Assembly (NCBI GenBank): GCA_001797465.1 | Contig: MGPQ01000019.1 | Coordinates: 62,001-126,000, forward strand | Length of the DNA: 64,000 bases | DNA from: Deltaproteobacteria bacterium GWB2_55_19 | Lineage (GTDB): Bacteria > Desulfobacterota > GWC2-55-46 | Reading direction: 5' to 3' | Part shown: piece by piece, positions 1-64,000 of the stretch | Position numbering within the stretch: position 1 is the first letter of the stretch | Layout: each line of letters begins with the position of its first letter | Notes under the pieces: generated by a model | What the model was told of the DNA's origin: nothing | Databases searched by the model: none | The model's input: the letters and a program-made list of their open reading frames with translations, nothing else | Position numbers and translations under genes: made by a program

Positions 1-164
<164 letters not shown>

Positions 165-234
165 GCGCGGCGCGGTTTTTAATCAAAACGAAATCTGCCC
201 TTAACGGGGACGGGTTATCTTAAGGCAAGCGACT

Positions 235-1497
235 ATGTCTTACGAACTGTTCATAGGACTCAGATACCTGAAGGCCAAGAGGAAGCAGACCTTCATCTCG
301 GTCATAACCTTCATCTCCATACTCGGGATAACGGTCGGGGTTACCGCGCTTATCATAGTCCTCTCAGTCATGAACGGGTTCGAGGAGAACCTCAGGGAAA
401 AGATACTCGGCATCAACGCGAACATAATCGTCACCGAGCTCGGGCAACCAATGAAGGGGTACGGGACCGTCGCCATGGATGTCAAAAAGGTCCCGGGTGT
501 CGTCGGCGCGACCCCCTTCACGTACAACCAGGCGATGATCTCGGCAACGGGCGGGGTCATAGGCGCGGTCATTCGCGGGGTCGACCCGAAGACCGCCGGG
601 GAAGTGACGGTGCTCCCGGAAAAGATCAAGAAGGGGTCTCTGAGCTCTCTCTCCGAGCCGGCGCGCGAAGGCGCCGAACATGTCCCGGGCATCGTCCTCG
701 GCATAGAGCTCGCCAGAAACATAGACGCGGCGTTAGGCGACAGGATAAGCGTTATTTCCCCGATGGGGACGATGACCCCGGCGGGGCCGGTGCCGAGGAT
801 GGCCTCCTTCAAGGTGACGGGGATATTCGAGGTAGGGATGTACGAGTACGACTCGTCCCTCGCCTTCATATCGCTACCCGACTCGCAGAGGTTTTTCAGG
901 ATGGGCGACGCCGCGACCGGGGTCGAGGTGAAAATAGCCGATATCTACGCGGCTGAAAAAATAGCCGACGACATAATGACGCATATTAAGGGGCCGTACT
1001 GGACGCGGACCTGGATGGAGATGAACAGGAACCTCTTCTCCGCCCTGAAGCTCGAGAAGGTCGCGATGTTCATCATACTCACGCTCATAATACTCGTAGC
1101 GGCATTGAACATCATCAGCACGCTCATCATGGTCGTCATGGAGAAGGGCAAGGACATAGCCATACTCAAGAGCCTCGGCGCGTCTTCCGCCTCCATTATG
1201 AAGATATTCATGATCGAGGGGGTAATAATAGGCGTCGTCGGCACCGCGCTCGGGACCTCGCTCGGCCTCATAACGGCCCTTAACCTCGAAGGGATAATCG
1301 GGTTCGTAGAGCGCTCGTTCCACTTCAAGGTCCTGCCGCCCTCGGTCTACTACATCGACAAGTTCCCCTCGAAGGTCGACCCTGGCGTCGTCGTGATAGT
1401 CGCGCTCATCTCCATTGGGATAAGCTTTCTCGCGACGGTCTATCCCTCGTGGCAGGCCTCGCGCTTCGACCCCGTCGAGGGGCTGAGGTACGAGTGA
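235..1497 (+). CDS. lolC: Lipoprotein-releasing ABC transporter permease (LolC/LolE family)
   Basis: This 420-residue inner-membrane permease belongs to the LolC/E family, which extracts outer-membrane lipoproteins from the inner membrane and hands them to LolA. The layout is typical: one membrane segment near residues 22-48, a large periplasmic domain, then three C-terminal membrane segments at about 275-410. The early LSVMNGFEENLREKI stretch is characteristic of the family. Only one permease gene is present, so the complex may be a LolF-type homodimer with the LolD ATPase encoded downstream. The stop overlaps the next start as TGATG. LolC versus LolE cannot be decided from sequence alone. 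Confidence 0.9.
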   Translation: MSYELFIGLRYLKAKRKQTFISVITFISILGITVGVTALIIVLSVMNGFEENLREKILGINANIIVTELGQPMKGYGTVAMDVKKVPGVVGATPFTYNQAMISATGGVIGAVIRGVDPKTAGEVTVLPEKIKKGSLSSLSEPAREGAEHVPGIVLGIELARNIDAALGDRISVISPMGTMTPAGPVPRMASFKVTGIFEVGMYEYDSSLAFISLPDSQRFFRMGDAATGVEVKIADIYAAEKIADDIMTHIKGPYWTRTWMEMNRNLFSALKLEKVAMFIILTLIILVAALNIISTLIMVVMEKGKDIAILKSLGASSASIMKIFMIEGVIIGVVGTALGTSLGLITALNLEGIIGFVERSFHFKVLPPSVYYIDKFPSKVDPGVVVIVALISIGISFLATVYPSWQASRFDPVEGLRYE

Positions 1498-2726
1498 TGG
1501 CGCTCGACCCTGGGATAGTCTCTGCGGCAAAGGAGAGGGCCGAGGACCTCTTCGCCAGGGGGATGTACAGGGAGGCGCTCTCCACATACGAGAAGATAAA
1601 GGCATACGGAGAAAAGGACCCGCGGATCTATCTCCGCATGGGGGACATCGCGCGGAAGGACGGAGACGACAAGTCCGCGATAGCCCACTACAAGGGCGCG
1701 GCAAGCGCCTTCGGCAGGCTCGGGTTCGTCATCAAGGCCATAGCCGTATGCAAGATGATAATAAGCATAGACCCATCGGAAGAGGTAGTTCAGAAGAAGC
1801 TCGCCGAGTTCTGCGCCGGGCCGGGAGAGGCCCAGCCGGCCCCTAAGTCAGGTCCGGCGCCGGCTCCTCAAGCGCCGGTAAAAGAGACGCCGGCCATAAA
1901 AGTCCCTAAGACCCCGCTCTTCTCCGACTTTAATGAGGCGGAGTTCCTCGATGTCGTCAGGAAGGTCAGGTCCAGGGCGCTTAAGGAGGGCGAATGCCTC
2001 TTTCGCGAGGGCGACCCCGGGGACTCCATTTTTCTCGTGGCGGAGGGCGAGGTCGGGGTCGAAGGATGCGCCAGGGACTCCTCAAGGGTTAGGCTCGCTT
2101 CTCTCAAGGAGGGCTCGATATTCGGTGAGTTCGGTTTTTTTTCCGGCTCGAAGAGGGCTTCGGACGTAAGGGCGATCAAGGACTCGGTCATACTCGAGAT
2201 AACAAAAGCCGAGATAGAAGAGATAACCAGGACGCACGAGAGGGTCTCATCCATCCTCTTTGACTTTTACAAGGAGCGGGTCGTCGACAGGCTCATGGCC
2301 TTATCCGAGATATTCAAGCCGCTCTCGGCCGAAGAGAGGAAAGAGATGCTCGGAAGGCTCACCCTCAAAAGGTTCGAGAAGGGGGCGTCGATCGCGAAGG
2401 AAGGCGAGCGCGGCGAAACCATGTACCTCATAAAGTCCGGCGCGGTCCAGGTCTGGGTAATGGACAGAAAGGGCTCCCAGAAGCCGGTTGCGACCCTCTC
2501 GGAGGGCGACTTCTTCGGAGAGATCGCGCTTGCGACCCTGCGGCCCAGGGTCGCTACCGTTACGGCGCTCGCAGACACCGAACTCGTCGAGTTCGGAAGG
2601 GATGAATTAAAGGACGTGCTCGTAAGACACCCGGAGATAAAAGGCGTGCTTGAGCGCGCGATAAGGGAGCGCGTTACAGGGGCCGTAAGGGCGAGGGACG
2701 CGGAGAACGGCGCCCCCCTGCTTTAG
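1497..2726 (+). CDS. TPR-like protein with two cyclic-nucleotide-binding domains
   Basis: This 409-residue protein starts at the ATG that overlaps the lolC stop; an earlier in-frame ATG at 1449 would lie inside lolC. Residues 1-100 are helical and TPR-like (MYREALSTYEKIK, IYLRMGDIARKDGD). A Pro/Ala-rich linker at roughly 105-140 follows, then two cNMP-binding (Crp-type) beta-roll domains at about 150-260 and 285-390. The domains carry phosphate-binding-cassette-like FGEFGFF and FGEIALATLRPRVA; the second keeps the canonical GEIA..PR pattern and the first is weaker. No kinase, DNA-binding or membrane domain is seen. Its position between lolC and lolD suggests a link between cAMP-type signalling and lipoprotein traffic, which is inference. 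Confidence 0.82.
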   Translation: MALDPGIVSAAKERAEDLFARGMYREALSTYEKIKAYGEKDPRIYLRMGDIARKDGDDKSAIAHYKGAASAFGRLGFVIKAIAVCKMIISIDPSEEVVQKKLAEFCAGPGEAQPAPKSGPAPAPQAPVKETPAIKVPKTPLFSDFNEAEFLDVVRKVRSRALKEGECLFREGDPGDSIFLVAEGEVGVEGCARDSSRVRLASLKEGSIFGEFGFFSGSKRASDVRAIKDSVILEITKAEIEEITRTHERVSSILFDFYKERVVDRLMALSEIFKPLSAEERKEMLGRLTLKRFEKGASIAKEGERGETMYLIKSGAVQVWVMDRKGSQKPVATLSEGDFFGEIALATLRPRVATVTALADTELVEFGRDELKDVLVRHPEIKGVLERAIRERVTGAVRARDAENGAPLL

Positions 2727-2739
2727 CGTTGAATACTAA

Positions 2740-3414
2740 ATGGACCTTATAACCATAAAGGGTCTCTCCAAGACCTACGGCGGCGCCGCAAAGAAGGTGG
2801 AGGTCCTCAAGTCCATAGACCTCTCGATTAAAAAGGGCGAGACCGTCGCCATAGTCGGCGCCTCCGGCGTAGGGAAATCCACGCTCTTGAACATCATGGG
2901 CGCGCTCGACAGGCCGTCCTCCGGGGAGGTCCTTTACAATGGCGAGCCGCTATTCAAGTACGACGACAAAAAGCTCTCAGCCTTCAGGAACAGGTCCATC
3001 GGGTTCGTCTTCCAGTTCCACCACCTCCTGCCGGAGTTTACGGCGCTTGAGAACGTCATGCTCCCGGCGCTCATAGGAGGGGCCTCGCCGGTCCTCGCGC
3101 GCTCGAAGGCGGAGGCCCTGCTGAAAGAGGTCGGGCTCGGCCAAAGGCTCGGCCACAAGCCCGGAGAGCTCTCCGGAGGCGAACAGCAGAGGACGGCGAT
3201 GGTACGCGCGCTCGTGCAGGGGCCGGACGTGCTCTTAGCCGACGAGCCGACCGGGAACCTGGATACGAGGACCGGCGAGGAGGTATTCGAGCTTCTCCTC
3301 GCGCTTAACGCCTCGCGCTCCACTACGATGGTAATAGTCACGCATAACGAGAGGCTCGCCGGAAGGCTCACCCGGAGGCTCAAGATGGTGGACGGCAACA
3401 TCAGGGAAGAATAA
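2740..3414 (+). CDS. lolD: Lipoprotein-releasing system ATP-binding protein LolD
   Basis: This 224-residue ABC ATPase powers lipoprotein release with the LolC/E permease. Visible motifs are Walker A GASGVGKS at residues 40-47, the signature LSGGEQQR, Walker [12 protein letters not shown] and the switch histidine in IVTHNE. Length and motif order match the MacB/LolD subfamily. It lies 13 bp after the cNMP-binding gene and 45 bp before bamA in one run of same-strand genes. Confidence 0.93.
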
Positions 3415-3459
3415 CAGGGCGCGCGTTCAGGCCCGGTGCATTGAAAGGAATCATCGCTG

Positions 3460-6132
3460 TTGAGCCCCTTAAAGTATTTTGGCATAGTTTTTTTCATCAT
3501 CCTTTTACTCCCGTTAAGCGCCCTGGCAAAGGGGCCGAGGGTCATAGTGCTCCCGTTCGAGACGCACTCTTCGACCGACATCTCCGCGTTCCGCAGGAAC
3601 GCGATGGAGGCCATCGCCTCCGCGCTCGACACAAGCGGCGCCGAGATAGCCGGGCTCGAGACCGTAAAGGAGATGGTCCTTAAAAAGGGCGTAAAGAGGT
3701 TCGGCGAAAAGGACGCGCACGCGATTGCGGAAAAGGAAGGCGCGGACTTTGCGCTCCTCGGCTCGATCGCGCGCCTCGGCTCCACGACCGACGTGGACTG
3801 GCGCATAATAGACCTTAAGGCGGACGCCCCGGTGGCGTTCTTCTATAAGTCATCGGAATCCGAACCCGAAGTGCTCAAGAGGATAAGGGAGAGCGGGGAC
3901 GAGATGCTTAAAAAGATGGTCTCGGCGCTCGAAACCCGCCCGGCGTCCCGCTCCGGCGTGATTGACGCGATACTCGTCTACGGCAACAAGAGGGTCGATT
4001 CAGAGGCGATACTCAAGAAGGTCGCGTCCAGGGCCAAAGAGCCCTTTTCCCCGGACGACGTAAAGGACGACCTCCGGGCCGTATACGGCACCGGGTTTTT
4101 TGACGACGTAACCGCGGTGCTGACCGACACCGCCTCAGGAAAGCTCCTCATCTTCAACGTCCGCGAGATGCCCTTCATAAAAAAGGTCGAGTTCAACGGG
4201 AACAGCGAGATAAAGGACGAGCGCATAAGGGAAGCGATAACCATAAAGGAGAACACCGTCCTCGACAGGGTCATCCTGAACGAGAACGCCGAGAAGATAA
4301 AGGCCCTCTACTCCGAAGAGGGGTATTACCTCGCCAGGGTAGTTCCGAAGGTAGAGACAGAGGGCGAGGGCGCGAAGGTCGTCTTCAAGATAGAGGAAGG
4401 CCCGGCGGTCAAGGTTAAGAGGATCGCCGTAATAGGGAACAAGTTCTTCACGGACAAGGAGATAAAGGGCTTCATGACGACATCCGAGAAGGGGTTCTTC
4501 TCGGTCGTCTCCGGCTCCGGCAAGTTCAACGAATTCGTATTTCAGAACGACCTTGCCGTCATCATGAGCCAGTACTTCGACAAGGGTTTCATCCAGGCCG
4601 ACATCCTCGACCAGAGGGTCCTCCTCTCGGAGGATAAGAAGTGGTTCTATATCACGATAGCGGTCACTGAGGGCGAGCAGTACAGCGTCGGCAACGTCGA
4701 CGTGAGAGGCGAGATCCTTAAGACGAGCGAGGAGCTGATCGAGAAGCTCAAACTCAAGCCAGGAGAGGTCTTCAGCAGGTCGAAGCTCTCCAAGGGGATT
4801 GAAACGCTCGTCGACGTCTATGGCGACGAGGGATACGCGTACGCGGACATAAGGCCCGTAACAAAGGTCGACAACGAGAAAAAGACCGTCGACATAACGA
4901 TTGACCTCAAAAAAAACGAGCTCGTCTACATAGAGCGCGTGGATATATCCGGGAACACGAGGACGAGGGACAAGGTCATAAGGAGGGAGGTCGAGCTCGG
5001 GGAAGGGGACCTCTTCTCATCGACCGAACTCAAGAAGAGCAGGAACAACCTTAAGAGGCTCGGCTACTTCGAGGACGTAAGGATAGGGCAGGGGCAGGGC
5101 TCGGCGTCCGACAAGATGAAGCTCGACGTCGAGGTCAAGGAGCGCCCCACCGGCTCCATCTCGCTCGGCTTCGGTTACAGCTCGGTCGACAAGCTCATAG
5201 GCACGGCCTCGATCTCGCAGTCGAACTTCATGGGCTCTGGGTTGAAGCTCGACGTCTCCGGGACGGTCAGCGGCTCGTCCTCGAAGTTCATCATCGGATT
5301 CACCGAGCCGTGGCTATTCGATAAGCCCATATCCGCGGGCTTCGACGTCTATAACACCGACAAGCAGTACCCGGACTTCAGCCTCGAGAAAAAGGGTTTC
5401 GACATAAGGTTCGGCTTCCCCATAACCGAGAGGTACTCGAAGGGCTATGTCACCTACAAACTCGAGGACGTCACCATCTCGGAAGTCGATGAAGAGGCGT
5501 CTACCTACATAAAGGAACAGGAAGGCGAGTCCACGGAATCAAGCGTCAAGTTTTCCTTCCGCAGAGACGACCGCGACGACGCCTTCTTCCCGACCGAGGG
5601 TTCGGTTATCTCCCTCTCGACCGAATTCGCCGGCGGCCCGTTGGGCGGCACCAGCTACTTCGTAAAATACGAGGGCGAGGCGGTAAAGTACTTCTCGCTC
5701 CCGTGGGGCACGACCTTCTCGGTACACGGCTCGCTCGGATACGTCCACAGCTACGACGGCAGGGACGTCCCGATATACGAGAAGTACTTCCTCGGCGGAA
5801 TCAACTCCATAAGGGGCTTTGAGACGAGGTCCATAGGCCCCAAGGACGCCGAGACAGGAGACGTCATAGGCGGCTCGACCATGATGGTCGCGAACATCGA
5901 GTACCTCTTCCCGCTCTTCTCTGAGCAGAGCCTGCGCGGCCTCGTATTCTTCGACGCCGGCAACTCTTATGAGCAGGGCATAGACTTCGGGGACATACGG
6001 ACTGGCGCGGGCGTTGGTGTCCGATGGTACTCGCCACTCGGCCCCTTGAGGCTCGAGCTCGGCTTCAACCTCGACCCGCGCGAAGGCGAAAGCCCCCAGC
6101 AATGGGACTTCGCCATCGGCACGGTGTTTTAA
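3460..6132 (+). CDS. bamA: Outer membrane protein assembly factor BamA
   Basis: This 890-residue protein is the central BAM-complex subunit, which inserts beta-barrel proteins into the outer membrane. It begins at TTG with AAAGGA about 10 bp upstream and has a signal peptide (FFIILLLPLSALAKG). Residues about 28-160 form an extra domain before the POTRAs, with VIVLPFETHSS and FALLGSIARLGS resembling the TolB-N/FlgO/LpoB fold. Five POTRA repeats follow (about 165-540), then the Omp85 barrel ending in F, with the conserved GGINSIRGF loop-6 motif. At 890 residues it is longer than the roughly 800 of enteric BamA because of the N-terminal domain. It is followed by ompH, the usual order. Confidence 0.95.
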   Translation: MSPLKYFGIVFFIILLLPLSALAKGPRVIVLPFETHSSTDISAFRRNAMEAIASALDTSGAEIAGLETVKEMVLKKGVKRFGEKDAHAIAEKEGADFALLGSIARLGSTTDVDWRIIDLKADAPVAFFYKSSESEPEVLKRIRESGDEMLKKMVSALETRPASRSGVIDAILVYGNKRVDSEAILKKVASRAKEPFSPDDVKDDLRAVYGTGFFDDVTAVLTDTASGKLLIFNVREMPFIKKVEFNGNSEIKDERIREAITIKENTVLDRVILNENAEKIKALYSEEGYYLARVVPKVETEGEGAKVVFKIEEGPAVKVKRIAVIGNKFFTDKEIKGFMTTSEKGFFSVVSGSGKFNEFVFQNDLAVIMSQYFDKGFIQADILDQRVLLSEDKKWFYITIAVTEGEQYSVGNVDVRGEILKTSEELIEKLKLKPGEVFSRSKLSKGIETLVDVYGDEGYAYADIRPVTKVDNEKKTVDITIDLKKNELVYIERVDISGNTRTRDKVIRREVELGEGDLFSSTELKKSRNNLKRLGYFEDVRIGQGQGSASDKMKLDVEVKERPTGSISLGFGYSSVDKLIGTASISQSNFMGSGLKLDVSGTVSGSSSKFIIGFTEPWLFDKPISAGFDVYNTDKQYPDFSLEKKGFDIRFGFPITERYSKGYVTYKLEDVTISEVDEEASTYIKEQEGESTESSVKFSFRRDDRDDAFFPTEGSVISLSTEFAGGPLGGTSYFVKYEGEAVKYFSLPWGTTFSVHGSLGYVHSYDGRDVPIYEKYFLGGINSIRGFETRSIGPKDAETGDVIGGSTMMVANIEYLFPLFSEQSLRGLVFFDAGNSYEQGIDFGDIRTGAGVGVRWYSPLGPLRLELGFNLDPREGESPQQWDFAIGTVF

Positions 6133-6226
6133 AGGCCAAGAAGATACCTGAGAGGGACTTTTTATAAAAAGTGTGCTCGGCGCACGGCCAGGGTAATCTC
6201 GTAAACACAATAAAAAGGAGAGAGTA

Positions 6227-6748
6227 ATGAAAAACATAAAGATAATCGGTCTGGCTGTGCTGGCCTTCATGCTATTCGCCCTGCCTGTTTCTGCGGCGGA
6301 AGTGAAGATCGCATACGCGAACCTGCAGAAGGCGCTGAACGAGTGCGACGCGGGCAAAAAGGCGAAGGATACGCTCGCGGATGAAGCGAAGAAGCTCGAA
6401 GAGGAGCTCAACTCCAAGCAGGAAGAGCTTAAGAAAATGAAGGAAGAGATAGACAAGAAGTCCAAGGTCTGGAACGCGGAGACGAGAGAGGCTAAGGAAA
6501 AGGACTTCAAGACCAGGTCCCAGGAGTTCCAGAAGAGGTTCATGCAGTACGGCGAGGACCTGAACAAGAGGAAGCAGGAGATAGAGTCGAAGATAATACA
6601 GGGCCTGCGCGATACCGTCGAAGAGATAGCGAAGAAGAAGGGCTACAACTATGTGTTCGAGAAGTCTGTCGGCGGCCTCCTCTACGCCCCCGCGGACGCG
6701 GACCTGACCCCTGAGGTCATAAAGGCCTTCAACGCGAAGAAAAAATAA
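6227..6748 (+). CDS. skp: Periplasmic chaperone OmpH/Skp
   Basis: This 173-residue secreted protein has a clear signal peptide (residues 1-22, ending PVSAAE). A long Lys/Glu-rich coiled coil at about 40-125 forms the tentacles of the Skp trimer, followed by the [16 protein letters not shown] segment common to the family. It holds unfolded outer-membrane proteins in the periplasm for BamA. A good ribosome site (GGAGAG) sits just before the ATG. The place between bamA and lpxD is conserved in many Gram-negative bacteria. Confidence 0.93.
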
Positions 6749-6764
6749 CCATGCAGGAACAACC

Positions 6765-7802
6765 ATGCAGGTAGAAAAGACCCTTGACGAGCTCGCCTCC
6801 CTGCTCGGGGGGCGCGTCGCCGGTAACGGATCCGAGGTTATCCGCTCCGTCGCGTCGATCGAAGACGCCGGGCCGGGCGACATCACTTTCGTCACTGATA
6901 AAAAATACGCCCGGCTCCTTAAGACCACGCGCGCGTCAGCCGTGATCGCGCGCGCGAAAGACGCGCCCGTTGGCCTTAACCTCCTCCTCGTCGAGAACCC
7001 GGTAGCGGCCTTTTCGAAGGCGATAGAGATATTCAGGCCGGCTGTCCCGCCGCCTCCCGGCATAGACCCGCGCGCCTTCGTCCACCCGAAGGCGCGTTTG
7101 GGAAAGGGCGTTTCCATACAGCCCTTCGCGTACGTCGGAGAAGGCGCCGATATCGGCGAGAACGCCGTATTGTACCCCGGCGTTTATGTCGGCGCGGACG
7201 CGGTGATAGGAGAAGGGGCAATCCTCTATTCCGGGGCCGCTATCAGGGAGGGGTGCGTAATCGGGAAGAGGGCGATACTACACTGCAACTCGGTAGTGGG
7301 GAGCGACGGCTTCGGCTACTCGAAAGAAGGCGCCGCCTACAAAAAGATACCCCAGAGGGGGATAGCGCGCATAGGCGACGACGTTGAGATAGGCGCGTCG
7401 GCTACCATAGACCGGGCGACTGTCGGCGAGACGGTCATAGGGCGCGGCACCAAGATAGACAACCTCGTCCAGGTCGCTCATAACGTTAAGGTCGGGGAGG
7501 ACGCGGTAATAGCGGCGCAGACCGGGATAGCCGGGTCAACACGCATAGGCTCGAGGGTCCAGTTCGGCGGACAGGTCGGCGTCACCGGCCACATAGAGGT
7601 CGGCTCCGACGTCATGGTAGGCGCGCAATCGGGGGTCACAAACGACGTCGCCCCCCGCTCGGTCGTTTCAGGCATGCCGGCCATAAACCACTCGGACTGG
7701 CTTAAGGCCGCATCCGTCTTCGGAAGGCTCCCGGAGCTCAAGAAAAGGCTTGCGGAGCTCGAAAAAAGGGTAAGGGAGTTAGAGGGAAAAGACAAAGGAT
7801 AA
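6765..7802 (+). CDS. lpxD: UDP-3-O-acylglucosamine N-acyltransferase LpxD
   Basis: This 345-residue enzyme adds the second (N-linked) acyl chain to UDP-3-O-acylglucosamine in lipid A synthesis. An N-terminal uridine-binding domain (about 1-95) precedes a left-handed beta-helix of hexapeptide repeats (about 100-300) and a C-terminal coiled coil rich in Lys/Glu. The catalytic histidine probably lies in [16 protein letters not shown]. The start at 6765 follows AGGAAC; an ATG at 6751 opens only a 7-codon ORF that overlaps this start. Confidence 0.95.
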
Positions 7803-7861
7803 AATACGGTTTTCCGCGACAGCACGGAGAGCGGAAGCGATTATTTCTCAGAGGGGGCCCA

Positions 7862-8290
7862 ATGATAGACGTGAAGGAGATACAGACCATACTGCCTCAC
7901 CGTTACCCGTTCCTCCTGATAGACAGGATACTCGAGCTCGACCCGGGGAAATCGGCGAAGGGGCTAAAAAACGTCACGATAAACGAGCCGTTCTTCCAGG
8001 GGCACTTCCCGGGCTATCCGATAATGCCCGGCGTCCTCATAATAGAGGCGATGGCCCAGGTAGGGGCGGTTTTGGCCTTCAGGTCCGCGTCCGTGAACAA
8101 CAAGGTCGTCTACTTCATGGGCATAGACAAGGCCAGGTTCCGTAAACCCGTTACCCCCGGGGACACGCTCACGATAACCGTCAATGTGACAAAATGCAGG
8201 GGTTCCATCTGGGCCTTTAAGGCGCAGGCGTATGTAGCCGACGCGCTCGTGGCCGAGGCAGAGCTTATGGCTACTATAATGGAAAAGTAA
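7862..8290 (+). CDS. fabZ: 3-hydroxyacyl-ACP dehydratase FabZ
   Basis: This 142-residue hotdog-fold enzyme dehydrates 3-hydroxyacyl-ACP in fatty acid elongation. It competes with LpxA and LpxD for the same acyl-ACP pool. The catalytic motifs are clear: [11 protein letters not shown] near residue 13 and [20 protein letters not shown] around 50-69, with the active His and Glu. A GAGGG ribosome site precedes the ATG. The lpxD-fabZ-lpxA order is widespread and supports coordinated control of lipid A and phospholipid synthesis. Confidence 0.96.
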
Positions 8291-8324
8291 AACAATTTTG
8301 AGGCCTTTGGGAAAGAGGGAAGAG

Positions 8325-9167
8325 ATGGCAAGGACCGCCAGGAAGTACAAGGAAGTAAAGATAGACCCGACCGCGTTCGTACACCCGACCGCTGAGCTCG
8401 ACGCGGGCGTCGAGGTGGGCCCCTATTCCGTCATAGGCGAGGGGGTCTCGATCGGAAAAGAGACGAAGATAGGCCCGCACGTCGTCATAGAAAAGTGGAC
8501 CACAATGGGCGCGCGTAATAGCGTCTATCAGTTCGTCTCAATAGGCGCCGCGCCCCAGGACCTCGGATATAAGGGCGAGAAGACGGAGATAATAATAGGC
8601 GACGGGAACACCATCAGGGAGTTCGTCACCATACACAGGGCCACGACCAAGGACAAGTGGAAGACTGTCTGCGGGTCCAATAACCTCCTTATGAACTATG
8701 TCCACATTGCGCACGACTGCAGCCTCGGGGACAACATCATCATGGCGAACTCGGCTACTCTCGGCGGCCACGTCACCATAGACAACAACGCCATCGTCGG
8801 CGGCCTCGTAGCCATACACCAGCACGTGAGGATAGGCGCGTACTGCATCATCGGCGGGGCCTCCGCCGTTTCCAAGGACGTACCTCCCTATGTCAAGGCC
8901 GTCGGCAACAGGGCCAGGCTCTTCGGATTGAATTCCGTGGGATTGAGGAGGCAGGGCCTGACTAAAGAGGAGCTCGAAGAGATAAAATTCTCGTACAATG
9001 TCATATTCAGGTCCTCGCTCCGGATCCAGGACGCGCTTGAGAAGCTCGAGCGCGAACTGCCGGATTCCAGACACGCGAAAAGGTTCATAGACTTCATAAG
9101 GGGCTCAAAGCGGGGTGTTGCGCGCGAAAGGATGAAGAGGAAGAGCGATGTCCAGGAAGAAGATTAG
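8325..9167 (+). CDS. lpxA: Acyl-ACP--UDP-N-acetylglucosamine O-acyltransferase LpxA
   Basis: This 280-residue enzyme performs the first step of lipid A synthesis. I place the start at ATG 8325, which follows GAGGGAAGAG; an upstream in-frame TTG at 8298 lacks a good ribosome site. Hexapeptide repeats run from about 10 to 190 (PTAELDAGVEVGPYSVIG onward), followed by the C-terminal helical region. The conserved MNYVHIAHDC segment holds the catalytic histidine. The last 20 bases overlap the next gene, so the two are translationally coupled. Confidence 0.95.
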   Translation: MARTARKYKEVKIDPTAFVHPTAELDAGVEVGPYSVIGEGVSIGKETKIGPHVVIEKWTTMGARNSVYQFVSIGAAPQDLGYKGEKTEIIIGDGNTIREFVTIHRATTKDKWKTVCGSNNLLMNYVHIAHDCSLGDNIIMANSATLGGHVTIDNNAIVGGLVAIHQHVRIGAYCIIGGASAVSKDVPPYVKAVGNRARLFGLNSVGLRRQGLTKEELEEIKFSYNVIFRSSLRIQDALEKLERELPDSRHAKRFIDFIRGSKRGVARERMKRKSDVQEED

Positions 9168-10101
9168 GGTAGGTGTCGTCGGCGTCGGCTATCTCGGCAA
9201 GCTCCACGCCGAAAAGTACGCACTCATAAATGATGCCGAGATCGTAGGCGTGACGGACGCTGACGCCCACCGCGCTAACGAGATAGCCGCGCTCGCCTCT
9301 ACAAAGGCCTTTGCCTCATACGAGGATTTTTTCGGCAAGGTCGACGCCGTAAGCATCGTTACCCCGACGGAGAGCCACTTCAATATCGGCCTTGAGTTCC
9401 TGTCCAGGGGCGTCCACGTGATGATGGAAAAGCCCGTCACGAACTCGACCGCTGAGGCAGACCAGCTGATAGCCGAGGCCAAGAAGAAGGGCGTCATCCT
9501 CCAGGTCGGCCACCTCGAGAGGTTCAACGGCGCGTATACGGCGCTTGCCGGGAGGTGGAAGTCCTTGCCGGTCTACGTGGAGGCGCACAGGCTTTCGCCC
9601 TTCCCCAACAGGTCGACGGATGTCGACGTCGTGCTCGACGTCATGATACACGATATCGACCTCGTCCTCGACGTCGTAAGGTCCAAAGTCACGTCGATTG
9701 AGGCGGTCGGCACCCCGGTCGTTTCCCCCAGGACGGATATAGCTAACGCGAGGCTTGCGTTCGAGAACGGCTGTGTCGCTTCCATTACCGCAAGCAGGGT
9801 CGCGCGCGGACGCGTAAGGAAGATGGAGATCGCGGCGCGGGATTCCTCGGCCACCGTGGATTTTATGAACCAGCACCTCTTTGTCGCAACACTTGCGCCG
9901 GGTGCGGCCGGCGGAGTGGGAACTCTGACCGAGGTCCAGGCGGAGGTGGTGAAGACGGACGCGATACTCGAAGAGTTGAAGGCCTTTGTAGCCTGCGCCG
10001 CCTCCGGAGGCAGGCCGGTCGTTTCAGGCGAGGACGGCAGGGCCGCGCTCCATATAGCCGAGCTGATACAGGGTGCGATAGCCGCGCGCGCCGGGCTTTA
10101 A
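9148..10101 (+). CDS. Gfo/Idh/MocA-family oxidoreductase in the lipid A operon
   Basis: This 317-residue NAD(P)-dependent dehydrogenase has an N-terminal Rossmann motif (VGVVGVGYLGKLHA), the EKP catalytic motif (MMEKPVTN, about residue 92) and a C-terminal substrate domain with IHDIDLVLD. Family members oxidise sugar hydroxyls. In lipid A operons, GnnA of this family makes 3-keto-UDP-GlcNAc on the way to 3-amino lipid A. No GnnB aminotransferase lies next to it here, so the GnnA assignment is only a possibility. It overlaps lpxA by 20 bp and sits 37 bp before lpxB, which ties it to LPS synthesis. Confidence 0.85.
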   Translation: MSRKKIRVGVVGVGYLGKLHAEKYALINDAEIVGVTDADAHRANEIAALASTKAFASYEDFFGKVDAVSIVTPTESHFNIGLEFLSRGVHVMMEKPVTNSTAEADQLIAEAKKKGVILQVGHLERFNGAYTALAGRWKSLPVYVEAHRLSPFPNRSTDVDVVLDVMIHDIDLVLDVVRSKVTSIEAVGTPVVSPRTDIANARLAFENGCVASITASRVARGRVRKMEIAARDSSATVDFMNQHLFVATLAPGAAGGVGTLTEVQAEVVKTDAILEELKAFVACAASGGRPVVSGEDGRAALHIAELIQGAIAARAGL

Positions 10102-10138
10102 CGGCAACCAACGTCGGCCTTGATACCGGATTCCACAA

Positions 10139-11275
10139 ATGGGTGAGAGGATTTTCATAGTCTGCGGGGAAGAGTCCGGCGACCTCCACGGCAGTTCCCT
10201 CATGTCCGCGCTCAAGTCCCTAAGCCCTGGTATCGAGTTCGCGGGCATGGGCGGCGAGAGGATGCGCAAGCTCGGGCTCGTCGGCCCGGACTCGAAAGAG
10301 GTCTCGGTCGTCGGCGCAATAGAGGTCATCGGGAAGCTCCCGCGGATTTGGAAGACCTTCAAGACGCTCAAGGCCATGCTCGTTGAGAGGCGTTTCGACT
10401 GCGTGGTATTGATAGATTTTCCGGACTTCAACCTGAAGTTCGCGAAAGAGGCCAGGAGGCTCGGAGTCCCGGTCATCTACTACATAAGCCCGCAGGTCTG
10501 GGCCTGGCGGAAGGGCCGGATAAAGACGATAGCCTCGCTTGTCGACAAGATGCTCGTCGTCTTCCCCTTTGAGGAGAAGATTTACAGGGACGCCGGGGTC
10601 GACGTCGAGTATGTGGGACACCCGCTCCTCGACGTGGTCGAATCCGGCGTCGACAAGGCCGCTTCGAGAAAGGCGCTCGGGCTCCCGGTGGAGTCCACGG
10701 TAGTCGCGCTCCTTCCCGGGTCGAGGACCGCTGAGATAGAGAGGCTTCTGCCCCCCATGCTCAAGGCCGGCGAGATAATAGCGAAGGGGCTTAAAGCGAG
10801 GCCCTTCTTCGTCATCCCCGCCGCGAACAGCATAGACGACGGGCTCTTTGTTAAAATCATCAAGTCCGCGTCGATAGACGTAAGGGTCGTCCGTAACTCC
10901 ATGCACAAGGCGCTCTGTGCCGCTGACTCTGCGATAGTCGCCTCCGGGACCGCGACCCTCGAGGCCGCGCTCATAGGCGCTCCGATGGTCATAATATACA
11001 GGATGGCCCCGGTCTCCTACGCCATAGCCAGGGCGCTCGTCGGCGTTGCGGACGTGGGACTGCCGAACATCGTAGCCGGTAAAAGGATTGTAGCGGAGCT
11101 CATCCAGAACGAGGCGACGCCGGAGAGGATGGCGGAAGAGACGCTCGTCATCCTTAATGACAAGGGCCGGAGGGCCTCGATTGAGGCGGCATACAACGAC
11201 GTAAGAAAGGCCCTTGGCGGCAGGGGCGCGGCCGAGCGGGCCGCGAAGGCCGTATTGGCCGCTATAAGGGCGTAG
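10139..11275 (+). CDS. lpxB: Lipid-A-disaccharide synthase LpxB
   Basis: This 378-residue glycosyltransferase (GT19) joins UDP-2,3-diacylglucosamine and lipid X into the lipid A disaccharide at the inner membrane. Hallmarks are IFIVCGEESGDLHGSSL at the N-terminus, YYISPQVWAWRKGRI near residue 120, the VALLPGSRTAEIERLLP motif near 200, and ASGTATLEAALIGAPM near 280. Length is typical. It ends 2 bp before msbA. Confidence 0.96.
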   Translation: MGERIFIVCGEESGDLHGSSLMSALKSLSPGIEFAGMGGERMRKLGLVGPDSKEVSVVGAIEVIGKLPRIWKTFKTLKAMLVERRFDCVVLIDFPDFNLKFAKEARRLGVPVIYYISPQVWAWRKGRIKTIASLVDKMLVVFPFEEKIYRDAGVDVEYVGHPLLDVVESGVDKAASRKALGLPVESTVVALLPGSRTAEIERLLPPMLKAGEIIAKGLKARPFFVIPAANSIDDGLFVKIIKSASIDVRVVRNSMHKALCAADSAIVASGTATLEAALIGAPMVIIYRMAPVSYAIARALVGVADVGLPNIVAGKRIVAELIQNEATPERMAEETLVILNDKGRRASIEAAYNDVRKALGGRGAAERAAKAVLAAIRA

Positions 11276-11277
11276 AC

Positions 11278-13041
11278 ATGCAGATATATCTCCGGCTATT
11301 AAGGCTACTGCCTCCATACAAGCTCCAGCTCGTCATGGCCTTCGTCTGCATGGCGGGTTTCGCCCTTTCCAACGGCGCGTTTGCCTACCTCATAGGCCCC
11401 GTAATGAAGTTCCTCTTCGCCAACGAGACCGGGTCTCAGGTGAACTTCATCCCCTTCGACCTCCTCGTAATACCAAGAGAGAAGATGCTTCTGGCGATAC
11501 CGCTCGCGATAATAGTCGTCGCGGTAGTAAAGGGCCTCAGCTCTTACGGGCAGTCGTTTTTCATGGGTTACGTGGGGCAGGGGGTCATAAGAGACATAAG
11601 GAAGAGCCTCTACGACAGGATGCTATCGCTCCCGGTGGGGTTTTTTACCTCGACTCCGACAGGCACGCTTGTGTCGCGCCTCACGAACGACGTAAACCTC
11701 CTCCAGACGACGACCGCCGAGGCGATGGCGACGACGCTCAAGCAGTCGCTGACCATAATAGTCCTCGCAATCGTCGTAATAAGCCTCGATTGGAAGCTCG
11801 CTCTCGCGGCGGGAATCGCGCTCCCGCTCTCCGTCTATCCGATGAGGAAGCTCGGAAAAAGGATGAAGAAGGTCTCGACCCAGGGTCAGGTCTCGATGGG
11901 TATGCTGAACGCGCTCCTCCATGAGGCGATAGCCGGGATAAGGATAGTGAAGGCCTTCTGCATGGAGGGGTACGAATCAGCCCGCTTCCAGAAGGAGAAC
12001 GAGCGTTACACGCATAACCAGGTGAAGGCGATAAGGGTCCGCGCCATATCGTCCCCCTTGATGGAGACCGTCGGGGCCGTGGGGTTCGCCGTCACCATCT
12101 GGTTCGCCGCGTACAGGATAAGCCAGGGGACGCTTAAGGCCGAGACGTTCATCTCGTTCTTCGCCTCAGTCATCATGTTCTATCAGCCGATAAAGGCGCT
12201 TAACGGCGTAAACCTGAGCATACAGCAGGGGCTCGCCGCGGCCTCCCGCATATTCGAGATAATGGACATGAAGGGAGAGGCCGGGGACAGGGGGGGCAGA
12301 GAAATAACCGGCGTCAACGACGCAATCGAGTTCAGGTCCGTCGCCTTCAACTACGGCGGCGAGGAGGTATTGAAGTCCATTGACTTGAAGGTAAAGAAGG
12401 GAGAGGTCATCGCGATAGTCGGGAGCTCAGGCGCCGGGAAGACCACATTCGTGAACCTAATACCGAGGTTCTACGACGTCTCCGGCGGCTCTATTCTCGT
12501 GGACGGCACGGACATCAGGGATTTAACGCTTAAATCCCTCCGCTCGCAGACGGGGATAGTCTCCCAGCAGGTGATACTCTTCAACGACACGGTAAAGAGG
12601 AACATCGCCTACGGGGAAAAGGAGATGGACGACGCCGGGGTCGTCCGGGCCGCGAAGGCCGCCAACGCCCACGACTTCATAATGAGGCTGCCGGAGGGCT
12701 ACGAGACCGTCATCGGCGAGGGGGGCGTCCGGCTCTCAGGCGGCGAGAGGCAGAGGCTGTCCATCGCCCGCGCCATATTCAAGAACGCGCCTGTCCTCAT
12801 ACTGGACGAGGCGACCTCGGCGCTCGACACCGAATCCGAGCTTGAGGTCCAGAGGGCGATCGCCAACCTCATGGAGGGGAGGACGACCTTCGTCATCGCC
12901 CACAGGTTATCGACCGTCAGGAACGCCGACCGCATCATAGTCCTCTCCAACGGCAGGATCATGGAGATGGGCAGGCACGAGGAGCTCCTCGGCAAGGGCG
13001 GCGAATACTCCCGCCTCTATACGATGCAGTTCAACGGCTGA
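11278..13041 (+). CDS. msbA: Lipid A export ATP-binding/permease protein MsbA
   Basis: This 587-residue ABC half-exporter flips lipid A-core across the inner membrane. Six membrane segments occupy about residues 15-310. The nucleotide-binding domain has Walker A GSSGAGKT at about 382-389, signature LSGGERQR, Walker B VLILDEAT at about 507 and the H-loop AHRLSTV. It starts just after the lpxB stop and ends 1 bp before the acyltransferase gene. General lipid exporters look alike, but the operon makes MsbA the natural call. Confidence 0.92.
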   Translation: MQIYLRLLRLLPPYKLQLVMAFVCMAGFALSNGAFAYLIGPVMKFLFANETGSQVNFIPFDLLVIPREKMLLAIPLAIIVVAVVKGLSSYGQSFFMGYVGQGVIRDIRKSLYDRMLSLPVGFFTSTPTGTLVSRLTNDVNLLQTTTAEAMATTLKQSLTIIVLAIVVISLDWKLALAAGIALPLSVYPMRKLGKRMKKVSTQGQVSMGMLNALLHEAIAGIRIVKAFCMEGYESARFQKENERYTHNQVKAIRVRAISSPLMETVGAVGFAVTIWFAAYRISQGTLKAETFISFFASVIMFYQPIKALNGVNLSIQQGLAAASRIFEIMDMKGEAGDRGGREITGVNDAIEFRSVAFNYGGEEVLKSIDLKVKKGEVIAIVGSSGAGKTTFVNLIPRFYDVSGGSILVDGTDIRDLTLKSLRSQTGIVSQQVILFNDTVKRNIAYGEKEMDDAGVVRAAKAANAHDFIMRLPEGYETVIGEGGVRLSGGERQRLSIARAIFKNAPVLILDEATSALDTESELEVQRAIANLMEGRTTFVIAHRLSTVRNADRIIVLSNGRIMEMGRHEELLGKGGEYSRLYTMQFNG

Positions 13042-13042
13042 G

Positions 13043-13702
13043 ATGAAAAAACACCTCGACTACCTCGTCATTAACGCCGCCCCGTGCCTCGCCTACTGGA
13101 TTATAAGGTTCATATCCTTCACCATGAGAAAGCAGTACGTGAACTTCGAGGGCTACCGCGCGAAGCTCGATAGAGGCGAGAAGATAATACTCGCCTTCTG
13201 GCACGGGCGTCTCCTCATGATGCCGTACTCTTATCCCGGAAAGTCCATCACGATACTTGTCAGCCAGTCAAAGGACGGCGAGCTGATAGCGAGGACCGTA
13301 AAGGGTTTCGGGATAGAGTCTGTCCGGGGCTCATCGACAAGGGGTTGGATCTCGGGTATCAAAGGCCTCCTTAGATCCGTACAGGCCGGGCGCGACGTCG
13401 CGATAACCCCGGACGGCCCCAAGGGCCCGAAGGAGAAGGCGCAGATGGGAGCGGTGCAGATAGCGAGGGCGACGGGCCTGCCGATAATCCCCGTCTCATT
13501 CAACGCCTCCAGAAAAAAAATATTCAGGAGCTGGGACTCGTTCATCCTCCCTTATCCGTTCTCCAAGGGCGTCTTCATCTGCGGGGAGCCTGTCCTGGTG
13601 GATGCGAAGTCAGGGCCGGTTGAGATGGAGGCGGCGCGTCTTAAGCTCGAATACACGCTCAACAGGCTCTCCAGAGAGGCCGACGGATACTTCGCCGGCT
13701 GA
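13043..13702 (+). CDS. DUF374 lysophospholipid acyltransferase-like protein
   Basis: This 219-residue protein belongs to the DUF374 family of the LPLAT acyltransferase superfamily. It has an N-terminal hydrophobic segment, the FWHGRLLMMPY motif near residue 52 in place of the usual HxxxxD block, and TPDGPKGP near residue 117. Family members sit in lipid A and Kdo gene clusters and probably acylate or modify LPS precursors; the exact substrate is unknown. It follows msbA immediately and is followed by a possible hairpin and a repeat element. Confidence 0.82.
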   Translation: MKKHLDYLVINAAPCLAYWIIRFISFTMRKQYVNFEGYRAKLDRGEKIILAFWHGRLLMMPYSYPGKSITILVSQSKDGELIARTVKGFGIESVRGSSTRGWISGIKGLLRSVQAGRDVAITPDGPKGPKEKAQMGAVQIARATGLPIIPVSFNASRKKIFRSWDSFILPYPFSKGVFICGEPVLVDAKSGPVEMEAARLKLEYTLNRLSREADGYFAG

Positions 13703-13801
13703 ACCCGCCATCGCTACATCCTGAGACATTACATAAGACCTTATTCGTTTTTTTAACGCTCTAAGCCATTTTGTAAGTGCCTTCTCCCCTCCTTCTTTAA
13801 T

Positions 13802-13831
13802 CCCCTCCCGCTATTAGATATGGGGAGGGGA
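13802..13831 (+). terminator. Hairpin downstream of the DUF374 gene
   Basis: TCCCCTCCC and its complement GGGAGGGGA flank a short AT-containing loop, about 100 bp after the DUF374 stop. The following bases (GATTTTGATTTTTG) are T-rich but broken, so termination is likely though not certain. It may instead be the edge of the repeat element that starts just downstream. Confidence 0.45.
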
Positions 13832-13838
13832 GATTTTG

Positions 13839-14095
13839 ATTTTTGTTCTGTTTTACCAATACACAGGCGCAGGGCGGAGAACGCATAAGGAAGGGAGAGG
13901 CGAGCGCGCCGAGGAGATTAGACGCGTGCGCTCTAAGGGGCGCGCGAGCAGGTGGGGGAGGAAGAAAGCGTTAGGAGCCCCTGCGCGAAAAGCGCGCGTA
14001 GCGCGCAAAAAGGGCTTTGACAAAATGTTCAAATAGCCCGAACAAAGCGCATATTCTGGTCACGACTCAAACGGGTTCAGGCAGTAAACCTGATC
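13839..14095 (+). repeat. Dispersed repeat element, copy A
   Basis: This stretch fills most of the 496-bp gap between the DUF374 gene and waaA. It closely resembles 57716-57965, sharing ACACAGGCGCAGGGCG, the AAGCGTTAGGAGCCCC core and the GGTTCAGG...AAACCT end. A 66-codon open frame at 13836-14036 is very basic and is not conserved as a protein in the other copy, so I treat this as non-coding repeat DNA. Its nature is unknown; no transposase is seen. Confidence 0.7.
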
Positions 14096-14130
14096 CAGCA
14101 AAGAATCATAACCTTCGCAACCGGCCTGTC

Positions 14131-14160
14131 TTGACTATCAAATGCCCGAAAGTGTAGTAT
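14131..14160 (+). promoter_or_regulatory. Sigma-70-type promoter for waaA
   Basis: TTGACT and TAGTAT are separated by 18 bp. Predicted transcription would begin near 14167, about 30 bp before the ATG at 14199. This supports an independent start for waaA-lpxK-lpxL and argues against using the ATG at 14142, which lies within the promoter. Confidence 0.55.
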
Positions 14161-14198
14161 ACAGAATTGGTTTTCAATCTGGATTAACGGGCCCTGGG

Positions 14199-15506
14199 AT
14201 GATCTTCCTCCTCTACGACATACTCCTCCATATCTCGGTCATCGCTCTTTTGCCGTACTTCGTCGTAAAGATGTTTACCGCGAAGAAGTACAGGGAGGGG
14301 ATATTGGAGCGGTTCGGCTTTATCAGGGCCGAAAAGATAAGGGCCGCTTCCGGCCCCCGGCTCATCTGGATACACGCGGTCTCGGTAGGCGAGACAAAGG
14401 CCGTCGCCCCGGTTGTCAAGGGCCTGAAACAGAGGGACCCCGGCGTAAAGATACTCTTTTCAACCGTCACCAGTACCGGCAACGCTACCGCCGCGAAGGA
14501 CTTATCCGGCCTGATCGACGCGCTCATCTATTTTCCGCTCGACCTTTCGTGGGCTGTTAAGAGGGTGGCGCGGGCCTTTAACCCAAGCGCCTTTGTGACA
14601 ATCGAGAAGGAGATATGGCCTAACATATTTCTGGAGATGAAAAGGGCCGGCGTGCCGGTAATAATACTCAACGGCACTATCTCGGTCCGTTCGCACAAGA
14701 GGTTTTTGAGGTTCGCATTTTTTTTCAAAGAGGTCTTCGGAATCGTGAGCCTCTTTTCCGCCAGGACTGAAGACGACAGAAAAAAGGCGATAGAGGCGGG
14801 GGTAAGGGAGGCCAACGCAAAGACAGCGGGGAACATCAAGTTTGATTTGAGCCCGCCCGCCGCGTCCCCTGATCACCTTAATACGATAAAAGAGGCGCTT
14901 AAGGTCTCGCCAACGGACTCTATTATCGTCGCCGGCTCAACGCATCCCGGAGAAGAGGAGAAGGTCATAGCCGCGTTCAAGGCCGTATTAAGGGAGCACG
15001 GGAACGCGCGGCTTATAATCGCCCCGCGCCACCCCGAGAGGTTCACCGAGGTGGACACTCTCCTTAAAAGGTCGGGCCTCGAATTTGTCAGGAGGTCGAA
15101 GGGGGGCTACGCGAAGGTCGTCCTCCTCGATACCATAGGCGAGCTCATGATGGTATACTCGTTTTCAACAATCGCCTTTGTCGGCGGCTCGCTTGTGCCG
15201 CACATAGGCGGACACAACCTCCTTGAGCCCGCGTATTACGGCAAACCAGTGCTCTGGGGGCCGCACCTTACTACCTACGCCTCCATGGCAAAGCTCCTTG
15301 AGGAAAATGGAGGGGGCTTTACGGTCATGGACGAAAACTACCTTGCGGAAAAGGCGAAGGCGCTCCTTTCGGATAAGGCTCTGCGCGAAAGGGCCGGAAT
15401 CGCCGCGCGAAAGGTCGTGGAGGCGAACAGGGGCGCGGCGTTAAAGAGCGTTGAGGCGATAGAGTGGTTTCTGAAGCGCTCCAAAAACACAAGGGCGACG
15501 CTCTGA
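14199..15506 (+). CDS. waaA: 3-deoxy-D-manno-octulosonic acid (Kdo) transferase
   Basis: This 435-residue GT30 enzyme adds Kdo to lipid IVA on the inner leaflet. An N-terminal membrane anchor (LLYDILLHISVIALLPYF) precedes the acceptor domain with IHAVSVGET near residue 60 and FVTIEKEIWPN near 140. The C-terminal donor domain carries HIGGHNLLEPAYYGKPVLWGP near 340. I prefer the start at 14199 because the upstream in-frame ATG at 14142 overlaps a promoter and adds residues not typical of the family. The stop overlaps the lpxK start as TGATG. Confidence 0.92.
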   Translation: MIFLLYDILLHISVIALLPYFVVKMFTAKKYREGILERFGFIRAEKIRAASGPRLIWIHAVSVGETKAVAPVVKGLKQRDPGVKILFSTVTSTGNATAAKDLSGLIDALIYFPLDLSWAVKRVARAFNPSAFVTIEKEIWPNIFLEMKRAGVPVIILNGTISVRSHKRFLRFAFFFKEVFGIVSLFSARTEDDRKKAIEAGVREANAKTAGNIKFDLSPPAASPDHLNTIKEALKVSPTDSIIVAGSTHPGEEEKVIAAFKAVLREHGNARLIIAPRHPERFTEVDTLLKRSGLEFVRRSKGGYAKVVLLDTIGELMMVYSFSTIAFVGGSLVPHIGGHNLLEPAYYGKPVLWGPHLTTYASMAKLLEENGGGFTVMDENYLAEKAKALLSDKALRERAGIAARKVVEANRGAALKSVEAIEWFLKRSKNTRATL

Positions 15507-16573
15507 TGTATGCTCTGATAAGAAAAAAAATAGAGGGGTGGATGAAGGAGAGGGAGATAGGGCTCCTTCCGCACGCCCTGCTCTACGTACTCTCTATCCT
15601 CTACGGCGCAGGCATCGGGCTGAAAATGCGGCTATACTCATCAGGGTTCCTTGATAGGAAGGAACTGCCGTGCAAGGTCATCTCTATCGGCAACATCACC
15701 TCCGGCGGCACAGGGAAAACGCCGTTCGCGGTCTGGCTCGCCGGATACCTCAAAAAAAGGAACACGAGGGTCGTGATACTCAGCAGGGGTTACAAGGGGT
15801 CGGCGAAGGGCGTGGCCGTCGTCTCCGACGGCCAGAAGATACTCCTCGGCCCGAAGGAGGCGGGGGACGAGCCGTACCTCATGGCAAAGAGGCTCAAGGA
15901 CGTGCCTGTGATAGTAGGCGCAAACAGGTATGATAGCGGCGTATTCGCGGTAGAGAACTTCAACCCGGACTGCATAATACTCGACGACGGGTTCCAGCAC
16001 ATGAGGCTTAAGAGGGATCTGGACATTGTCCTGATAGACGCGGTCGAGGGCTTCGGCAACGGTTTCCTCCTGCCGCGCGGGGTGCTTAGAGAGCCGGTAT
16101 ACGGCCTCAAGCGGGCGGGGCTTGTGATGGTAAAGGGCGGGATACTCGGGCCTGAGGAGAGGCGAGCGCTCGGCCCTGTCCCTGCTATCGAGTTCAGCTA
16201 CAAGCCGTCGGTCGTCGTGGATCTCCGCGGAAATATCGAGAGAGAGGCCTCGTACCTTAAGTCCAAGAGGGTCGTAGCCCTTTCCGGCATAGCAAAGCCC
16301 GAGTCTTTTTTGAAGACGCTGGAGGCGCTCGGCGCAGTAATCGTAAAGAGCCTTAATTACCCGGACCATTACTCCTACACGGCAGAGGACGTGGAGGCGA
16401 TGAAGAAGGAGCTTGCGGGCGCGGAGCTGATAGTGGCGACCGAGAAGGACGGCGTGAAGTTAAAGACCCTCATACAGACGCTCCCGGTCTACGCCCTCCA
16501 GATAGACGTCGAGGTTACGGGGCGCGAGAGGGTGGATAGGGCGCTAAAGCCCTTTGTAAAGGGGGCGGGGTAA
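15506..16573 (+). CDS. lpxK: Tetraacyldisaccharide 4'-kinase LpxK
   Basis: This 355-residue membrane-associated kinase phosphorylates the 4' position of the lipid A disaccharide. Its P-loop is GNITSGGTGKTP, preceded by a basic N-terminal helix that binds the membrane. The conserved segments VVILSRGYKG, GDEPYLMAK, and ILDDGFQHMRLKRDLDIVLID are all present. The start is the ATG overlapping the waaA stop. A VATEKDGVKL segment near the C-terminus is also typical. Confidence 0.95.
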   Translation: MYALIRKKIEGWMKEREIGLLPHALLYVLSILYGAGIGLKMRLYSSGFLDRKELPCKVISIGNITSGGTGKTPFAVWLAGYLKKRNTRVVILSRGYKGSAKGVAVVSDGQKILLGPKEAGDEPYLMAKRLKDVPVIVGANRYDSGVFAVENFNPDCIILDDGFQHMRLKRDLDIVLIDAVEGFGNGFLLPRGVLREPVYGLKRAGLVMVKGGILGPEERRALGPVPAIEFSYKPSVVVDLRGNIEREASYLKSKRVVALSGIAKPESFLKTLEALGAVIVKSLNYPDHYSYTAEDVEAMKKELAGAELIVATEKDGVKLKTLIQTLPVYALQIDVEVTGRERVDRALKPFVKGAG

Positions 16574-17466
16574 TGGACGCGCTCCTTAAGGTGTTCTCTT
16601 TTGCGCTCGGGCATTTGCCGAGGGCCTTTGTCACGGCGCTCGGCCCGGTGCTTGGCACGCTTATTTTCAGATTGGACAAGAAGAGGAGAAGGGTCGCGAC
16701 CGACAACCTGAAGCGCGCCTTCGGCCTCTCGATCTCGGACGAGGAGATCGAGCGCATAGTGAAAAAGGTCTTCTCGAACATCGCCGTGATGTTCTTTGAG
16801 TTTATGAGGCTCCCGTGGCTCGATGAAAAGAGGCTCGACGCGCTCGTCGAGTTCGAGGGGCTTATCCACTTCGACGAGGCCCTTAAGAAAGGACGCGGGG
16901 TCATAATGTGCACCGCGCACTACGGCAACTGGGAGCTACTCGCCTTTTCGCTCGGGCTCAAGGGCTATCCGCTCGACCTGGTCGTAAGGGAGGTGGACAA
17001 CCCCGTATTCGAGGGGTTCGTGTCATGGGTGAGGACGCGCACCGGTAACAGGATAATCTACAAGCAGAAGGCGATGAGGAGGCTCCTTACGCGGCTAAAA
17101 GAGAACGCGATAGTGACGATCCTCCTCGACCAGAACGTCACCCACAGGGAAGGCTTCTTCGTCGATTTTTTCGGCGCGCCGGCTTGCACGAACAAGGGGC
17201 CGGCGCTCCTCGCGCTCGGAAGCGGCGCCCCGATCGTCCCGGTATTCATAAGGAGGACTCCGAAGGGGCACAGGGTCGAGGTCTTCAAGGAGATCGAATA
17301 CGATCAGACCGGGGATAGGGAGCGGGACGCCGAAGAGGTGACGAGGAGGTGCACCGCCTTCATAGAGGAACGGATACGGATGCACCCCGAGGAGTGGTTC
17401 TGGGTCCACAGGAGATGGAAGACGAGGCCGGAGCCCGGCAAAGGCCTTGAGAAAGCCCGAGGGTAA
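16573..17466 (+). CDS. lpxL: Lipid A lauroyl/secondary acyltransferase (LpxL/HtrB family)
   Basis: This 297-residue protein adds a secondary acyl chain to Kdo-lipid A. The catalytic HX4E block is HYGNWE near residue 116, with DQNVTHREGFFVDFFG and GAPIVPVFIRR further on, and HPEEWFWVHRRWK near the end. It starts at the ATG overlapping the lpxK stop (TAATG). LpxL and LpxM paralogs cannot be told apart by eye. Confidence 0.9.
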   Translation: MDALLKVFSFALGHLPRAFVTALGPVLGTLIFRLDKKRRRVATDNLKRAFGLSISDEEIERIVKKVFSNIAVMFFEFMRLPWLDEKRLDALVEFEGLIHFDEALKKGRGVIMCTAHYGNWELLAFSLGLKGYPLDLVVREVDNPVFEGFVSWVRTRTGNRIIYKQKAMRRLLTRLKENAIVTILLDQNVTHREGFFVDFFGAPACTNKGPALLALGSGAPIVPVFIRRTPKGHRVEVFKEIEYDQTGDRERDAEEVTRRCTAFIEERIRMHPEEWFWVHRRWKTRPEPGKGLEKARG

Positions 17467-17505
17467 TGCGCCCCTTTGCGAGAGGGCGGGAGGCCACGCC
17501 CCAAA

Positions 17506-17534
17506 TTGACATGCCCTTTCAAAAGGAGTATCAT
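17506..17534 (+). promoter_or_regulatory. Consensus-like sigma-70 promoter upstream of candidate RNA A
   Basis: TTGACA, a 17-bp spacer and TATCAT form one of the strongest promoters in the window, 40 bp after the lpxL stop. No open reading frame with a ribosome site follows, which points to a non-coding transcript starting near 17541. Confidence 0.7.
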
Positions 17535-17540
17535 ATTAAT

Positions 17541-17690
17541 AGGTAAAGGGCATATCGGCGGAAGGAGATGAGGATCAAGTAATATCCGAGAGGGGTCCTT
17601 CCGGAACGGGGTGTGCAAGCCGACCGCGAGTTTGCGATGCCGGAAGCCTGAACCGCTCCCTTGGACTACCACCTGGTTGAAAAACTCTTC
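17541..17690 (+). ncRNA. Candidate small RNA A (6S-like hairpin)
   Basis: The stretch downstream of the strong promoter can fold into one long rod. GGGTCCTTCCGG near 17615 pairs with CCGGAAGCCTGAACC near 17640-17655, with TGCAA and TTTGCG stacking inside, while AGGT...AGGG at the 5' end can pair with CCCTT...ACCT near 17670-17685. A rod with a central unpaired bubble and a length near 150-180 nt is what 6S RNA looks like, but I cannot confirm the family. The 3' end is not marked by a clean terminator. Confidence 0.4.
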
Positions 17691-17766
17691 TCCAAAACCG
17701 GTATGCTCTTTATACTTTGGTGGTTATAAGCTCGTGATTTTAAGGGTTTTTTTGCCTCGTTGAGGC

Positions 17767-17794
17767 TTGCAAAATTTTGTAGATGTGCTAAAAT
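17767..17794 (+). promoter_or_regulatory. Sigma-70-type promoter for candidate RNA B
   Basis: TTGCAA and TAAAAT are separated by 16 bp, giving a predicted start near 17801. The next gene on this strand is tRNA-Sec, beyond a strong terminator, so the promoter probably serves the structured RNA between them. Confidence 0.55.
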
Positions 17795-17800
17795 AAGGAT

Positions 17801-18076
17801 AGGACAGGAGGGTCTCGAAGCCAAAGCAGGAATGCGTAACTCCCATCCGTGGGCGCGTATAAACCGCCTAAAATGGCCTTGGAGGCAGGTCCCGAAGGGA
17901 TAACAGCCAGATGGCAATTATCCGAAGGGGTACGGATCCAGAAATGGTTCACGGCCCGGAAGGGGACAGAGGCCGCCAGGGACCAGCGGATTGGAAAAAA
18001 GTGGCTTTGAGGCCGCCTGTGCAATGGGATTGTTGAGAAGGGAAGGTAGTTAAAAAAACTATCTTCCCTTTTTTTT
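17801..18076 (+). ncRNA. Candidate structured RNA B of unknown family
   Basis: A promoter at 17767-17794 and a strong terminator at 18038-18076 bracket about 275 nt with no plausible coding frame on the + strand. The 5' part CAGGAGGGTCTCGAAGCC (about 17805-17822) pairs with GGCTTTGAGGCCGCCTG (about 18003-18019) as a long closing stem. Internal hairpins include CCCA-TCCG-TGGG, TCCC-GAA-GGGA and GGATAA...TTATCC. I do not see the hallmark motifs of tmRNA, RNase P, SRP RNA or common riboswitches. The family is unknown to me. Confidence 0.55.
18038..18076 (+). terminator. Rho-independent terminator of candidate RNA B
   Basis: AAGGGAAGGTAGTT and AACTATCTTCCCTT form a 14-bp stem with one G-T pair around an A-rich loop, followed at once by a run of T residues. 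This is a textbook intrinsic terminator and it separates the upstream RNA from tRNA-Sec. Confidence 0.9.
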
Positions 18077-18122
18077 ATTTTGTTTTGACTCGTCGGCCGC
18101 ATTCCTTTAAAATCAGCCGAAG

Positions 18123-18217
18123 GGAAGGGGACAGGGCCCGGTGGCCCTGCAGGTCTTCAAAACCTGTCTGTCGCCGTTACGGCGACCGGGGGGTTCGACT
18201 CCCTCCCCCTTCCGCCA
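18123..18217 (+). tRNA. selC: tRNA-Sec (anticodon UCA)
   Basis: This 95-nt tRNA has the selenocysteine-specific layout. An 8-bp acceptor stem (GGAAGGGG with CCCCTTCC) stacks on a 5-bp T stem, giving 13 bp in total. The anticodon loop CTTCAAA carries TCA at 18157-18159, there is a long variable arm, and discriminator G and CCA are encoded. It decodes UGA as selenocysteine with SelA, SelB and SelD, none of which is in the window. The 3' end is the start of a tandem repeat array. Confidence 0.96.
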
Positions 18218-18537
18218 GTAATTCAGAGGCATTCCAGGGGGTCGAAAGTCTTCGAGCGCCGACCGATTAGGGAGGAAGAGGGCGCAGGAAGCGCCCGGAA
18301 GCGAGAAGACCGGGGCCGTAGCGAGGAGGCGGGATGCCGACGAGAGGAGGCCGACTCCCTCCCCCTTCCGCCAGTAATTCAGAGGCATTCCAGGGGGTCG
18401 AAAGTTTTCGAGCGCCGACCGATTAGGGAGGAAGAGGCCGCAGGAAGCGCCCGGAAGCGAGAAGACCGGGGCCGGAACGAGGAGGCGGGATGCCGACGAG
18501 AGGAGGCCGACTCCCTCCCCCCTTCCGCCAGTAATTA
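18196..18537 (+). repeat. 156-bp tandem repeat seeded by the tRNA-Sec 3' end
   Basis: The last part of the tRNA-Sec gene, from the T-loop CGACT through the CCA, begins unit 1 at 18196. The same stretch recurs at 18352 and 18508, a period of 156 bp. Units 1 (18196-18351) and 2 (18352-18507) are nearly identical, with a few substitutions; unit 3 stops after about 30 bp and has one extra C in the C-run. Each unit therefore carries a copy of the tRNA acceptor/T-arm 3' half. No integrase is present. The rest of the gap up to the kinase at 18818 is AT-rich DNA with no recognisable gene. Confidence 0.85.
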
Positions 18538-18817
18538 GCCAGTCGAAAGTCTTATCTGCTCCACCCATAAGCCACCCCGATTTTCCACCCTTTGAACATC
18601 CGTTCTGTCTACCCCAAAAGCCACGAAAATCATTGGTATTCCTGCGTTGTCAAGCGTTTTCTAACCTTCCGTATAAATTAAAGTTTTTCCAAAAAACTAC
18701 GATATTTATATAGGTGGCTTCATCTGCGAATTCGGAGAGACTGTGGGGGTTGAAAAGGTCTTTTTTAGGGCCTCTTTGTCGTCGGCCTCCCCGCCACCCT
18801 TAAAGGAATCAAGGCAT

Positions 18818-20899
18818 ATGAAGAGGATAGACGACCTTCCGGTCAGGAATAAACTCTACCTTGTCTTCGGCGCGATTGCGATTTTCATTCTCTCCTTCGT
18901 GGCGATCAGCGCATATACGGTGACGAGGCTGGACGCCACCCTCGTCGCGGACAGCGTATACCTTTCGTTCCAGGAGAGGCTCGGCAAGCTCAAGTTGAAC
19001 CTCGTCTCAGCGAGGAGAGAGACACTTTCGTTTCTCCTCGGCCTCTCGCTCGACGGACATGGCGGCGATTATCTCACGGGCCTTCAGTCCTATTCCGCCG
19101 AGGTCGACGAGGACCTCAAGGCATTGCTCGGCGAATCTCCGGATGACAGATCAGAGGGTATGGTAATGGAGATAGCCGGGATATGGGGCGAGATAAAGCG
19201 GGTAAGGGAAGAGGAAGTCCTTCCTGCGGCCCTTTCGGGGCGCAGGCGCGAGGCCATAAGGCTCGCACTGGAGACACAGCTTGACAGGTACGACGAGGCG
19301 GCAAGGAGTATAGACGCGCTTGCCGGATACGAGAGGGTGAAGGCCGTAGAGACGCTGGGCGGTATTCGCGACGCCTTTAAGAAGACCGTCACGCTCTACG
19401 TCCTTGCAACAGTCATCGGGCTCGGGGTCTCGCTCTCGGTAATCCTCTACATATCGCGCGGCCTTGGCAGGAGAATCGCGTCCCTCGCGGAGTCCATTGA
19501 CAGGTTCGACTCCGGGGGAAAAGAGCCGCACATAGAGGTCTCAGGCGACGACGAAATAGGCAGGCTCGCCAAGTGCTTGAGGAGGCTCTTTACAGGGATA
19601 TATGAGAGCGGCATCGTCCACGAGCAGTACATGAACATATTCAAATGGGAATCGGCACAGCACCAGAAGAAGTCCGAGGACCTCAAAAAAAGCGAGGAGA
19701 GGTTCCGCGGCCTCGTCGAGACTACGAACGATTGGGTCTGGGAAGTCGACAGAGATTGCCGCTACACCTACGCAAGCCCGAAGGTAAAGGACATACTCGG
19801 GTATGAGCCGGAAGATGTCATAGGAAAGACGCCGTTCGATTTCATGTTGCCTGATGAGGCCGGGCGCGTCAGAGCGCTATGCGCTTCGATTTCCGCATCA
19901 CGAATGCCATTCAACAATCTGGAGAACGCGAACCTGCGAAAGGACGGCTCAGTCGTGGTGATCGAGACGAGCGGGACCCCGTTCTTCTCCCCTCAGGGAG
20001 AGGTCCTCGGCTACAGGGGCATAGACAGGGACATCACCGCGCGCAAGAACGCGGAAGATGAAAAGACGCGTATACAGGCGCAGCTTGTCCATGCCGATAA
20101 GATGGCCTCCGTAGGTGCGTTTGCCGCAGGGGTGGCCCATGAGATAAACAATCCGGTGGGGTTTGTGAACAGCAACCTTAACATCCTCGGAAGCTACGTA
20201 GGCAATTTTATGGACCTGTTCAAGAGATATTTCTCAATGAGCCAGGCTTTGGAGGCCGGGAACACGGAAGAGGCCCTTGCGCATCTGAAAAGTTTAACGG
20301 AATACCAGCGGGAAGTGGATATAGCGTTCGTCCTTAACGATATAGTCGCGCTGACGGAAGAGTCGAAGGACGGGCTTGCAAGGATAAAGGGCATCGTGCA
20401 GGGGCTTAGGGATTTCTCGCATGCAGGCGGCGAGGATATGTCGGAAGCCGATTTGAACGACTGCGTCGAAAGCGCGGTGCGGCTGTGCTGGCACGAGATC
20501 AAAAACACCGCGGAACTCGAAAAGGACTTTGGCGTGATGCCTCCAGTGTCTTGCAGGCCGCGCCAGCTCACGCAGGTATTCTTGAACATGCTTGTCAACG
20601 CTTCGCAGGCGATGCCGTCCAAAGGCAAGATACGCATAAGAAGTTATCTGGAGCCGGGAATGGCTGTCGTCGAGATAAAGGACAACGGAACAGGCATGCC
20701 CGAGAGCCTGGTCAACAGGATATTCGAACCGTTTTTTACGACCAAGCCGGTAGGCAAGGGAACAGGGCTCGGACTGTCGATAGCATACGGCATCATAAAC
20801 GAGCACAAAGGCAGAATAACAGTAGAGAGCGCCGTGGGGAGCGGGACCACGTTTAGGGTCAGTCTTCCGCTTCATTCGGGCGCTCTCCACTCAAACTGA
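18818..20899 (+). CDS. Membrane sensor histidine kinase (HAMP-PAS-HisKA-HATPase)
   Basis: This 693-residue kinase is placed at ATG 18818, preceded by AAAGGAATCAAGG; a longer frame from 18743 adds residues that look untranslated. Two membrane segments (about 15-37 and 190-212) bracket a helical periplasmic sensor domain. HAMP follows, then a PAS domain (SEERFRGLVETTNDWVWEVD, about 300-420). The phospho-acceptor His lies in VAHEINNPVGFVN, and the ATPase domain has N-box NMLVNASQAM, DNGTGMPE and GKGTGLGLSIAYG. The response regulator gene starts 10 bp downstream and is the likely partner. Confidence 0.9.
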   Translation: MKRIDDLPVRNKLYLVFGAIAIFILSFVAISAYTVTRLDATLVADSVYLSFQERLGKLKLNLVSARRETLSFLLGLSLDGHGGDYLTGLQSYSAEVDEDLKALLGESPDDRSEGMVMEIAGIWGEIKRVREEEVLPAALSGRRREAIRLALETQLDRYDEAARSIDALAGYERVKAVETLGGIRDAFKKTVTLYVLATVIGLGVSLSVILYISRGLGRRIASLAESIDRFDSGGKEPHIEVSGDDEIGRLAKCLRRLFTGIYESGIVHEQYMNIFKWESAQHQKKSEDLKKSEERFRGLVETTNDWVWEVDRDCRYTYASPKVKDILGYEPEDVIGKTPFDFMLPDEAGRVRALCASISASRMPFNNLENANLRKDGSVVVIETSGTPFFSPQGEVLGYRGIDRDITARKNAEDEKTRIQAQLVHADKMASVGAFAAGVAHEINNPVGFVNSNLNILGSYVGNFMDLFKRYFSMSQALEAGNTEEALAHLKSLTEYQREVDIAFVLNDIVALTEESKDGLARIKGIVQGLRDFSHAGGEDMSEADLNDCVESAVRLCWHEIKNTAELEKDFGVMPPVSCRPRQLTQVFLNMLVNASQAMPSKGKIRIRSYLEPGMAVVEIKDNGTGMPESLVNRIFEPFFTTKPVGKGTGLGLSIAYGIINEHKGRITVESAVGSGTTFRVSLPLHSGALHSN

Positions 20900-20909
20900 G
20901 AGAGGCGAC

Positions 20910-22181
20910 ATGGAAAACACGCTTTTATTTGTCGACGACGAGCAGAACATCATAAACTCCCTTACCAGGTTGTTCAGGAGGGACGGCTATAAGACCTTAT
21001 CGGCGCTGAACATGAAAGAAGGGCTCGATATAATCAGTCAGAACCGGATCGCTGTGGTCATATCAGACCATAGGATGCCCGGCGGAGACGGCGTTGAATT
21101 CCTTTCAAAGGTGAAAGAGGTCTCCCCTGATACGGTCAGGTTCATGCTTACCGGCTACGCGGACATCGGGGCGGTAGTGGGCGCCATCAATAAAGGAGCG
21201 GTGTCGAAGTTTGTAACCAAGCCCTGGGACGACGAGGACTTGAGAGAGTCCGTGAAAGACGGCGTCATGCGGTTCAACCTCGTGGAGGAGAACAGGAGGC
21301 TTGAGGAGGTCTCGGGGAAACAGAACGCCGCCCTTAAAGACCTTAACGCGAACCTCGAGAAGAAGGTCGAGGAAAAGACGAAGAAGATAAGGGAGAACTT
21401 CTTCTCTTTCGTCAAGATATTCTCGAATATGATGGAGCTCTACGACCACAACGTAGGCGGACGCTCCAGAAGGGTCGCGGCGATGGCGAAGAGGCTCTCC
21501 GCGAAGATGGGGCTCGACGGCGTGGACAGGGAGCTTATAGAGACAGCCGCGCTCCTGCATAACATCGGCCTCATAGGCCTGCCGAGGGAGATAATAGACA
21601 GGGATGAGGAACTCCTTACAACTGACGAGAGGGCGCTTCTCGTGCACTTCCCGAAGGTCTCGCAGGACCTCCTGTCCACGGTCGACACGCTCAGGCAGGC
21701 CGGGGTTATAATACGCGGGTGCATGGAGAGGTTCGACGGCAAGGGATGGCCGGACGGGCTAAAGGGGGGGGAGATACACATAGGCTCGCAGATAATCGCG
21801 ATATCATCTTTTTACGACAGGTACAGGCACGGGCCCAGGAAGCTGACCCACAAAGATATCGTCGTCAAGATAATGGAGGAGAAGGGGCGGGCCTTCGACC
21901 CGGCTGTCGCCGACGAGTTCTTCGGCTTTTTAGCGGGGTGGGTCGAGGAGGAGAGGGGCTTTGATTCCGACGCCGACGGGCCCGAGGTCAGGAGGCACCA
22001 CATAGCTAACATCAGGCCCGGCATGGTGCTTGCCGAGAACCTCGGCACCACAAAAGGCAGGCTCCTCGTCACAAAGGGGACCGTCATGACAGAGGCGCTG
22101 ATAGAGAGGGTCTTGAAATACCACCAGATAGAGCCTGTCGCGGACTGCGCGTGCCTCACAAAGCCGGTCGCGCGCGCCTGA
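20910..22181 (+). CDS. Response regulator with degenerate HD-GYP domain
   Basis: This 423-residue protein has a REC domain (1-120, phospho-acceptor D53 in VVISDHRMP), a coiled coil (about 125-160) and an HD-GYP-like domain (about 165-340). The catalytic residues are eroded: LLHDIGKIG has become LLHNIGLIG, the HHExxDGxGYP block reads CMERFDGKGWP, and the later DxYDA reads SFYDR. It is therefore unlikely to hydrolyse c-di-GMP and may act as a binding or scaffold protein. The C-terminal 80 residues resemble a small DUF-like tail (GMVLAENLGTTKGRLLVTKG). It pairs with the kinase 10 bp upstream. Confidence 0.87.
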   Translation: MENTLLFVDDEQNIINSLTRLFRRDGYKTLSALNMKEGLDIISQNRIAVVISDHRMPGGDGVEFLSKVKEVSPDTVRFMLTGYADIGAVVGAINKGAVSKFVTKPWDDEDLRESVKDGVMRFNLVEENRRLEEVSGKQNAALKDLNANLEKKVEEKTKKIRENFFSFVKIFSNMMELYDHNVGGRSRRVAAMAKRLSAKMGLDGVDRELIETAALLHNIGLIGLPREIIDRDEELLTTDERALLVHFPKVSQDLLSTVDTLRQAGVIIRGCMERFDGKGWPDGLKGGEIHIGSQIIAISSFYDRYRHGPRKLTHKDIVVKIMEEKGRAFDPAVADEFFGFLAGWVEEERGFDSDADGPEVRRHHIANIRPGMVLAENLGTTKGRLLVTKGTVMTEALIERVLKYHQIEPVADCACLTKPVARA

Positions 22182-22273
22182 CCTGTTTTCAACCTGGCTA
22201 AAGGTGCCTGCCCGCTTAACCCGCGTTCTTAAAGGTGTGCGGCATTTTCAAATCAGAAACAAGAAGGCCTTCT

Positions 22274-23119
22274 TTACTCTTTGTCCAGCGTTGCCTCAAA
22301 CTCGGTCGTCTCTGCGGACCGGACCGATACGCGCTCCGCGGAATCCCGGAAGCCCTTCTGACGGACTATTATATTGTAGACGCCGTCTTTGAAGTCGAGG
22401 GTCAATGGCGTGAGCCCGTAATAGACTTCATCTACGTAGACCTTCGCACGGGGAGGGGCCGAGGATATGACGAGCCGCCCGGCTTTAGCGACCTCACTGG
22501 ACACTGTCGAGGGGCTCTCAGGGGCCGCCCCGGTTTTCGAGGTCTCAACGACCATCCCGCCCATGCCTTTCCTTATGGCCCTGGAAAGAGCGCCGTTAAT
22601 GAGCTGTCCAAGCGTAGAGCGCGAGTTGCCCATGACGCCCGCGTACCGTTCTTTTTTGAAGTCGAACGACCCGGCCCAGACCGTGCCGTGCCCTGTCTTT
22701 TTAAGGGCCGCGTCGATTGATATCTCAACCTCGTCGCGCCCTCCGACATCGAGCCTGAAGGACTTTATCGAGCTTTCGAGTACAAGCTCCGCATCCTTCT
22801 CATCCGTCACGATGAACCCCGCTGACTGAAGCTCAACCCTTAGCGCCTTTTCTACGAGCCTCGCCGGCTCTTCGGACAACACAAGCTCGGTTGCGTTCAT
22901 GTCGGCGATTGTAGCCTCTATCCTGCCGATCTTTCTCGGGTCAGCCGAGGACCTTGCGTCAACTACTTTCTCTATGCGGACCCTTTGAGGGTCTTTAAGC
23001 CTCTGCATATCCGCTGGTGGAGGGTTGTATGCGACATGGAGGGGCCCGGAGCAACCTGCGACTATCGCGAGCAGGATGAGGCAGAGCGCTCCGGAGAAGG
23101 TTTTTTTTATGTAAGACAT
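22274..23119 (-). CDS. Lipoprotein with YajG-like and PEGA domains
   Basis: This 281-residue protein starts with a signal peptide and lipobox (ILLAIVAGC), so it is probably a lipid-anchored envelope protein. Residues about 45-195 resemble the YajG/lipoprotein-16 fold, and residues about 215-275 form a PEGA domain (LVISSAPPRAKVYVDE, YYGLTPLTLDFKDG). PEGA domains are often found in surface or envelope proteins; the function here is unknown. It is the downstream gene of the minus-strand pair with the cytochrome-porin gene, with a terminator between them. Confidence 0.78.
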   Translation of the reverse strand: MSYIKKTFSGALCLILLAIVAGCSGPLHVAYNPPPADMQRLKDPQRVRIEKVVDARSSADPRKIGRIEATIADMNATELVLSEEPARLVEKALRVELQSAGFIVTDEKDAELVLESSIKSFRLDVGGRDEVEISIDAALKKTGHGTVWAGSFDFKKERYAGVMGNSRSTLGQLINGALSRAIRKGMGGMVVETSKTGAAPESPSTVSSEVAKAGRLVISSAPPRAKVYVDEVYYGLTPLTLDFKDGVYNIIVRQKGFRDSAERVSVRSAETTEFEATLDKE

Positions 23120-23140
23120 CAGTCCACTCCTTAAATAAAA

Positions 23141-23170
23141 AAAGGGAGGGCCTTTTAAGGCCCTCCCTTT
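23141..23170 (-). terminator. Terminator of the Cyc2-like gene
   Basis: On the minus strand AAAGGGAGGGCC and GGCCCTCCCTTT form a tight GC-rich stem with a TTAA loop, followed by seven T residues. It ends the cytochrome-porin transcript 25 bp after its stop and lies just upstream of the lipoprotein gene. Confidence 0.85.
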
Positions 23171-23195
23171 GCTTTAGGATAGAAGCAACTCTGCG

Positions 23196-24425
23196 TTAAA
23201 ACGCCGCGAAGACCATGACGGTGGTGAGCTGGTCGCCGGTCGCGTCCGTTGTGACGTCACCCGAGTAGATGGTGTGGTTGAACTGAAGCTGTACGTTCTG
23301 AAGGGCGTTGTAGACCGCGCCTACTGTGGCCGCGTCGTCGTCAAGCTGGCCGCTCGAGCCGGGCTTCTTGCCGATCCTGTAACCTGCGGCAAGGGTGAGC
23401 CTGCCCGGCAACACGCCGATCTCTCCGAGGAGAGTAAGCGCGGACTCGTCGTCTACGGTCGAGGAGTTGAACATGTTCGCGGTGTCGCCGGCGTCAGAGC
23501 TCGCGGCGCTGGCGTACGTCACATAGACGCCGACCGGGTAGTCGCCGATAGCGCCCTGGGCCTGCGCGTCTATGGCCCACGCATCGGCCTTGTTCTCGGT
23601 AACGGCGCCCTCATCGTTCATCTTCGAGGTGCCGTTCCAGAGCTGGAAGCCGCCGCCCAGGTCCCAGTCGCCGACCTGCGGGGTCGCGGCTACCCTCAGG
23701 TAATTAAGGAGCGGGCCCGCGGCCGCAGTCCCGTGCTCGGGGTAATAGGCGGTGTAGTTTATGTAGCCGATGGGTCTCGACGCGACGAACGCGATACCCG
23801 TGGCCGCGCCGGAAGTGCCAATGTACTGCTGGCCGGAGATCTCACTTCTGTGCTCAAGGACGCGGATCATCCTGACCGCGCCGGTGTTCAGGAGCTCATA
23901 GCCGTAGGCCGCGCCTGCCGCGTCGGTCGTAAACGGGATGGCGCTTAAGTTGGTCTCAGCCACGTTGAAGACAATAGGCATCTTGTAAGAGGCGAAGTTG
24001 GGGCTGTCTATGAGAGAGGCTTCAAGCAGGAACCCTATGTGCTCGCCTGCCCTGCCGCCTATCAGGAGGGCGGCCTCGTCCGGGAACTGGATCTCTCCCT
24101 TGTTGAGGTTGACGGCGGACCCTGTCTCGCCATCCCCGTTCCTTTTCTGGTACCGTATCTTTGTTACGAGCGAGGCGTTAAGCACTACGGGCACTGAGAG
24201 GAGGTCGCCCTCCAGAAGGCTTTGACCGCCTACCTGCGTGTAGCCGCCGTCCTTGAAGGCGCGGCCGAATGAGTTCAGCGCGGGGAAGTGCTGGAAGTGG
24301 CAGGTATTGCAGGCCAGACCCGTCTGGCGCGCAAACGCCGGGACCGCCTCAGCCTCATGCGCCGTGAAAATCGAGAGCGCAAAGAAGAAGAGCACGGCTA
24401 CAGCACAAAACAACGATTTCTTCAT
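23196..24425 (-). CDS. Cyc2-like cytochrome c-porin fusion (candidate)
   Basis: This 409-residue secreted protein has a signal peptide (about 1-27), one heme-binding CNTCH at residues 39-43, and a long beta-rich remainder ending in F, as in an outer-membrane barrel. The N-terminal block VPAFARQTGLACNTCH followed by PALNSFGRAFKDGGY matches the pattern of Cyc2-type monoheme cytochrome-porin fusions, which move electrons across the outer membrane and are tied to Fe(II) oxidation in several iron oxidisers. Similar proteins occur in non-oxidisers, so the substrate is uncertain. A consensus promoter lies upstream and a terminator downstream, so it is transcribed alone. Confidence 0.75.
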   Translation of the reverse strand: MKKSLFCAVAVLFFFALSIFTAHEAEAVPAFARQTGLACNTCHFQHFPALNSFGRAFKDGGYTQVGGQSLLEGDLLSVPVVLNASLVTKIRYQKRNGDGETGSAVNLNKGEIQFPDEAALLIGGRAGEHIGFLLEASLIDSPNFASYKMPIVFNVAETNLSAIPFTTDAAGAAYGYELLNTGAVRMIRVLEHRSEISGQQYIGTSGAATGIAFVASRPIGYINYTAYYPEHGTAAAGPLLNYLRVAATPQVGDWDLGGGFQLWNGTSKMNDEGAVTENKADAWAIDAQAQGAIGDYPVGVYVTYASAASSDAGDTANMFNSSTVDDESALTLLGEIGVLPGRLTLAAGYRIGKKPGSSGQLDDDAATVGAVYNALQNVQLQFNHTIYSGDVTTDATGDQLTTVMVFAAF

Positions 24426-24532
24426 ACTACCTCCTTAGTGTGTAATTTACAGCGATGAAATCGGCTTCCACCTGGAGCGTTGCCATAAGTGGAACTTCCT
24501 TTAAGGGGCCATCAACTTTGTGAATTTCCCCA

Positions 24533-24560
24533 ATTATAGCAATCGCGAGGCATTTGTCAA
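24533..24560 (-). promoter_or_regulatory. Consensus sigma-70 promoter of the Cyc2-like gene
   Basis: On the minus strand a perfect TTGACA and a perfect TATAAT are separated by 16 bp. Transcription would start near 24526 and leave a leader of about 100 nt, which contains a TTCCAC...GTGGAA hairpin (24466-24494). This is the best sigma-70 match in the window and suggests high expression. Confidence 0.85.
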
Positions 24561-24701
24561 GAGAAACACTTGGATTTTTAAAGCATTGCGGACGTCATCT
24601 GAGAGATTACTTGAAGGAGATGAGGGCCGCAACGAATCCATAGATAAATATATCGCCGATTATTGACACTCCTTAAGCGATATGCGATACTTTTTTCCCG
24701 T

Positions 24702-24789
24702 GCCCGAGTGGCGGAACTGGTAGACGCACGGGACTTAAAATCCCGCGGCCCTTAAAGCCGTGCCGGTTCGATTCCGGCCTCGGGCACCA
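24702..24789 (+). tRNA. tRNA-Leu (anticodon UAA)
   Basis: This 88-nt tRNA has a 7-bp acceptor stem (GCCCGAG with CTCGGGC), a D-arm, an anticodon loop CTTAAAA with TAA at 24736-24738, a class II long variable arm, a T-arm with GGTTCGATTCC and an encoded CCA. The long variable arm and discriminator A fit leucine. It is transcribed alone on the + strand. Confidence 0.96.
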
Positions 24790-25045
24790 TTTTACCGATT
24801 TTCGCCTTCCTGAAGTTTGATAGGTATCGCATAACATGAAATAATATCCCCGGACTTTTGCCGCTTTGAGGCGAGAGGTTTTTTCAGGCCATTCAGACGC
24901 AGTGACCCGTAATATGTCAAGCCCCGGGATGTAATGAACGAAGACGAAGGCTTCGTTCATGTGAACTCGCCCTGCGGCTTTTCTTCCGAGTATTCAATCT
25001 TTTTCTCCATGCTGAAAATTTACTGTTAGGTAAAAGGCCGGCAGG

Positions 25046-25152
25046 GAGTATTTAATGCCTGTATGCGGCTTGAATATATTCGTTTGCGAGGATTGCTATA
25101 CGCCGGAGATATCGCGAGTATTTAATGCCTGTATGCGGCTTGAATATATTCG
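25046..25152 (+). repeat. Pair of identical 37-bp direct repeats
   Basis: The 37-bp sequence starting GAGTATTTAATGCC and ending TGAATATATTCG occurs at 25046-25082 and again at 25116-25152, 70 bp apart. It lies in the 386-bp gap between tRNA-Leu and the TM-cNMP-PilZ gene, close to that gene's start. It could be a duplicated promoter or binding site, or simply a local duplication. Only two copies exist, so it is not a CRISPR array. I see nothing else in the gap. Confidence 0.85.
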
Positions 25153-25175
25153 GCATATTGTTTGAAGGAGGGTTT

Positions 25176-26081
25176 ATGGGCTGGACGGATATGATCGGCT
25201 ACCTGGCCGCAATCCTCATGTTTTCCACCTTTTACATGAAGAAGATGATACCTCTAAGGGCCGTGGGAGCCGCGGCAAATGTCGTGTTTGTCGTTTACGC
25301 GTCCCTTGTCCATGTCTATCCCCTCTTGATCCTGCACGCCTGCCTTTTTCCGTTGAATATAACCCGCATGATACAGATGATGATATTGATAAAAAAGGTG
25401 AAAGAGGCGTCGACAAGCGACTTTTCAATCGATTTTCTCGTCCCCTTCATGACAAAGGAGAGCTTCAAAAAAGGCGATGTCGTCTTCAGGAAAGGGGATA
25501 ACGCGGATAAGATGTTTTATCTGCAGAAGGGGCTGGTCAGGCTGGAGGAATTAGGGGCCTTTATTACCGACGGACAGATGATCGGAGAGATAGGCATATT
25601 CTCGCCGCATAAAAAAAGGATGGCAACCGTAGTCTGTGACGCTGATACGATGTTCCTTACTATACCCGAAAATAAAGTATTGCAACTCTATTACCAGAAC
25701 CCCAAGTTCGGGATTTACCTTGTGCAGTTGATCATCCGCCGCTTTTTGAAAAATATGGAGGAGATTAGAGGGTTTGAGGCGCGGAATGCGGCTAAAAGTG
25801 AAGGGGGCGCGGAAAGGCGCAGGGTGGACAGGCTTAACATGAGGCTCCCTGTAATGGTAAAAGGGACGGATGAAGGCGGCCAGAGTTTTTTCGAGGAGAC
25901 CTATATGGAAAACCTAAGCCCGGACGGGGCCTATATCATTATTCGGAACCCGGTAGACAAGGATACTGTCCTTAGCGTTCTGACGGACAGATCAAATTCC
26001 GGCCTGGAGATCATGGCCAAGGTCGTAAGGAAAGGCCAGACGGAAAGCGAAAAAGGATGCGGAGTCTCCTTTTTGAAATAA
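25176..26081 (+). CDS. Membrane protein with cNMP-binding and PilZ domains
   Basis: This 301-residue protein starts at ATG 25176, which follows GAAGGAGG; the upstream in-frame ATG lies in the direct repeat. Three membrane segments (about 5-70) lead into a cNMP-binding beta-roll (about 85-190, GDVVFRKGDNADKMFYL, GEIGIFSPHKKRMATV). A PilZ domain closes the protein (about 215-300): RRRVDRLNMRLPV supplies the arginine motif and ENLSPDGAYI the N/DxSxxG motif. PilZ domains bind c-di-GMP, so this may integrate cAMP-type and c-di-GMP signals at the membrane. The cNMP pocket lacks an obvious PR pair, so ligand binding is unproven. Confidence 0.83.
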   Translation: MGWTDMIGYLAAILMFSTFYMKKMIPLRAVGAAANVVFVVYASLVHVYPLLILHACLFPLNITRMIQMMILIKKVKEASTSDFSIDFLVPFMTKESFKKGDVVFRKGDNADKMFYLQKGLVRLEELGAFITDGQMIGEIGIFSPHKKRMATVVCDADTMFLTIPENKVLQLYYQNPKFGIYLVQLIIRRFLKNMEEIRGFEARNAAKSEGGAERRRVDRLNMRLPVMVKGTDEGGQSFFEETYMENLSPDGAYIIIRNPVDKDTVLSVLTDRSNSGLEIMAKVVRKGQTESEKGCGVSFLK

Positions 26082-26129
26082 CCGGGCAATACCTTTTACT
26101 CCACTCCCTTTCAACTTAAGGCGCGCCCA

Positions 26130-27605
26130 TTGAAGATCGCACTCATCATACCGAAGAACAGCTCGGGGACCGAAAAGTCCTTCTACGATTACAGGTTCTT
26201 CTCGAAGTTCCTCCTGTCAAGAAAATACTTCTCGTACCTCCTCGCCATTCCAACGCTCGCGTCCCTTACGCCCCCGGTCCACGAGGTGAAGGTCTTTGAC
26301 GAAAACATCGAGGATATCGACTACGGCTGGCCTGCGGACCTCGTCGGGATAAGTGTGAGGACGATGTTCGCCAAGAGGGCCTACGAGATATCCGAAAATT
26401 TCCGCAAGAGGGGCGTAAAGACGGTGCTCGGCGGCATACACCCTTCGATGTGCCCTGAAGAGGCGCTCGTTCACGCGGACTCCGTCGTCATAGGCGAGGC
26501 CGAGGGCGTCTGGCTCTCGGTCCTCGACGACGCGGAAAAGGGGGCGCTTAAAAAGAGGTACGAGTCCGGGAAAAAGACGGACCTGAAGGCCTCTCCGCCC
26601 CCGGCGCGGACAATACTCTCGAGGGAGAAGTACTTTTCAGACGTCGTACAGACGACAAAGGGGTGCCCCTTCCAGTGCGAGTTTTGTTCGGTATACGCGT
26701 TCGACGGCAAGACCATAAGGTCGAAGACCGTCGAACAGCTCGTCTCCGAGATCTCGGCGCTCAATAAAGACGCGCTCTACAAGAAGAAGTCGATATTTTT
26801 CGCCGATGACAATATCATCGCGGATAGAAATTTCGCGCGCTCGCTCTTCAAGGCCTTAAAGCCCCTTAACCTCAACTGGTCGTGCCAGGCGTCCATTAAC
26901 CTCGCTGAGGACGAGGGCATGCTCTCGCTCATGAAGGACGCCGGGTGCGGGGCCGTGCTCATAGGGTTCGAGTCGGTGTCGCCGAAGAATCTCTCGCAGA
27001 TGGATAAGAAGGTCAACATGCGCCTCGACTACATGGAGGCGATACGGAAGATACAGTCTCACGGCATACTCGTCCACGGCTCGTTCATAGTCGGATACGA
27101 CTTCGACACCGAGGAGTCCTTTGACGAACTCGCGAGGTTCATAGAGGAGTCCAGGCTCCTCATGCCGCTTATAAATATCCTGACGCCCTTTCCCGGCACC
27201 GAGCTCTTCAAGAGGTTCGAGAAAGAGGGAAGGATAATGCACATGGACTGGTCGAAGTACGACGCAAAGACCGTAGTCTTCCGCCCGGCTCTACTCTCCC
27301 CCGAGGCCCTAAAGGAGGGGTACAAAAAGGTCATTAGAAAGATATATTCATTTGACTCGATCTACAAGAAGCTCGACCACTACTGGGCAATCGACTTCTG
27401 GCGGCGCTCGAACGAGATTGACCCCATTAAGTTCAAGTACAAGCTGCTCTTCGCTCTGCGGCTCGCCTCCATGCTCTTTTCCGGCAACCTGCCGAGGTCG
27501 TTCTTCATACTGAGGCTCCTGCCGAGGCTATTTGACAGCCGCGTAAGGGTATCCACCATTTTGACGCTCATGGCCTATAACGACTATGCCTGGTCCCGGT
27601 CCTGA
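26130..27605 (+). CDS. B12-binding-domain radical SAM protein
   Basis: This 491-residue enzyme has an N-terminal cobalamin-binding-like domain (about 1-140, with VGISVRTMFAKRAYEI and VVIGEAEGVW) and a radical SAM core whose cluster cysteines are C179, C183 and C186 (CX3CX2C). The general build matches the BchE/HpnJ/P-methyltransferase class, which acts on lipids and other small molecules, but the substrate is not evident. The start is TTG with a weak ribosome site. The C-terminus is rich in aromatic and basic residues. It stands alone between the PilZ gene and the beta-barrel operon. Confidence 0.82.
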   Translation: MKIALIIPKNSSGTEKSFYDYRFFSKFLLSRKYFSYLLAIPTLASLTPPVHEVKVFDENIEDIDYGWPADLVGISVRTMFAKRAYEISENFRKRGVKTVLGGIHPSMCPEEALVHADSVVIGEAEGVWLSVLDDAEKGALKKRYESGKKTDLKASPPPARTILSREKYFSDVVQTTKGCPFQCEFCSVYAFDGKTIRSKTVEQLVSEISALNKDALYKKKSIFFADDNIIADRNFARSLFKALKPLNLNWSCQASINLAEDEGMLSLMKDAGCGAVLIGFESVSPKNLSQMDKKVNMRLDYMEAIRKIQSHGILVHGSFIVGYDFDTEESFDELARFIEESRLLMPLINILTPFPGTELFKRFEKEGRIMHMDWSKYDAKTVVFRPALLSPEALKEGYKKVIRKIYSFDSIYKKLDHYWAIDFWRRSNEIDPIKFKYKLLFALRLASMLFSGNLPRSFFILRLLPRLFDSRVRVSTILTLMAYNDYAWSRS

Positions 27606-27632
27606 GCTTGCAGGCAGGATCTACATTACCGT

Positions 27633-27660
27633 TGACAAAAAAAAGGGCTTTTGTCATTAT
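27633..27660 (+). promoter_or_regulatory. Possible promoter of the beta-barrel/cupredoxin/cyclase operon
   Basis: TTGACA is followed after about 16 bp by CATTAT, a moderate -10. It sits about 70 bp before the preferred start of the beta-barrel gene and after the radical SAM gene stop. The -35 is perfect and the -10 is only fair. Confidence 0.45.
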
Positions 27661-27728
27661 TTAGGCGTCTATCCCTGAATAAGACGGATGTTGATATGAA
27701 GGAAGCGGAACTCAAGGGGCTCAAACCC

Positions 27729-28682
27729 ATGGCGCGCAAGACCGCCCTTCCAGCCGTTTTTGCCACCCGCCTTTTCTCTGTAAAAAAGACCCTCTTTGGA
27801 TTGTTGGCCGCCGTCACTTTCTCCGCCACGCTCCTCTTTTCGACGTCCGCGTCAGCCGAATGGGTAGAGTGGATAGCGGACGCCGAGACCGGCGTCAGGG
27901 TTCACAAGAACCTTAACCGCTCGTCATTTGCCGATGACGAAAGGGAGGGCTCCGAGCACTTCCTCGGGTTATCTCTCGGAAGGTACAACCAGCTCGCCGA
28001 CTCTACTCGTTTAAGGCTTACGTTTGACCTGGATTACGGGCTTTTCGGAGAATTAGAACAACTCGATTATCGTAAGGCGGGTTTCAGCCTCTCGGTCAGG
28101 CAGAAGCTCGCATTCGGCCGGAACGCGGCATGGGTCAAGCCGAATATGTACGCGGCATACCTTGACGTCGATGATGACGCGCGCGATAGCGCCCTCTTCG
28201 GCGCGGGCGTGCAAATGGGCAAAAGGCTCACGGAGAGGCTCGACGGAAGGGCAGGCTACATATACGAGGCGAGGGACGGCGAGGACGGGGACATGATCCC
28301 GGGGCTCGCCTCCGACGTCTTCGACCAGGAGAGCCGGACGGTCTCAATCGAGGCCTCGTACGCGTTTACCGAGAGGGTTCTGTTGACAGGCGGATACGCT
28401 TACAGGTCAGGCGAATTCGACTCGTCATGCACGCCGACGAACTTCGTTGAGGCGCTCCAAAGGGCGGATATATCCGCGATGATAGTAGACGACGCGTACA
28501 GCGAGAACTTCTGCACATACAAGGTCTTTGGGGCGATAAACACATTCAGCCTGGACGCGAGCTATTCGCTCTTTAAAGGCCACGGGTCTGTCGGCCTCGG
28601 TTACGAGATGAACGAGGGCGTCGCCGACGACTTGAGTTACTCAAGCTCAGCCGTCCGCGCGCTCTTCATGTATAGTTATTAG
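27729..28682 (+). CDS. Predicted outer-membrane beta-barrel protein
   Basis: This 317-residue protein has a signal peptide (LLAAVTFSATLLFSTSASAE) and alternating hydrophobic beta-strands through to a terminal MYSY, as expected of an outer-membrane barrel. I chose ATG 27729, preceded by AAGGGG; in-frame starts at 27651 (TTG) and 27696 (ATG) give a longer N-terminus. There is one C-x-x-C-like pair of cysteines (CTPTN and FCTY), perhaps a disulfide. No family is recognised. It lies 11 bp before a cupredoxin gene and heads a three-gene operon with a cyclase. Confidence 0.7.
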   Translation: MARKTALPAVFATRLFSVKKTLFGLLAAVTFSATLLFSTSASAEWVEWIADAETGVRVHKNLNRSSFADDEREGSEHFLGLSLGRYNQLADSTRLRLTFDLDYGLFGELEQLDYRKAGFSLSVRQKLAFGRNAAWVKPNMYAAYLDVDDDARDSALFGAGVQMGKRLTERLDGRAGYIYEARDGEDGDMIPGLASDVFDQESRTVSIEASYAFTERVLLTGGYAYRSGEFDSSCTPTNFVEALQRADISAMIVDDAYSENFCTYKVFGAINTFSLDASYSLFKGHGSVGLGYEMNEGVADDLSYSSSAVRALFMYSY

Positions 28683-28693
28683 GTTATTTTGCC

Positions 28694-29350
28694 ATGCTCA
28701 AGAAAACCGGAATAATACTCTTTGCCGCGTTTGTGGCGGCGTTCTCCTCCCCGGCCTTTGCCGGGTCGATAGAGTTCTCCGTCAACGACGGCAAGTCCAA
28801 CCCCGTTGCCGACGCGGTCGTCTACGCGGTCCCAAGGGACGGCGCGCCATTATCCGCCCCCAGGAAGGCTGTAATAGACCAGGTAGACAAGGAGTTCGTG
28901 GGCTATGTGACCCCGATCGAGAAGGGGACTGCCGTGAGTTTCCCGAACCATGACAAGCTGCGCCACCACGTCTATTCGTTCTCCGAGGCCAAGAGGTTCG
29001 AGATACCTCTTTACACCGGCACGCCGGCGAACCCCGTCGTATTCGACAAGCCAGGTGTCGTAGCCCTCGGCTGCAATATACACGATTGGATGTCGGCGTA
29101 TGTCTTCGTGTCGGATACCCCGCACTTCTCGAAGGCATCAGACGCCGGCAGGGGGAGGATAGAGAACATCCCCGCCGGAGAGTACGACGTGAGTGTCTGG
29201 CACCCGAAGTTGAAGGCATCCTCAAAACCGGCCTCTGTAAGGGTTAAGGTCACTGATGATGGGGCCTCGAAGGCTGACCTTCAGGTCGCGCTCCAGAACG
29301 TCTGGAGGGCCTGGAGGGCGCCAGTTGCCTCCGGCAACGGATACAGGTAA
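28694..29350 (+). CDS. Periplasmic cupredoxin-like copper protein
   Basis: This 218-residue protein has a signal peptide (ending SSPAFAGS) and the copper-site pattern of a type I cupredoxin: FPNHDKLRHHVYSF provides the first His ligand region near residue 80, and LGCNIHDWMSAYV provides Cys, His and Met near 120-130. Proteins of this kind are often labelled methylamine utilization protein, a name that need not reflect function. It likely carries electrons or senses copper or redox state in the periplasm. The stop directly abuts the GTG start of the cyclase gene. Confidence 0.8.
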   Translation: MLKKTGIILFAAFVAAFSSPAFAGSIEFSVNDGKSNPVADAVVYAVPRDGAPLSAPRKAVIDQVDKEFVGYVTPIEKGTAVSFPNHDKLRHHVYSFSEAKRFEIPLYTGTPANPVVFDKPGVVALGCNIHDWMSAYVFVSDTPHFSKASDAGRGRIENIPAGEYDVSVWHPKLKASSKPASVRVKVTDDGASKADLQVALQNVWRAWRAPVASGNGYR

Positions 29351-31264
29351 GTGACGTCTCCTTTCCGCTTCAAAAGCTTCCGCGCGAGGATACTCGTTTT
29401 CTTTCTTGGGCTCCTCGTCCTCGTCCAGGCCGCGGTATTCATCTCCGTAAACACCGCCTCGATAAAAAACGCCCGCATTCAAATAGATGAGGCGCTCAAG
29501 ATCACGGCAGGCGTATTCGGCCGCATCATGAAGGAGCGCGAAGCGAGGCTCCTTGAGGCCGCGCGGCTCTTATCCGGCGACTTCGCCTTCAAGGAGGCCT
29601 TTGGCACGCGCGACCACTCGACCATACTCTCGGCGCTCGATAACCACAGGATGAGGATAAGGGCGGACGTCATGACGCTCGTCTCGATGGACGGGGAGGT
29701 CATAGCCGACACGCTCAACCCTGAAAAGATAAGCGGAGAGTTTGGTCTTAAAAACCTCATCTCCTCGGCTGAAGAGAGCGAGTTCGGGGAGGCCGCGTCG
29801 GTCGTCTTCATCGAAGACAGACCCTATCAGATGGCGGTCGTCCCGCTCCTCGTTCCCATGCCGGACGCGTGGATATGCATCGGGTTCCTCATTGACGACA
29901 GGTTCGTACAGGAGCTGAAGGCCCTGACGCAGACTCAAGTGTCGCTACTCAGCAATCCTCAAGCGGGGGCCTCAGTCATCGCTTCTACCCTGCCACTCTC
30001 CGAGAGGGAGGCGCTCAAGGCCGCGTTCAGCGCAGACGGACCTGCGCAGACGGAGATGGAACTCGGCGGAGATAAGTTCGTCTCTTTTGCCGTGCCGATC
30101 TCTCATGGCAAGGATAAGGTCACGGCGCTACTGCAGAGGTCGCTCGATGAAGCGCTCTCTCCGTATAAAAGGCTTAAGTCCGCGCTCATCCTTCTCTTCG
30201 CGCTCGGGCTCGCGCTCTCCGTCGCCGGGGGCGTCTTCATGGCAAGGACTGTCACAAGGCCGGTCCGCGACCTGGCCGCTGGCGTAAAGAGGATATACGA
30301 GGGGGATTACTCGGAGCCGGTAACGGTCGAGCAGGAGGACGAGATAGGCAGGCTCGCGTCCTCCTTTAACCACATGCTCAAGGGGCTCATCGAGCGTGAC
30401 CGCGTCCGCTCCCTTCTGGGCAAGGTCGTCTCCTCAGCCATCGCGGAGGAACTCCTTAAAAAGGAGATTGAGCTCGGCGGAGAGGAACGCGAGGTCACGG
30501 TACTCTTTTCGGACCTCCGTGGCTTTACCTCTCTTTGCGAGAGGCACACCCCGCAGGAGATACTCTCGTTCCTGAACGACTACTTCACGCGCATAAGCGC
30601 GGTGATAGAGGCGAACGGCGGCGTTGTGGATAAATACATCGGCGACGCGGTCATGGCGCTTTTCGGCGCGCCCCTTAAGAACGAAGACGACGCGGCGCGC
30701 GCAGTCAGGACAGCGATCGGGATGAGAGAGGCGCTAAAAGGGCTCAACGCCGAGTTCGAGGCCAAGGGACTCCCGAGGCTCTCATTGGGCGTCGGCGTGA
30801 ACACGGCGACGGTCGTAGCCGGGAACATGGGGTCAATAACGCGCCTTAACTATACGGTCATCGGAGACGGAGTGAACCTCGCCTCGCGCCTCGAAGGGCT
30901 GTCCAAAAAATACGGGGTAGATATAATTGTGAGCGCCTCGACCCTCGCCCTCGCCCCCGGTTTCGTTTACAGGGAGCTCGACATCGTGAGGGTCAAGGGT
31001 AAGAGCGAGCCGGTCGGGATCTATGAGCCGGTCGGGGAGACCGGGGCCGTGGATGAGGCGGTCGTAAAAGAGATGGAGAGTTATCATGAGGGGCTTAAGT
31101 TGTACCGCGAGAGGCGATGGGACCTTGCAAGGGAGAGGTTTCGCGCATTGAGGGAGAAAAGCCCTCTCTCACTTTACGCCATTTACGAGGAGAGGGCGAG
31201 CGGGCTTATTGAAAACCCGCCGCCCTCCGAGTGGGACTCGACCACGGTATTCCATGAAAAATAA
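29351..31264 (+). CDS. Transmembrane class III adenylate cyclase with CACHE-like sensor and HAMP
   Basis: This 637-residue protein starts at GTG directly after the cupredoxin stop. Two membrane segments (about 12-35 and 280-300) flank a periplasmic sensor domain (about 40-275). HAMP ([17 protein letters not shown]) leads into the cyclase catalytic domain (about 370-550): [10 protein letters not shown] holds the metal Asp, [13 protein letters not shown] the second Asp and the adenine-selecting Lys, and [16 protein letters not shown] the transition-state residues. These features favour ATP over GTP. It would make cAMP in response to a periplasmic cue, possibly via the two upstream products. Candidate receptors are encoded at 1497 and 25176. 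Confidence 0.88.
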
Positions 31265-31847
31265 AGGTGCGCGCCAGAGAGCAGGAAAGGGCCCCGGCCG
31301 AGAGCTGGTCATCCTCTTGAACAAGCCATTCCAAGTCCTCTCCCAGTTTACGGATAGCGAAGGGCGCCCTACACTTGCCGACCATATACCGCATAAGGGC
31401 GTCTACGCGGCAGGCCGCCTCGACTACGACAGCGAAGGGCTCGTAGTGCTCACAGACAGCGGCCGTCTCCAGCACGTCATCACAGACCCGAAGGGAAAGC
31501 TCCCGAAGACATATCTCGTGCAGGTCGAGGGGACTCCCGATGAAGCGGCCCTGGAAAAATTGAGAAAAGGCGTCCTGTTGAGCGACGGCATGACAAGGCC
31601 CGCCCGCGTGCGGGCCGTCGAAGAGCCATCGTTCATCTGGCCCCGCGTGCCCCCGATAAGGTTCAGAAAGTCTGTTCCGACGGCATGGATAGAGATTGTC
31701 ATAACAGAAGGCAGGAACAGGCAGGTGCGGAGGATGACCGCGGCAGTGGGATTGCCGACCCTAAGGCTCATACGCGTAAGCGTCGGGCAATGGGAACTCG
31801 GCGGGCTAAAGCCCGGAGAGTGGAAAGAGGCCGCTGTGGCGCTGTGA
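31254..31847 (+). CDS. rluE: 23S rRNA pseudouridine synthase, RluE-like
   Basis: This 197-residue enzyme of the RsuA/RluB/E/F family isomerises a uridine in ribosomal RNA. The catalytic Asp is in [19 protein letters not shown] near residue 60, and [12 protein letters not shown] near 165 is also typical. It lacks the S4 domain at its N-terminus, which fits RluE. The ATG at 31254 overlaps the cyclase stop by 11 bp. It is probably carried along with the operon rather than functionally linked. Confidence 0.88.
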
Positions 31848-31931
31848 TAATCGGCGAAGTGACGATGGAAAGGCGCCGCGCTTAATAGGTAAGCCCAGTC
31901 TAAAACCCTTGCTTCAAGACCTCACCCAAAA

Positions 31932-31957
31932 AAAAGGCTTGCCGAGGCAAGCCTTTT
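31932..31957. terminator. Bidirectional terminator between rluE and the PEP-CTERM gene
   Basis: AAAAGGCTTGC and GCAAGCCTTTT form an 11-bp stem around CGAG. T-runs on either strand let it end both the rightward rluE transcript and the leftward PEP-CTERM transcript, which converge here. Confidence 0.85.
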
Positions 31958-31981
31958 CAAGTAGACAAATTTAAAGACCTC

Positions 31982-32710
31982 TCAGCCCTGACGCCTTTTC
32001 CTCATTGCCCCCGCAAAACCAAAAGCGGCCAATACGCCGCCGCCGAGAAGCATGATGGTCGAAGGCTCCGGCACCGGGGTAGTGGTGACGTTCAGGTAGT
32101 CGTTCCCGCACTCCATGGTCCAGTGGAGCGTGACGGGGCCGCCGTTGTAGAGCGTGAGATAGCTCATGTCAAATGCCCCTTCGAGCACGTACGATGTCCC
32201 GGATGTGCCTTCGGAGCCGGTGAACGACAGTAGCGGGGACGATGTCGTCGCCGTCTTGTACTCGAACGGGTCGGCCGCCGCGTGCTGGGCGTACATGCTG
32301 TTTTTCCAGGCAGTCACCTGATAGAGGGAATAGCTCGCGGTAGACCCTGAAACCGAAAAGTCGAGGGCGTAATCGTAGACGCCGTCGTTATTGACGTCGA
32401 TGGCGAAGTCGCCGGGCTTGTAGAGATACCCGTTGTAGAGGACGCCGCTCGTCACGTTGAAGCCGGTTTTAAGCGCGAAGTACAGGTCGTTCCCGTCCAT
32501 GTAGAGGGCGAGGTATTCGACATCAAAGGACTGGCCGCCGTACCCCGGCCCCACGTACCCGTTGCTCCCGACCCAGTCTTCGGTTGAGTAATACCCCGCC
32601 CATTCGGCGGTTGAGAAGGACCCGTCTATTGTGACGGCGCCTGCGCTACCGCATACCCCTATGGCGAGTGCGAATGTAGCGAGCGCGGTCGCCTTTTTTA
32701 TTGTCCTCAT
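31982..32710 (-). CDS. PEP-CTERM sorting-domain exported protein
   Basis: This 242-residue protein has a signal peptide (about 1-25) and a C-terminal PEP-CTERM signal: VPEPSTIMLLGGG, a hydrophobic helix, and a basic RKRRQG tail. Proteins with this tail are processed by exosortase and usually go to the surface or matrix, so an exosortase should be encoded elsewhere. The central domain is beta-rich and low in cysteine, with DVNNDGVYDYALD that looks like a Ca-binding loop. The function is unknown. A sigma-54-type promoter lies upstream. Confidence 0.88.
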   Translation of the reverse strand: MRTIKKATALATFALAIGVCGSAGAVTIDGSFSTAEWAGYYSTEDWVGSNGYVGPGYGGQSFDVEYLALYMDGNDLYFALKTGFNVTSGVLYNGYLYKPGDFAIDVNNDGVYDYALDFSVSGSTASYSLYQVTAWKNSMYAQHAAADPFEYKTATTSSPLLSFTGSEGTSGTSYVLEGAFDMSYLTLYNGGPVTLHWTMECGNDYLNVTTTPVPEPSTIMLLGGGVLAAFGFAGAMRKRRQG

Positions 32711-32754
32711 TGCAATTCTCCTCCAAACGGACGTCGGTTCCTATGTTTTAATTC

Positions 32755-32770
32755 TGCAATTGACATGCCA
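32755..32770 (-). promoter_or_regulatory. Sigma-54-type promoter of the PEP-CTERM gene
   Basis: On the minus strand TGGCAT, 5 bp and TTGCA match the -24/-12 pattern, with the GG and GC pairs 10 bp apart. The predicted start near 32743 is about 33 bp before the ATG at 32710, with a GGAGGA ribosome site. The rest of the 440-bp gap to the Rrf2 gene is AT-rich and holds the Rrf2 promoter. Confidence 0.7.
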
Positions 32771-33090
32771 CGCGCGTGCACTCCCCCGCATATATGGTAT
32801 AAACCCTTGATTATATGGATATTTTTGCAGGATTGATAGCACCCATGCCCTCCACTCTGTGCAATAAAAACTGTAAAAAATTTGATTGCAGGCAAAGAGA
32901 CATGCGTTATTAATTTAAGAAAATGGCCAGATTATCTTTAAAATCATGCAGTTACAATAAAAGGGGTAGTGTAAAAAAAGTGAACACTTGAATATCTTCC
33001 CAAACGCAAGAGCGGATTTTAAAAATATTAAGAAGATTTAAGATGTTAGGCGGCCTATCATAAGGCGCGCAAAAAAAAGCAAATTTTCAC

Positions 33091-33120
33091 TTGACAAATC
33101 TGGTGAATCAGGACTAAAAT
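33091..33120 (+). promoter_or_regulatory. Sigma-70-type promoter of the Rrf2 gene
   Basis: A perfect TTGACA and TAAAAT are separated by 18 bp, about 30 bp before the ATG at 33152. An imperfect dyad overlaps the -10 (TAA..T.....A..TTA), which could be an Rrf2-type autoregulatory site; this is weak. Confidence 0.65.
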
Positions 33121-33151
33121 CATCTAAATTATCCATTAAGGTGTTTTGACT

Positions 33152-33601
33152 ATGCTTCAGCTCACAAGGGACGGGGAGTACGCCGTAAGGGCGGTACTCT
33201 ACTTGGCCACGCACGAGGACAGGATATCTCTTATCAGTGAGATATCGGAGTCCCAGGACGTCCCCAAAAGTTACCTCTCGAAGATAATGCAGAGCCTGAC
33301 GCGTGCGGGCCTCGTAAAATCGAGGCGAGGTGCGAAGGGAGGGTTTTTTCTCGCCAGGCCGGCGGGCTCCATAACGCTCAGGGAGACGATAGAGGCCGTA
33401 GAAGGGCCGATCCACCTGAACGTCTGCCTTATCAAGAAGGGAGAGTGCCCCAAGGACGACGCCTGTCCGGTCCATCCGGTATGGAGGGAGGCGCAAAAAA
33501 AGCTCTTTGAGGTGCTTGAGTCCAAGACCATGCTGGACCTCGCGAGAGACGCTGAAGTTATCCGTAAAAGAAACGCAAGGAAGCTCGAGCAGGCGGGCTG
33601 A
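33152..33601 (+). CDS. Rrf2-family regulator with three Fe-S-type cysteines
   Basis: This 149-residue DNA-binding protein has the Rrf2 winged helix (about 1-80, LTRDGEYAVRAVLYLATH). Its three cysteines at 92, 99 and 105 match the spacing style of IscR/NsrR, which bind a [2Fe-2S] cluster or sense NO and oxygen. The start at 33152 is chosen over a TTG two codons earlier. It sits directly upstream of the cbb3 oxidase operon and is a candidate for its redox regulation. Confidence 0.85.
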   Translation: MLQLTRDGEYAVRAVLYLATHEDRISLISEISESQDVPKSYLSKIMQSLTRAGLVKSRRGAKGGFFLARPAGSITLRETIEAVEGPIHLNVCLIKKGECPKDDACPVHPVWREAQKKLFEVLESKTMLDLARDAEVIRKRNARKLEQAG

Positions 33602-33729
33602 TTTTTTTTGGGATATATCGGGACTAAAAAGGCCTTTTTTAACCGAGAATCCTTTAGCCGCGCTTTAGGGCCTTTACCAGAGGCCTTTCCATATAGAAAA
33701 ACGAAGCCATGAACGAAAGGAGGAGCAGT

Positions 33730-35192
<1,463 letters not shown>

Positions 35193-35196
<4 letters not shown>

Positions 35197-35798
35197 GGCA
35201 CGAGATCATCGAAAAAAACGGGTTCCTCATGGCGATACTCATCGCCGGGCTCATAAGTGTCGGCGGGCTCGTCGAGATAACGCCGCTCTTTTTCCTCAAA
35301 TCTACGATCCCGCCGCTCGATGGTGTCCGCCCGTATACGGCGCTCGAGCTCGAAGGCAGGGACATCTACCTCCGGGAGGGCTGCTACAACTGCCACTCGC
35401 AGATGATAAGGCCCTTCAGGGCGGAGACCGAAAGATACGGCCCTTATTCGCTCCCGGCGGAATCCATGTACGACCACCCGTACCAGTGGGGCTCGAAGAG
35501 GACCGGCCCGGACCTCGCCCGCGTCGGGGGCAAGTACCCGGACTCATGGCACATACAGCACATGGAGGACCCGAGGTCGATAGTCCCCGAGTCCGTAATG
35601 CCCCGATACCCCTGGCTCGCCAAAAACGTGCTCGATAACGCGAATATTCAGACGAAGTTGAGGGCGATGGCCGCGCTCGGCGTCCCTTACACGGGCGCGG
35701 AGATCGACGCCGCGCCTGAGGCGGTCAAGGGCAGGACCGAGCTCGACGCGCTCATCGCCTATCTGCAGTCCCTCGGGACCGCGGTACAGAGGAGGTAA
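35193..35798 (+). CDS. ccoO: Cytochrome cbb3 oxidase subunit II (CcoO)
   Basis: This 201-residue membrane-anchored monoheme cytochrome c passes electrons to CcoN. One N-terminal membrane segment (about 12-35) precedes CYNCH at 64-68 in the periplasm. The [15 protein letters not shown] segment and [13 protein letters not shown] are typical. Length matches the family. Confidence 0.97.
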
Positions 35799-35802
35799 AG
35801 AG

Positions 35803-35949
35803 ATGGAAGGGCTTACAGTCTTTTCAAAATCAGCGGTCCTCGTCTACTTCTTTCTCATATACTGCGGGGCCCTCTTCTGGGCCCTCAGGAGAAAGAACCG
35901 GGAGAGGCTCGAATCCCACAGGGATATACCTTTCCGCGAAGACCAATAA
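35803..35949 (+). CDS. ccoQ: Cytochrome cbb3 oxidase small subunit (CcoQ-like)
   Basis: This 48-residue protein lies between ccoO and ccoP. It has one membrane segment (VLVYFFLIYCGALFWAL) followed by a basic patch RRKNRER, as in CcoQ, which stabilises the oxidase. The ribosome site is GGAGGTAAAG. The gene is short but its position and topology make it convincing. Confidence 0.85.
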   Translation: MEGLTVFSKSAVLVYFFLIYCGALFWALRRKNRERLESHRDIPFREDQ

Positions 35950-35964
35950 ACCGGAGGCATTGAG

Positions 35965-36465
35965 ATGCCAGAAAAGTTAGGACACTCGATAGACGGAATT
36001 GAAGAGTACGACAACCCCATACCCGCGTGGCTCATGTGGCTCCTGTACGTGTCGATAGCCATAGCAATAGCGTACCTCGTCCTTTACCCGGGCTTCTGGA
36101 AGGGGGCTATTGGCTGGAACCAGGCCGCGATGTACGAACTGGAGATAAAAGAGGCGTCCTTAAAGTACGCTTCAGCCGGAGGCACAGCCGACCTCTCGGC
36201 GATAATCAACGACCCAACGGCGATTGCGAGGGGGCAGGAGATATTCGCCCAGAACTGCATGCCGTGCCACGGCGCTGACGCGACCGGCGGCATAGGGCCG
36301 AACCTCACGGACAACACATGGCTCTACGGCGGAGCGCCCGAGGAAGTAGTCCAGACGATAACCAACGGCACCGCGAAAGGCATGCCTGTCTGGAAGTCAC
36401 AGCTCGGGTCCAAGAAGATAGCGGACGTGGCCGCGTATGTCCTCTCCCTCGGCAAGGGCGGGTAG
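35965..36465 (+). CDS. ccoP: Cytochrome cbb3 oxidase subunit III with one heme (CcoP)
   Basis: This 166-residue subunit has an N-terminal signature GIEEYDNPIPAWLMW, a membrane segment (about 22-42) and one CMPCH at 98-102 with GIGPNLTD and GMPVW further on. Classic CcoP is about 300 residues with two hemes; here one cytochrome domain is missing. Single-heme CcoP proteins are known in some lineages, so this may be functional. Confidence 0.94.
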   Translation: MPEKLGHSIDGIEEYDNPIPAWLMWLLYVSIAIAIAYLVLYPGFWKGAIGWNQAAMYELEIKEASLKYASAGGTADLSAIINDPTAIARGQEIFAQNCMPCHGADATGGIGPNLTDNTWLYGGAPEEVVQTITNGTAKGMPVWKSQLGSKKIADVAAYVLSLGKGG

Positions 36466-36476
36466 AAAGGCCGTAA

Positions 36477-37853
36477 ATGGAAACCGAAGGGCGCACCAAG
36501 ATATACATGAGGGAGGTGGCGGGGAGGTTTATGAGGGTCCGCACCGCGGTATCCTTCTCCCTCCTCGTTGTCTACTTCGCGCTCCCGTGGGTAAAATACG
36601 GGGGAAGGCAGGCGGTCCTCTTCGACATACCTGGGAGGAAGTTCCATGTCTTCAACTTCACCTTCTGGCCCGAGGAGCTCTACTACCTCGCCTTCGCTAT
36701 CATCTTTCTCGTCATAGCCCTCTTCTTCTTTACGGCGGTAGCGGGGAGGCTCTGGTGCGGCTACGCCTGCCCGCAGACGGTATTCACCGACATATTCATG
36801 AGGATAGAGCGGCTTGTGGAGGGAGGGAGACGGACGAGGATCGCCCTTGACGAGGCTGGCTTGTCCTGGTCCAAGGCCGCGCGGAAAATCGCCAAGCACG
36901 CGCTCTGGCTCGCCTTCTCCTTTGCGACGGCCTTCGCGTTCGTCTCGTACTTCATCCCCCCGATGGAATTGCTTTCAAGGATGACCTCAGGGGCTCTCAC
37001 GTCCGCGAACGCCTTCTGGCTCGGCCTCTTCACGCTCGCCACATACGGGGACTGCGCCTTTTTAAGGGAGCTCATGTGCCTTGTGCCGTGCCCGTACGGA
37101 CGTTTTCAGTCGGCGCTATTCGACCAGGACACGCTGATTGTCGGGTACGACCAGAAAAGGGGCGAGCCGAGGGCGCACGGCAAGGATAGAAAAGACGGGG
37201 GCGGAGACTGCGTCGACTGCACGCTCTGCGTCCAGGTCTGCCCGACCGGCATAGACATAAGGAACGGGCTCCAGTACGAGTGCATCGCCTGCGCCCAGTG
37301 CATAGACGCGTGCGACGCGGTCATGAGAAAGATGGGGCTTAAGGAAGGGCTCATCAGGTACGGGTCGCTACGCACCATCTCCGGCGGTACAACGAAGGTC
37401 TTAAGGCCGAGGCTCGTACTCTACGGCGCCTGCCTCACAGCATTATTTTCGCTTCTGACCTGGAAACTCGCCACAAGGACGCCCCTTGAGATAGAGGTGC
37501 TCCGCGACAGGGCGTCCCTCTACCAGAGGGGGCCCGACGGGAGGATATCCAACCTCTACACCATAAAGGCGATGAACATGGACTCAAAAGAGCATATCTA
37601 TCGCATAAAGACCGAAGGCATTGACGCGTCCATCGTCGTCGGGAGGAACCCGGTGACGGTAAAGAGCGGAGAGGTCTACCAGACGGCGCTCGCGCTCGTA
37701 GTGGACAGGGCCGAGGGGGAGCGCGTAAAGAGGTTCGATTTTGTCCTCGAGGACGCCGCAGACCCCGGGGTCAGGGCCGCGAGGCGCTCGACGTTCCTAA
37801 TCCCTGAAGCGGGTGCGGGGAAGCTCTTAAATGCGGAAGGGGGGGTGAAATGA
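36477..37853 (+). CDS. ccoG: Cbb3 oxidase accessory polyferredoxin CcoG
   Basis: This 458-residue membrane protein resembles CcoG/FixG/RdxA, needed for cbb3 assembly and copper handling. It has about five membrane segments and two 4Fe-4S cysteine clusters (CVDCTLCVQVCPTGIDIR and CIACAQCIDACD), plus a WCGYACPQTVFTDIFM block. The C-terminal domain is beta-rich and extracytoplasmic. Its stop overlaps the ccoH start. Confidence 0.95.
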   Translation: METEGRTKIYMREVAGRFMRVRTAVSFSLLVVYFALPWVKYGGRQAVLFDIPGRKFHVFNFTFWPEELYYLAFAIIFLVIALFFFTAVAGRLWCGYACPQTVFTDIFMRIERLVEGGRRTRIALDEAGLSWSKAARKIAKHALWLAFSFATAFAFVSYFIPPMELLSRMTSGALTSANAFWLGLFTLATYGDCAFLRELMCLVPCPYGRFQSALFDQDTLIVGYDQKRGEPRAHGKDRKDGGGDCVDCTLCVQVCPTGIDIRNGLQYECIACAQCIDACDAVMRKMGLKEGLIRYGSLRTISGGTTKVLRPRLVLYGACLTALFSLLTWKLATRTPLEIEVLRDRASLYQRGPDGRISNLYTIKAMNMDSKEHIYRIKTEGIDASIVVGRNPVTVKSGEVYQTALALVVDRAEGERVKRFDFVLEDAADPGVRAARRSTFLIPEAGAGKLLNAEGGVK

Positions 37854-38305
37854 AAAATCGTTCGAGGTGGCCGCTGGCCATAGGCGTATCGCTCTCAGTC
37901 GTCTTTGCCGTGAATATGGCGTTTCTCGCGCTCGCGGTATGGAGCGACGACGGCCTTGTTGACGATAACTATTATGAAAAGGGTCTCAAATACGGAGAGA
38001 GGCTTAAGGATGCGCGAGAGCTCGGTTGGGGCCTCAGTCTCTTTGCGCAAGACAACGGCGCCGGGATGAAAGAGGTAGAGGTGAGCCTCCTTGACAGGGA
38101 CGGGCGCGCGCTCAACGGGGCGAAGGTCACTCTCCTTGCCATGAGGCCGGCTAAAGGCGGGTTTGACGTTGTCCTTGAGCTCAATAATGACGCCGGCCTT
38201 TACAAGGGGCGCTTTGGGCTCCCACTCGACGGCTGGTGGGACTTCAAGGTCACGGCTACGATTGACAACAGGTCCGTTGAAAAGACATTCAGGCTAAAGG
38301 CCTGA
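37850..38305 (+). CDS. ccoH: FixH/CcoH family protein
   Basis: This 151-residue protein has one N-terminal membrane segment (about 10-32) and the family signature DDNYYEKGLKYGERL near residue 38. FixH/CcoH assists cbb3 oxidase assembly and stability. It overlaps ccoG by 4 bp and precedes the copper ATPase, the classical order. Confidence 0.9.
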   Translation: MKNRSRWPLAIGVSLSVVFAVNMAFLALAVWSDDGLVDDNYYEKGLKYGERLKDARELGWGLSLFAQDNGAGMKEVEVSLLDRDGRALNGAKVTLLAMRPAKGGFDVVLELNNDAGLYKGRFGLPLDGWWDFKVTATIDNRSVEKTFRLKA

Positions 38306-38318
38306 ATAAGGGGTTTTC

Positions 38319-40823
38319 TTGCAGACGACGGCGATTGCAAAAGATGACGCGCTTTTCACGGACTGCCGCGAAGGGCGCTGTTTCCACTGCGGAGAGGCCC
38401 TCCCCTCGGAGCCGTTGACGCACTCCATAAAGGGCGCGCTACTGGAGTTCTGCTGTCAGGGGTGCCTCTCAGTATGCAGATATATATATGAAGCCGGGCT
38501 CGACATCTACTATGAAAAAAGGGAGAGTGAGAGGCCCGGCAGGCCCGTCGTTTTAGAGAATGAGCCTTTCGTCGACGAGACGCACATATCGGCCTCCGGG
38601 GAGATGAGCGAGGCCTCGCTCATAGTCGATGGCGTGCACTGCTCGGCCTGCATCTGGCTCATCGAAAAGGTCGCCTCCAATATAAAGGGTGTTTCCGGCG
38701 CCCGGCTGAATTTTTCGACCCACAGGCTGAAGGTCAGGTGGGACGGGGAAAAAACGTCGTTGAAAGATATAATCTCGCGCATAGGCGCCGTTGGTTACAG
38801 GGCGACGCCTTACGACCCGACGATCGAGGCCCCGCTTGAAAAGAGGCGCGACGACGCGGTCATAAGGCTCTCGGTCGCTGGGTTCGGGACCGTCGCAACG
38901 ATGTTCCTCGCAGAGGGGCTCTACGGCGGTTTTCTCTGGGGAATGGACGAGGTGTCGAGGTTTTTTCTTGAGGTATTAAGCCTCCTTGTGGCCGTACCGG
39001 TGGTATTCTACGCAGGCTTTCCTTTTTTAAGGGGGGCTTTTTACGGGATAAGGGCGAGGGCCCTTACAATGGACCTCCCCATAGCCCTCGGCATACTCAT
39101 AACCTTCGGGTACAGCCTCGCCTCTGTCTTGGGCGTCGCCGGGGGTGCCGGGGGCGGGAGCGGCGTATACTTTGACTCTGCCGCGATGTTCATATTCCTA
39201 ATACTCATAGGCAGGCTCCTTGAGGCAGAGGCGAGGAAGAGGGCGGGGTGGACGGCGTTAGGCCTATCCGCACGCGAGACGATGAGCGCAACACTCTACA
39301 CGAACGGGGTAAGGAGATTGGCTTCAGTTAGGTCGCTTGTCCCCGGCGACATGGTGGAAGTAAAGCCCGGGGAGAGGATCCCTGTCGACGGGTCCGTCTT
39401 CGAGGGCGCTTCAAAGGTGGATGAATCGATGCTTACGGGAGAGTCCATTGCCGTTGACAAGCCCTCGGGCGCAAAGGTCTGGAGCGGCACCATGAACCTC
39501 GACGGCAGGCTCCTCGTAAAGGTCGTTGCGGCCGGGGACTTTACGCGCCTCTCAGGCATAAGGAGGCTCGTAGAGGACGCGCTCCTCAAGAAAACAGCGA
39601 TACAGCTCATGGCGGACAGGGCCGCGGGGTACTTCATACCTATGGTCCTCGCGATAGCCTCCCTTACGTTCATCTACTGGTCTCTGTATGCCGGATCAGA
39701 GGTGGCCGCCGTATATGCGGTTTCCGTCCTTATCATAACGTGCCCGTGCGCGCTCGCGCTCGCCACCCCGGCCGCTATCCTCGCTGGGACAACGAGGGCG
39801 GCCAGAGAAGGGATACTCGTTAAGGGGAGCGAGGTCCTGGAAAAGGCATGCAAGGCGACGCACGTCGTATTCGACAAGACCGGGACCTTGACCGAGGGAA
39901 GGATGTCGGTGACGGAGATAGACCCGTCAAATGGGGTCGATGAGGCGGAGCTCCTGGCAATCGTTGCTTCCCTTGAGCAGTACTCGGAGCACCCCATAGG
40001 AAAGGCGATACACACTGAAGCGCTCAAGCGTTCCGCCCGCATATCGCAATCGTCCTTCAAGGCCTATCCGGGAAAGGGCGTTGAAGGCGAACTCCGCGCC
40101 GCAATGGACGGGGACAAAGTACCGGCGAGGAAGGACGGCGCGAGGGCCTGGGTAGGGAGCGCGACGTTCATAACTGAAAAAGGCTTTTTGATCCCCTCGC
40201 GCATATTCGAGCATGCCGCCGGGCTCTCCGCCAGCGGAAGGACCGTTGTCTTTGCGGCAATGTCGGGTTACGAAGAGGCGCTCGGCCTCATAGCGGTATC
40301 CGACCCCGTGAGGAAAGAGTCTCCCGAGCTCGTCGTGAGGCTTAAAAAAATGGGGCTCAAGGTAAGCCTGCTTTCAGGCGACGTCCCGGCTACCGCCTAT
40401 TCCGTCGGCAAGGCCGTAGGCATAGACATCGTGGCCGGAGGGGTGCTCCCCGAGGCTAAGGAGGCGTACATACGGGGCCTTAAGGGGCGCGGGGAAAAGG
40501 TGATAATGGTCGGAGACGGGGTCAACGACGGCCCGGCGCTCGCGGCCTCGGACGTGGGCATAGCGATGGGGTCCGGCACCGACCTCGCAATAGGCTCAGC
40601 CGACATAGTCCTCCTTGACAACAGGACGGCGAACGTCGCCCGCGCCATAGAGCTCTCAAGGTCCACCATGAGGGCGATAAAAGAGAACCTCGCGATATCG
40701 GTCGCATATAACCTCATAGTCACGCCGCTTGCGGCGCTCGGGCTCGTCTTCCCGCTCCTTGCGGCGGTGGCCATGCCAATAAGCTCGCTCGTCGTCATCG
40801 GGAATTCGATAAGGAGAAGATGA
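38319..40823 (+). CDS. ccoI: Copper-transporting P1B-type ATPase (CcoI)
   Basis: This 834-residue protein exports copper across the inner membrane to load the cbb3 catalytic site. The TTG start is preceded by AAGGGG. An N-terminal cysteine-rich domain (CRGRCFHCG-like, CCQGCLSVC) precedes an HMA domain with GVHCSACIW. The membrane core has CPC at about 475-477; the phosphorylation site DKTGTLTEG is at about 518 and the hinge is VGDGVNDGPAL. The CcoI-type N-terminal metal-binding pattern and operon support the function over a general copper pump. Confidence 0.94.
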   Translation: MQTTAIAKDDALFTDCREGRCFHCGEALPSEPLTHSIKGALLEFCCQGCLSVCRYIYEAGLDIYYEKRESERPGRPVVLENEPFVDETHISASGEMSEASLIVDGVHCSACIWLIEKVASNIKGVSGARLNFSTHRLKVRWDGEKTSLKDIISRIGAVGYRATPYDPTIEAPLEKRRDDAVIRLSVAGFGTVATMFLAEGLYGGFLWGMDEVSRFFLEVLSLLVAVPVVFYAGFPFLRGAFYGIRARALTMDLPIALGILITFGYSLASVLGVAGGAGGGSGVYFDSAAMFIFLILIGRLLEAEARKRAGWTALGLSARETMSATLYTNGVRRLASVRSLVPGDMVEVKPGERIPVDGSVFEGASKVDESMLTGESIAVDKPSGAKVWSGTMNLDGRLLVKVVAAGDFTRLSGIRRLVEDALLKKTAIQLMADRAAGYFIPMVLAIASLTFIYWSLYAGSEVAAVYAVSVLIITCPCALALATPAAILAGTTRAAREGILVKGSEVLEKACKATHVVFDKTGTLTEGRMSVTEIDPSNGVDEAELLAIVASLEQYSEHPIGKAIHTEALKRSARISQSSFKAYPGKGVEGELRAAMDGDKVPARKDGARAWVGSATFITEKGFLIPSRIFEHAAGLSASGRTVVFAAMSGYEEALGLIAVSDPVRKESPELVVRLKKMGLKVSLLSGDVPATAYSVGKAVGIDIVAGGVLPEAKEAYIRGLKGRGEKVIMVGDGVNDGPALAASDVGIAMGSGTDLAIGSADIVLLDNRTANVARAIELSRSTMRAIKENLAISVAYNLIVTPLAALGLVFPLLAAVAMPISSLVVIGNSIRRR

Positions 40824-40824
40824 T

Positions 40825-40971
40825 ATGGAGATGCTCTACATTATGATACCGGCGGTCATATTTTTAGGCGTTGTCGCCCTCATATTCCTCATCTGGTCGG
40901 TAAAGTCCGGCCAGTTCGAGGATTTAGAGGGGCCTGGGCACAGGATATTCTTCGACGACGAGGAGAAGTAG
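40825..40971 (+). CDS. ccoS: Cbb3 oxidase maturation protein CcoS
   Basis: This 48-residue protein has one membrane segment (IPAVIFLGVVALIFLIWSV) and the CcoS signature GQFEDLEGPGHRIFFDDEE. CcoS is needed for heme/copper insertion into the oxidase. It starts 1 bp after the ccoI stop. The signature is specific despite the small size. Confidence 0.93.
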   Translation: MEMLYIMIPAVIFLGVVALIFLIWSVKSGQFEDLEGPGHRIFFDDEEK

Positions 40972-40975
40972 TCTT

Positions 40976-41671
40976 ATGGGAGACTATCTTCTCCTGTTCA
41001 CGGCAGGGGTGCTCGGCGCGCTCCACTGTGTCGCCATGTGCGGGGCGCTCGCCGCGGCCTGTGGCATGAAGCTCGGCGGAGGCCTCAAATTCTCGCTCGT
41101 TTATAACTCCGGGAGGCTCTTGTCCTATGCCGCGCTCGGCGCGCTTGCCGGGTTCGTCGGAAAGGCGCTTTCCGGCACAGGCGTCTTCGGAGGCCTCCAG
41201 TCGGCTGTCCCCGTCGTTGCCGGGGTCGTGATGGTCGCCATAGGCCTCGACATGCTCGGCCTCATGCCCGGATTCGTAAAGAGGCGGCTGTCGTCCGTCT
41301 TTCCGTCGGGTTTACTCAGCCGCGCGCTTATGCGCGTCAACAAGGGGCCCGCCGTTTCCTCCGGGGGACGGACGGCGCTGCTTGTAGGCATGCTTAACGG
41401 GCTCGTGCCCTGCGGCCTCTTATATGCCGCTGGGCTCAAGGCCGCCTCCACGGGAAGCCCGATAGAGGGCGCGCTCGTGACACTCTCGCTCGGCGCGGGC
41501 ACATTCGTGCCGATGCTCTTCGCCGGGTCCATTACGGGCTTGAGGCTCAAAGCGCTCCCCATTACGGCGATATCGTCGGTTATAATAATTGCGCTCGGCA
41601 TAAAAGCCATCCTCCACTTCCATGTTTCAACGGACCTCCTCGCCATACTATATCCGTTATGCGCCGTCTGA
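40976..41671 (+). CDS. Sulfite exporter TauE/SafE-like membrane protein
   Basis: This 231-residue protein has about six membrane segments and the family motifs GVLGALHCVAMCG at the N-terminus and LNGLVPCGLLYAAG near residue 145. Members often end cbb3 gene clusters and may move copper or another metal; the exact role is unsettled. The conserved His/Cys pairs in the first motif suggest metal handling. It follows ccoS by 4 bp. Confidence 0.85.
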   Translation: MGDYLLLFTAGVLGALHCVAMCGALAAACGMKLGGGLKFSLVYNSGRLLSYAALGALAGFVGKALSGTGVFGGLQSAVPVVAGVVMVAIGLDMLGLMPGFVKRRLSSVFPSGLLSRALMRVNKGPAVSSGGRTALLVGMLNGLVPCGLLYAAGLKAASTGSPIEGALVTLSLGAGTFVPMLFAGSITGLRLKALPITAISSVIIIALGIKAILHFHVSTDLLAILYPLCAV

Positions 41672-41842
41672 CGCGGGCAAGGCGCGCCCTCCCATATACC
41701 CCACAACAGGCGGATACAGGCAAAAACCCGCGGCCTTCCTTGACAATTTCAGGTTTTAAGGATACCCTTTTCCGTGGCTCAGGCCTAAGCCGAAGGGCGC
41801 GCCTCCTTTGAGCCCCAGCGATTAGACGCCCCCATATCCCCA

Positions 41843-44170
41843 ATGCGGAATACCGACATCCTCTCTAAGCTAAAATACAACCGGCTGATCCCGGTCCTCG
41901 TCGGCATAGCCACGGTGCTTGGCACGCTCGTCATCTGGCAACTCCTTTCAGCCCGGGAGCATGAAGAGATAGAGCAGATGGTCAGTCTCAAAGCCGCCTC
42001 GGTCAAGGACGACATCAAGGACAACGTGGAGTTCAGGATCAACGCGCTCGTAAGGATGGCCCGGAGGCTTGAGCTACAGGCGCGGCCCGAAAGGCGGGAG
42101 TGGGAGGCGGACGCGGGCCTTTACTACGAGCACGACAGGAGCTACCGGGCGATAGCCTGGATAGACCCGTCGTTCGTTGCCCGCTGGACGGTCCCGGCCG
42201 GCGCGGACCTTAAGGAGCTTAACCAGCTCCTTAGGCCTGAAAACCCGGCCATCGGGACGCTTGAGGAGGCGAGGGACTCAAAGAGGGTCGTCTTGAGCGG
42301 GGTATTGAGGCTGTCCGACGGGAAGGCCGGTTTCATCGCCGCGGTCCCGCTCTCCGGACGGGTCAACGGCTTCATAGCCGCGACCTTCGAGAGCCAGGGC
42401 TTTTTCCACAACCTCCTCGCTTCCCAGCGGGAGACCAACGATTATGCTATCGAGGTCTATAACGAAGGCAGGCTTGCGTACTCGAGCGACCCGGAGGCGG
42501 GTTCATTCAGGCCCCACGCACATGACACAACAATTGAGTTTTACGGTTCCAGCTGGTCCATAAAGGCGTGGCCCAGGGCGGAGTATTTAAGAAGGGTTGA
42601 TTCGAGCATCCCGGAGGCCATACTCGTAACAGGTTTCCTCACCTCGGTCCTCCTCTCGGGCGCCATATACTCTGCCCAGAGAGCTCTCAAGAACGGGCGC
42701 GACCTTGCCTCCGCGAACCTCAAGCTCAAGGGCGAGATATCCGAGAGGGTATTTGCCGAGGGTAAAAGCGCGCGCCTGACCAGGCTTTATTCCGTACTCT
42801 CCATGGTCAATGAGGCGATAGTGCGCCTGCGCGACCCGCAGGAGCTCTATGAAAGGGTCTGCCGCATAGCGGTTGAGGAAGGGGGCTTCGTTATGGCATG
42901 GGTGGGGACCCTTGAAGCCGGCGGGACCTCGATTGCGCCGAAGGCACACTTTGGCAGGGAGGAGGGCTACCTTGCGGGTGCGCGGATAAGCGTCTTGGAG
43001 AGTTCGCAAAGGGGCAGGGGGCCGACGGGGAGCGCCATACGCGAGGGCAGGCACTTCATATGCGGCGATTTAGCGTCCGACGAGCGGATGTCCCCGTGGC
43101 GTGATGACGCACTTGCCCGCGGATACCGTTCCTCGGCGGCGTTCCCCCTCATAGTGAGAGGCAGGGTGGCCGGTGCGCTTACCTTATATGCGGCAGAGCC
43201 ATGCTTCTTCGATTCGGAACAGGTACAGCTCCTTACGGCGCTTTCCGCGGACATCTCCCTGGCGATGGAATCCATAGTAGCCGATATTCAGAGGAGGAAG
43301 GCCGAAGATGATCTCATCAGGCACCGCGAACGCCTCGAAGATGTCGTCGAGGAGAGGACCAGGGAACTGCAGGACCTGAACGAGAAGCTCTCATTCGAGG
43401 TGACGGTAAGGAGGGGCGCCGAGGAGGCGATATCGCAGATGAACACGCTCCTGGAGAAAAGGGCCGTCGAGCTCGAGGCCGTGAACAAGGAGCTTGAGGC
43501 GTTTACGTACTCGGCCTCTCACGACCTCCAGGAGCCGCTCCGGGTCGTCTCCGGATATGTCCAGTTGCTTCAGAAGAGATACAAGGGGAAGCTCGACAAG
43601 GACGCCGAAGAGTTCATCTCCTTTGCCGTCGACGGCGTCAGGCGCATGCAGAGGCTCATAAGCGACCTCCTTTCATACTCGAGGATAGGGAAGATAAAAG
43701 AGTTCGGCATCGTGGACTGCGAGGACGTCCTTAAGGGCACGCTCTCGGACCTTAAGACCCTTATCGACGAGACGGGCGCAACGGTGGCGCACTCCCCGCT
43801 CCCGGTCCTCGCGGCGGACTGCTCGCAGATGGCGCACCTCTTCATGAACCTCATAGGGAACTCGATAAAATACAGGTCCAGGGAGACTCCGCTTATAAGG
43901 ATATCGGCCGAGAGGAAGGGGGGCGAGTGGCTCTTCGCCTTCAGGGACAACGGCATAGGCATAGACCCGAAATACTTCGAGCGTATATTCGAGATATTCC
44001 AGAGGCTCCACGGCAAAGGCGCGCACTCCGGGAGCGGCATAGGCCTGTCCATCTGCAAGAAGGTCGTAGAGAACCACGGCGGCAGGATTTGGGTCGAGTC
44101 CCAGCCTCACGAGGGCGCGACGTTCTATTTCACCATACCAATGAAAGAGGAAGACCATGAAGGAGAGTAG
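41843..44170 (+). CDS. Membrane sensor histidine kinase with GAF domain
   Basis: This 775-residue kinase has a CHASE-like periplasmic sensor between membrane segments at about 16-36 and 262-282, then a GAF domain (about 320-470), a coiled coil (about 480-560), HisKA with [19 protein letters not shown] and HATPase with [18 protein letters not shown] and [14 protein letters not shown]. The N-box is NLIGNSIKY. The catalytic half is of the phytochrome-type kinase class, which pairs with Rcp1-type regulators such as the one that overlaps its stop. No clear ribosome site precedes the ATG. Confidence 0.88.
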
Positions 44171-44597
44171 CCAGCCGATAGAGATACTGATGGTAGAGGA
44201 CAACCCGTCCGACGTCCGCCTTACCATAGAGGCGTTCAAGGACGCGAAGGTCCTGAACAACATGAGTGTGGCGACGGACGGAGAGGACGCGCTTAAGTTC
44301 CTTAAGCGCGAGGGGCCTTACAAAGACGCGCCGAGGCCGGACCTGATACTCCTCGACCTTAACCTCCCCAAGATGAACGGCAAGGAGGTGCTCGGGGAGA
44401 TAAAGAGTGACCCGGACCTTAAAAGGATACCTGTCGTGGTCCTTACCACTTCCGACAACGAGCAGGACGTCAGAGGGGCCTACGACCTCCACGTGAACGC
44501 CTATGTGAGGAAACCCGTGGACCTCGACCAGTTCATAAAGATCGTCGAAGCTGTTGAAGGGTTCTGGCTTTCCGTAGTAAAATTCCCCCCGAAGTGA
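44157..44597 (+). CDS. Rcp1-like single-domain response regulator
   Basis: This 146-residue protein is a stand-alone REC domain with the acceptor D67 in [13 protein letters not shown] and the signature [10 protein letters not shown] near the N-terminus, plus [13 protein letters not shown] at the end. It matches the Rcp1 class that partners with phytochrome-like kinases and has no output domain. It overlaps the kinase by 14 bp and is probably its phosphorylation target or a shuttle to the downstream activator. Confidence 0.9.
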
Positions 44598-44640
44598 GTA
44601 ATGGCCCCGGAGACCCCGGACAGGTAAATGAAAGGACCCG

Positions 44641-46005
44641 ATGGAAGGCGAAGCTCTTGACATCCTGCTCGTAGACGACAACCCGGCGGACGCGCGCCTC
44701 ATAAAAGAGATGCTCGTCGACGCCGAGGGGGCGTTCTCGGTCAGGTGCGCGGGGAGGCTTGACGAGGCGCTCGACGCCGTGGCGTCCTCCCGGTTCGGCA
44801 TCATCCTCCTGGACCTCATGCTCCCGGATAGCCGTGGCTTCGACACGTTTTCCGCCATGCACGGAATGGCGGGCTCGGTGCCGATAGTGGTGCTGACGGG
44901 GCTCTCGGACGAGAACCTCGCGGCAAGGGCCGTTCGCGCCGGCGCCCAGGACTACCTCGTAAAGGGGCAGGTGGATACCGCCATGCTTGTGCGCGCCATG
45001 CGCTTCGCCATAGAGAGGAAGCGACAGACCTCGGCGAGGCAGGGCGGACGCCCTCGGGAAAAAGAGCGCGGCAGGCTTAAGATGATCGGGTCCGGCCCGG
45101 CCTTCAGGGAGATCGAGGACCTCGTCCATACGGTCGCGAAGACCTCTAACACCTCGGTCCTCATAAAGGGCGAGACCGGCACGGGTAAGGGGGTAGTCGC
45201 CAACGCCATCCATTCGGTATCGAGCAGGGCTAACGAGCCGTTTATCGAGATCAACTGCGGCGCCATACCGGATACGCTCCTCGAGACCGAGATGTTCGGT
45301 TACGAGAAGGGCGCCTTCACCGACGCGAAGACGGCTAAGAAGGGCCTTTTTGAGCTCGCCGAGGGCGGGACGGTCTTCCTGGACGAGATAGGCGACATGG
45401 ACATGAAGCTCCAGCCGAAACTCCTCCAGTTCCTGGAATCGCGCGCGTTCAGGAAGGTCGGCGGCACCCGGGACATCAGGGTGAACCTCCGCGTAATAGC
45501 CGCGACGAACAAGGACCTCGAATCTATGGTCAGGGAGAAGAGGTTCAGGGAGGACCTCTTTTACAGGCTGAAGGTTATGGTAATAACCCTGCCGCCGCTA
45601 CGCGAGAGGAAGGAAGACATAATATCACTCGCCGAGCACTTCATTGTGATGTATTCGGAAGCCGGCGGAGTTGCAAAAAAGCTCTCTCCGGAGTGCCGGG
45701 AGATATTACTCTCGTACGCATGGCCGGGCAATATCCGGGAGTTGAAGAACGTCATTGAGCACGCGACCATCGTCGCCGGTGGCGACGAGATAAAAAAAGA
45801 GGACCTGCCGGGAGAGCTTATCAGTGTAAGCGCCTCCCGCGTAGCTGAAGCGCCATTCGCGTCGAGCTTAAGCCTCGAAGAGGTGGAAAAGGCGCATATA
45901 CTGCATGTCCTCAAATCAGTCGGCAACAACAAGACCGCGGCCTCAAACATCCTCGGCATATCGCGCCTTACCCTTCGGAAAAAGCTCACAGACTACGGGT
46001 TGTAG
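44641..46005 (+). CDS. Sigma-54-dependent activator (REC-AAA+-Fis)
   Basis: This 454-residue NtrC-type activator has a REC domain (about 5-125, D58 in IILLDLMLPDSRG), an AAA+ domain (about 150-380) with Walker A GETGTGKG, GAFTDA in place of GAFTGA, Walker B GGTVFLDEIGDM, and a Fis-type HTH at the C-terminus (NNKTAASNILGISRLTLRKKL). It drives transcription from sigma-54 promoters, such as the near-perfect one 157 bp downstream. The REC subtype is more like those in kinase-linked proteins than classic NtrC. Confidence 0.92.
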   Translation: MEGEALDILLVDDNPADARLIKEMLVDAEGAFSVRCAGRLDEALDAVASSRFGIILLDLMLPDSRGFDTFSAMHGMAGSVPIVVLTGLSDENLAARAVRAGAQDYLVKGQVDTAMLVRAMRFAIERKRQTSARQGGRPREKERGRLKMIGSGPAFREIEDLVHTVAKTSNTSVLIKGETGTGKGVVANAIHSVSSRANEPFIEINCGAIPDTLLETEMFGYEKGAFTDAKTAKKGLFELAEGGTVFLDEIGDMDMKLQPKLLQFLESRAFRKVGGTRDIRVNLRVIAATNKDLESMVREKRFREDLFYRLKVMVITLPPLRERKEDIISLAEHFIVMYSEAGGVAKKLSPECREILLSYAWPGNIRELKNVIEHATIVAGGDEIKKEDLPGELISVSASRVAEAPFASSLSLEEVEKAHILHVLKSVGNNKTAASNILGISRLTLRKKLTDYGL

Positions 46006-46068
46006 CAACACCCCTCCCGGAAACCCCATACCGCCGCTTTTCATTCCATCAAACAGAGTGATAACTTT

Positions 46069-46101
46069 CTTACCATCCTTGCCTGGTAAGTTTCTTACCA
46101 G
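46069..46101. promoter_or_regulatory. Tandem dyads, candidate upstream activator site
   Basis: CTTACCA at 46069-46075 faces TGGTAAG, and CTGGTAAG-TTT-CTTACCAG at 46083-46101 is a perfect 8+3+8 palindrome. These dyads share half-sites and lie about 60-95 bp upstream of the -24 element of the sigma-54 promoter, the right range for an enhancer-binding protein. The encoded activator gene ends about 65 bp upstream, so it may bind here. Confidence 0.6.
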
Positions 46102-46161
46102 CTGGCGGTGTTTTATTGCCCCTTCTTATTGTAACTCATTGAAAATTAGCGACAATTAGTT

Positions 46162-46176
46162 TGGCACGCGAGTTGC
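46162..46176 (+). promoter_or_regulatory. Near-perfect sigma-54 promoter of the RpoS-like gene
   Basis: TTGGCACGCGAGTTGCT matches the -24/-12 consensus almost base for base, with GG and GC 10 bp apart. The predicted start near 46188 leaves a structured leader of about 195 nt before the ATG at 46385. It lies in the 379-bp gap between the activator and sigma-factor genes. Confidence 0.88.
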
Positions 46177-46384
46177 TATTATTATAAGAGTGCATCCGAT
46201 GTCGCATATTTAGAGCAGGGAGGTCGTCAGTTGGGCATTTCGGATGTGAGGGCGAAGCGGACCTCCGGCGCGATAGCCGGGGGTTTTAAAGGACATAGGG
46301 GACGAAGTGGTCCGGTATAAGTACGCAGACTGGGTGCGGATATAAGGCCGCGTTAACCATTTTTAAAACTGGAGGGGACTTAAA

Positions 46385-47413
46385 ATGCTTGGACGGACAA
46401 ATGTGACACCGGCAAAGAAGGCATCCACGCGCACATGGCCTCTTCCCTACATCTCATCTAAGAGGACGGCGAAGGGCCGTAATAGGGTTTATGTAGCGCC
46501 CGGAAACGAGGCCGAGGCGAGGGAGGCCCGGATCATGAAGGCCGAGGCCGCACCCGAGACGAGGAGGCGCATAGAGCACGAGGGTGTCAGGGACTCGATA
46601 AACTATTACTTCAGCGAGATGAAGGCGTACAGGCTCCTCGATCACAAGGAAGAGAAGAAGCTCGCCGCGAAGATCGCCAGGGGCGACATGGAGGCGAGGA
46701 AGAGGATGATAGAGTCCAACCTCCGCCTCGTCGTGAACATCGCGAGACGCTACCTCAACAAGGGCTTCGCCCTCGAGGACCTGATAGAGGAGGGGAACAT
46801 CGGGCTCATCAAGGCCGTCGAGCGCTTCAGGGCGACAAAGGGTTGCAGGTTTTCGACCTACGCCACGTTCTGGATAAGGCAGACGATAGAGCGGGCGCTC
46901 AGCAACCACGGAAACGTCGTCCGCCTTCCGATCCACATAACCACCGACCTCGCCAAGGTGAGCAGGGCCTCCAAGGACCTCATGATGGAGTTCCACAGGG
47001 AGCCGACATCGGCGGAGATATCCGAGAGGACCGGCCTTTCCGGCAGATACGTCAAAAAGCTCGATATAGTCGGCAAAAGGAGCTTCTCGCTGGAATCGTC
47101 GCTCCCGGACAGCGAGGAGATGTCGTTGCTCGACAAGATTGAAGACGACAAGGTCCCGGGGCCGCTCGAGACCGTCGAGTACCTGGACAGGGCCGGACGG
47201 GTAAACGGGCTTCTCGGAATGCTCGAGGAGAGCGAGAGGAAGATAGTCGAGCTCAGGTTCGGTTTCGCCGGAGGGGTCCCGCAGACCCTTGAGGAAATAG
47301 GCTCCGCCTTCGGCGTCACGAGGGAGAGGGTAAGGCAGATAGAATCAAAGGCGCTCGGGAAACTCCGTGAGGCCGTGAAGGGCTCGGATATCGCTTCCTT
47401 AGAGGCGATCTGA
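46385..47413 (+). CDS. RpoS/RpoD-type (group 2) sigma factor
   Basis: This 342-residue sigma-70-family factor has regions 1.2 to 4.2: VRDSINYYFSEMKAYRLL, NLRLVVNIARRYLNKGF, LEDLIEEGNIGLIKAVERF, RFSTYATFWIRQTIERAL for the core and -10 contacts, and LEEIGSAFGVTRERVRQIESKAL in 4.2. There is no region 1.1, so it is a group 2 factor, closest in style to RpoS. ATG 46385 follows GGAGGGG. It is likely driven by sigma-54 and would extend signalling from the upstream kinase cascade to a stationary/stress regulon. Confidence 0.9.
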   Translation: MLGRTNVTPAKKASTRTWPLPYISSKRTAKGRNRVYVAPGNEAEAREARIMKAEAAPETRRRIEHEGVRDSINYYFSEMKAYRLLDHKEEKKLAAKIARGDMEARKRMIESNLRLVVNIARRYLNKGFALEDLIEEGNIGLIKAVERFRATKGCRFSTYATFWIRQTIERALSNHGNVVRLPIHITTDLAKVSRASKDLMMEFHREPTSAEISERTGLSGRYVKKLDIVGKRSFSLESSLPDSEEMSLLDKIEDDKVPGPLETVEYLDRAGRVNGLLGMLEESERKIVELRFGFAGGVPQTLEEIGSAFGVTRERVRQIESKALGKLREAVKGSDIASLEAI

Positions 47414-47531
47414 CGGGAAGCAGCGGCCGCCGGGTCCCGTGATGGGGCGGAACCCAAAGGCGATGGCGCCGGCGGTCTTGAGTTTTCCGGATTTTAATGG
47501 CCTGCGGGCTTATGGATGAAAGGAGGCCTCA

Positions 47532-47981
47532 GTGCTTGTAGCAACCGGGATGCACGCGGAAAGCAACACGCGGGAGAGGTTTGCTGAAATAATAATGAAG
47601 GCGGCCCCGAAGATTCAGGGGTTAAGCGGACGGTATTCGCTCGTCGTCTACGCGATAGACAACGTTAAATTCATCGAGGGCTCATTCGGCCCGGAGGCCG
47701 CTACAAGGGTCCTCGGCGAGATAAGCTCCATCATCAGGCATCGGATAAGGGATATAGACTCGCTCATAAGCTCTGAGGGCGCGGAATTCGTAATGCTCGC
47801 GCAGGGGGCCGACGCGGGAAGCGCGCGTCTCCTCGCCGAGAGGATAAGAAAAGAAATAGAGTCGCACAGCTTCGAGCCCATCATAAGGGTAAATTTAAGT
47901 TTCTGCGTGGCTTCGTTCATGCCGGAAGGCGGGTTTTCCGCGCCATTAAGCGGCGGCAATTTCAACGGGTCGTTCGCTTAA
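47532..47981 (+). CDS. Degenerate GGDEF-domain protein with intact I-site
   Basis: This 149-residue protein starts at GTG after AAAGGAGG. Its fold matches the first two thirds of a GGDEF domain (RYSLVVYAIDNVKFIEGSFG, ARLLAERIRKEIE), but the active-site GGDEF reads EGAEF at 82-86. The I-site RxxD is retained as RDID at 73-76, exactly five residues before the motif. It should not make c-di-GMP but could bind it. The last ~20 residues are Gly/Ser-rich. It follows the sigma factor by 118 bp and may belong to the same regulon. Confidence 0.7.
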   Translation: MLVATGMHAESNTRERFAEIIMKAAPKIQGLSGRYSLVVYAIDNVKFIEGSFGPEAATRVLGEISSIIRHRIRDIDSLISSEGAEFVMLAQGADAGSARLLAERIRKEIESHSFEPIIRVNLSFCVASFMPEGGFSAPLSGGNFNGSFA

Positions 47982-48078
47982 GAAAGGCTGGGTTCGATTA
48001 TACACGGGCCTTCAATACAGGCCCTTGAAGATTTTACGATCACCACATCAAATCCCTCTCATAAAATCCGCCTTTAAG

Positions 48079-48105
48079 GCAGAGGGGCCCTTCGGGCTCC
48101 TCTGC
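48079..48105. repeat. GC-rich hairpin in the gap before the 7TM kinase
   Basis: GCAGAGGGGCCC and GGGCTCCTCTGC form a strong near-perfect stem around TTC. It is not followed by T residues, so it looks more like a REP-type palindrome than a terminator. The rest of the 381-bp gap 47982-48362 holds no recognisable gene; the part nearest the kinase is AT-rich. Confidence 0.5.
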
Positions 48106-48362
48106 GCCCCCCTACCTTCACACGGCCTCGAAGATCGCCTTGAAGGCAACGTCTTTTCATCGGTCATTATCCCTGCGGCCGCTCCGCCTTTTTGTCTGCT
48201 TTGCCTGCCTGCATTAAAACAAGGACAATGCTGTCTCTGCCGAGAATAATATTTTGTTTTTATGGAGTTTTATTTGGTCAAGGGATTAGGGTGTAGATTT
48301 GGTTTACATTATGGTATTACTTTCTGTACTCAAAGTATCCATCTTCCGGAGGTCTTCGTTCC

Positions 48363-50213
48363 ATGTCCTGGGTCTACGAGCTCTACTATATTTCCTTGTT
48401 CGCTACGGTCTTTACTTCTATTGGCATGGCTGGCCTCATCTGGTTCAGGGGGGAAAAGAAGGCCGGGGCCGTGCCGCTCACGCTATTTTCCATCGCCGTC
48501 GCCTTCTGGGTCGCGGGGCAGATACTTGTAACCACGGGGGACGCGCTTGAGAGGGAGGCAGGGAGGTTCCTCGTCAACCTCTCGCCGCTCGCAGGCGCGT
48601 TCTTCGTCCACTTCGCGCTTTCCTTCACCGGATGGGGAAGGAGAGAATTCATCTACGCGAATTATGCGGCGGCCTTAGGTGCCGCCATCTTCGGCGCGCT
48701 CTACCCGGCTGGCGAGCTCATGCCGTGGCTGTCTTTCCCGCGCTTTTACTGGTTCGACGAGTCGGCAATCTGGGTCGGGGGCATTGCCCTCGCTTACGGC
48801 CTCTTCGGCCATTTTTGGCTCATTCGCGCGGGGTTAAAAAGCGAGGAGAGAAGGAGGAGGCAGATAAAGGCCGCGGTCTTATCGGCGGCATGGGGGTCCA
48901 TTTCCGCCTCAGGTTTCGTATTCGGCTCCGTCGGAATAGAGATCTTCCCCTACCCCGTCCTCTTTCTCCCGGTATATCCGGTCCTCCTCGTCTACGGGGT
49001 TTTGAGGTACGAGTTCATGGACGTGAACCTCTGGGCGAGAAAGTCGCTCGCGTGGCTCATCGTATTTACGCTCTCTATTTTGGCGGTGAGCCTCTCAGTA
49101 GCGGGGCTCGCGTCCTTAGGCCTTAAGGGCTTCATCACCCTGCCACTCTGGCAGATCTGGGCCTTTACGCTCGCGGTCGCGTTCTTAACGCTTGCGATAG
49201 AGGGGAGGGCGCTCGCGGCCGCGACCCGGCTCATATACCCTGGGTCAAGGATAAACGCGCGCCTGTTGAAGGAATGGCGGGACGTACTCGATGGGGCCGA
49301 CGCATGGCGGGACTTGTCCACCAGGGCGACGAACATCATATGCGGACACCTCGGGTTCACCGTAGAGGTGAAGGCCTCGCCGGAGACTCCGGAGTTGCAT
49401 TCGAACAAGCCGGGGATAATCGCCGAGTGCGGCAGGGGCGCCTGGAGCTTCAAGCTCTCGGGGTTCGAGGACGCCGCCCCCGGGATAGTCCGCACTGCCG
49501 AGGCCTTCGGCGCGCTTGTCGCGGGGAGCGCCAGGAGGCTCGAGGACGCGCTGAAGATCGCCCTCAGCGAAAAAGAGACGCTTAATGCTAAACACCTCGC
49601 GGACCTGGGGAGGATATCCGCGACCGTCGCGCACGAGCTCCGAGCCCCGCTTAACAACATCGGCATGGCATCCGTTGGGTGCGACCCTGAAATTAAAAAG
49701 GAGATAGCCCAGCAGATAAACAGGGCGCAGAGGGTAATCGGCGACCTGCTTACATATTCCGGGGAGTTCAGGATTGAGAAGAGGGCGCTTGTTTTGAAGG
49801 ACGAGGTCGACTACATCGCATCCCAGTACGCCAAAGTACATAACGCGAAGATAACCGTCGACATCGCGCCGGAGATAATCGTCCCCGGCGACACGCACCG
49901 CGTGCACCAGGTATTTTATAGCCTCATCGACAACGCGCAGGCCGCTCTGAGGGACAAGGAGAACGGCGCGATACTCGTCCACGCCGCCAGGGGGGCCAAC
50001 GAGGTCAGGGTAAAGGTCTATGACAACGGCCCCGGCGTGCCGGAGAAGATAAAGGACGACATATTCAGGCCGTTTGTATCCGGGAGAGGCGGGAGCGGAG
50101 TCGGCCTCGCCATAGTCAAGAGGATCATGGAGGCGCACGGCGGGCGCATCGAGCTCATAAAGAAGAACAACTGGTCCTGCTGTTTCGAGCTCTTCTTTCC
50201 GATAGAGGGGTGA
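48363..50213 (+). CDS. Histidine kinase with multi-TM N-terminal sensor
   Basis: This 616-residue kinase has seven or more membrane segments in its first 290 residues, resembling the 7TM/PrsK-type kinase N-terminus (VLRYEFMDVNLWARKSL closes it). A weak GAF-like linker (about 310-400) leads to HisKA with SATVAHELRAPLNNIGMA and HATPase with DNAQAAL, DNGPGVPEKIKDDIF and GGSGVGLAIVKRIM. ATG 48363 follows GGAGG. Its stop overlaps the start of a broken sigma-54 activator gene, so its partner is lost. PrsK kinases regulate PEP-CTERM systems, but I cannot firmly assign this one. Confidence 0.85.
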   Translation: MSWVYELYYISLFATVFTSIGMAGLIWFRGEKKAGAVPLTLFSIAVAFWVAGQILVTTGDALEREAGRFLVNLSPLAGAFFVHFALSFTGWGRREFIYANYAAALGAAIFGALYPAGELMPWLSFPRFYWFDESAIWVGGIALAYGLFGHFWLIRAGLKSEERRRRQIKAAVLSAAWGSISASGFVFGSVGIEIFPYPVLFLPVYPVLLVYGVLRYEFMDVNLWARKSLAWLIVFTLSILAVSLSVAGLASLGLKGFITLPLWQIWAFTLAVAFLTLAIEGRALAAATRLIYPGSRINARLLKEWRDVLDGADAWRDLSTRATNIICGHLGFTVEVKASPETPELHSNKPGIIAECGRGAWSFKLSGFEDAAPGIVRTAEAFGALVAGSARRLEDALKIALSEKETLNAKHLADLGRISATVAHELRAPLNNIGMASVGCDPEIKKEIAQQINRAQRVIGDLLTYSGEFRIEKRALVLKDEVDYIASQYAKVHNAKITVDIAPEIIVPGDTHRVHQVFYSLIDNAQAALRDKENGAILVHAARGANEVRVKVYDNGPGVPEKIKDDIFRPFVSGRGGSGVGLAIVKRIMEAHGGRIELIKKNNWSCCFELFFPIEG

Positions 50214-50375
50214 TGAAAAAAGGCGAAATACTCATAATCGACGATGATTCGGCGTTCCTCCGGACCTCCTGCGCGGAACGCCCGATGAGGCCGGGGCAAC
50301 CACTCAGAGACGGCGCGGAGGCTCGGGGTCTCAAGGGCCGTGTTGCTTAAGAAGATGAAGCGGCTCGATATATAG
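50213..50375 (+). pseudogene. Internally deleted sigma-54 activator (REC start fused to Fis HTH)
   Basis: The ATG overlaps the kinase stop (TGATG). The first codons read as a REC N-terminus (GEILIIDDDSAFLR), and within about 70 bp the sequence jumps, one frame off, to a Fis-type C-terminus (GNHSETARRLGVSRAVLLKK then MKRLDI and stop at 50373-50375). Nearly the whole REC and AAA+ region, about 1.2 kb, is missing. This is the remnant of an NtrC-type regulator that would have partnered the kinase upstream. The following 250 bp to 50626 contain no recognised gene. Confidence 0.85.
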
Positions 50376-50626
50376 TCGGTTCAGGCCTTGCCTGTCGAGG
50401 TGCGGCCTTCAGTCTGCGTTTCATAATCCGAAAAAGGCGTCCCCTCCCCCGAACCCCCTTTCCCCTAAACAGGCCCATGGAGCCTGTTTAGCCTTTTCTC
50501 CGTCTAAAATGGCAGTTTAAAATCTTTGGGGGTTGATTTCATGCGTGTTGTATGAAAATATGAAGGCCGTGGATTTATCGTCCGGCCGCAGGCATTGTTG
50601 CAATCGAGGATTACACGGAGGGCAAA

Positions 50627-52006
50627 ATGGGCTCCGAAAAGACGATACTCATAGTCGAGGACAGCATCACCCAGGCGCTCCTCCTCCAGCAGTCCCTTGA
50701 AGACAGGGGATACATCGTCCATCACGCGCGGAACGGCGAAGAGGGGCTCTCACTCGCAGGAAAGATAAGGCCGGACCTCATTATAAGCGACATCATCATG
50801 CCGGTCATGGACGGTTACAGGATGTGCGAGGGAATAAAGCGCTCACCTGAGCTCAAGTCCATACCAGTGATACTCCTTACGCGCATGAGCGGCCCGGAGG
50901 ACGTCTTAAGGGGCCTCGAGGTCGGCGCCGACGATTATGTAACCAAGCCGTTCAGCGAGAATTATTTGTCTCTCAAGATAAAAGACGTGCTTGAGAGCCC
51001 GTTCAAGTTCAGGAACTGTCCGGATGAGAAGCGCATAGAGGCCTCGTACAGGTCCAAGATTTTTAATATTGGCGCCGGAAGGGCGCATACACTTAACTTC
51101 CTTGTCTCCACCTACGAGAGCGTTATCTGGCAGAACGCCGAGCTCTCTCACGCGCAACTTGAGCTTAAAACCTTGAATGAGCGCTTAGAGGAGATCGTCA
51201 AGGAGAGGACCTCGGAGCTTAAGCGGATAAACGAGGAGCTTACTATCGAGATAGACGAGCACATGTACGCGCGGGAGCGTCTCCGAAAGCTCACTTCAGA
51301 CCTCGAAAAATCCAACAAGGAGCTCGAGCAGTTCGCCTACACGGCCTCGCACGACCTCCAGGAGCCCTTAAGGGCCATCACCGGGTACATGGGGCTCTTG
51401 AAGAGGCGTTATGTCGGCAAGCTCGACGAGAAGGCCGACGAGTTCATTAAATTTGCCTCGGATTCGGCGGATAAGATGCAGAAGATGGTAAGCGGTCTGC
51501 TGACGTTCTCCCGCATAGACACCTTCGGCAAGGCCTTCGAGCCCGTGGACGCCGGGGCGATCGTCAGGGATTGCGTAGAGGATCTCAAGGCCTCGATAGA
51601 CGAGAGCGGCGCTACGGTATCCGTAGGCGCGCTACCTGTCGTCGAGGCGGACGCTTCCCAGCTCGGCCATGTCTTCCAGAACCTCATCTCGAACGCGATA
51701 AAGTTCCGCGCAGACACTCCGCCGCGAGTCGATATCTCGGCCTTCGAGTCCCTTGCCGAGTGGGTCTTTACCGTCGCGGACAACGGGGTAGGCTTTGATA
51801 TGAAGCACTCGGACAGGCTCTTTAATATCTTCCAGCGCCTCCACGGAGTGGAGTACCCCGGCACCGGATTGGGGCTTGCCGCCTGTAAGAGGATAGTTGA
51901 GCGCCACAACGGCAGGATATGGGTCGAGTCCGAAAAGGGAAAGGGCACGACCTTCCGCTTCTCCATCCCGAAGGCGAGGGCAGGGAAGGGCATGAACCCG
52001 GCGTAG
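50627..52006 (+). CDS. REC-histidine kinase hybrid
   Basis: This 459-residue cytoplasmic protein starts with a REC domain (1-120, D55 in LIISDIIMP), then a coiled coil (about 165-235) and a kinase core with [23 protein letters not shown] and DNGVGFDMKHSDRLFNIF. The kinase part closely resembles that of the sensor at 41843 (shared SHDLQEPLR...GKLDxxAxEFIxFA pattern), so the two are paralogs. No sensor is present, so phosphotransfer from another protein would start it. GGAGGG precedes the ATG. Confidence 0.88.
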   Translation: MGSEKTILIVEDSITQALLLQQSLEDRGYIVHHARNGEEGLSLAGKIRPDLIISDIIMPVMDGYRMCEGIKRSPELKSIPVILLTRMSGPEDVLRGLEVGADDYVTKPFSENYLSLKIKDVLESPFKFRNCPDEKRIEASYRSKIFNIGAGRAHTLNFLVSTYESVIWQNAELSHAQLELKTLNERLEEIVKERTSELKRINEELTIEIDEHMYARERLRKLTSDLEKSNKELEQFAYTASHDLQEPLRAITGYMGLLKRRYVGKLDEKADEFIKFASDSADKMQKMVSGLLTFSRIDTFGKAFEPVDAGAIVRDCVEDLKASIDESGATVSVGALPVVEADASQLGHVFQNLISNAIKFRADTPPRVDISAFESLAEWVFTVADNGVGFDMKHSDRLFNIFQRLHGVEYPGTGLGLAACKRIVERHNGRIWVESEKGKGTTFRFSIPKARAGKGMNPA

Positions 52007-52065
52007 GTTCCGTACACTAACGGCAAAAGAGGGTATTTGCTCTAAGGACGGAAGACTTTGCAGGA

Positions 52066-52186
52066 CCCTCTTTTTAAAGAGGGGTAGGGGGTTTGATTCC
52101 CCTCCTTACCAAGGAGGGGAAAGGGGAGGTCGTCTTTACTATCAAACCACCCCTCCCAACCTCCCCTTGTTAAGGGGAGGAGTTAA
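52066..52186. repeat. Palindromic repeat cluster
   Basis: A dense set of inverted repeats: TCCCCTCCTT with AAGGAGGGGA, AAAGGGGAGGT with ACCTCCCCTT, and GGGGGTTTGAT with ATCAAACCACCCC. Together they can form one large palindrome. This style of C/T-rich palindromic element is common as an interspersed repeat in many bacterial genomes. A further small hairpin (CCCCTTTTAGAAAAGGGG) at about 52216-52233 precedes the minus-strand nuclease gene end. No gene is present in 52007-52259. Confidence 0.65.
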
Positions 52187-52259
52187 ATTACAAAATCCCT
52201 TGTTGCCTTGGGGGTCCCCTTTTAGAAAAGGGGACAATCTTCGCTGGTTTTTCAGAGCC

Positions 52260-53642
52260 TCAAAGCTCCACCGTATCCCCGTCCTTCGGCCTCTCCGTCG
52301 CAAACCCGTATTTCTCCCTTATGAGCCCGCCGAGGGCGGCCGCCGAGGTATCCTCGCCGTGGACTATGAAGACCTTCGGCGAATCGTTGAAGGCGGAGAG
52401 CCACCCGAGTAGCCCTTCCCTGTCCGCGTGCGCTGAAAAGCCGTTTATCGTGTATATAGTCGAGCGGACCAGTACCTCCTCGCCGAGGATGCTGACGGAT
52501 TTGGCCCCGTCGACTATCTTCCTGCCGAGAGTCCCTTCGGCCTGGTAGCCGACGAAAATCACACTGCACTCAGAGCGCCAGAGGTTGTGCTTCAAGTGGT
52601 GCCTCATCCTGCCGCCTTCGCACATTCCGCTACCGGCGATGATGATGTTCCCGGACCTTAACCTGTTGAGCTTCATCGAGTCCTCTACGGACCGGACGAA
52701 GTGGAGGCGTACCGAGGACTCGTTCTGTTTGGTCGTGAAGAACCTCCGTGCTTCTTCGTCGAAACACTCCGGGTGCGCGAGATAGACCTTTGTCACCTCC
52801 TCGGCGAGCGGGCTGTCGAGGTAGACGTCAATTCTATATAGACGGCCGTCCCTCACAAGGCTGTTCAGTATATAGAGGAGGTCCTGGGTCCTGCCGACCG
52901 CGAACGACGGGATGTAGACGTTGCCGCCCTGTTTGAAGGTCGCCTTTATCGCCGCGACGAGCTCGTTTATCGATTCCTTCAGGGGTTTGTGAGAGCGGTT
53001 CCCGTAGGTGGACTCCATTACCACATAGTCAGCCTTCTCCGGCGAGAGCGGGTCCCTGATGATCGGGTTGTCTTTTTTTCCGATATCTCCCGAAAATACT
53101 ATGACCTTTTCGCGTTCGCTGTCCTGAAACCATATCTCCAGCGTGGCTGACCCGAGTATATGCCCGGCGTCGAGAAACCTGTACTTGACCCCGTGGCCGA
53201 GGTGAAAGACCTTGTCATAGGGTTTTACGTCAAAGAGCGGGAGGACGCTCTCGACGTCCATCGTGGTATAGAGAGGTTGAGCCGGGGGTTTTCCCAGCCG
53301 CAGGCCTTTTTTTGTCGACCATTCGGCGTCGCTCTCCTGTATAGCCGCTGAATCATAGAGCATAGGCTCCAGGAGGTCGCGCGTAGCGTGGGTCGCTATG
53401 ACGCGCCCCTTGAAGCCGTCCTTGGCCGCCTTGGGAAGGAGCCCGGAGTGGTCTATGTGGGCGTGGGTCACGAAAATATAATCCAATTCAGCGGGGTTGA
53501 AGGGGAATACCGCCCTGTTGAGGTCGTTAGAGCCGCTCCCCTGGTGCATCCCGCACTCGACGAGTATCTTGAATTTGTTTACCTCGATGTAGTAGCAGGA
53601 GCCCGTGACCGTCGACGCCCCGCCCGCGAATGTAAGCCTCAA
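52260..53642 (-). CDS. Beta-CASP metallo-beta-lactamase RNA-processing nuclease
   Basis: This 460-residue protein is placed at TTG 53642, preceded by AAGGAGG at ideal spacing; the longer frame to 53843 adds atypical residues. Metallo-beta-lactamase motifs are clear: THAHIDHSG near residue 55, then FSGDIGKKD. The beta-CASP insert carries ESTYGNRSH, SPLAEEVT and GSGMCEGGRMRHHLKHNLW, and the C-terminus has GFSAHAD and VHGE. Family members (CPSF73-like) cut or trim RNA. A 27-bp inverted repeat lies in the leader. Confidence 0.9.
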   Translation of the reverse strand: MRLTFAGGASTVTGSCYYIEVNKFKILVECGMHQGSGSNDLNRAVFPFNPAELDYIFVTHAHIDHSGLLPKAAKDGFKGRVIATHATRDLLEPMLYDSAAIQESDAEWSTKKGLRLGKPPAQPLYTTMDVESVLPLFDVKPYDKVFHLGHGVKYRFLDAGHILGSATLEIWFQDSEREKVIVFSGDIGKKDNPIIRDPLSPEKADYVVMESTYGNRSHKPLKESINELVAAIKATFKQGGNVYIPSFAVGRTQDLLYILNSLVRDGRLYRIDVYLDSPLAEEVTKVYLAHPECFDEEARRFFTTKQNESSVRLHFVRSVEDSMKLNRLRSGNIIIAGSGMCEGGRMRHHLKHNLWRSECSVIFVGYQAEGTLGRKIVDGAKSVSILGEEVLVRSTIYTINGFSAHADREGLLGWLSAFNDSPKVFIVHGEDTSAAALGGLIREKYGFATERPKDGDTVEL

Positions 53643-53666
53643 AAGAGACCTCCTTGTGTATCCCTT

Positions 53667-53693
53667 GGCCGCAAGTTTAACATACTTGCGGCC
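53667..53693 (-). promoter_or_regulatory. 27-bp perfect inverted repeat in the beta-CASP leader
   Basis: GGCCGCAAGT-TTAACAT-ACTTGCGGCC is a perfect 10+7+10 palindrome about 25-50 bp upstream of the start codon. It could be a repressor operator or, as RNA, a hairpin that the nuclease itself recognises. No T tract follows, so it is not a terminator. Confidence 0.5.
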
Positions 53694-53848
53694 CTTTGAA
53701 CCACCTAAAACCCGTTTGCGCGCATGAAAAGGAGGACGGGGGGTTGACGGTTTCCCGAAAAGGTGTCCTAATTGTATAAGGTCGCGGCGCAGTAGCGCCC
53801 GGAGTTCAAGGACAGAGGCCCACAAAACAGGAGCCCTTTGCATAAGAC

Positions 53849-53931
53849 CTGGATTCCCGCTTGAAACACGCGGGAATGACAGTTACCAATGGGTTTGTAT
53901 GTCGTTCCCGAGGCCTTTATCGGGAGTCCAG
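53849..53931. repeat. Composite palindrome of two TGGATTCCCG-type repeats
   Basis: CTGGATTCCCGC...GCGGGAATGAC and, on the other side, GTCGTTCCCGA...TCGGGAGTCCAG are both hairpins and face each other, making one large inverted repeat of about 83 bp. The CTGGATTCCCGC/GGGAATGAC motif is a widespread interspersed bacterial repeat. It lies in the 363-bp gap before the SAP-like gene; I see no gene here. Confidence 0.65.
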
Positions 53932-54005
53932 TCCCAAAAAAACCTGATGTAATGCAGACAGACGGGTTGCACAAAGGCCCCATAAAATAGAGGAGGAGCC
54001 GACCG

Positions 54006-54194
54006 ATGTTGATAGGTGAAGTCAGGGTAATGGCAAAGACGCTCGGTGTAAAGACCGCAAGGCTCAAAAAAATCGAGATAATAAAGGCTATCCAGAGGGC
54101 GGAAGGCAACTTCCCATGTTTCGGGACCTCAGACGGGTTTTGCGACCAGATGTACTGTTGTTTCCGCCAGGATTGCCTTGAGAAGAAGTACTGA
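54006..54194 (+). CDS. Small SAP/Rho-N-like protein with a cysteine tail
   Basis: This 62-residue protein starts after AGGAGGAG. Its first 35 residues look like a SAP or Rho N-terminal helical domain (EVRVMAKTLGVKTARLKKIEIIKAIQ), which binds nucleic acids. The tail CFGTSDGFCDQMYCCFRQDCLEKKY has five cysteines; similar small proteins with CFGT..GYCDQ...C..REDC occur in deltaproteobacteria. The role is unknown; a metal- or redox-linked nucleic acid binder is a guess. A tandem repeat and a terminator follow. Confidence 0.75.
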   Translation: MLIGEVRVMAKTLGVKTARLKKIEIIKAIQRAEGNFPCFGTSDGFCDQMYCCFRQDCLEKKY

Positions 54195-54199
54195 CCGTC

Positions 54200-54375
54200 G
54201 CTCGGCGCAAGGCCGGAGTCCGAACCGTACCACGGAGACCGGGAACGCCCAGAGCGGATCGTTACGATTTTGCCCGTCCGGCAAGGACCCGCTCGGCGCA
54301 AGGCCGGAGTCTGAACCGTACCACGGAGACCGGGAACGCCCAGAGCGGATTGTTACGGTTTTGCCCGTCCGGCAA
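54200..54375 (+). repeat. Tandem repeat of 91-bp period
   Basis: A unit beginning GCTCGGCGCAAGGCC and running through TTTTGCCCGTCCGGCAA occurs at 54200 and again at 54291, with few changes. Each copy ends in the hairpin motif TTGCCCGTCCGGCAA, which also occurs, in either orientation, near 57577, 58303 and 58849. It lies directly after the SAP-like gene and before its terminator, so it would be transcribed as the 3' UTR. Confidence 0.8.
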
Positions 54376-54384
54376 CAGGTGAAA

Positions 54385-54416
54385 GACAAAAAGGCCCCGA
54401 AAGGGGCCTTTTTGTC
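54385..54416 (+). terminator. Terminator after the SAP-like gene
   Basis: GACAAAAAGGCCCC and GGGGCCTTTTTGTC form a perfect 14-bp stem around GAAA with T residues in the 3' arm. It can act on either strand but fits the rightward small-protein transcript best. Confidence 0.85.
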
Positions 54417-54423
54417 TTAAAAA

Positions 54424-54443
54424 GCGCGGGGGAGACCCCGCAC
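54424..54443 (-). terminator. Terminator of the DUF2249-NifU gene (possibly bidirectional)
   Basis: GCGGGG and CCCCGC surround a GAGA loop. A T tract follows on the minus strand and another on the plus strand, so it can stop both converging transcripts; it lies 20 bp after the minus-strand stop at 54463. Confidence 0.75.
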
Positions 54444-54462
54444 TTTTTTTATAAAGTTTGGA

Positions 54463-54945
54463 CTATACCGCGTCCACCCGCTTTATCTCAGGCGCGAACT
54501 TCTTTACGGTGGACTCGACCCCGGCCTTGAGCGTCATACCGGCTGAGGGGCAACCGCCACAGGCGCCCGTCAGCCGGACGGAGACGATTTTTTCGTTGTC
54601 GTCGATCTCGACAAGCTCAACGTCCCCGCCGTCTGCCTGCAAATGGGGACGCACCTCCGCGAGCGCAGACTGGACCTTTGCTTTAAGTTCCTCGCCAGAG
54701 GCCTCGTACATCTTAAGCTTGGTAATGTTCACCACCCATTCCTCCGGGCCGCTGGAGACATAATCCCATGAGAATTTGTCCTTGTATTCACCCTCGAACT
54801 GGTACCTCAAGGGCTTCGGGTCGTGGTCGTTTATGATACGCAGAACGCCCTCGGGCGAGAGTGCCTCCCATGAGTCGAATATCCGGGGGTGCCTCTCGAA
54901 TACGGGCATGGTCCGCAAATCCAGCGTGACTATTTTTCCTGACAT
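54463..54945 (-). CDS. DUF2249-NifU C-terminal domain fusion
   Basis: This 160-residue protein starts at ATG 54945, which follows AAGGAGG. Residues 1-70 match DUF2249 (LDLRTMPVFERHPRIFDSWEAL, LRIINDHDPKPLRYQFE), a TusA-like fold. Residues 80-155 match the NifU C-terminal domain, with the cluster-binding ACGGCPSAGMTL (cysteines 129 and 132). NifU-C domains carry or deliver Fe-S clusters, and DUF2249 is often found with redox or NO-related proteins. The combination suggests a dedicated Fe-S carrier, but its client is unknown. Confidence 0.85.
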   Translation of the reverse strand: MSGKIVTLDLRTMPVFERHPRIFDSWEALSPEGVLRIINDHDPKPLRYQFEGEYKDKFSWDYVSSGPEEWVVNITKLKMYEASGEELKAKVQSALAEVRPHLQADGGDVELVEIDDNEKIVSVRLTGACGGCPSAGMTLKAGVESTVKKFAPEIKRVDAV

Positions 54946-55059
54946 GTATACGCCTCCTTGAAGAAGTAAAAAATGCATTTTGACAGGGATATTGTAACAC
55001 ATGGACAGGTCAGGGGCCTATGATTTTTGTCAGAATCGGGTAGGGAACGGGAAGGAAGG

Positions 55060-56376
55060 TCAGGAGGCGAAGGAGGGCCCTTCGGCCTCTGCCATTATCC
55101 GGTCTATTACGGGTTTTAGCGGCCCGGGGTCTCTTGCGGCGATTATCCATCTGCCTATCTCGCCCTTCAAGTCCACCTCAAGCCGCTTTTCGCAGGGGGT
55201 CTTGTCCTTGCGGGAGAATATGAGGACGCGGGGCTGAAGCGGGTGCTCGTGGTTGGGCATGCGGACTACGGCGAGCTCTCCTGTGGAGAGCTCGACAAAA
55301 GAGCCTATCGGGTATATGCCGAGCGACCTTATGAGCCTCTCGACGAGCGCTGGGTCGAAGTGTGTCCCGCGCATGAGGTACATTTTCTTGAGCGCCGCCT
55401 CAGGGAGCATCCCCTTCTGGTAGACCCTGTTGGAGGTCATGGCGTCATAGACGTCGGCTACGGCCGCTATCCTCGCAAAGAGGTGGATATCCTCTCCAGA
55501 GAGACTGTCCTGATAGCCGGAGCCGTCGAACTTTTCATGGTGGTGGAGGGTGACGCGGCGGGACTCATCGGTAATGTTCTTTGTCCTGCAGAGCAGGTCT
55601 CCGCCGAGCTCTGTATGCCGCTTCATCTCCTTGAACTCGGTATCAGAGAGCGCGCCTGGCTTATTGAGTATCGTCTCAGGCACGAGCATCTTCCCGATGT
55701 CGTGGAGTATGGCGCCGACGCCGAGGTTGTGAAGGGCCTCCTCGGAGAGGGCCATGTGCCTGCCGAGCGTGAGCGAGAGTATGCAGACGTTAACGGAGTG
55801 GGCGAACGTGTAGTCGTCGAAGGACTTCAGGCGCGCGAGGCTTGTAAGGGCGTCCTGGTTCCTGAAGATGGAGCTGACCATCTTCCCGACGGTCTCATTC
55901 ACCCTGTCGGTCTCTATTTCCTCCCCGGCCCTGACGGATTGCATGAAACACCTTACAAGGTCCTCGGCCTCGTCCCGTACCTCCCTCGCGTCCCTGAGCT
56001 CCTCGTTGAAATCGACGGCGTCTCCGGCAATGGGGGCCCCGGCCTTTGCAACCTGCGCATCACAGGGCTTAAGGGCCTCGACAATGGGAGGCGGCCCTGC
56101 GGAAGTCGCGTCGGTCTTTTCAAGAGGCAGGCGCTCCGCCACTGCACCTGATGATACAGCCTCATCCTTCTGAGGGGTTTTTAGTGGGAGCGTCCGGGGG
56201 TCGTCCTCGACTATATAGGCGCTTAAGTACCCTTTGGACTTGAACTTATCGATCTCTGTCTCGTCTTTTATGAGTATGCTGTTCATAAAAGACAGCATAT
56301 CGGAGGCCTCGTCTTTTTGGAGCCCGGAGACAAACATGCCTGTTTTTAAGCCTTCTATCGGGATCTTTTTTGTCAT
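55060..56376 (-). CDS. HD-GYP c-di-GMP phosphodiesterase with DUF3391
   Basis: This 438-residue protein has an N-terminal DUF3391-like segment (about 1-70, IPIEGLKTGMFVSGL) and a low-complexity linker, followed by an HD-GYP domain (about 175-345). The HD motif is AILHDIGKMLVP and the second block is HHHEKFDGSGYQ, where GYP is GYQ; the metal ligands (HD, H, HH, D) are intact. It probably hydrolyses c-di-GMP. It is transcribed divergently from the DUF62 gene. Confidence 0.88.
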   Translation of the reverse strand: MTKKIPIEGLKTGMFVSGLQKDEASDMLSFMNSILIKDETEIDKFKSKGYLSAYIVEDDPRTLPLKTPQKDEAVSSGAVAERLPLEKTDATSAGPPPIVEALKPCDAQVAKAGAPIAGDAVDFNEELRDAREVRDEAEDLVRCFMQSVRAGEEIETDRVNETVGKMVSSIFRNQDALTSLARLKSFDDYTFAHSVNVCILSLTLGRHMALSEEALHNLGVGAILHDIGKMLVPETILNKPGALSDTEFKEMKRHTELGGDLLCRTKNITDESRRVTLHHHEKFDGSGYQDSLSGEDIHLFARIAAVADVYDAMTSNRVYQKGMLPEAALKKMYLMRGTHFDPALVERLIRSLGIYPIGSFVELSTGELAVVRMPNHEHPLQPRVLIFSRKDKTPCEKRLEVDLKGEIGRWIIAARDPGPLKPVIDRIMAEAEGPSFAS

Positions 56377-56535
56377 CGCAATCGACTGGTTCCGTTATTT
56401 AACTCCGTATGCCTTATCGTCAAAAAACAGCCGGGACTTTAGCAAGGCAAAACTTTTTGACACCCCTGTCTTTAAGATGTTATATAAGCGCGGAGGGCCG
56501 AAGCCCTTACTCCTTTTCTATCCGGAAAGCCTCAA

Positions 56536-57315
56536 ATGCTCATAACCCTTACAACCGACTTCGGTCTCAAGGACCCCTACCAGGGCGCAATGAAGGGAGC
56601 AATACTCTCCGTAAACCCGGACGCCGGAATCGTGGATATCACGCACCTCGTCTCTCCGGGCGAGGTCATCGAGGGCGCGTTCGTGTTGTTGGAGTCCTAC
56701 GGTTTCTTTCCGAAGGGCACGATACACGCGGGTGTCGTGGACCCGGGCGTGGGCGGGAAGAGGAGGCCGATACTCGTCGAGACCGAAAAATTCTTCTTCG
56801 TAGGGCCGGATAACGGCCTTTTCAGCCTCGTTCTGCGGAATGAGAAGGTTAAGAGGGTCGTACACCTTACGAAAGATAAATATTTTAGGAGCGAGGTCTC
56901 GAAGACCTTCCACGGCAGGGACATATTCGGGCCTGTTGCCGCGCATTTAAGCCTTGGCGTAAGCCCAGTTGAGTTCGGGGCAGAGATAACCGATATCCGG
57001 GAGATAAGCCTGCCAGGGCCATCGCGCGGAAATAGGGTTATTGCGGGCGAGGTTATATATATTGATTCCTTCGGGAACATAATAACGAACATCAATGGAG
57101 GCGACGCGCTCTCGTTCGGGCCAGACGCATGTGTGGAGCTTCATGGCATTGGAATAGAGGGGCTCAAGAGGACGTATTCCGAGGCTGTCACCGGCTCTGC
57201 CCTCGCGCTCATAAGCAGTTTCGATTTCCTTGAGATAGCGGTAAACGCCGGAAACGCTGGAAAGACATTCAACGCCAGTGTGGGAGATAAGGTCTTATTA
57301 AGGGCAAAGGGATGA
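56536..57315 (+). CDS. SAM hydroxide adenosyltransferase family protein (DUF62)
   Basis: This 259-residue protein matches the family related to chlorinase/fluorinase that hydrolyses S-adenosylmethionine to adenosine and methionine. Conserved segments are LTTDFGLKDPYQGAMKG at the N-terminus, AGVVDPGVGGKRRPI near residue 67, and FHGRDIFGPVAAHLS near 122. Its cell role is not settled; it may recycle or control SAM. It starts 159 bp from the divergent HD-GYP gene. Confidence 0.88.
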   Translation: MLITLTTDFGLKDPYQGAMKGAILSVNPDAGIVDITHLVSPGEVIEGAFVLLESYGFFPKGTIHAGVVDPGVGGKRRPILVETEKFFFVGPDNGLFSLVLRNEKVKRVVHLTKDKYFRSEVSKTFHGRDIFGPVAAHLSLGVSPVEFGAEITDIREISLPGPSRGNRVIAGEVIYIDSFGNIITNINGGDALSFGPDACVELHGIGIEGLKRTYSEAVTGSALALISSFDFLEIAVNAGNAGKTFNASVGDKVLLRAKG

Positions 57316-57838
57316 GGGCCGTCATCTAGAGAGAGGGTATCGTCCGCCGCCTTCGTCGCGCTTATGCGTGCCTTCAGCGGGCTCAGGTTTGCAACCCGAA
57401 CCCTTTAGTTCATGACACGAATAGCGCTCCTTCTGCTTAAGGCCTTTTGCGCCCTGCCGGGCTTTTTTCGGCATGGGGCTTCGCTCCCGCCGCCCTCCCC
57501 CTCCCGCTAGGCGCGGGGCCAGAGTTCTTCGGAAGCTATTAAGGTTAGTGTAACCTAATCGTCTCGATATGAGCTTTGCCCGTCCGGCGAGGACCATTCG
57601 CTCGCCTCTTAGGGCGCTTCGCGCCTTTTTACTTCCTCGGACGCTCACGCTTCGCGATATTGCTTCCTCCCTTAAGGTCGCTCACCCCATGCCTGGGGTT
57701 TCTGAAAAGAAAAAAGATTTGTTCCGTTTCACCAAAACACAGGCGCAGGGCGAAGAACGCATAAGGGAGGCGGAGGCGAGCGCGCCGGGGTGGATTAGAC
57801 GCGTAGCGCTCAAAGGGGCGAGCGCGTGGGCGGGGGAG
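57316..57838. repeat. Repeat-rich gap with inverted element fragments
   Basis: This stretch holds no convincing gene. The part from about 57385 to 57540 resembles, in reverse orientation, the 3' half of the dispersed repeat (GGGTTCGGGTTGCAAACC versus GGTTCAGG...AAACC). At 57575-57595 the TTTGCCCGTCCGGC motif continues into a 40-bp inverted match of 58299-58335. Short open frames here are basic or low-complexity and I reject them as genes. Confidence 0.55.
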
Positions 57839-57965
57839 GAAGAAAGCGTTAGGAGCCCCTGCGGATAAGTGCGCGGAGCGTGCAAAATGGCTTTGGGCAA
57901 AAAAAATAGTCTGACGAGCCGCAGTCGGGTCACGAATTAATGGGTTCAGGTTACAAACCTTAACC
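57716..57965 (+). repeat. Dispersed repeat element, copy C
   Basis: It aligns over most of its length with 13839-14095, about 44 kb away, with substitutions and small gaps. The 3' part (from 57839) is also included in the 546-bp tandem duplication and so appears again at 58385-58511. It directly precedes the 3' end of the first DUF1232 gene. Confidence 0.7.
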
Positions 57966-57968
57966 CGC

Positions 57969-58250
57969 TTATCCCCCCTCCACCATCCTCTCGCACTCCT
58001 CAATCACCTCTTTCGGTATCATCCTTATCGCGAAATAGAATAGCAGGGGCACGATTATGAGATCGTCTACGTGGCCTATTACCGGCAGGAAGTCGGGGAT
58101 GAGGTCAAAGGGCATGAGCGTGTAGCCGATTGCGAGCGCGAGGAGGACCTTTGCGGCCTTTGGCGTCCGCTTGTCCTTCATGACGAGCTTGTAGACCTTT
58201 ATCCTGGAGCGGAGCCCTTTAAGCCCCCTTATGAAGCGTCTTATGCCCAT
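57969..58250 (-). CDS. DUF1232 membrane protein, copy 1
   Basis: This 93-residue protein has the DUF1232 (YkvA-like) core LALAIGYTLMPFDLIPDFLPVIGHVDD followed by a second hydrophobic stretch (LLFYFAIRMIP), so one or two membrane segments are likely. The family is small, widespread and of unknown role. A second copy with the same protein sequence lies 546 bp away at 58515-58796. Confidence 0.85.
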   Translation of the reverse strand: MGIRRFIRGLKGLRSRIKVYKLVMKDKRTPKAAKVLLALAIGYTLMPFDLIPDFLPVIGHVDDLIIVPLLFYFAIRMIPKEVIEECERMVEGG

Positions 58251-58514
58251 GGTCTGATTCTAACATCACTTAAAAGGGCGTTCCATAGGGAATCGGCGGT
58301 CCTTGCCGGACGGGCAAAGCTCGTATCGAGACGACTTGATTACTCCTGCCCCGTGACACCCGAAGGACATTGGCCCCGCGCCGAGAAGAAAGCGTTAGGA
58401 GCCCCTGCGGATAAGTGCGCGGAGCGTGCAAAATGGCTTTGGGCAAAAAAAATAGTCTGACGAGCCGCAGTCGGGTCACGAATTAATGGGTTCAGGTTAC
58501 AAACCTTAACCCGC

Positions 58515-58796
58515 TTATCCCCCCTCCACCATCCTCTCGCACTCCTCAATCACCTCTTTCGGTATCATCCTTATCGCGAAATAGAATAGCAGGGGCACGA
58601 TTATGAGATCGTCTACGTGGCCTATTACCGGCAGGAAGTCGGGGATGAGGTCAAAGGGCATGAGCGTGTAGCCGATTGCGAGCGCGAGGAGGACCTTTGC
58701 GGCCTTTGGCGTCCGCTTGTCCTTCATGACGAGCTTGTAGACCTTTATCCTGGAGCGGAGCCCTTTAAGCCCCCTTATGAAGCGTCTTATGCCCAT
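58515..58796 (-). CDS. DUF1232 membrane protein, copy 2
   Basis: This copy is identical in protein sequence to the one at 57969-58250 and arises from the tandem duplication. Both keep intact starts and stops on the minus strand, so gene dosage is simply doubled if the duplication is real. The upstream 250 bp include the shared TTGCCGGACGGGCAA hairpin. Confidence 0.85.
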   Translation of the reverse strand: MGIRRFIRGLKGLRSRIKVYKLVMKDKRTPKAAKVLLALAIGYTLMPFDLIPDFLPVIGHVDDLIIVPLLFYFAIRMIPKEVIEECERMVEGG

Positions 58797-59020
58797 GGTC
58801 TGATTCTAACATCACTTAAAAGGGCGTTCCATAGGGAATCGGCGGTCCTTGCCGGACGGGCAAAGCTCGTATCGAGACGACTTGATTACTCCTGCCCCGT
58901 GACACCCGAAGGACATTGGCCCCGCGCCGAGCGGTTTGACAGGCTTGAGCTTCAATGCTATGTTTCAGCGATGGACTTTCATTCGACCATGGACTTCGAC
59001 AAAAGGCAGAGGGTGATCAG

Positions 59021-59905
59021 ATGAAGGTAGCCGGACTCGGGCAGTGCTCTCTCGACTATATTGCGTTCCTGGAGAGATATCCTCTTGAGGATACGAAGGA
59101 GGAGGCGAGGGCCCTCTTTATACAGGGCGGCGGCCCTGTGGCGACCGCGCTCGTCTCGCTTTCAAGGCTCGGCGTCGAGACTGAATTTTCAGGTGTCGTT
59201 TCCAATGACGACGCGGGAAGACTCATCATAAAGGGGCTGGAAGACGAGGGCGTCGGCACGAGGAACGTTAAGATCAGGAAGGGCGGAGCCTCGCAGACCG
59301 CTTTTATCGTTGTAAACGGCAAGACAGGGTCCCGCACGATCCTCTGGAAGAGGCCGACGGTACGCCCGTTAAAGGCAACGGAAGTGAGTGCCGCGTTTTT
59401 GAAGGGCGCGGATTGCCTCCTCCTGGACGGCCTTATGAAAGACGCCTCTTTGAAGGCCGCGAGTATTGCGAGACGCTTCAATATCCCTGTGGTGCTTGAC
59501 GCCGGAAAGGTGAGGGACGGGATGCTCGACCTCGCGCGTCTTTCCGACTATATCGTCGCCTCAGAGGAGTTCGCGAGAGACCTTAAGCAAAGCCCACGGG
59601 AGGCGCTCTTATCCCTGTCGGCATCGAACCCAAAGGCCGTGACAGTCACACTCGGCAAAAAGGGCTCCGTAACATGGCAGAATGGAAAGATATTCTCGCA
59701 GAAGGCCTTCAGGATAAAGGCCGTGGACACGACCGGCGCGGGCGACGTCTTCCACGGCGGGTACATATACGGCGTTTTACAAAAGTGGGATATAAGAAAG
59801 ACGGTCGAGTTCGCCTCGGCGTTTGCGGCGCTCAAATGTCTCAAACCAGGCGGCAGGTCCGGCATACCCACCCTTAAAGAAACACTCAAGCTCGTCAAGA
59901 GATAG
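59021..59905 (+). CDS. PfkB-family sugar kinase
   Basis: This 294-residue kinase starts at ATG 59021 after GAGGG; a longer frame from 58955 is unlikely. It has the N-terminal PfkB motif FIQGGGPVATALVSLSRLG and the C-terminal catalytic motif DTTGAGDVFHGGYIYG with the base Asp. Members phosphorylate ribose, fructose, adenosine or related sugars; the substrate cannot be read from sequence. It is followed by an FAD enzyme 50 bp away. Confidence 0.9.
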   Translation: MKVAGLGQCSLDYIAFLERYPLEDTKEEARALFIQGGGPVATALVSLSRLGVETEFSGVVSNDDAGRLIIKGLEDEGVGTRNVKIRKGGASQTAFIVVNGKTGSRTILWKRPTVRPLKATEVSAAFLKGADCLLLDGLMKDASLKAASIARRFNIPVVLDAGKVRDGMLDLARLSDYIVASEEFARDLKQSPREALLSLSASNPKAVTVTLGKKGSVTWQNGKIFSQKAFRIKAVDTTGAGDVFHGGYIYGVLQKWDIRKTVEFASAFAALKCLKPGGRSGIPTLKETLKLVKR

Positions 59906-59955
59906 CCTGCCCCCTTCTGCAGGAAAATCAATAGTATGTTAAACTCATTCCAGAT

Positions 59956-61386
59956 ATGAAGGAATTCGATCTTGTCATCATAGGCGGCGGCGTAGCCGGG
60001 CTCGTCTCGGCCTCAGGCGCGGCACAGCTCGGAGCGCGCGTGGCGCTCGTGGATAAGACGTCGCTCGGCGGGGATTGTCTGCGCACCGGGTGCGTGCCGA
60101 CGAAGAGGCTCGTCGCGTCCGCCAAGGTCGCCTCCCTCTTAAGGAGGGCCGGAGAGTTCGGGATAAAGACAGGGGCAGTCGAGGTAGACTTCCCCGCTGT
60201 CATGGACTCGATGAGGCGGACTCAAGACAGGATCGCAGAGAACGACGACCCGGAGCGCTTCAGGCGTATGGGTGTGGAGGTCATATTCGGCGCCGGCAAA
60301 TTCCTCGACCCGTACACTTTCGAGGCTGGGGATGTCAGGCTCAAGGGCCGGAGGTTCATAATAGCCACGGGCTCAAGCCCGTTAATCCCGCCTGTGACCG
60401 GACTCAAGGAGGCCGGCCCCCTTACCAATGAAACGGCGCTTGGATTAAAGAGGCTTCCTGCCTCCATCGTCATACTCGGCGGCGGGCCCATTGGCGTCGA
60501 GTTCGCTCAGATATTCGCGCGCCTCGGCTCGAAGGTCACGATAATAGAGAAGCACGGGCAGGTATTGCCGCGCGAGGAGAGCGAGCTCTCAGCGCTCCTT
60601 AAGGACTATCTTGCGGAAGACGGCGTAGAGGTCGTCTTCAACGCCGAGGTAAAAGAAGTAAAGACAGAGGGGGGAGTAAAGGCCATCTACACGCGCTCCC
60701 CTGCCGGGGAGCGCGTCTTCAGGGCCGAGGAGGTCATGGCCGCGACAGGCAGGAGGCCGAATGTTGAAGGGCTCGCGTTGGACGCCGCCAAGGTAGAGTT
60801 CGACGCGAGAAAGGGTATAAAGACCGACGATACATTAAGGACATCGCAGTCGCACATATACGCGGCGGGCGACTGTATAGGTTCGTTCGCCTTTACACAC
60901 GTAGCCGAGTACCACGCGGGTATCGCGCTCGGCAACGCACTATTCCCGTTCTTTAAAAGAAAGCTCCAGCTCTCCGCCGTACCCTGGACGACATTTGCCG
61001 ACCCTGAGCTTGCCAGAGTCGGCCTTACCGAGGACGAGGCGAGGGAAAGGCACTCTCATATAAAGGTATACAGGTTCCCGTTCGCATCCGTTGACAGGGC
61101 CGTGATAGAAGGCGAGGCAAAGGGCGTCATAAAGGTCGTCGCCGATAAAAAGTCCCGCATACTCGGCGCGCATATCCTCGGGCCCGGAGCCGGTGAACTC
61201 CTCCCGGAGTTCACCCTCGCCATGAGAAAATCCATCCCCGTAACAGACATATCGAGGACCATCCATGTATACCCTACCCGCTCTATGGCGCTCAAAAGGG
61301 CGGCGGACGAGTATTACAAGGAGAGGCTCTTTACCGGGTGGTTCCCGAAGGCATCGAGGTTCCTCATAAGGAGGGGCCTCGGGTGA
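59956..61386 (+). CDS. FAD-dependent pyridine nucleotide-disulfide oxidoreductase
   Basis: This 476-residue flavoprotein resembles mercuric reductase and dihydrolipoamide dehydrogenase. It has the FAD motif IIGGGVAGLVSASGAAQLG, the redox disulfide in GGDCLRTGCVPTK, the NAD(P) motif ILGGGPIGVEFAQ and the second FAD motif SHIYAAGDC. The C-terminal dimer domain has HVYPTRSMALKRA with the usual His; the Glu of the His-Glu pair is not obvious. The absence of paired C-terminal cysteines argues against mercuric reductase. Its stop overlaps the GTG of the next gene. Confidence 0.88.
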   Translation: MKEFDLVIIGGGVAGLVSASGAAQLGARVALVDKTSLGGDCLRTGCVPTKRLVASAKVASLLRRAGEFGIKTGAVEVDFPAVMDSMRRTQDRIAENDDPERFRRMGVEVIFGAGKFLDPYTFEAGDVRLKGRRFIIATGSSPLIPPVTGLKEAGPLTNETALGLKRLPASIVILGGGPIGVEFAQIFARLGSKVTIIEKHGQVLPREESELSALLKDYLAEDGVEVVFNAEVKEVKTEGGVKAIYTRSPAGERVFRAEEVMAATGRRPNVEGLALDAAKVEFDARKGIKTDDTLRTSQSHIYAAGDCIGSFAFTHVAEYHAGIALGNALFPFFKRKLQLSAVPWTTFADPELARVGLTEDEARERHSHIKVYRFPFASVDRAVIEGEAKGVIKVVADKKSRILGAHILGPGAGELLPEFTLAMRKSIPVTDISRTIHVYPTRSMALKRAADEYYKERLFTGWFPKASRFLIRRGLG

Positions 61387-62054
61387 ACAGGGCAGGGATT
61401 AAGGTCCTCGCCCTTGCGGCCCTGCTTGCGGCGGTAATCGTCTCAGTCAGGGTCTTTGGGCTCGGCGATTACCTCGATGAGGAGCGGCTAAGGGTCTGGA
61501 TAGCGTCCTTCGGCATATGGGGGCCGGTGGCGTATCTCGTTATCTACTCCATTGCCCCGTCGCTCATGGTCCCCGGCCTCCCCCTTACCGTAGCAGGCGG
61601 CATACTCTTCGGGCCTCTATGGGGGAGCGTATACACTATCATTGGCGCGACTATTGGCGCCTCGATCGCCTTTCTCATCGCGAGGTACCTCGGCAGGGAC
61701 TGGGTAAAGTCCAGGGTCGAGGGGTCGAGGCTTAAAGAGCTCGACAGAAAGGTCGGCGAAGAAGGCTGGAAGATAGTGGCATTCACGAGGCTCATCCCGC
61801 TTTTCCCCTACAACGCCCTCAACTACGCCTTTGGGTTGACCCGCGTAGGATTCCTCGACTACCTCTGGGCGACCTTTGTCTTTATGATGCCAGGGGTCGT
61901 CGCCTATGTGGTCTTCTCAAGCTCCATACTCGACCTCTTCAGGGGGGTCTTGTCCCGGCAGTTAGTAATAGGGCTCGCGCTCGTCATAGCCGTATCTCTC
62001 ATGCCAGTTATCTACAAGTGGCTAAGGGGGCGGAAAGACAAGATCGCGCCATAG
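61383..62054 (+). CDS. TVP38/TMEM64 (DedA-like) membrane protein
   Basis: This 223-residue protein starts at GTG overlapping the previous stop (GTGA). It has about five membrane segments and the SNARE-associated/DedA pattern VPGLPLTVAGGILFGPLWGS near residue 72, with FTRLIPLFPYNALNYAFGLT further on. The family includes lipid scramblases and flippases. TVP38 genes often sit next to disulfide reductases such as the one upstream, for reasons not understood. Confidence 0.87.
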   Translation: MNRAGIKVLALAALLAAVIVSVRVFGLGDYLDEERLRVWIASFGIWGPVAYLVIYSIAPSLMVPGLPLTVAGGILFGPLWGSVYTIIGATIGASIAFLIARYLGRDWVKSRVEGSRLKELDRKVGEEGWKIVAFTRLIPLFPYNALNYAFGLTRVGFLDYLWATFVFMMPGVVAYVVFSSSILDLFRGVLSRQLVIGLALVIAVSLMPVIYKWLRGRKDKIAP

Positions 62055-62144
62055 TCGCGCAACTTGAAACCCCATTGATTCCGAGGGGTTATAGTATTAA
62101 TTTGCCAACCCCGCGCCTTGCCTTGCCCCTTAACATTAAAAACA

Positions 62145-62174
62145 TTGAACAGACAATCGGTTCTAAGGTAAAAT
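62145..62174 (+). promoter_or_regulatory. Sigma-70-type promoter upstream of an intergenic hairpin
   Basis: TTGAAC and TAAAAT are separated by 18 bp, with a predicted start near 62181. It drives either a short RNA ending at the hairpin at 62236-62270 or the HD-GYP regulator gene at 62305. Confidence 0.55.
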
Positions 62175-62180
62175 CCCCGT

Positions 62181-62270
62181 GTCTTTAAGCAACGGGTAAT
62201 GAGATGCTTAAGCTCCAAAAATTCTCTTTAAGAAAGGCAGGGCCTTATCCGGGTCCTGCTGTTTTTTTTT
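62181..62270 (+). ncRNA. Candidate small RNA or attenuated leader
   Basis: About 90 nt run from a promoter to a terminator. CCCGT and ACGGG form a first hairpin, GCTTAAGC is self-complementary, and GCAGG...CCTGC followed by a T run ends the RNA. The terminator sits 35 bp before the HD-GYP regulator start, so the region may be an attenuated leader of that gene or a separate small RNA. Confidence 0.45.
62236..62270 (+). terminator. Intrinsic terminator before the HD-GYP response regulator
   Basis: GCAGGGCC pairs with GGTCCTGC around a TTATCC-containing loop, followed by nine T residues. Because it lies upstream of, not after, the next gene, readthrough is needed for that gene unless it has a second promoter. 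Confidence 0.8.
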
Positions 62271-62304
62271 AAGGCCTGACTCACATTTTGTCGCGCGGGG
62301 ACAC

Positions 62305-63384
62305 ATGGAAGAGCGGAAAAGGTCCATATTCGTCGTAGACGACGAGGAGCCGATACGGAAGGTGCTCAATACCCACCTCTCAAAGGAGGGGTTCTCCGTC
62401 ATCCAGACCTCCGGCGGCAACTCGGTCTTCGATACGCTGAAGAACAACTCGTTCGATATCGTAATAAGCGACATACGGATGCCCGAGGTCGACGGGATCA
62501 GGGTGCTTGAGTTCGTGAAGGCGAACTTCGACACGACCCCGGTCGTAATGTTGACCGGCCTCACTGACGTAGCCGTCGCCGTAGAGGTCATGAAAAAGGG
62601 CGCTTTCGACTTCATTATGAAGCCGGTGAAGAAAGAGGACCTGATGGCGGTAGTCTCCAGGGCCCTTGTGAACAGGGACCTCCTTGAGAGGAACAAGGAG
62701 CTCGAGATGGAGAACCGGGAGTACCAGCTCTTCCTCGAGCAGAAGGTGCGGGAGAGGACGAGGGAGCTTAATTCCAAGGCAATGGAGCTCCAGAGGGCCT
62801 ACGGGCTCCTGAAGTCCATGAACATCCAGCTCATAAAAGTGCTCGCCGAGACTATCGAGGCCAAGGACCGCCATACGAGCGGCCACTGCAACCGGATGAG
62901 GTCTCTCTGCGTCGAACTCGGGAGACTCGCGGGGCTCACCCCTGAGGAGCTTGAGACGATAGAGTACGCTTCGCTCCTTCACGACCTCGGGAAGATCGGC
63001 ATAAGCGAGGCTGTGCTCAACAAGGAAGGCCCGTTGACCGCTGAAGAATGCGTCCACATAAAGGCGCACACCGAGATAGGAGAGAAGATATTGAGCGGGG
63101 TGCCGCTCATGGAGCCCGTGGCTCGGATAATAGTCGCGCACCACGAGCACTACGACGGCACGGGTTACCCGAGGAACCTCGCGGCAACGGAGATACCGCT
63201 CCCAGCCAGGATAATAGCCGTCGTCGACCTCTATGACGCGATGAGCTCGGACCGCCCGTACAGGAAGGGGCTCCCCCTCGAGACAGTCCTTGGTGAGATG
63301 AGGCGCGTCTCCGGCGCGCAACTCGACCCGGAGCTCGTCGACCTCTTCCTGGAGAACAAGGTCTATCACTGCAACAGGGGCTGA
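62305..63384 (+). CDS. RpfG-like response regulator with intact HD-GYP
   Basis: This 359-residue protein has a REC domain (1-120, D56 in IVISDIRMP), a coiled coil (about 125-170) and an HD-GYP domain (about 180-350). Catalytic blocks are intact: SLLHDLGKIGISE, HTEIGEKIL, AHHEHYDGTGYPRNL and VVDLYDAMSS. It probably degrades c-di-GMP in response to a partner kinase, perhaps the truncated sensor downstream. An attenuator-like leader lies upstream. Confidence 0.93.
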   Translation: MEERKRSIFVVDDEEPIRKVLNTHLSKEGFSVIQTSGGNSVFDTLKNNSFDIVISDIRMPEVDGIRVLEFVKANFDTTPVVMLTGLTDVAVAVEVMKKGAFDFIMKPVKKEDLMAVVSRALVNRDLLERNKELEMENREYQLFLEQKVRERTRELNSKAMELQRAYGLLKSMNIQLIKVLAETIEAKDRHTSGHCNRMRSLCVELGRLAGLTPEELETIEYASLLHDLGKIGISEAVLNKEGPLTAEECVHIKAHTEIGEKILSGVPLMEPVARIIVAHHEHYDGTGYPRNLAATEIPLPARIIAVVDLYDAMSSDRPYRKGLPLETVLGEMRRVSGAQLDPELVDLFLENKVYHCNRG

Positions 63385-63498
63385 CCCTTCATTCCACCTG
63401 CCCCGGGCGCGGGGGGGGCGGACCCGCGGCTATTAAAGTTTTTCCGCGCGCCAGCCGATGCGGATGATACTGCAAAAGACCACTAAGGAGCGGCAACC

Positions 63499-64000
63499 AT
63501 GGTTAGGGTGAGGCCCATGCTTCACTATCTCGTCGTCGCGCTCATGGTCTTCATGATCGCCATCACGGCTATTTTCACCTATACGTCGCTTAACCTCAAG
63601 GACAGGGTTATATACAGGATAGTCCAGCAGACCGAGCTGACTTCAGAGCTCATCGCCCGCTCCGCGGTCGACATCATGAGCGGCGGCCACGCGGCGGGCA
63701 ATTATTCGATGATACTCGCCAACAACAACCTCATAGGCGTCGATTACATCGGGATATTTAGACTGAACGGCGGCGAGGCCTCTTTCGGCGGGGAGGTAGA
63801 GGGCCTCAGGAGGGACAGGATAGGCGAAGGGGAAAAGGCGGCCTTCATAAAGTCCATAGAGCAGATGGCGCCCATGGGTTTTTTTAACCGCGAGGAGTCG
63901 ACGTATTCGCGTTACGTGCCTCTGAAGGCCGAGGGTGCGTGCCTCAGGTGCCATACGACCGATGGCGAGGTGTTGGGGGTCCTGAAGCTAAGGCTCTCCA
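63499..64000 (+). CDS. Heme-binding membrane sensor protein (partial)
   Basis: The window ends inside this gene; 167 residues are visible. After AAGGAG and ATG, a membrane segment (about 8-28) leads to a periplasmic domain with CLRCH at 148-152, a c-type heme site. The pattern resembles Tll0287/DUF3365-type sensors that precede HAMP and kinase or chemotaxis modules, which would lie beyond the edge. It is 114 bp after the HD-GYP regulator and could signal to it. Confidence 0.75.
   Translation, partial: MVRVRPMLHYLVVALMVFMIAITAIFTYTSLNLKDRVIYRIVQQTELTSELIARSAVDIMSGGHAAGNYSMILANNNLIGVDYIGIFRLNGGEASFGGEVEGLRRDRIGEGEKAAFIKSIEQMAPMGFFNREESTYSRYVPLKAEGACLRCHTTDGEVLGVLKLRLS

Follow-up and report, generated by a model that had tools for sequence, protein, structure and literature searches.

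The window analysed here is a 64,000-nucleotide stretch of contig MGPQ01000019.1 from Deltaproteobacteria bacterium GWB2_55_19. It holds, in this order and all on the plus strand, a 6S-like RNA, a structured RNA at positions 17801 to 18076 and a tRNA-Sec, with a promoter-like site for each. The structured RNA, for which homologues were found, probably starts at about 17800 and extends through the last U of its terminator. Its promoter is of the sigma-70 type (17767 to 17794; TTGCAA-16-TAAAAT), with the −35 box at 17767 to 17772, the −10 box at 17789 to 17794 and an extended −10 element, TGTG, just 5′ of the latter. The layout TTG...TG(T)GN-TAWAAT recurs at the matching site in most homologues from the same class, and a TANNAT box lies just 5′ of the RNA in 34 of the 36 class copies checked. 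The intrinsic terminator (18035 to 18076) consists of a 17-bp hairpin, with its stem at 18035 to 18073, followed by a T-run. A run of at least five U residues stands behind the closing stem P1 in 23 of 36 class copies checked, and in many homologues P1 with its U-run is predicted to act as a terminator.

The minimum free energy of the RNA is −127.4 kcal/mol, compared with −88.7 ± 4.9 kcal/mol for 200 dinucleotide shuffles, none of which was as low; the resulting z of −8.0 is partly due to the terminator hairpin. Since the homologues and their covariation point the same way independently of z, the fold is not a product of chance. Searching Rfam 15 over 17801 to 18076 returned nothing at the gathering threshold and, at E-values up to 10, only matches to the terminator hairpin that are plainly due to chance. 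No credible Rfam family was found in the homologues either. The sequence-only reading had described a folded RNA whose family is unknown, equipped with a promoter of its own, an intrinsic terminator and several internal hairpins and lacking coding capacity, and had set it apart from tmRNA and RNase P. That description holds, and no credible Rfam match, to 6S RNA or otherwise, lies over the RNA.

In its size and its end-to-end stem the RNA resembles several known RNAs, and it could be a very diverged copy of 6S RNA, tmRNA, RNase P, SRP RNA or Y RNA. This is highly improbable given the absence of an Rfam match and the presence of a canonical 6S RNA on another contig. Models of tmRNA, RNase P and SRP RNA do not match at this site and have high-scoring copies elsewhere in the genome (C10:375479-375833, C10:223133-223520 and C19:268102-268200), and the Ro60 (TROVE) partner gene of Y RNA was not found in the genome, which gave no PF05731 match. 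Protein coding was considered and rejected, as stops break the frames of 40 homologues and their lengths differ by non-multiples of three. Stop-free frames make up 15% against 7% in shuffles, across all six frames, an excess that we attribute to composition rather than to a gene. The region almost certainly encodes a new structured RNA, the first of its family. No earlier report of it was found in the open literature, as distinct from subscription papers and supplementary files. Categorically new is used here to mean outside all known RNA families; a new biochemical principle is not meant.

The shared fold is modelled as two nested three-way junctions, an outer one of P1, P2 and P3 and an inner one of P3, P4 and P5. 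P1 joins the two ends of the RNA, and its 5′ strand (17804 to 17822) and 3′ strand (18003 to 18020) are supported by both the fold and covariation. In the fold it comprises 16 bp, where 15 had been proposed from the letters, in three blocks: 17804-17808/18016-18020, 17811-17816/18009-18014 and 17818-17822/18003-18007. The consensus model gives it 17 pairs. P2 (17826 to 17835) is the small hairpin GCA-GGAA-UGC, whose cap is often a GNRA-type loop among homologues; GAAA or GGAA loops occupy the same position in the second class of carriers, described below. The 5′ strand of P3, CCAUCCG (17843 to 17849), pairs with CGGAUUGG at 17987 to 17994, leaving one bulged U. P4 (17851 to 17869) is the hairpin GGGCG-CGUAUAAAC-CGCCU with the conserved loop GCGURNAAACC. 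P5 (17875 to 17984; pairs 17875-17882/17976-17984 in the fold) is an arm of variable length, and the core from P3 to P3 measures 70 to 157 nt across homologues. The strands joining P4 to P5 and P3 to P1 are conserved and A-rich. Together with the GNRA-type P2 cap, these joints suggest that the RNA may adopt a compact tertiary fold.

Covariation within the class was measured on a MAFFT alignment built from sequence only, with 500 shuffles for comparison. Paired cells amounted to 88%, against 81% in shuffled alignments and 30-44% with the partners slid, and two-sided changes occurred at 20 pairs against 14.0 ± 1.9. The covariation score was 0.287, compared with 0.158 shuffled and at most 0.093 slid. 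None of the 500 shuffles matched the observed pairing, two-sided changes or covariation score. The bulk of this signal comes from P1, which has two-sided changes at 15 of its 17 pairs in the class alignment and at all 17 in the outside-class one. The outside-class set (n = 32) shows two-sided changes at 29 pairs against 20.4 ± 1.8 shuffled and a score of 0.385 against 0.161, values from an alignment made by fitting to the model and therefore biased in its favour. Covariation, a check proposed along with the original description, is clear in three alignments, with 0 of 500 shuffles reaching the values observed. One pair of P4 shows a clean compensatory exchange of C-G and U-A, in 8 of 24 sequences. 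P3 is nearly invariant in the class alignment and is neutral on covariation there; a compensatory change from C-G to U-A occurs in the P3 of one outside-class locus, L155. The importance attached to P3 and P4 comes largely from their conserved sequence.

A BLASTN search of relatives gave about 15 real homologues, which have in common CCAUCCG ... CGGAUUGG, the hairpin GGGYGCGURNAAACCRCCU and the promoter TTG..TGTGN-TAWAAT. A covariance model, R1, was built from 24 sequences. With it, full-length copies were found in 42 of the 63 genomes of the window's class, in ten families (E 1e-53 to 3e-9); two more fragmentary matches raise the class tally to 44. The RNA is almost always present in one copy per genome in this class, and homologues range from 130 to 280 nt. 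Named records that show the sequence pattern together with the 3′ motif come from uncultured "Deltaproteobacteria" and bacterial MAGs such as GWA2_55_10, HyVt-575 and the NC_groundwater bins. Four further pattern matches, in Phenylobacterium, Chitinophaga, an actinomycete and Olsenella, lack the 3′ motif and were set aside as chance.

A sample of the wider phylum added five more credible matches. In the second class, that of genome G338, matches occur in 58 of 277 genomes from about thirteen families. This class is probably Desulfuromonadia (Geobacter and relatives), an assignment made from gene content, including a lysS gene adjoining one locus (L117). A third, small class contributes a 132-nt match in G155 (L120) which, in our reading of its letters, appears to hold all five helices in minimal form. 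Two loci, L121 and L122, match only in the purine-rich P5 part and were left out of the counts. One second-class genome, G619, has two copies of the RNA (L156 and C23:7949-8144), and a weak, short and A+T-rich second match to the model is seen at L088:2108-2168.

The tRNA-Sec noted beside the RNA in the sequence-only reading lies at 18123 to 18213. The hint that this adjacency matters is half borne out, for it is conserved as synteny: 28 of the 42 class genomes have a co-directional tRNA-Sec beginning between 1 and about 600 nt downstream of the RNA, six of them (G031, G032, G033, G041, G044 and G047) with 30 nt or less between. It is not required, however. The other 14 have no adjoining tRNA-Sec, and in three of these the tRNA-Sec is elsewhere. 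Several genomes have a tRNA-Sec and no detected copy of the RNA. The genus g6 includes complete genomes, among them the single-contig G009, in which there is no true tRNA-Sec (the best score, 44.9 bits, is a cross-hit), and it keeps the RNA. Within the window, a 156-nt tandem duplication spans 18196 to 18507 (copies 18196-18351 and 18352-18507, 97% identical); it starts in the 3′ part of the tRNA-Sec, so that tRNA-Sec 3′ ends are repeated downstream.

This arrangement raises the reading of the RNA as a cis-acting leader of tRNA-Sec, a riboswitch or attenuator in which P1 and the following U residues form a ligand-controlled terminator and read-through yields the tRNA. The frequent synteny and the terminator-like P1 and U-run of most copies would suit such a leader. 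It is nonetheless quite unlikely, as in the window a separate terminator and a promoter for tRNA-Sec (TTGACT-17-TAAAAT, 18085 to 18113) intervene. A third of the class carriers (14 of 42) do without the neighbour, the g6 genomes keep the RNA with no true tRNA-Sec, several downstream genes are convergent, and second-class copies come after 6S RNA instead. Downstream genes vary and are often convergent where tRNA-Sec does not adjoin. No constant place before a co-directional regulated gene was found among the 42 class genomes: 28 have tRNA-Sec, and the rest have convergent or unrelated genes. Because complete genomes that lack tRNA-Sec still keep the RNA, and the gene that follows it is often convergent, it is a stand-alone RNA and not a leader, and the linkage to tRNA-Sec is one of synteny rather than a regulatory leader arrangement. 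The RNA very probably acts in trans and not in cis. In three loci without tRNA-Sec (L112, L090 and L088) the convergent gene beside the RNA starts in a lipoprotein-like manner, with a CSGPL/CAGPL motif, and resembles in this the window protein at 22274 to 23119 on the minus strand.

The 6S-like RNA, which was absent from the first description, is a divergent second 6S RNA at 17541 to 17716. It scores 33.5 bits (E 9e-5), short of the gathering score of 46.4, folds as a rod with internal loops and has the promoter TTGACA-17-TATCAT at 17506 to 17534. It ends 85 nt upstream of the new RNA. The canonical 6S RNA of this genome is on another contig (C3:6160-6338, 68 bits), and the same-genus relatives G001, G002 and G004 also carry the divergent form. 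In the window's class a second 6S RNA nearby is confined to this genus (G000, G001, G002 and G004) and to G005 and G006; most of the class has its canonical 6S RNA elsewhere.

Outside the class the association is closer. In the Rfam scan, 6S RNA abuts the 5′ end of the new RNA, with a gap of about 0-10 nt, in 13 of 25 outside-class loci (L116, L117, L119, L154, L156, L157, L159, L160, L163, L165, L170, L171 and L174); in L161 it lies 281 nt upstream. So short a linker leaves no room for a separate promoter, unless one lies inside the 6S sequence, and so abutting 6S and new RNA are probably one transcript. No adjoining 6S was called by Rfam in a second-class subgroup whose P1 starts like GAGATGCCGG (L153, L158, L164, L169 and L172). 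Upstream of the RNA in L167, L168 and L175, stretches resembling a 6S 3′ end (TACGG..TTTGGAG) were seen by eye; Rfam called no 6S in L167, the one of the three that was scanned. The 6S linkage may be undercounted because of these 6S-like ends.

Direct abutment in half of the outside-class loci, and a compact core of nested junctions with invariant nucleotides, could indicate that the RNA frees the 3′ end of 6S, either as a processing element or by self-cleavage. This is improbable, since in the window's class the RNA comes with a promoter of its own and usually lacks a 6S RNA in front, and there would be nothing to release. A different possibility is a classical small RNA that base-pairs with mRNAs, in which the structure only shields the ends. 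The stand-alone promoter and terminator, single copy and length of 130-280 nt are those of such an RNA. The conserved parts, however, are helices, junctions and a hairpin loop, with no long accessible seed, and the AAGGAGG-like joint of many class members is lost in the second class, which makes the base-pairing role unlikely. The same loss removed this P4/P5 joint as a candidate Shine–Dalgarno-like element. Two other candidates were dropped: a role as a CsrA sponge, as the GGA motifs frequent in the window copy are lost in relatives, and a tRNA-like T-loop in P4, as it fits the URYAAA loop of the window's class but fails for second-class loops such as GCGUAACAACC and GCGUAUUCACC.

The best explanation of the whole, to which we give about an even chance, is a stand-alone, trans-acting RNA of a new family that is the component of a particle made with, and acting with, 6S RNA. 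6S RNA regulates RNA polymerase; it binds the holoenzyme and templates product RNA. A role as a partner of 6S is possible because the new RNA often sits directly behind it in the second class. Its transcription signals, its fold, its single copy and its abutment to 6S are shown computationally, whereas co-processing, protein binding and a tie to RNA polymerase are inferred. The gene is non-coding and normally single-copy, with an intrinsic terminator and, in the window's class, its own promoter. Where 6S and the new RNA abut in the second class, they would be made as one transcript and then cut into two. The product may be an abundant, compact RNA-protein particle made together with 6S, with the conserved P2-P3-P4 core as the candidate protein-binding part, P5 as a variable spacer and P1 as an end-protecting clamp and terminator. 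Such a particle could work in the setting of 6S, where RNA polymerase or a factor associated with it is controlled according to growth phase. The link to 6S is positional, and a functional tie to the 6S/RNA polymerase system is put forward tentatively. More speculatively, there may be an unnamed second RNA beside 6S in RNA polymerase control in at least two large classes, derived from the 6S precursor in one and an independent gene in the other.

Stand-alone structured RNAs conserved across classes are rare, and those that are known, such as RNase P, tmRNA, SRP and 6S, tend to be central to physiology. The new RNA, which has no entry in Rfam, is conserved across about two dozen families and joined to 6S in many genomes; this physical joining is a concrete clue to what it does. 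Cultured and genetically tractable carriers exist if the second class is that of Geobacter and relatives. Ms1-type RNAs bind core RNA polymerase in actinobacteria and offer a proposed analogy only, that of an RNA other than 6S working in the RNA polymerase system; no sequence relation to Ms1 was found. Like the orphan structured RNA motifs known from comparative genomics (listed, for example, in PMC2864571 and PMC11109978), the new RNA was found through conservation and covariation and has no assigned biochemical role. None of those motifs matches it by Rfam search, and the portions of the two reports consulted describe no 6S-linked motif. Among the closest known systems is 6S RNA (RF00013, ssrS), which is likewise stand-alone, about 200 nt long and closed by a long stem that joins its ends, and which in many carriers lies immediately upstream of the new RNA in physical linkage with it. 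The 6S covariance model, however, has no match over 17801 to 18076 at E-values up to 10, and both RNAs are present in the same genomes. 6S RNA is a single rod with a large central bubble, whereas the new RNA is modelled as a multibranched structure of P1 to P5.
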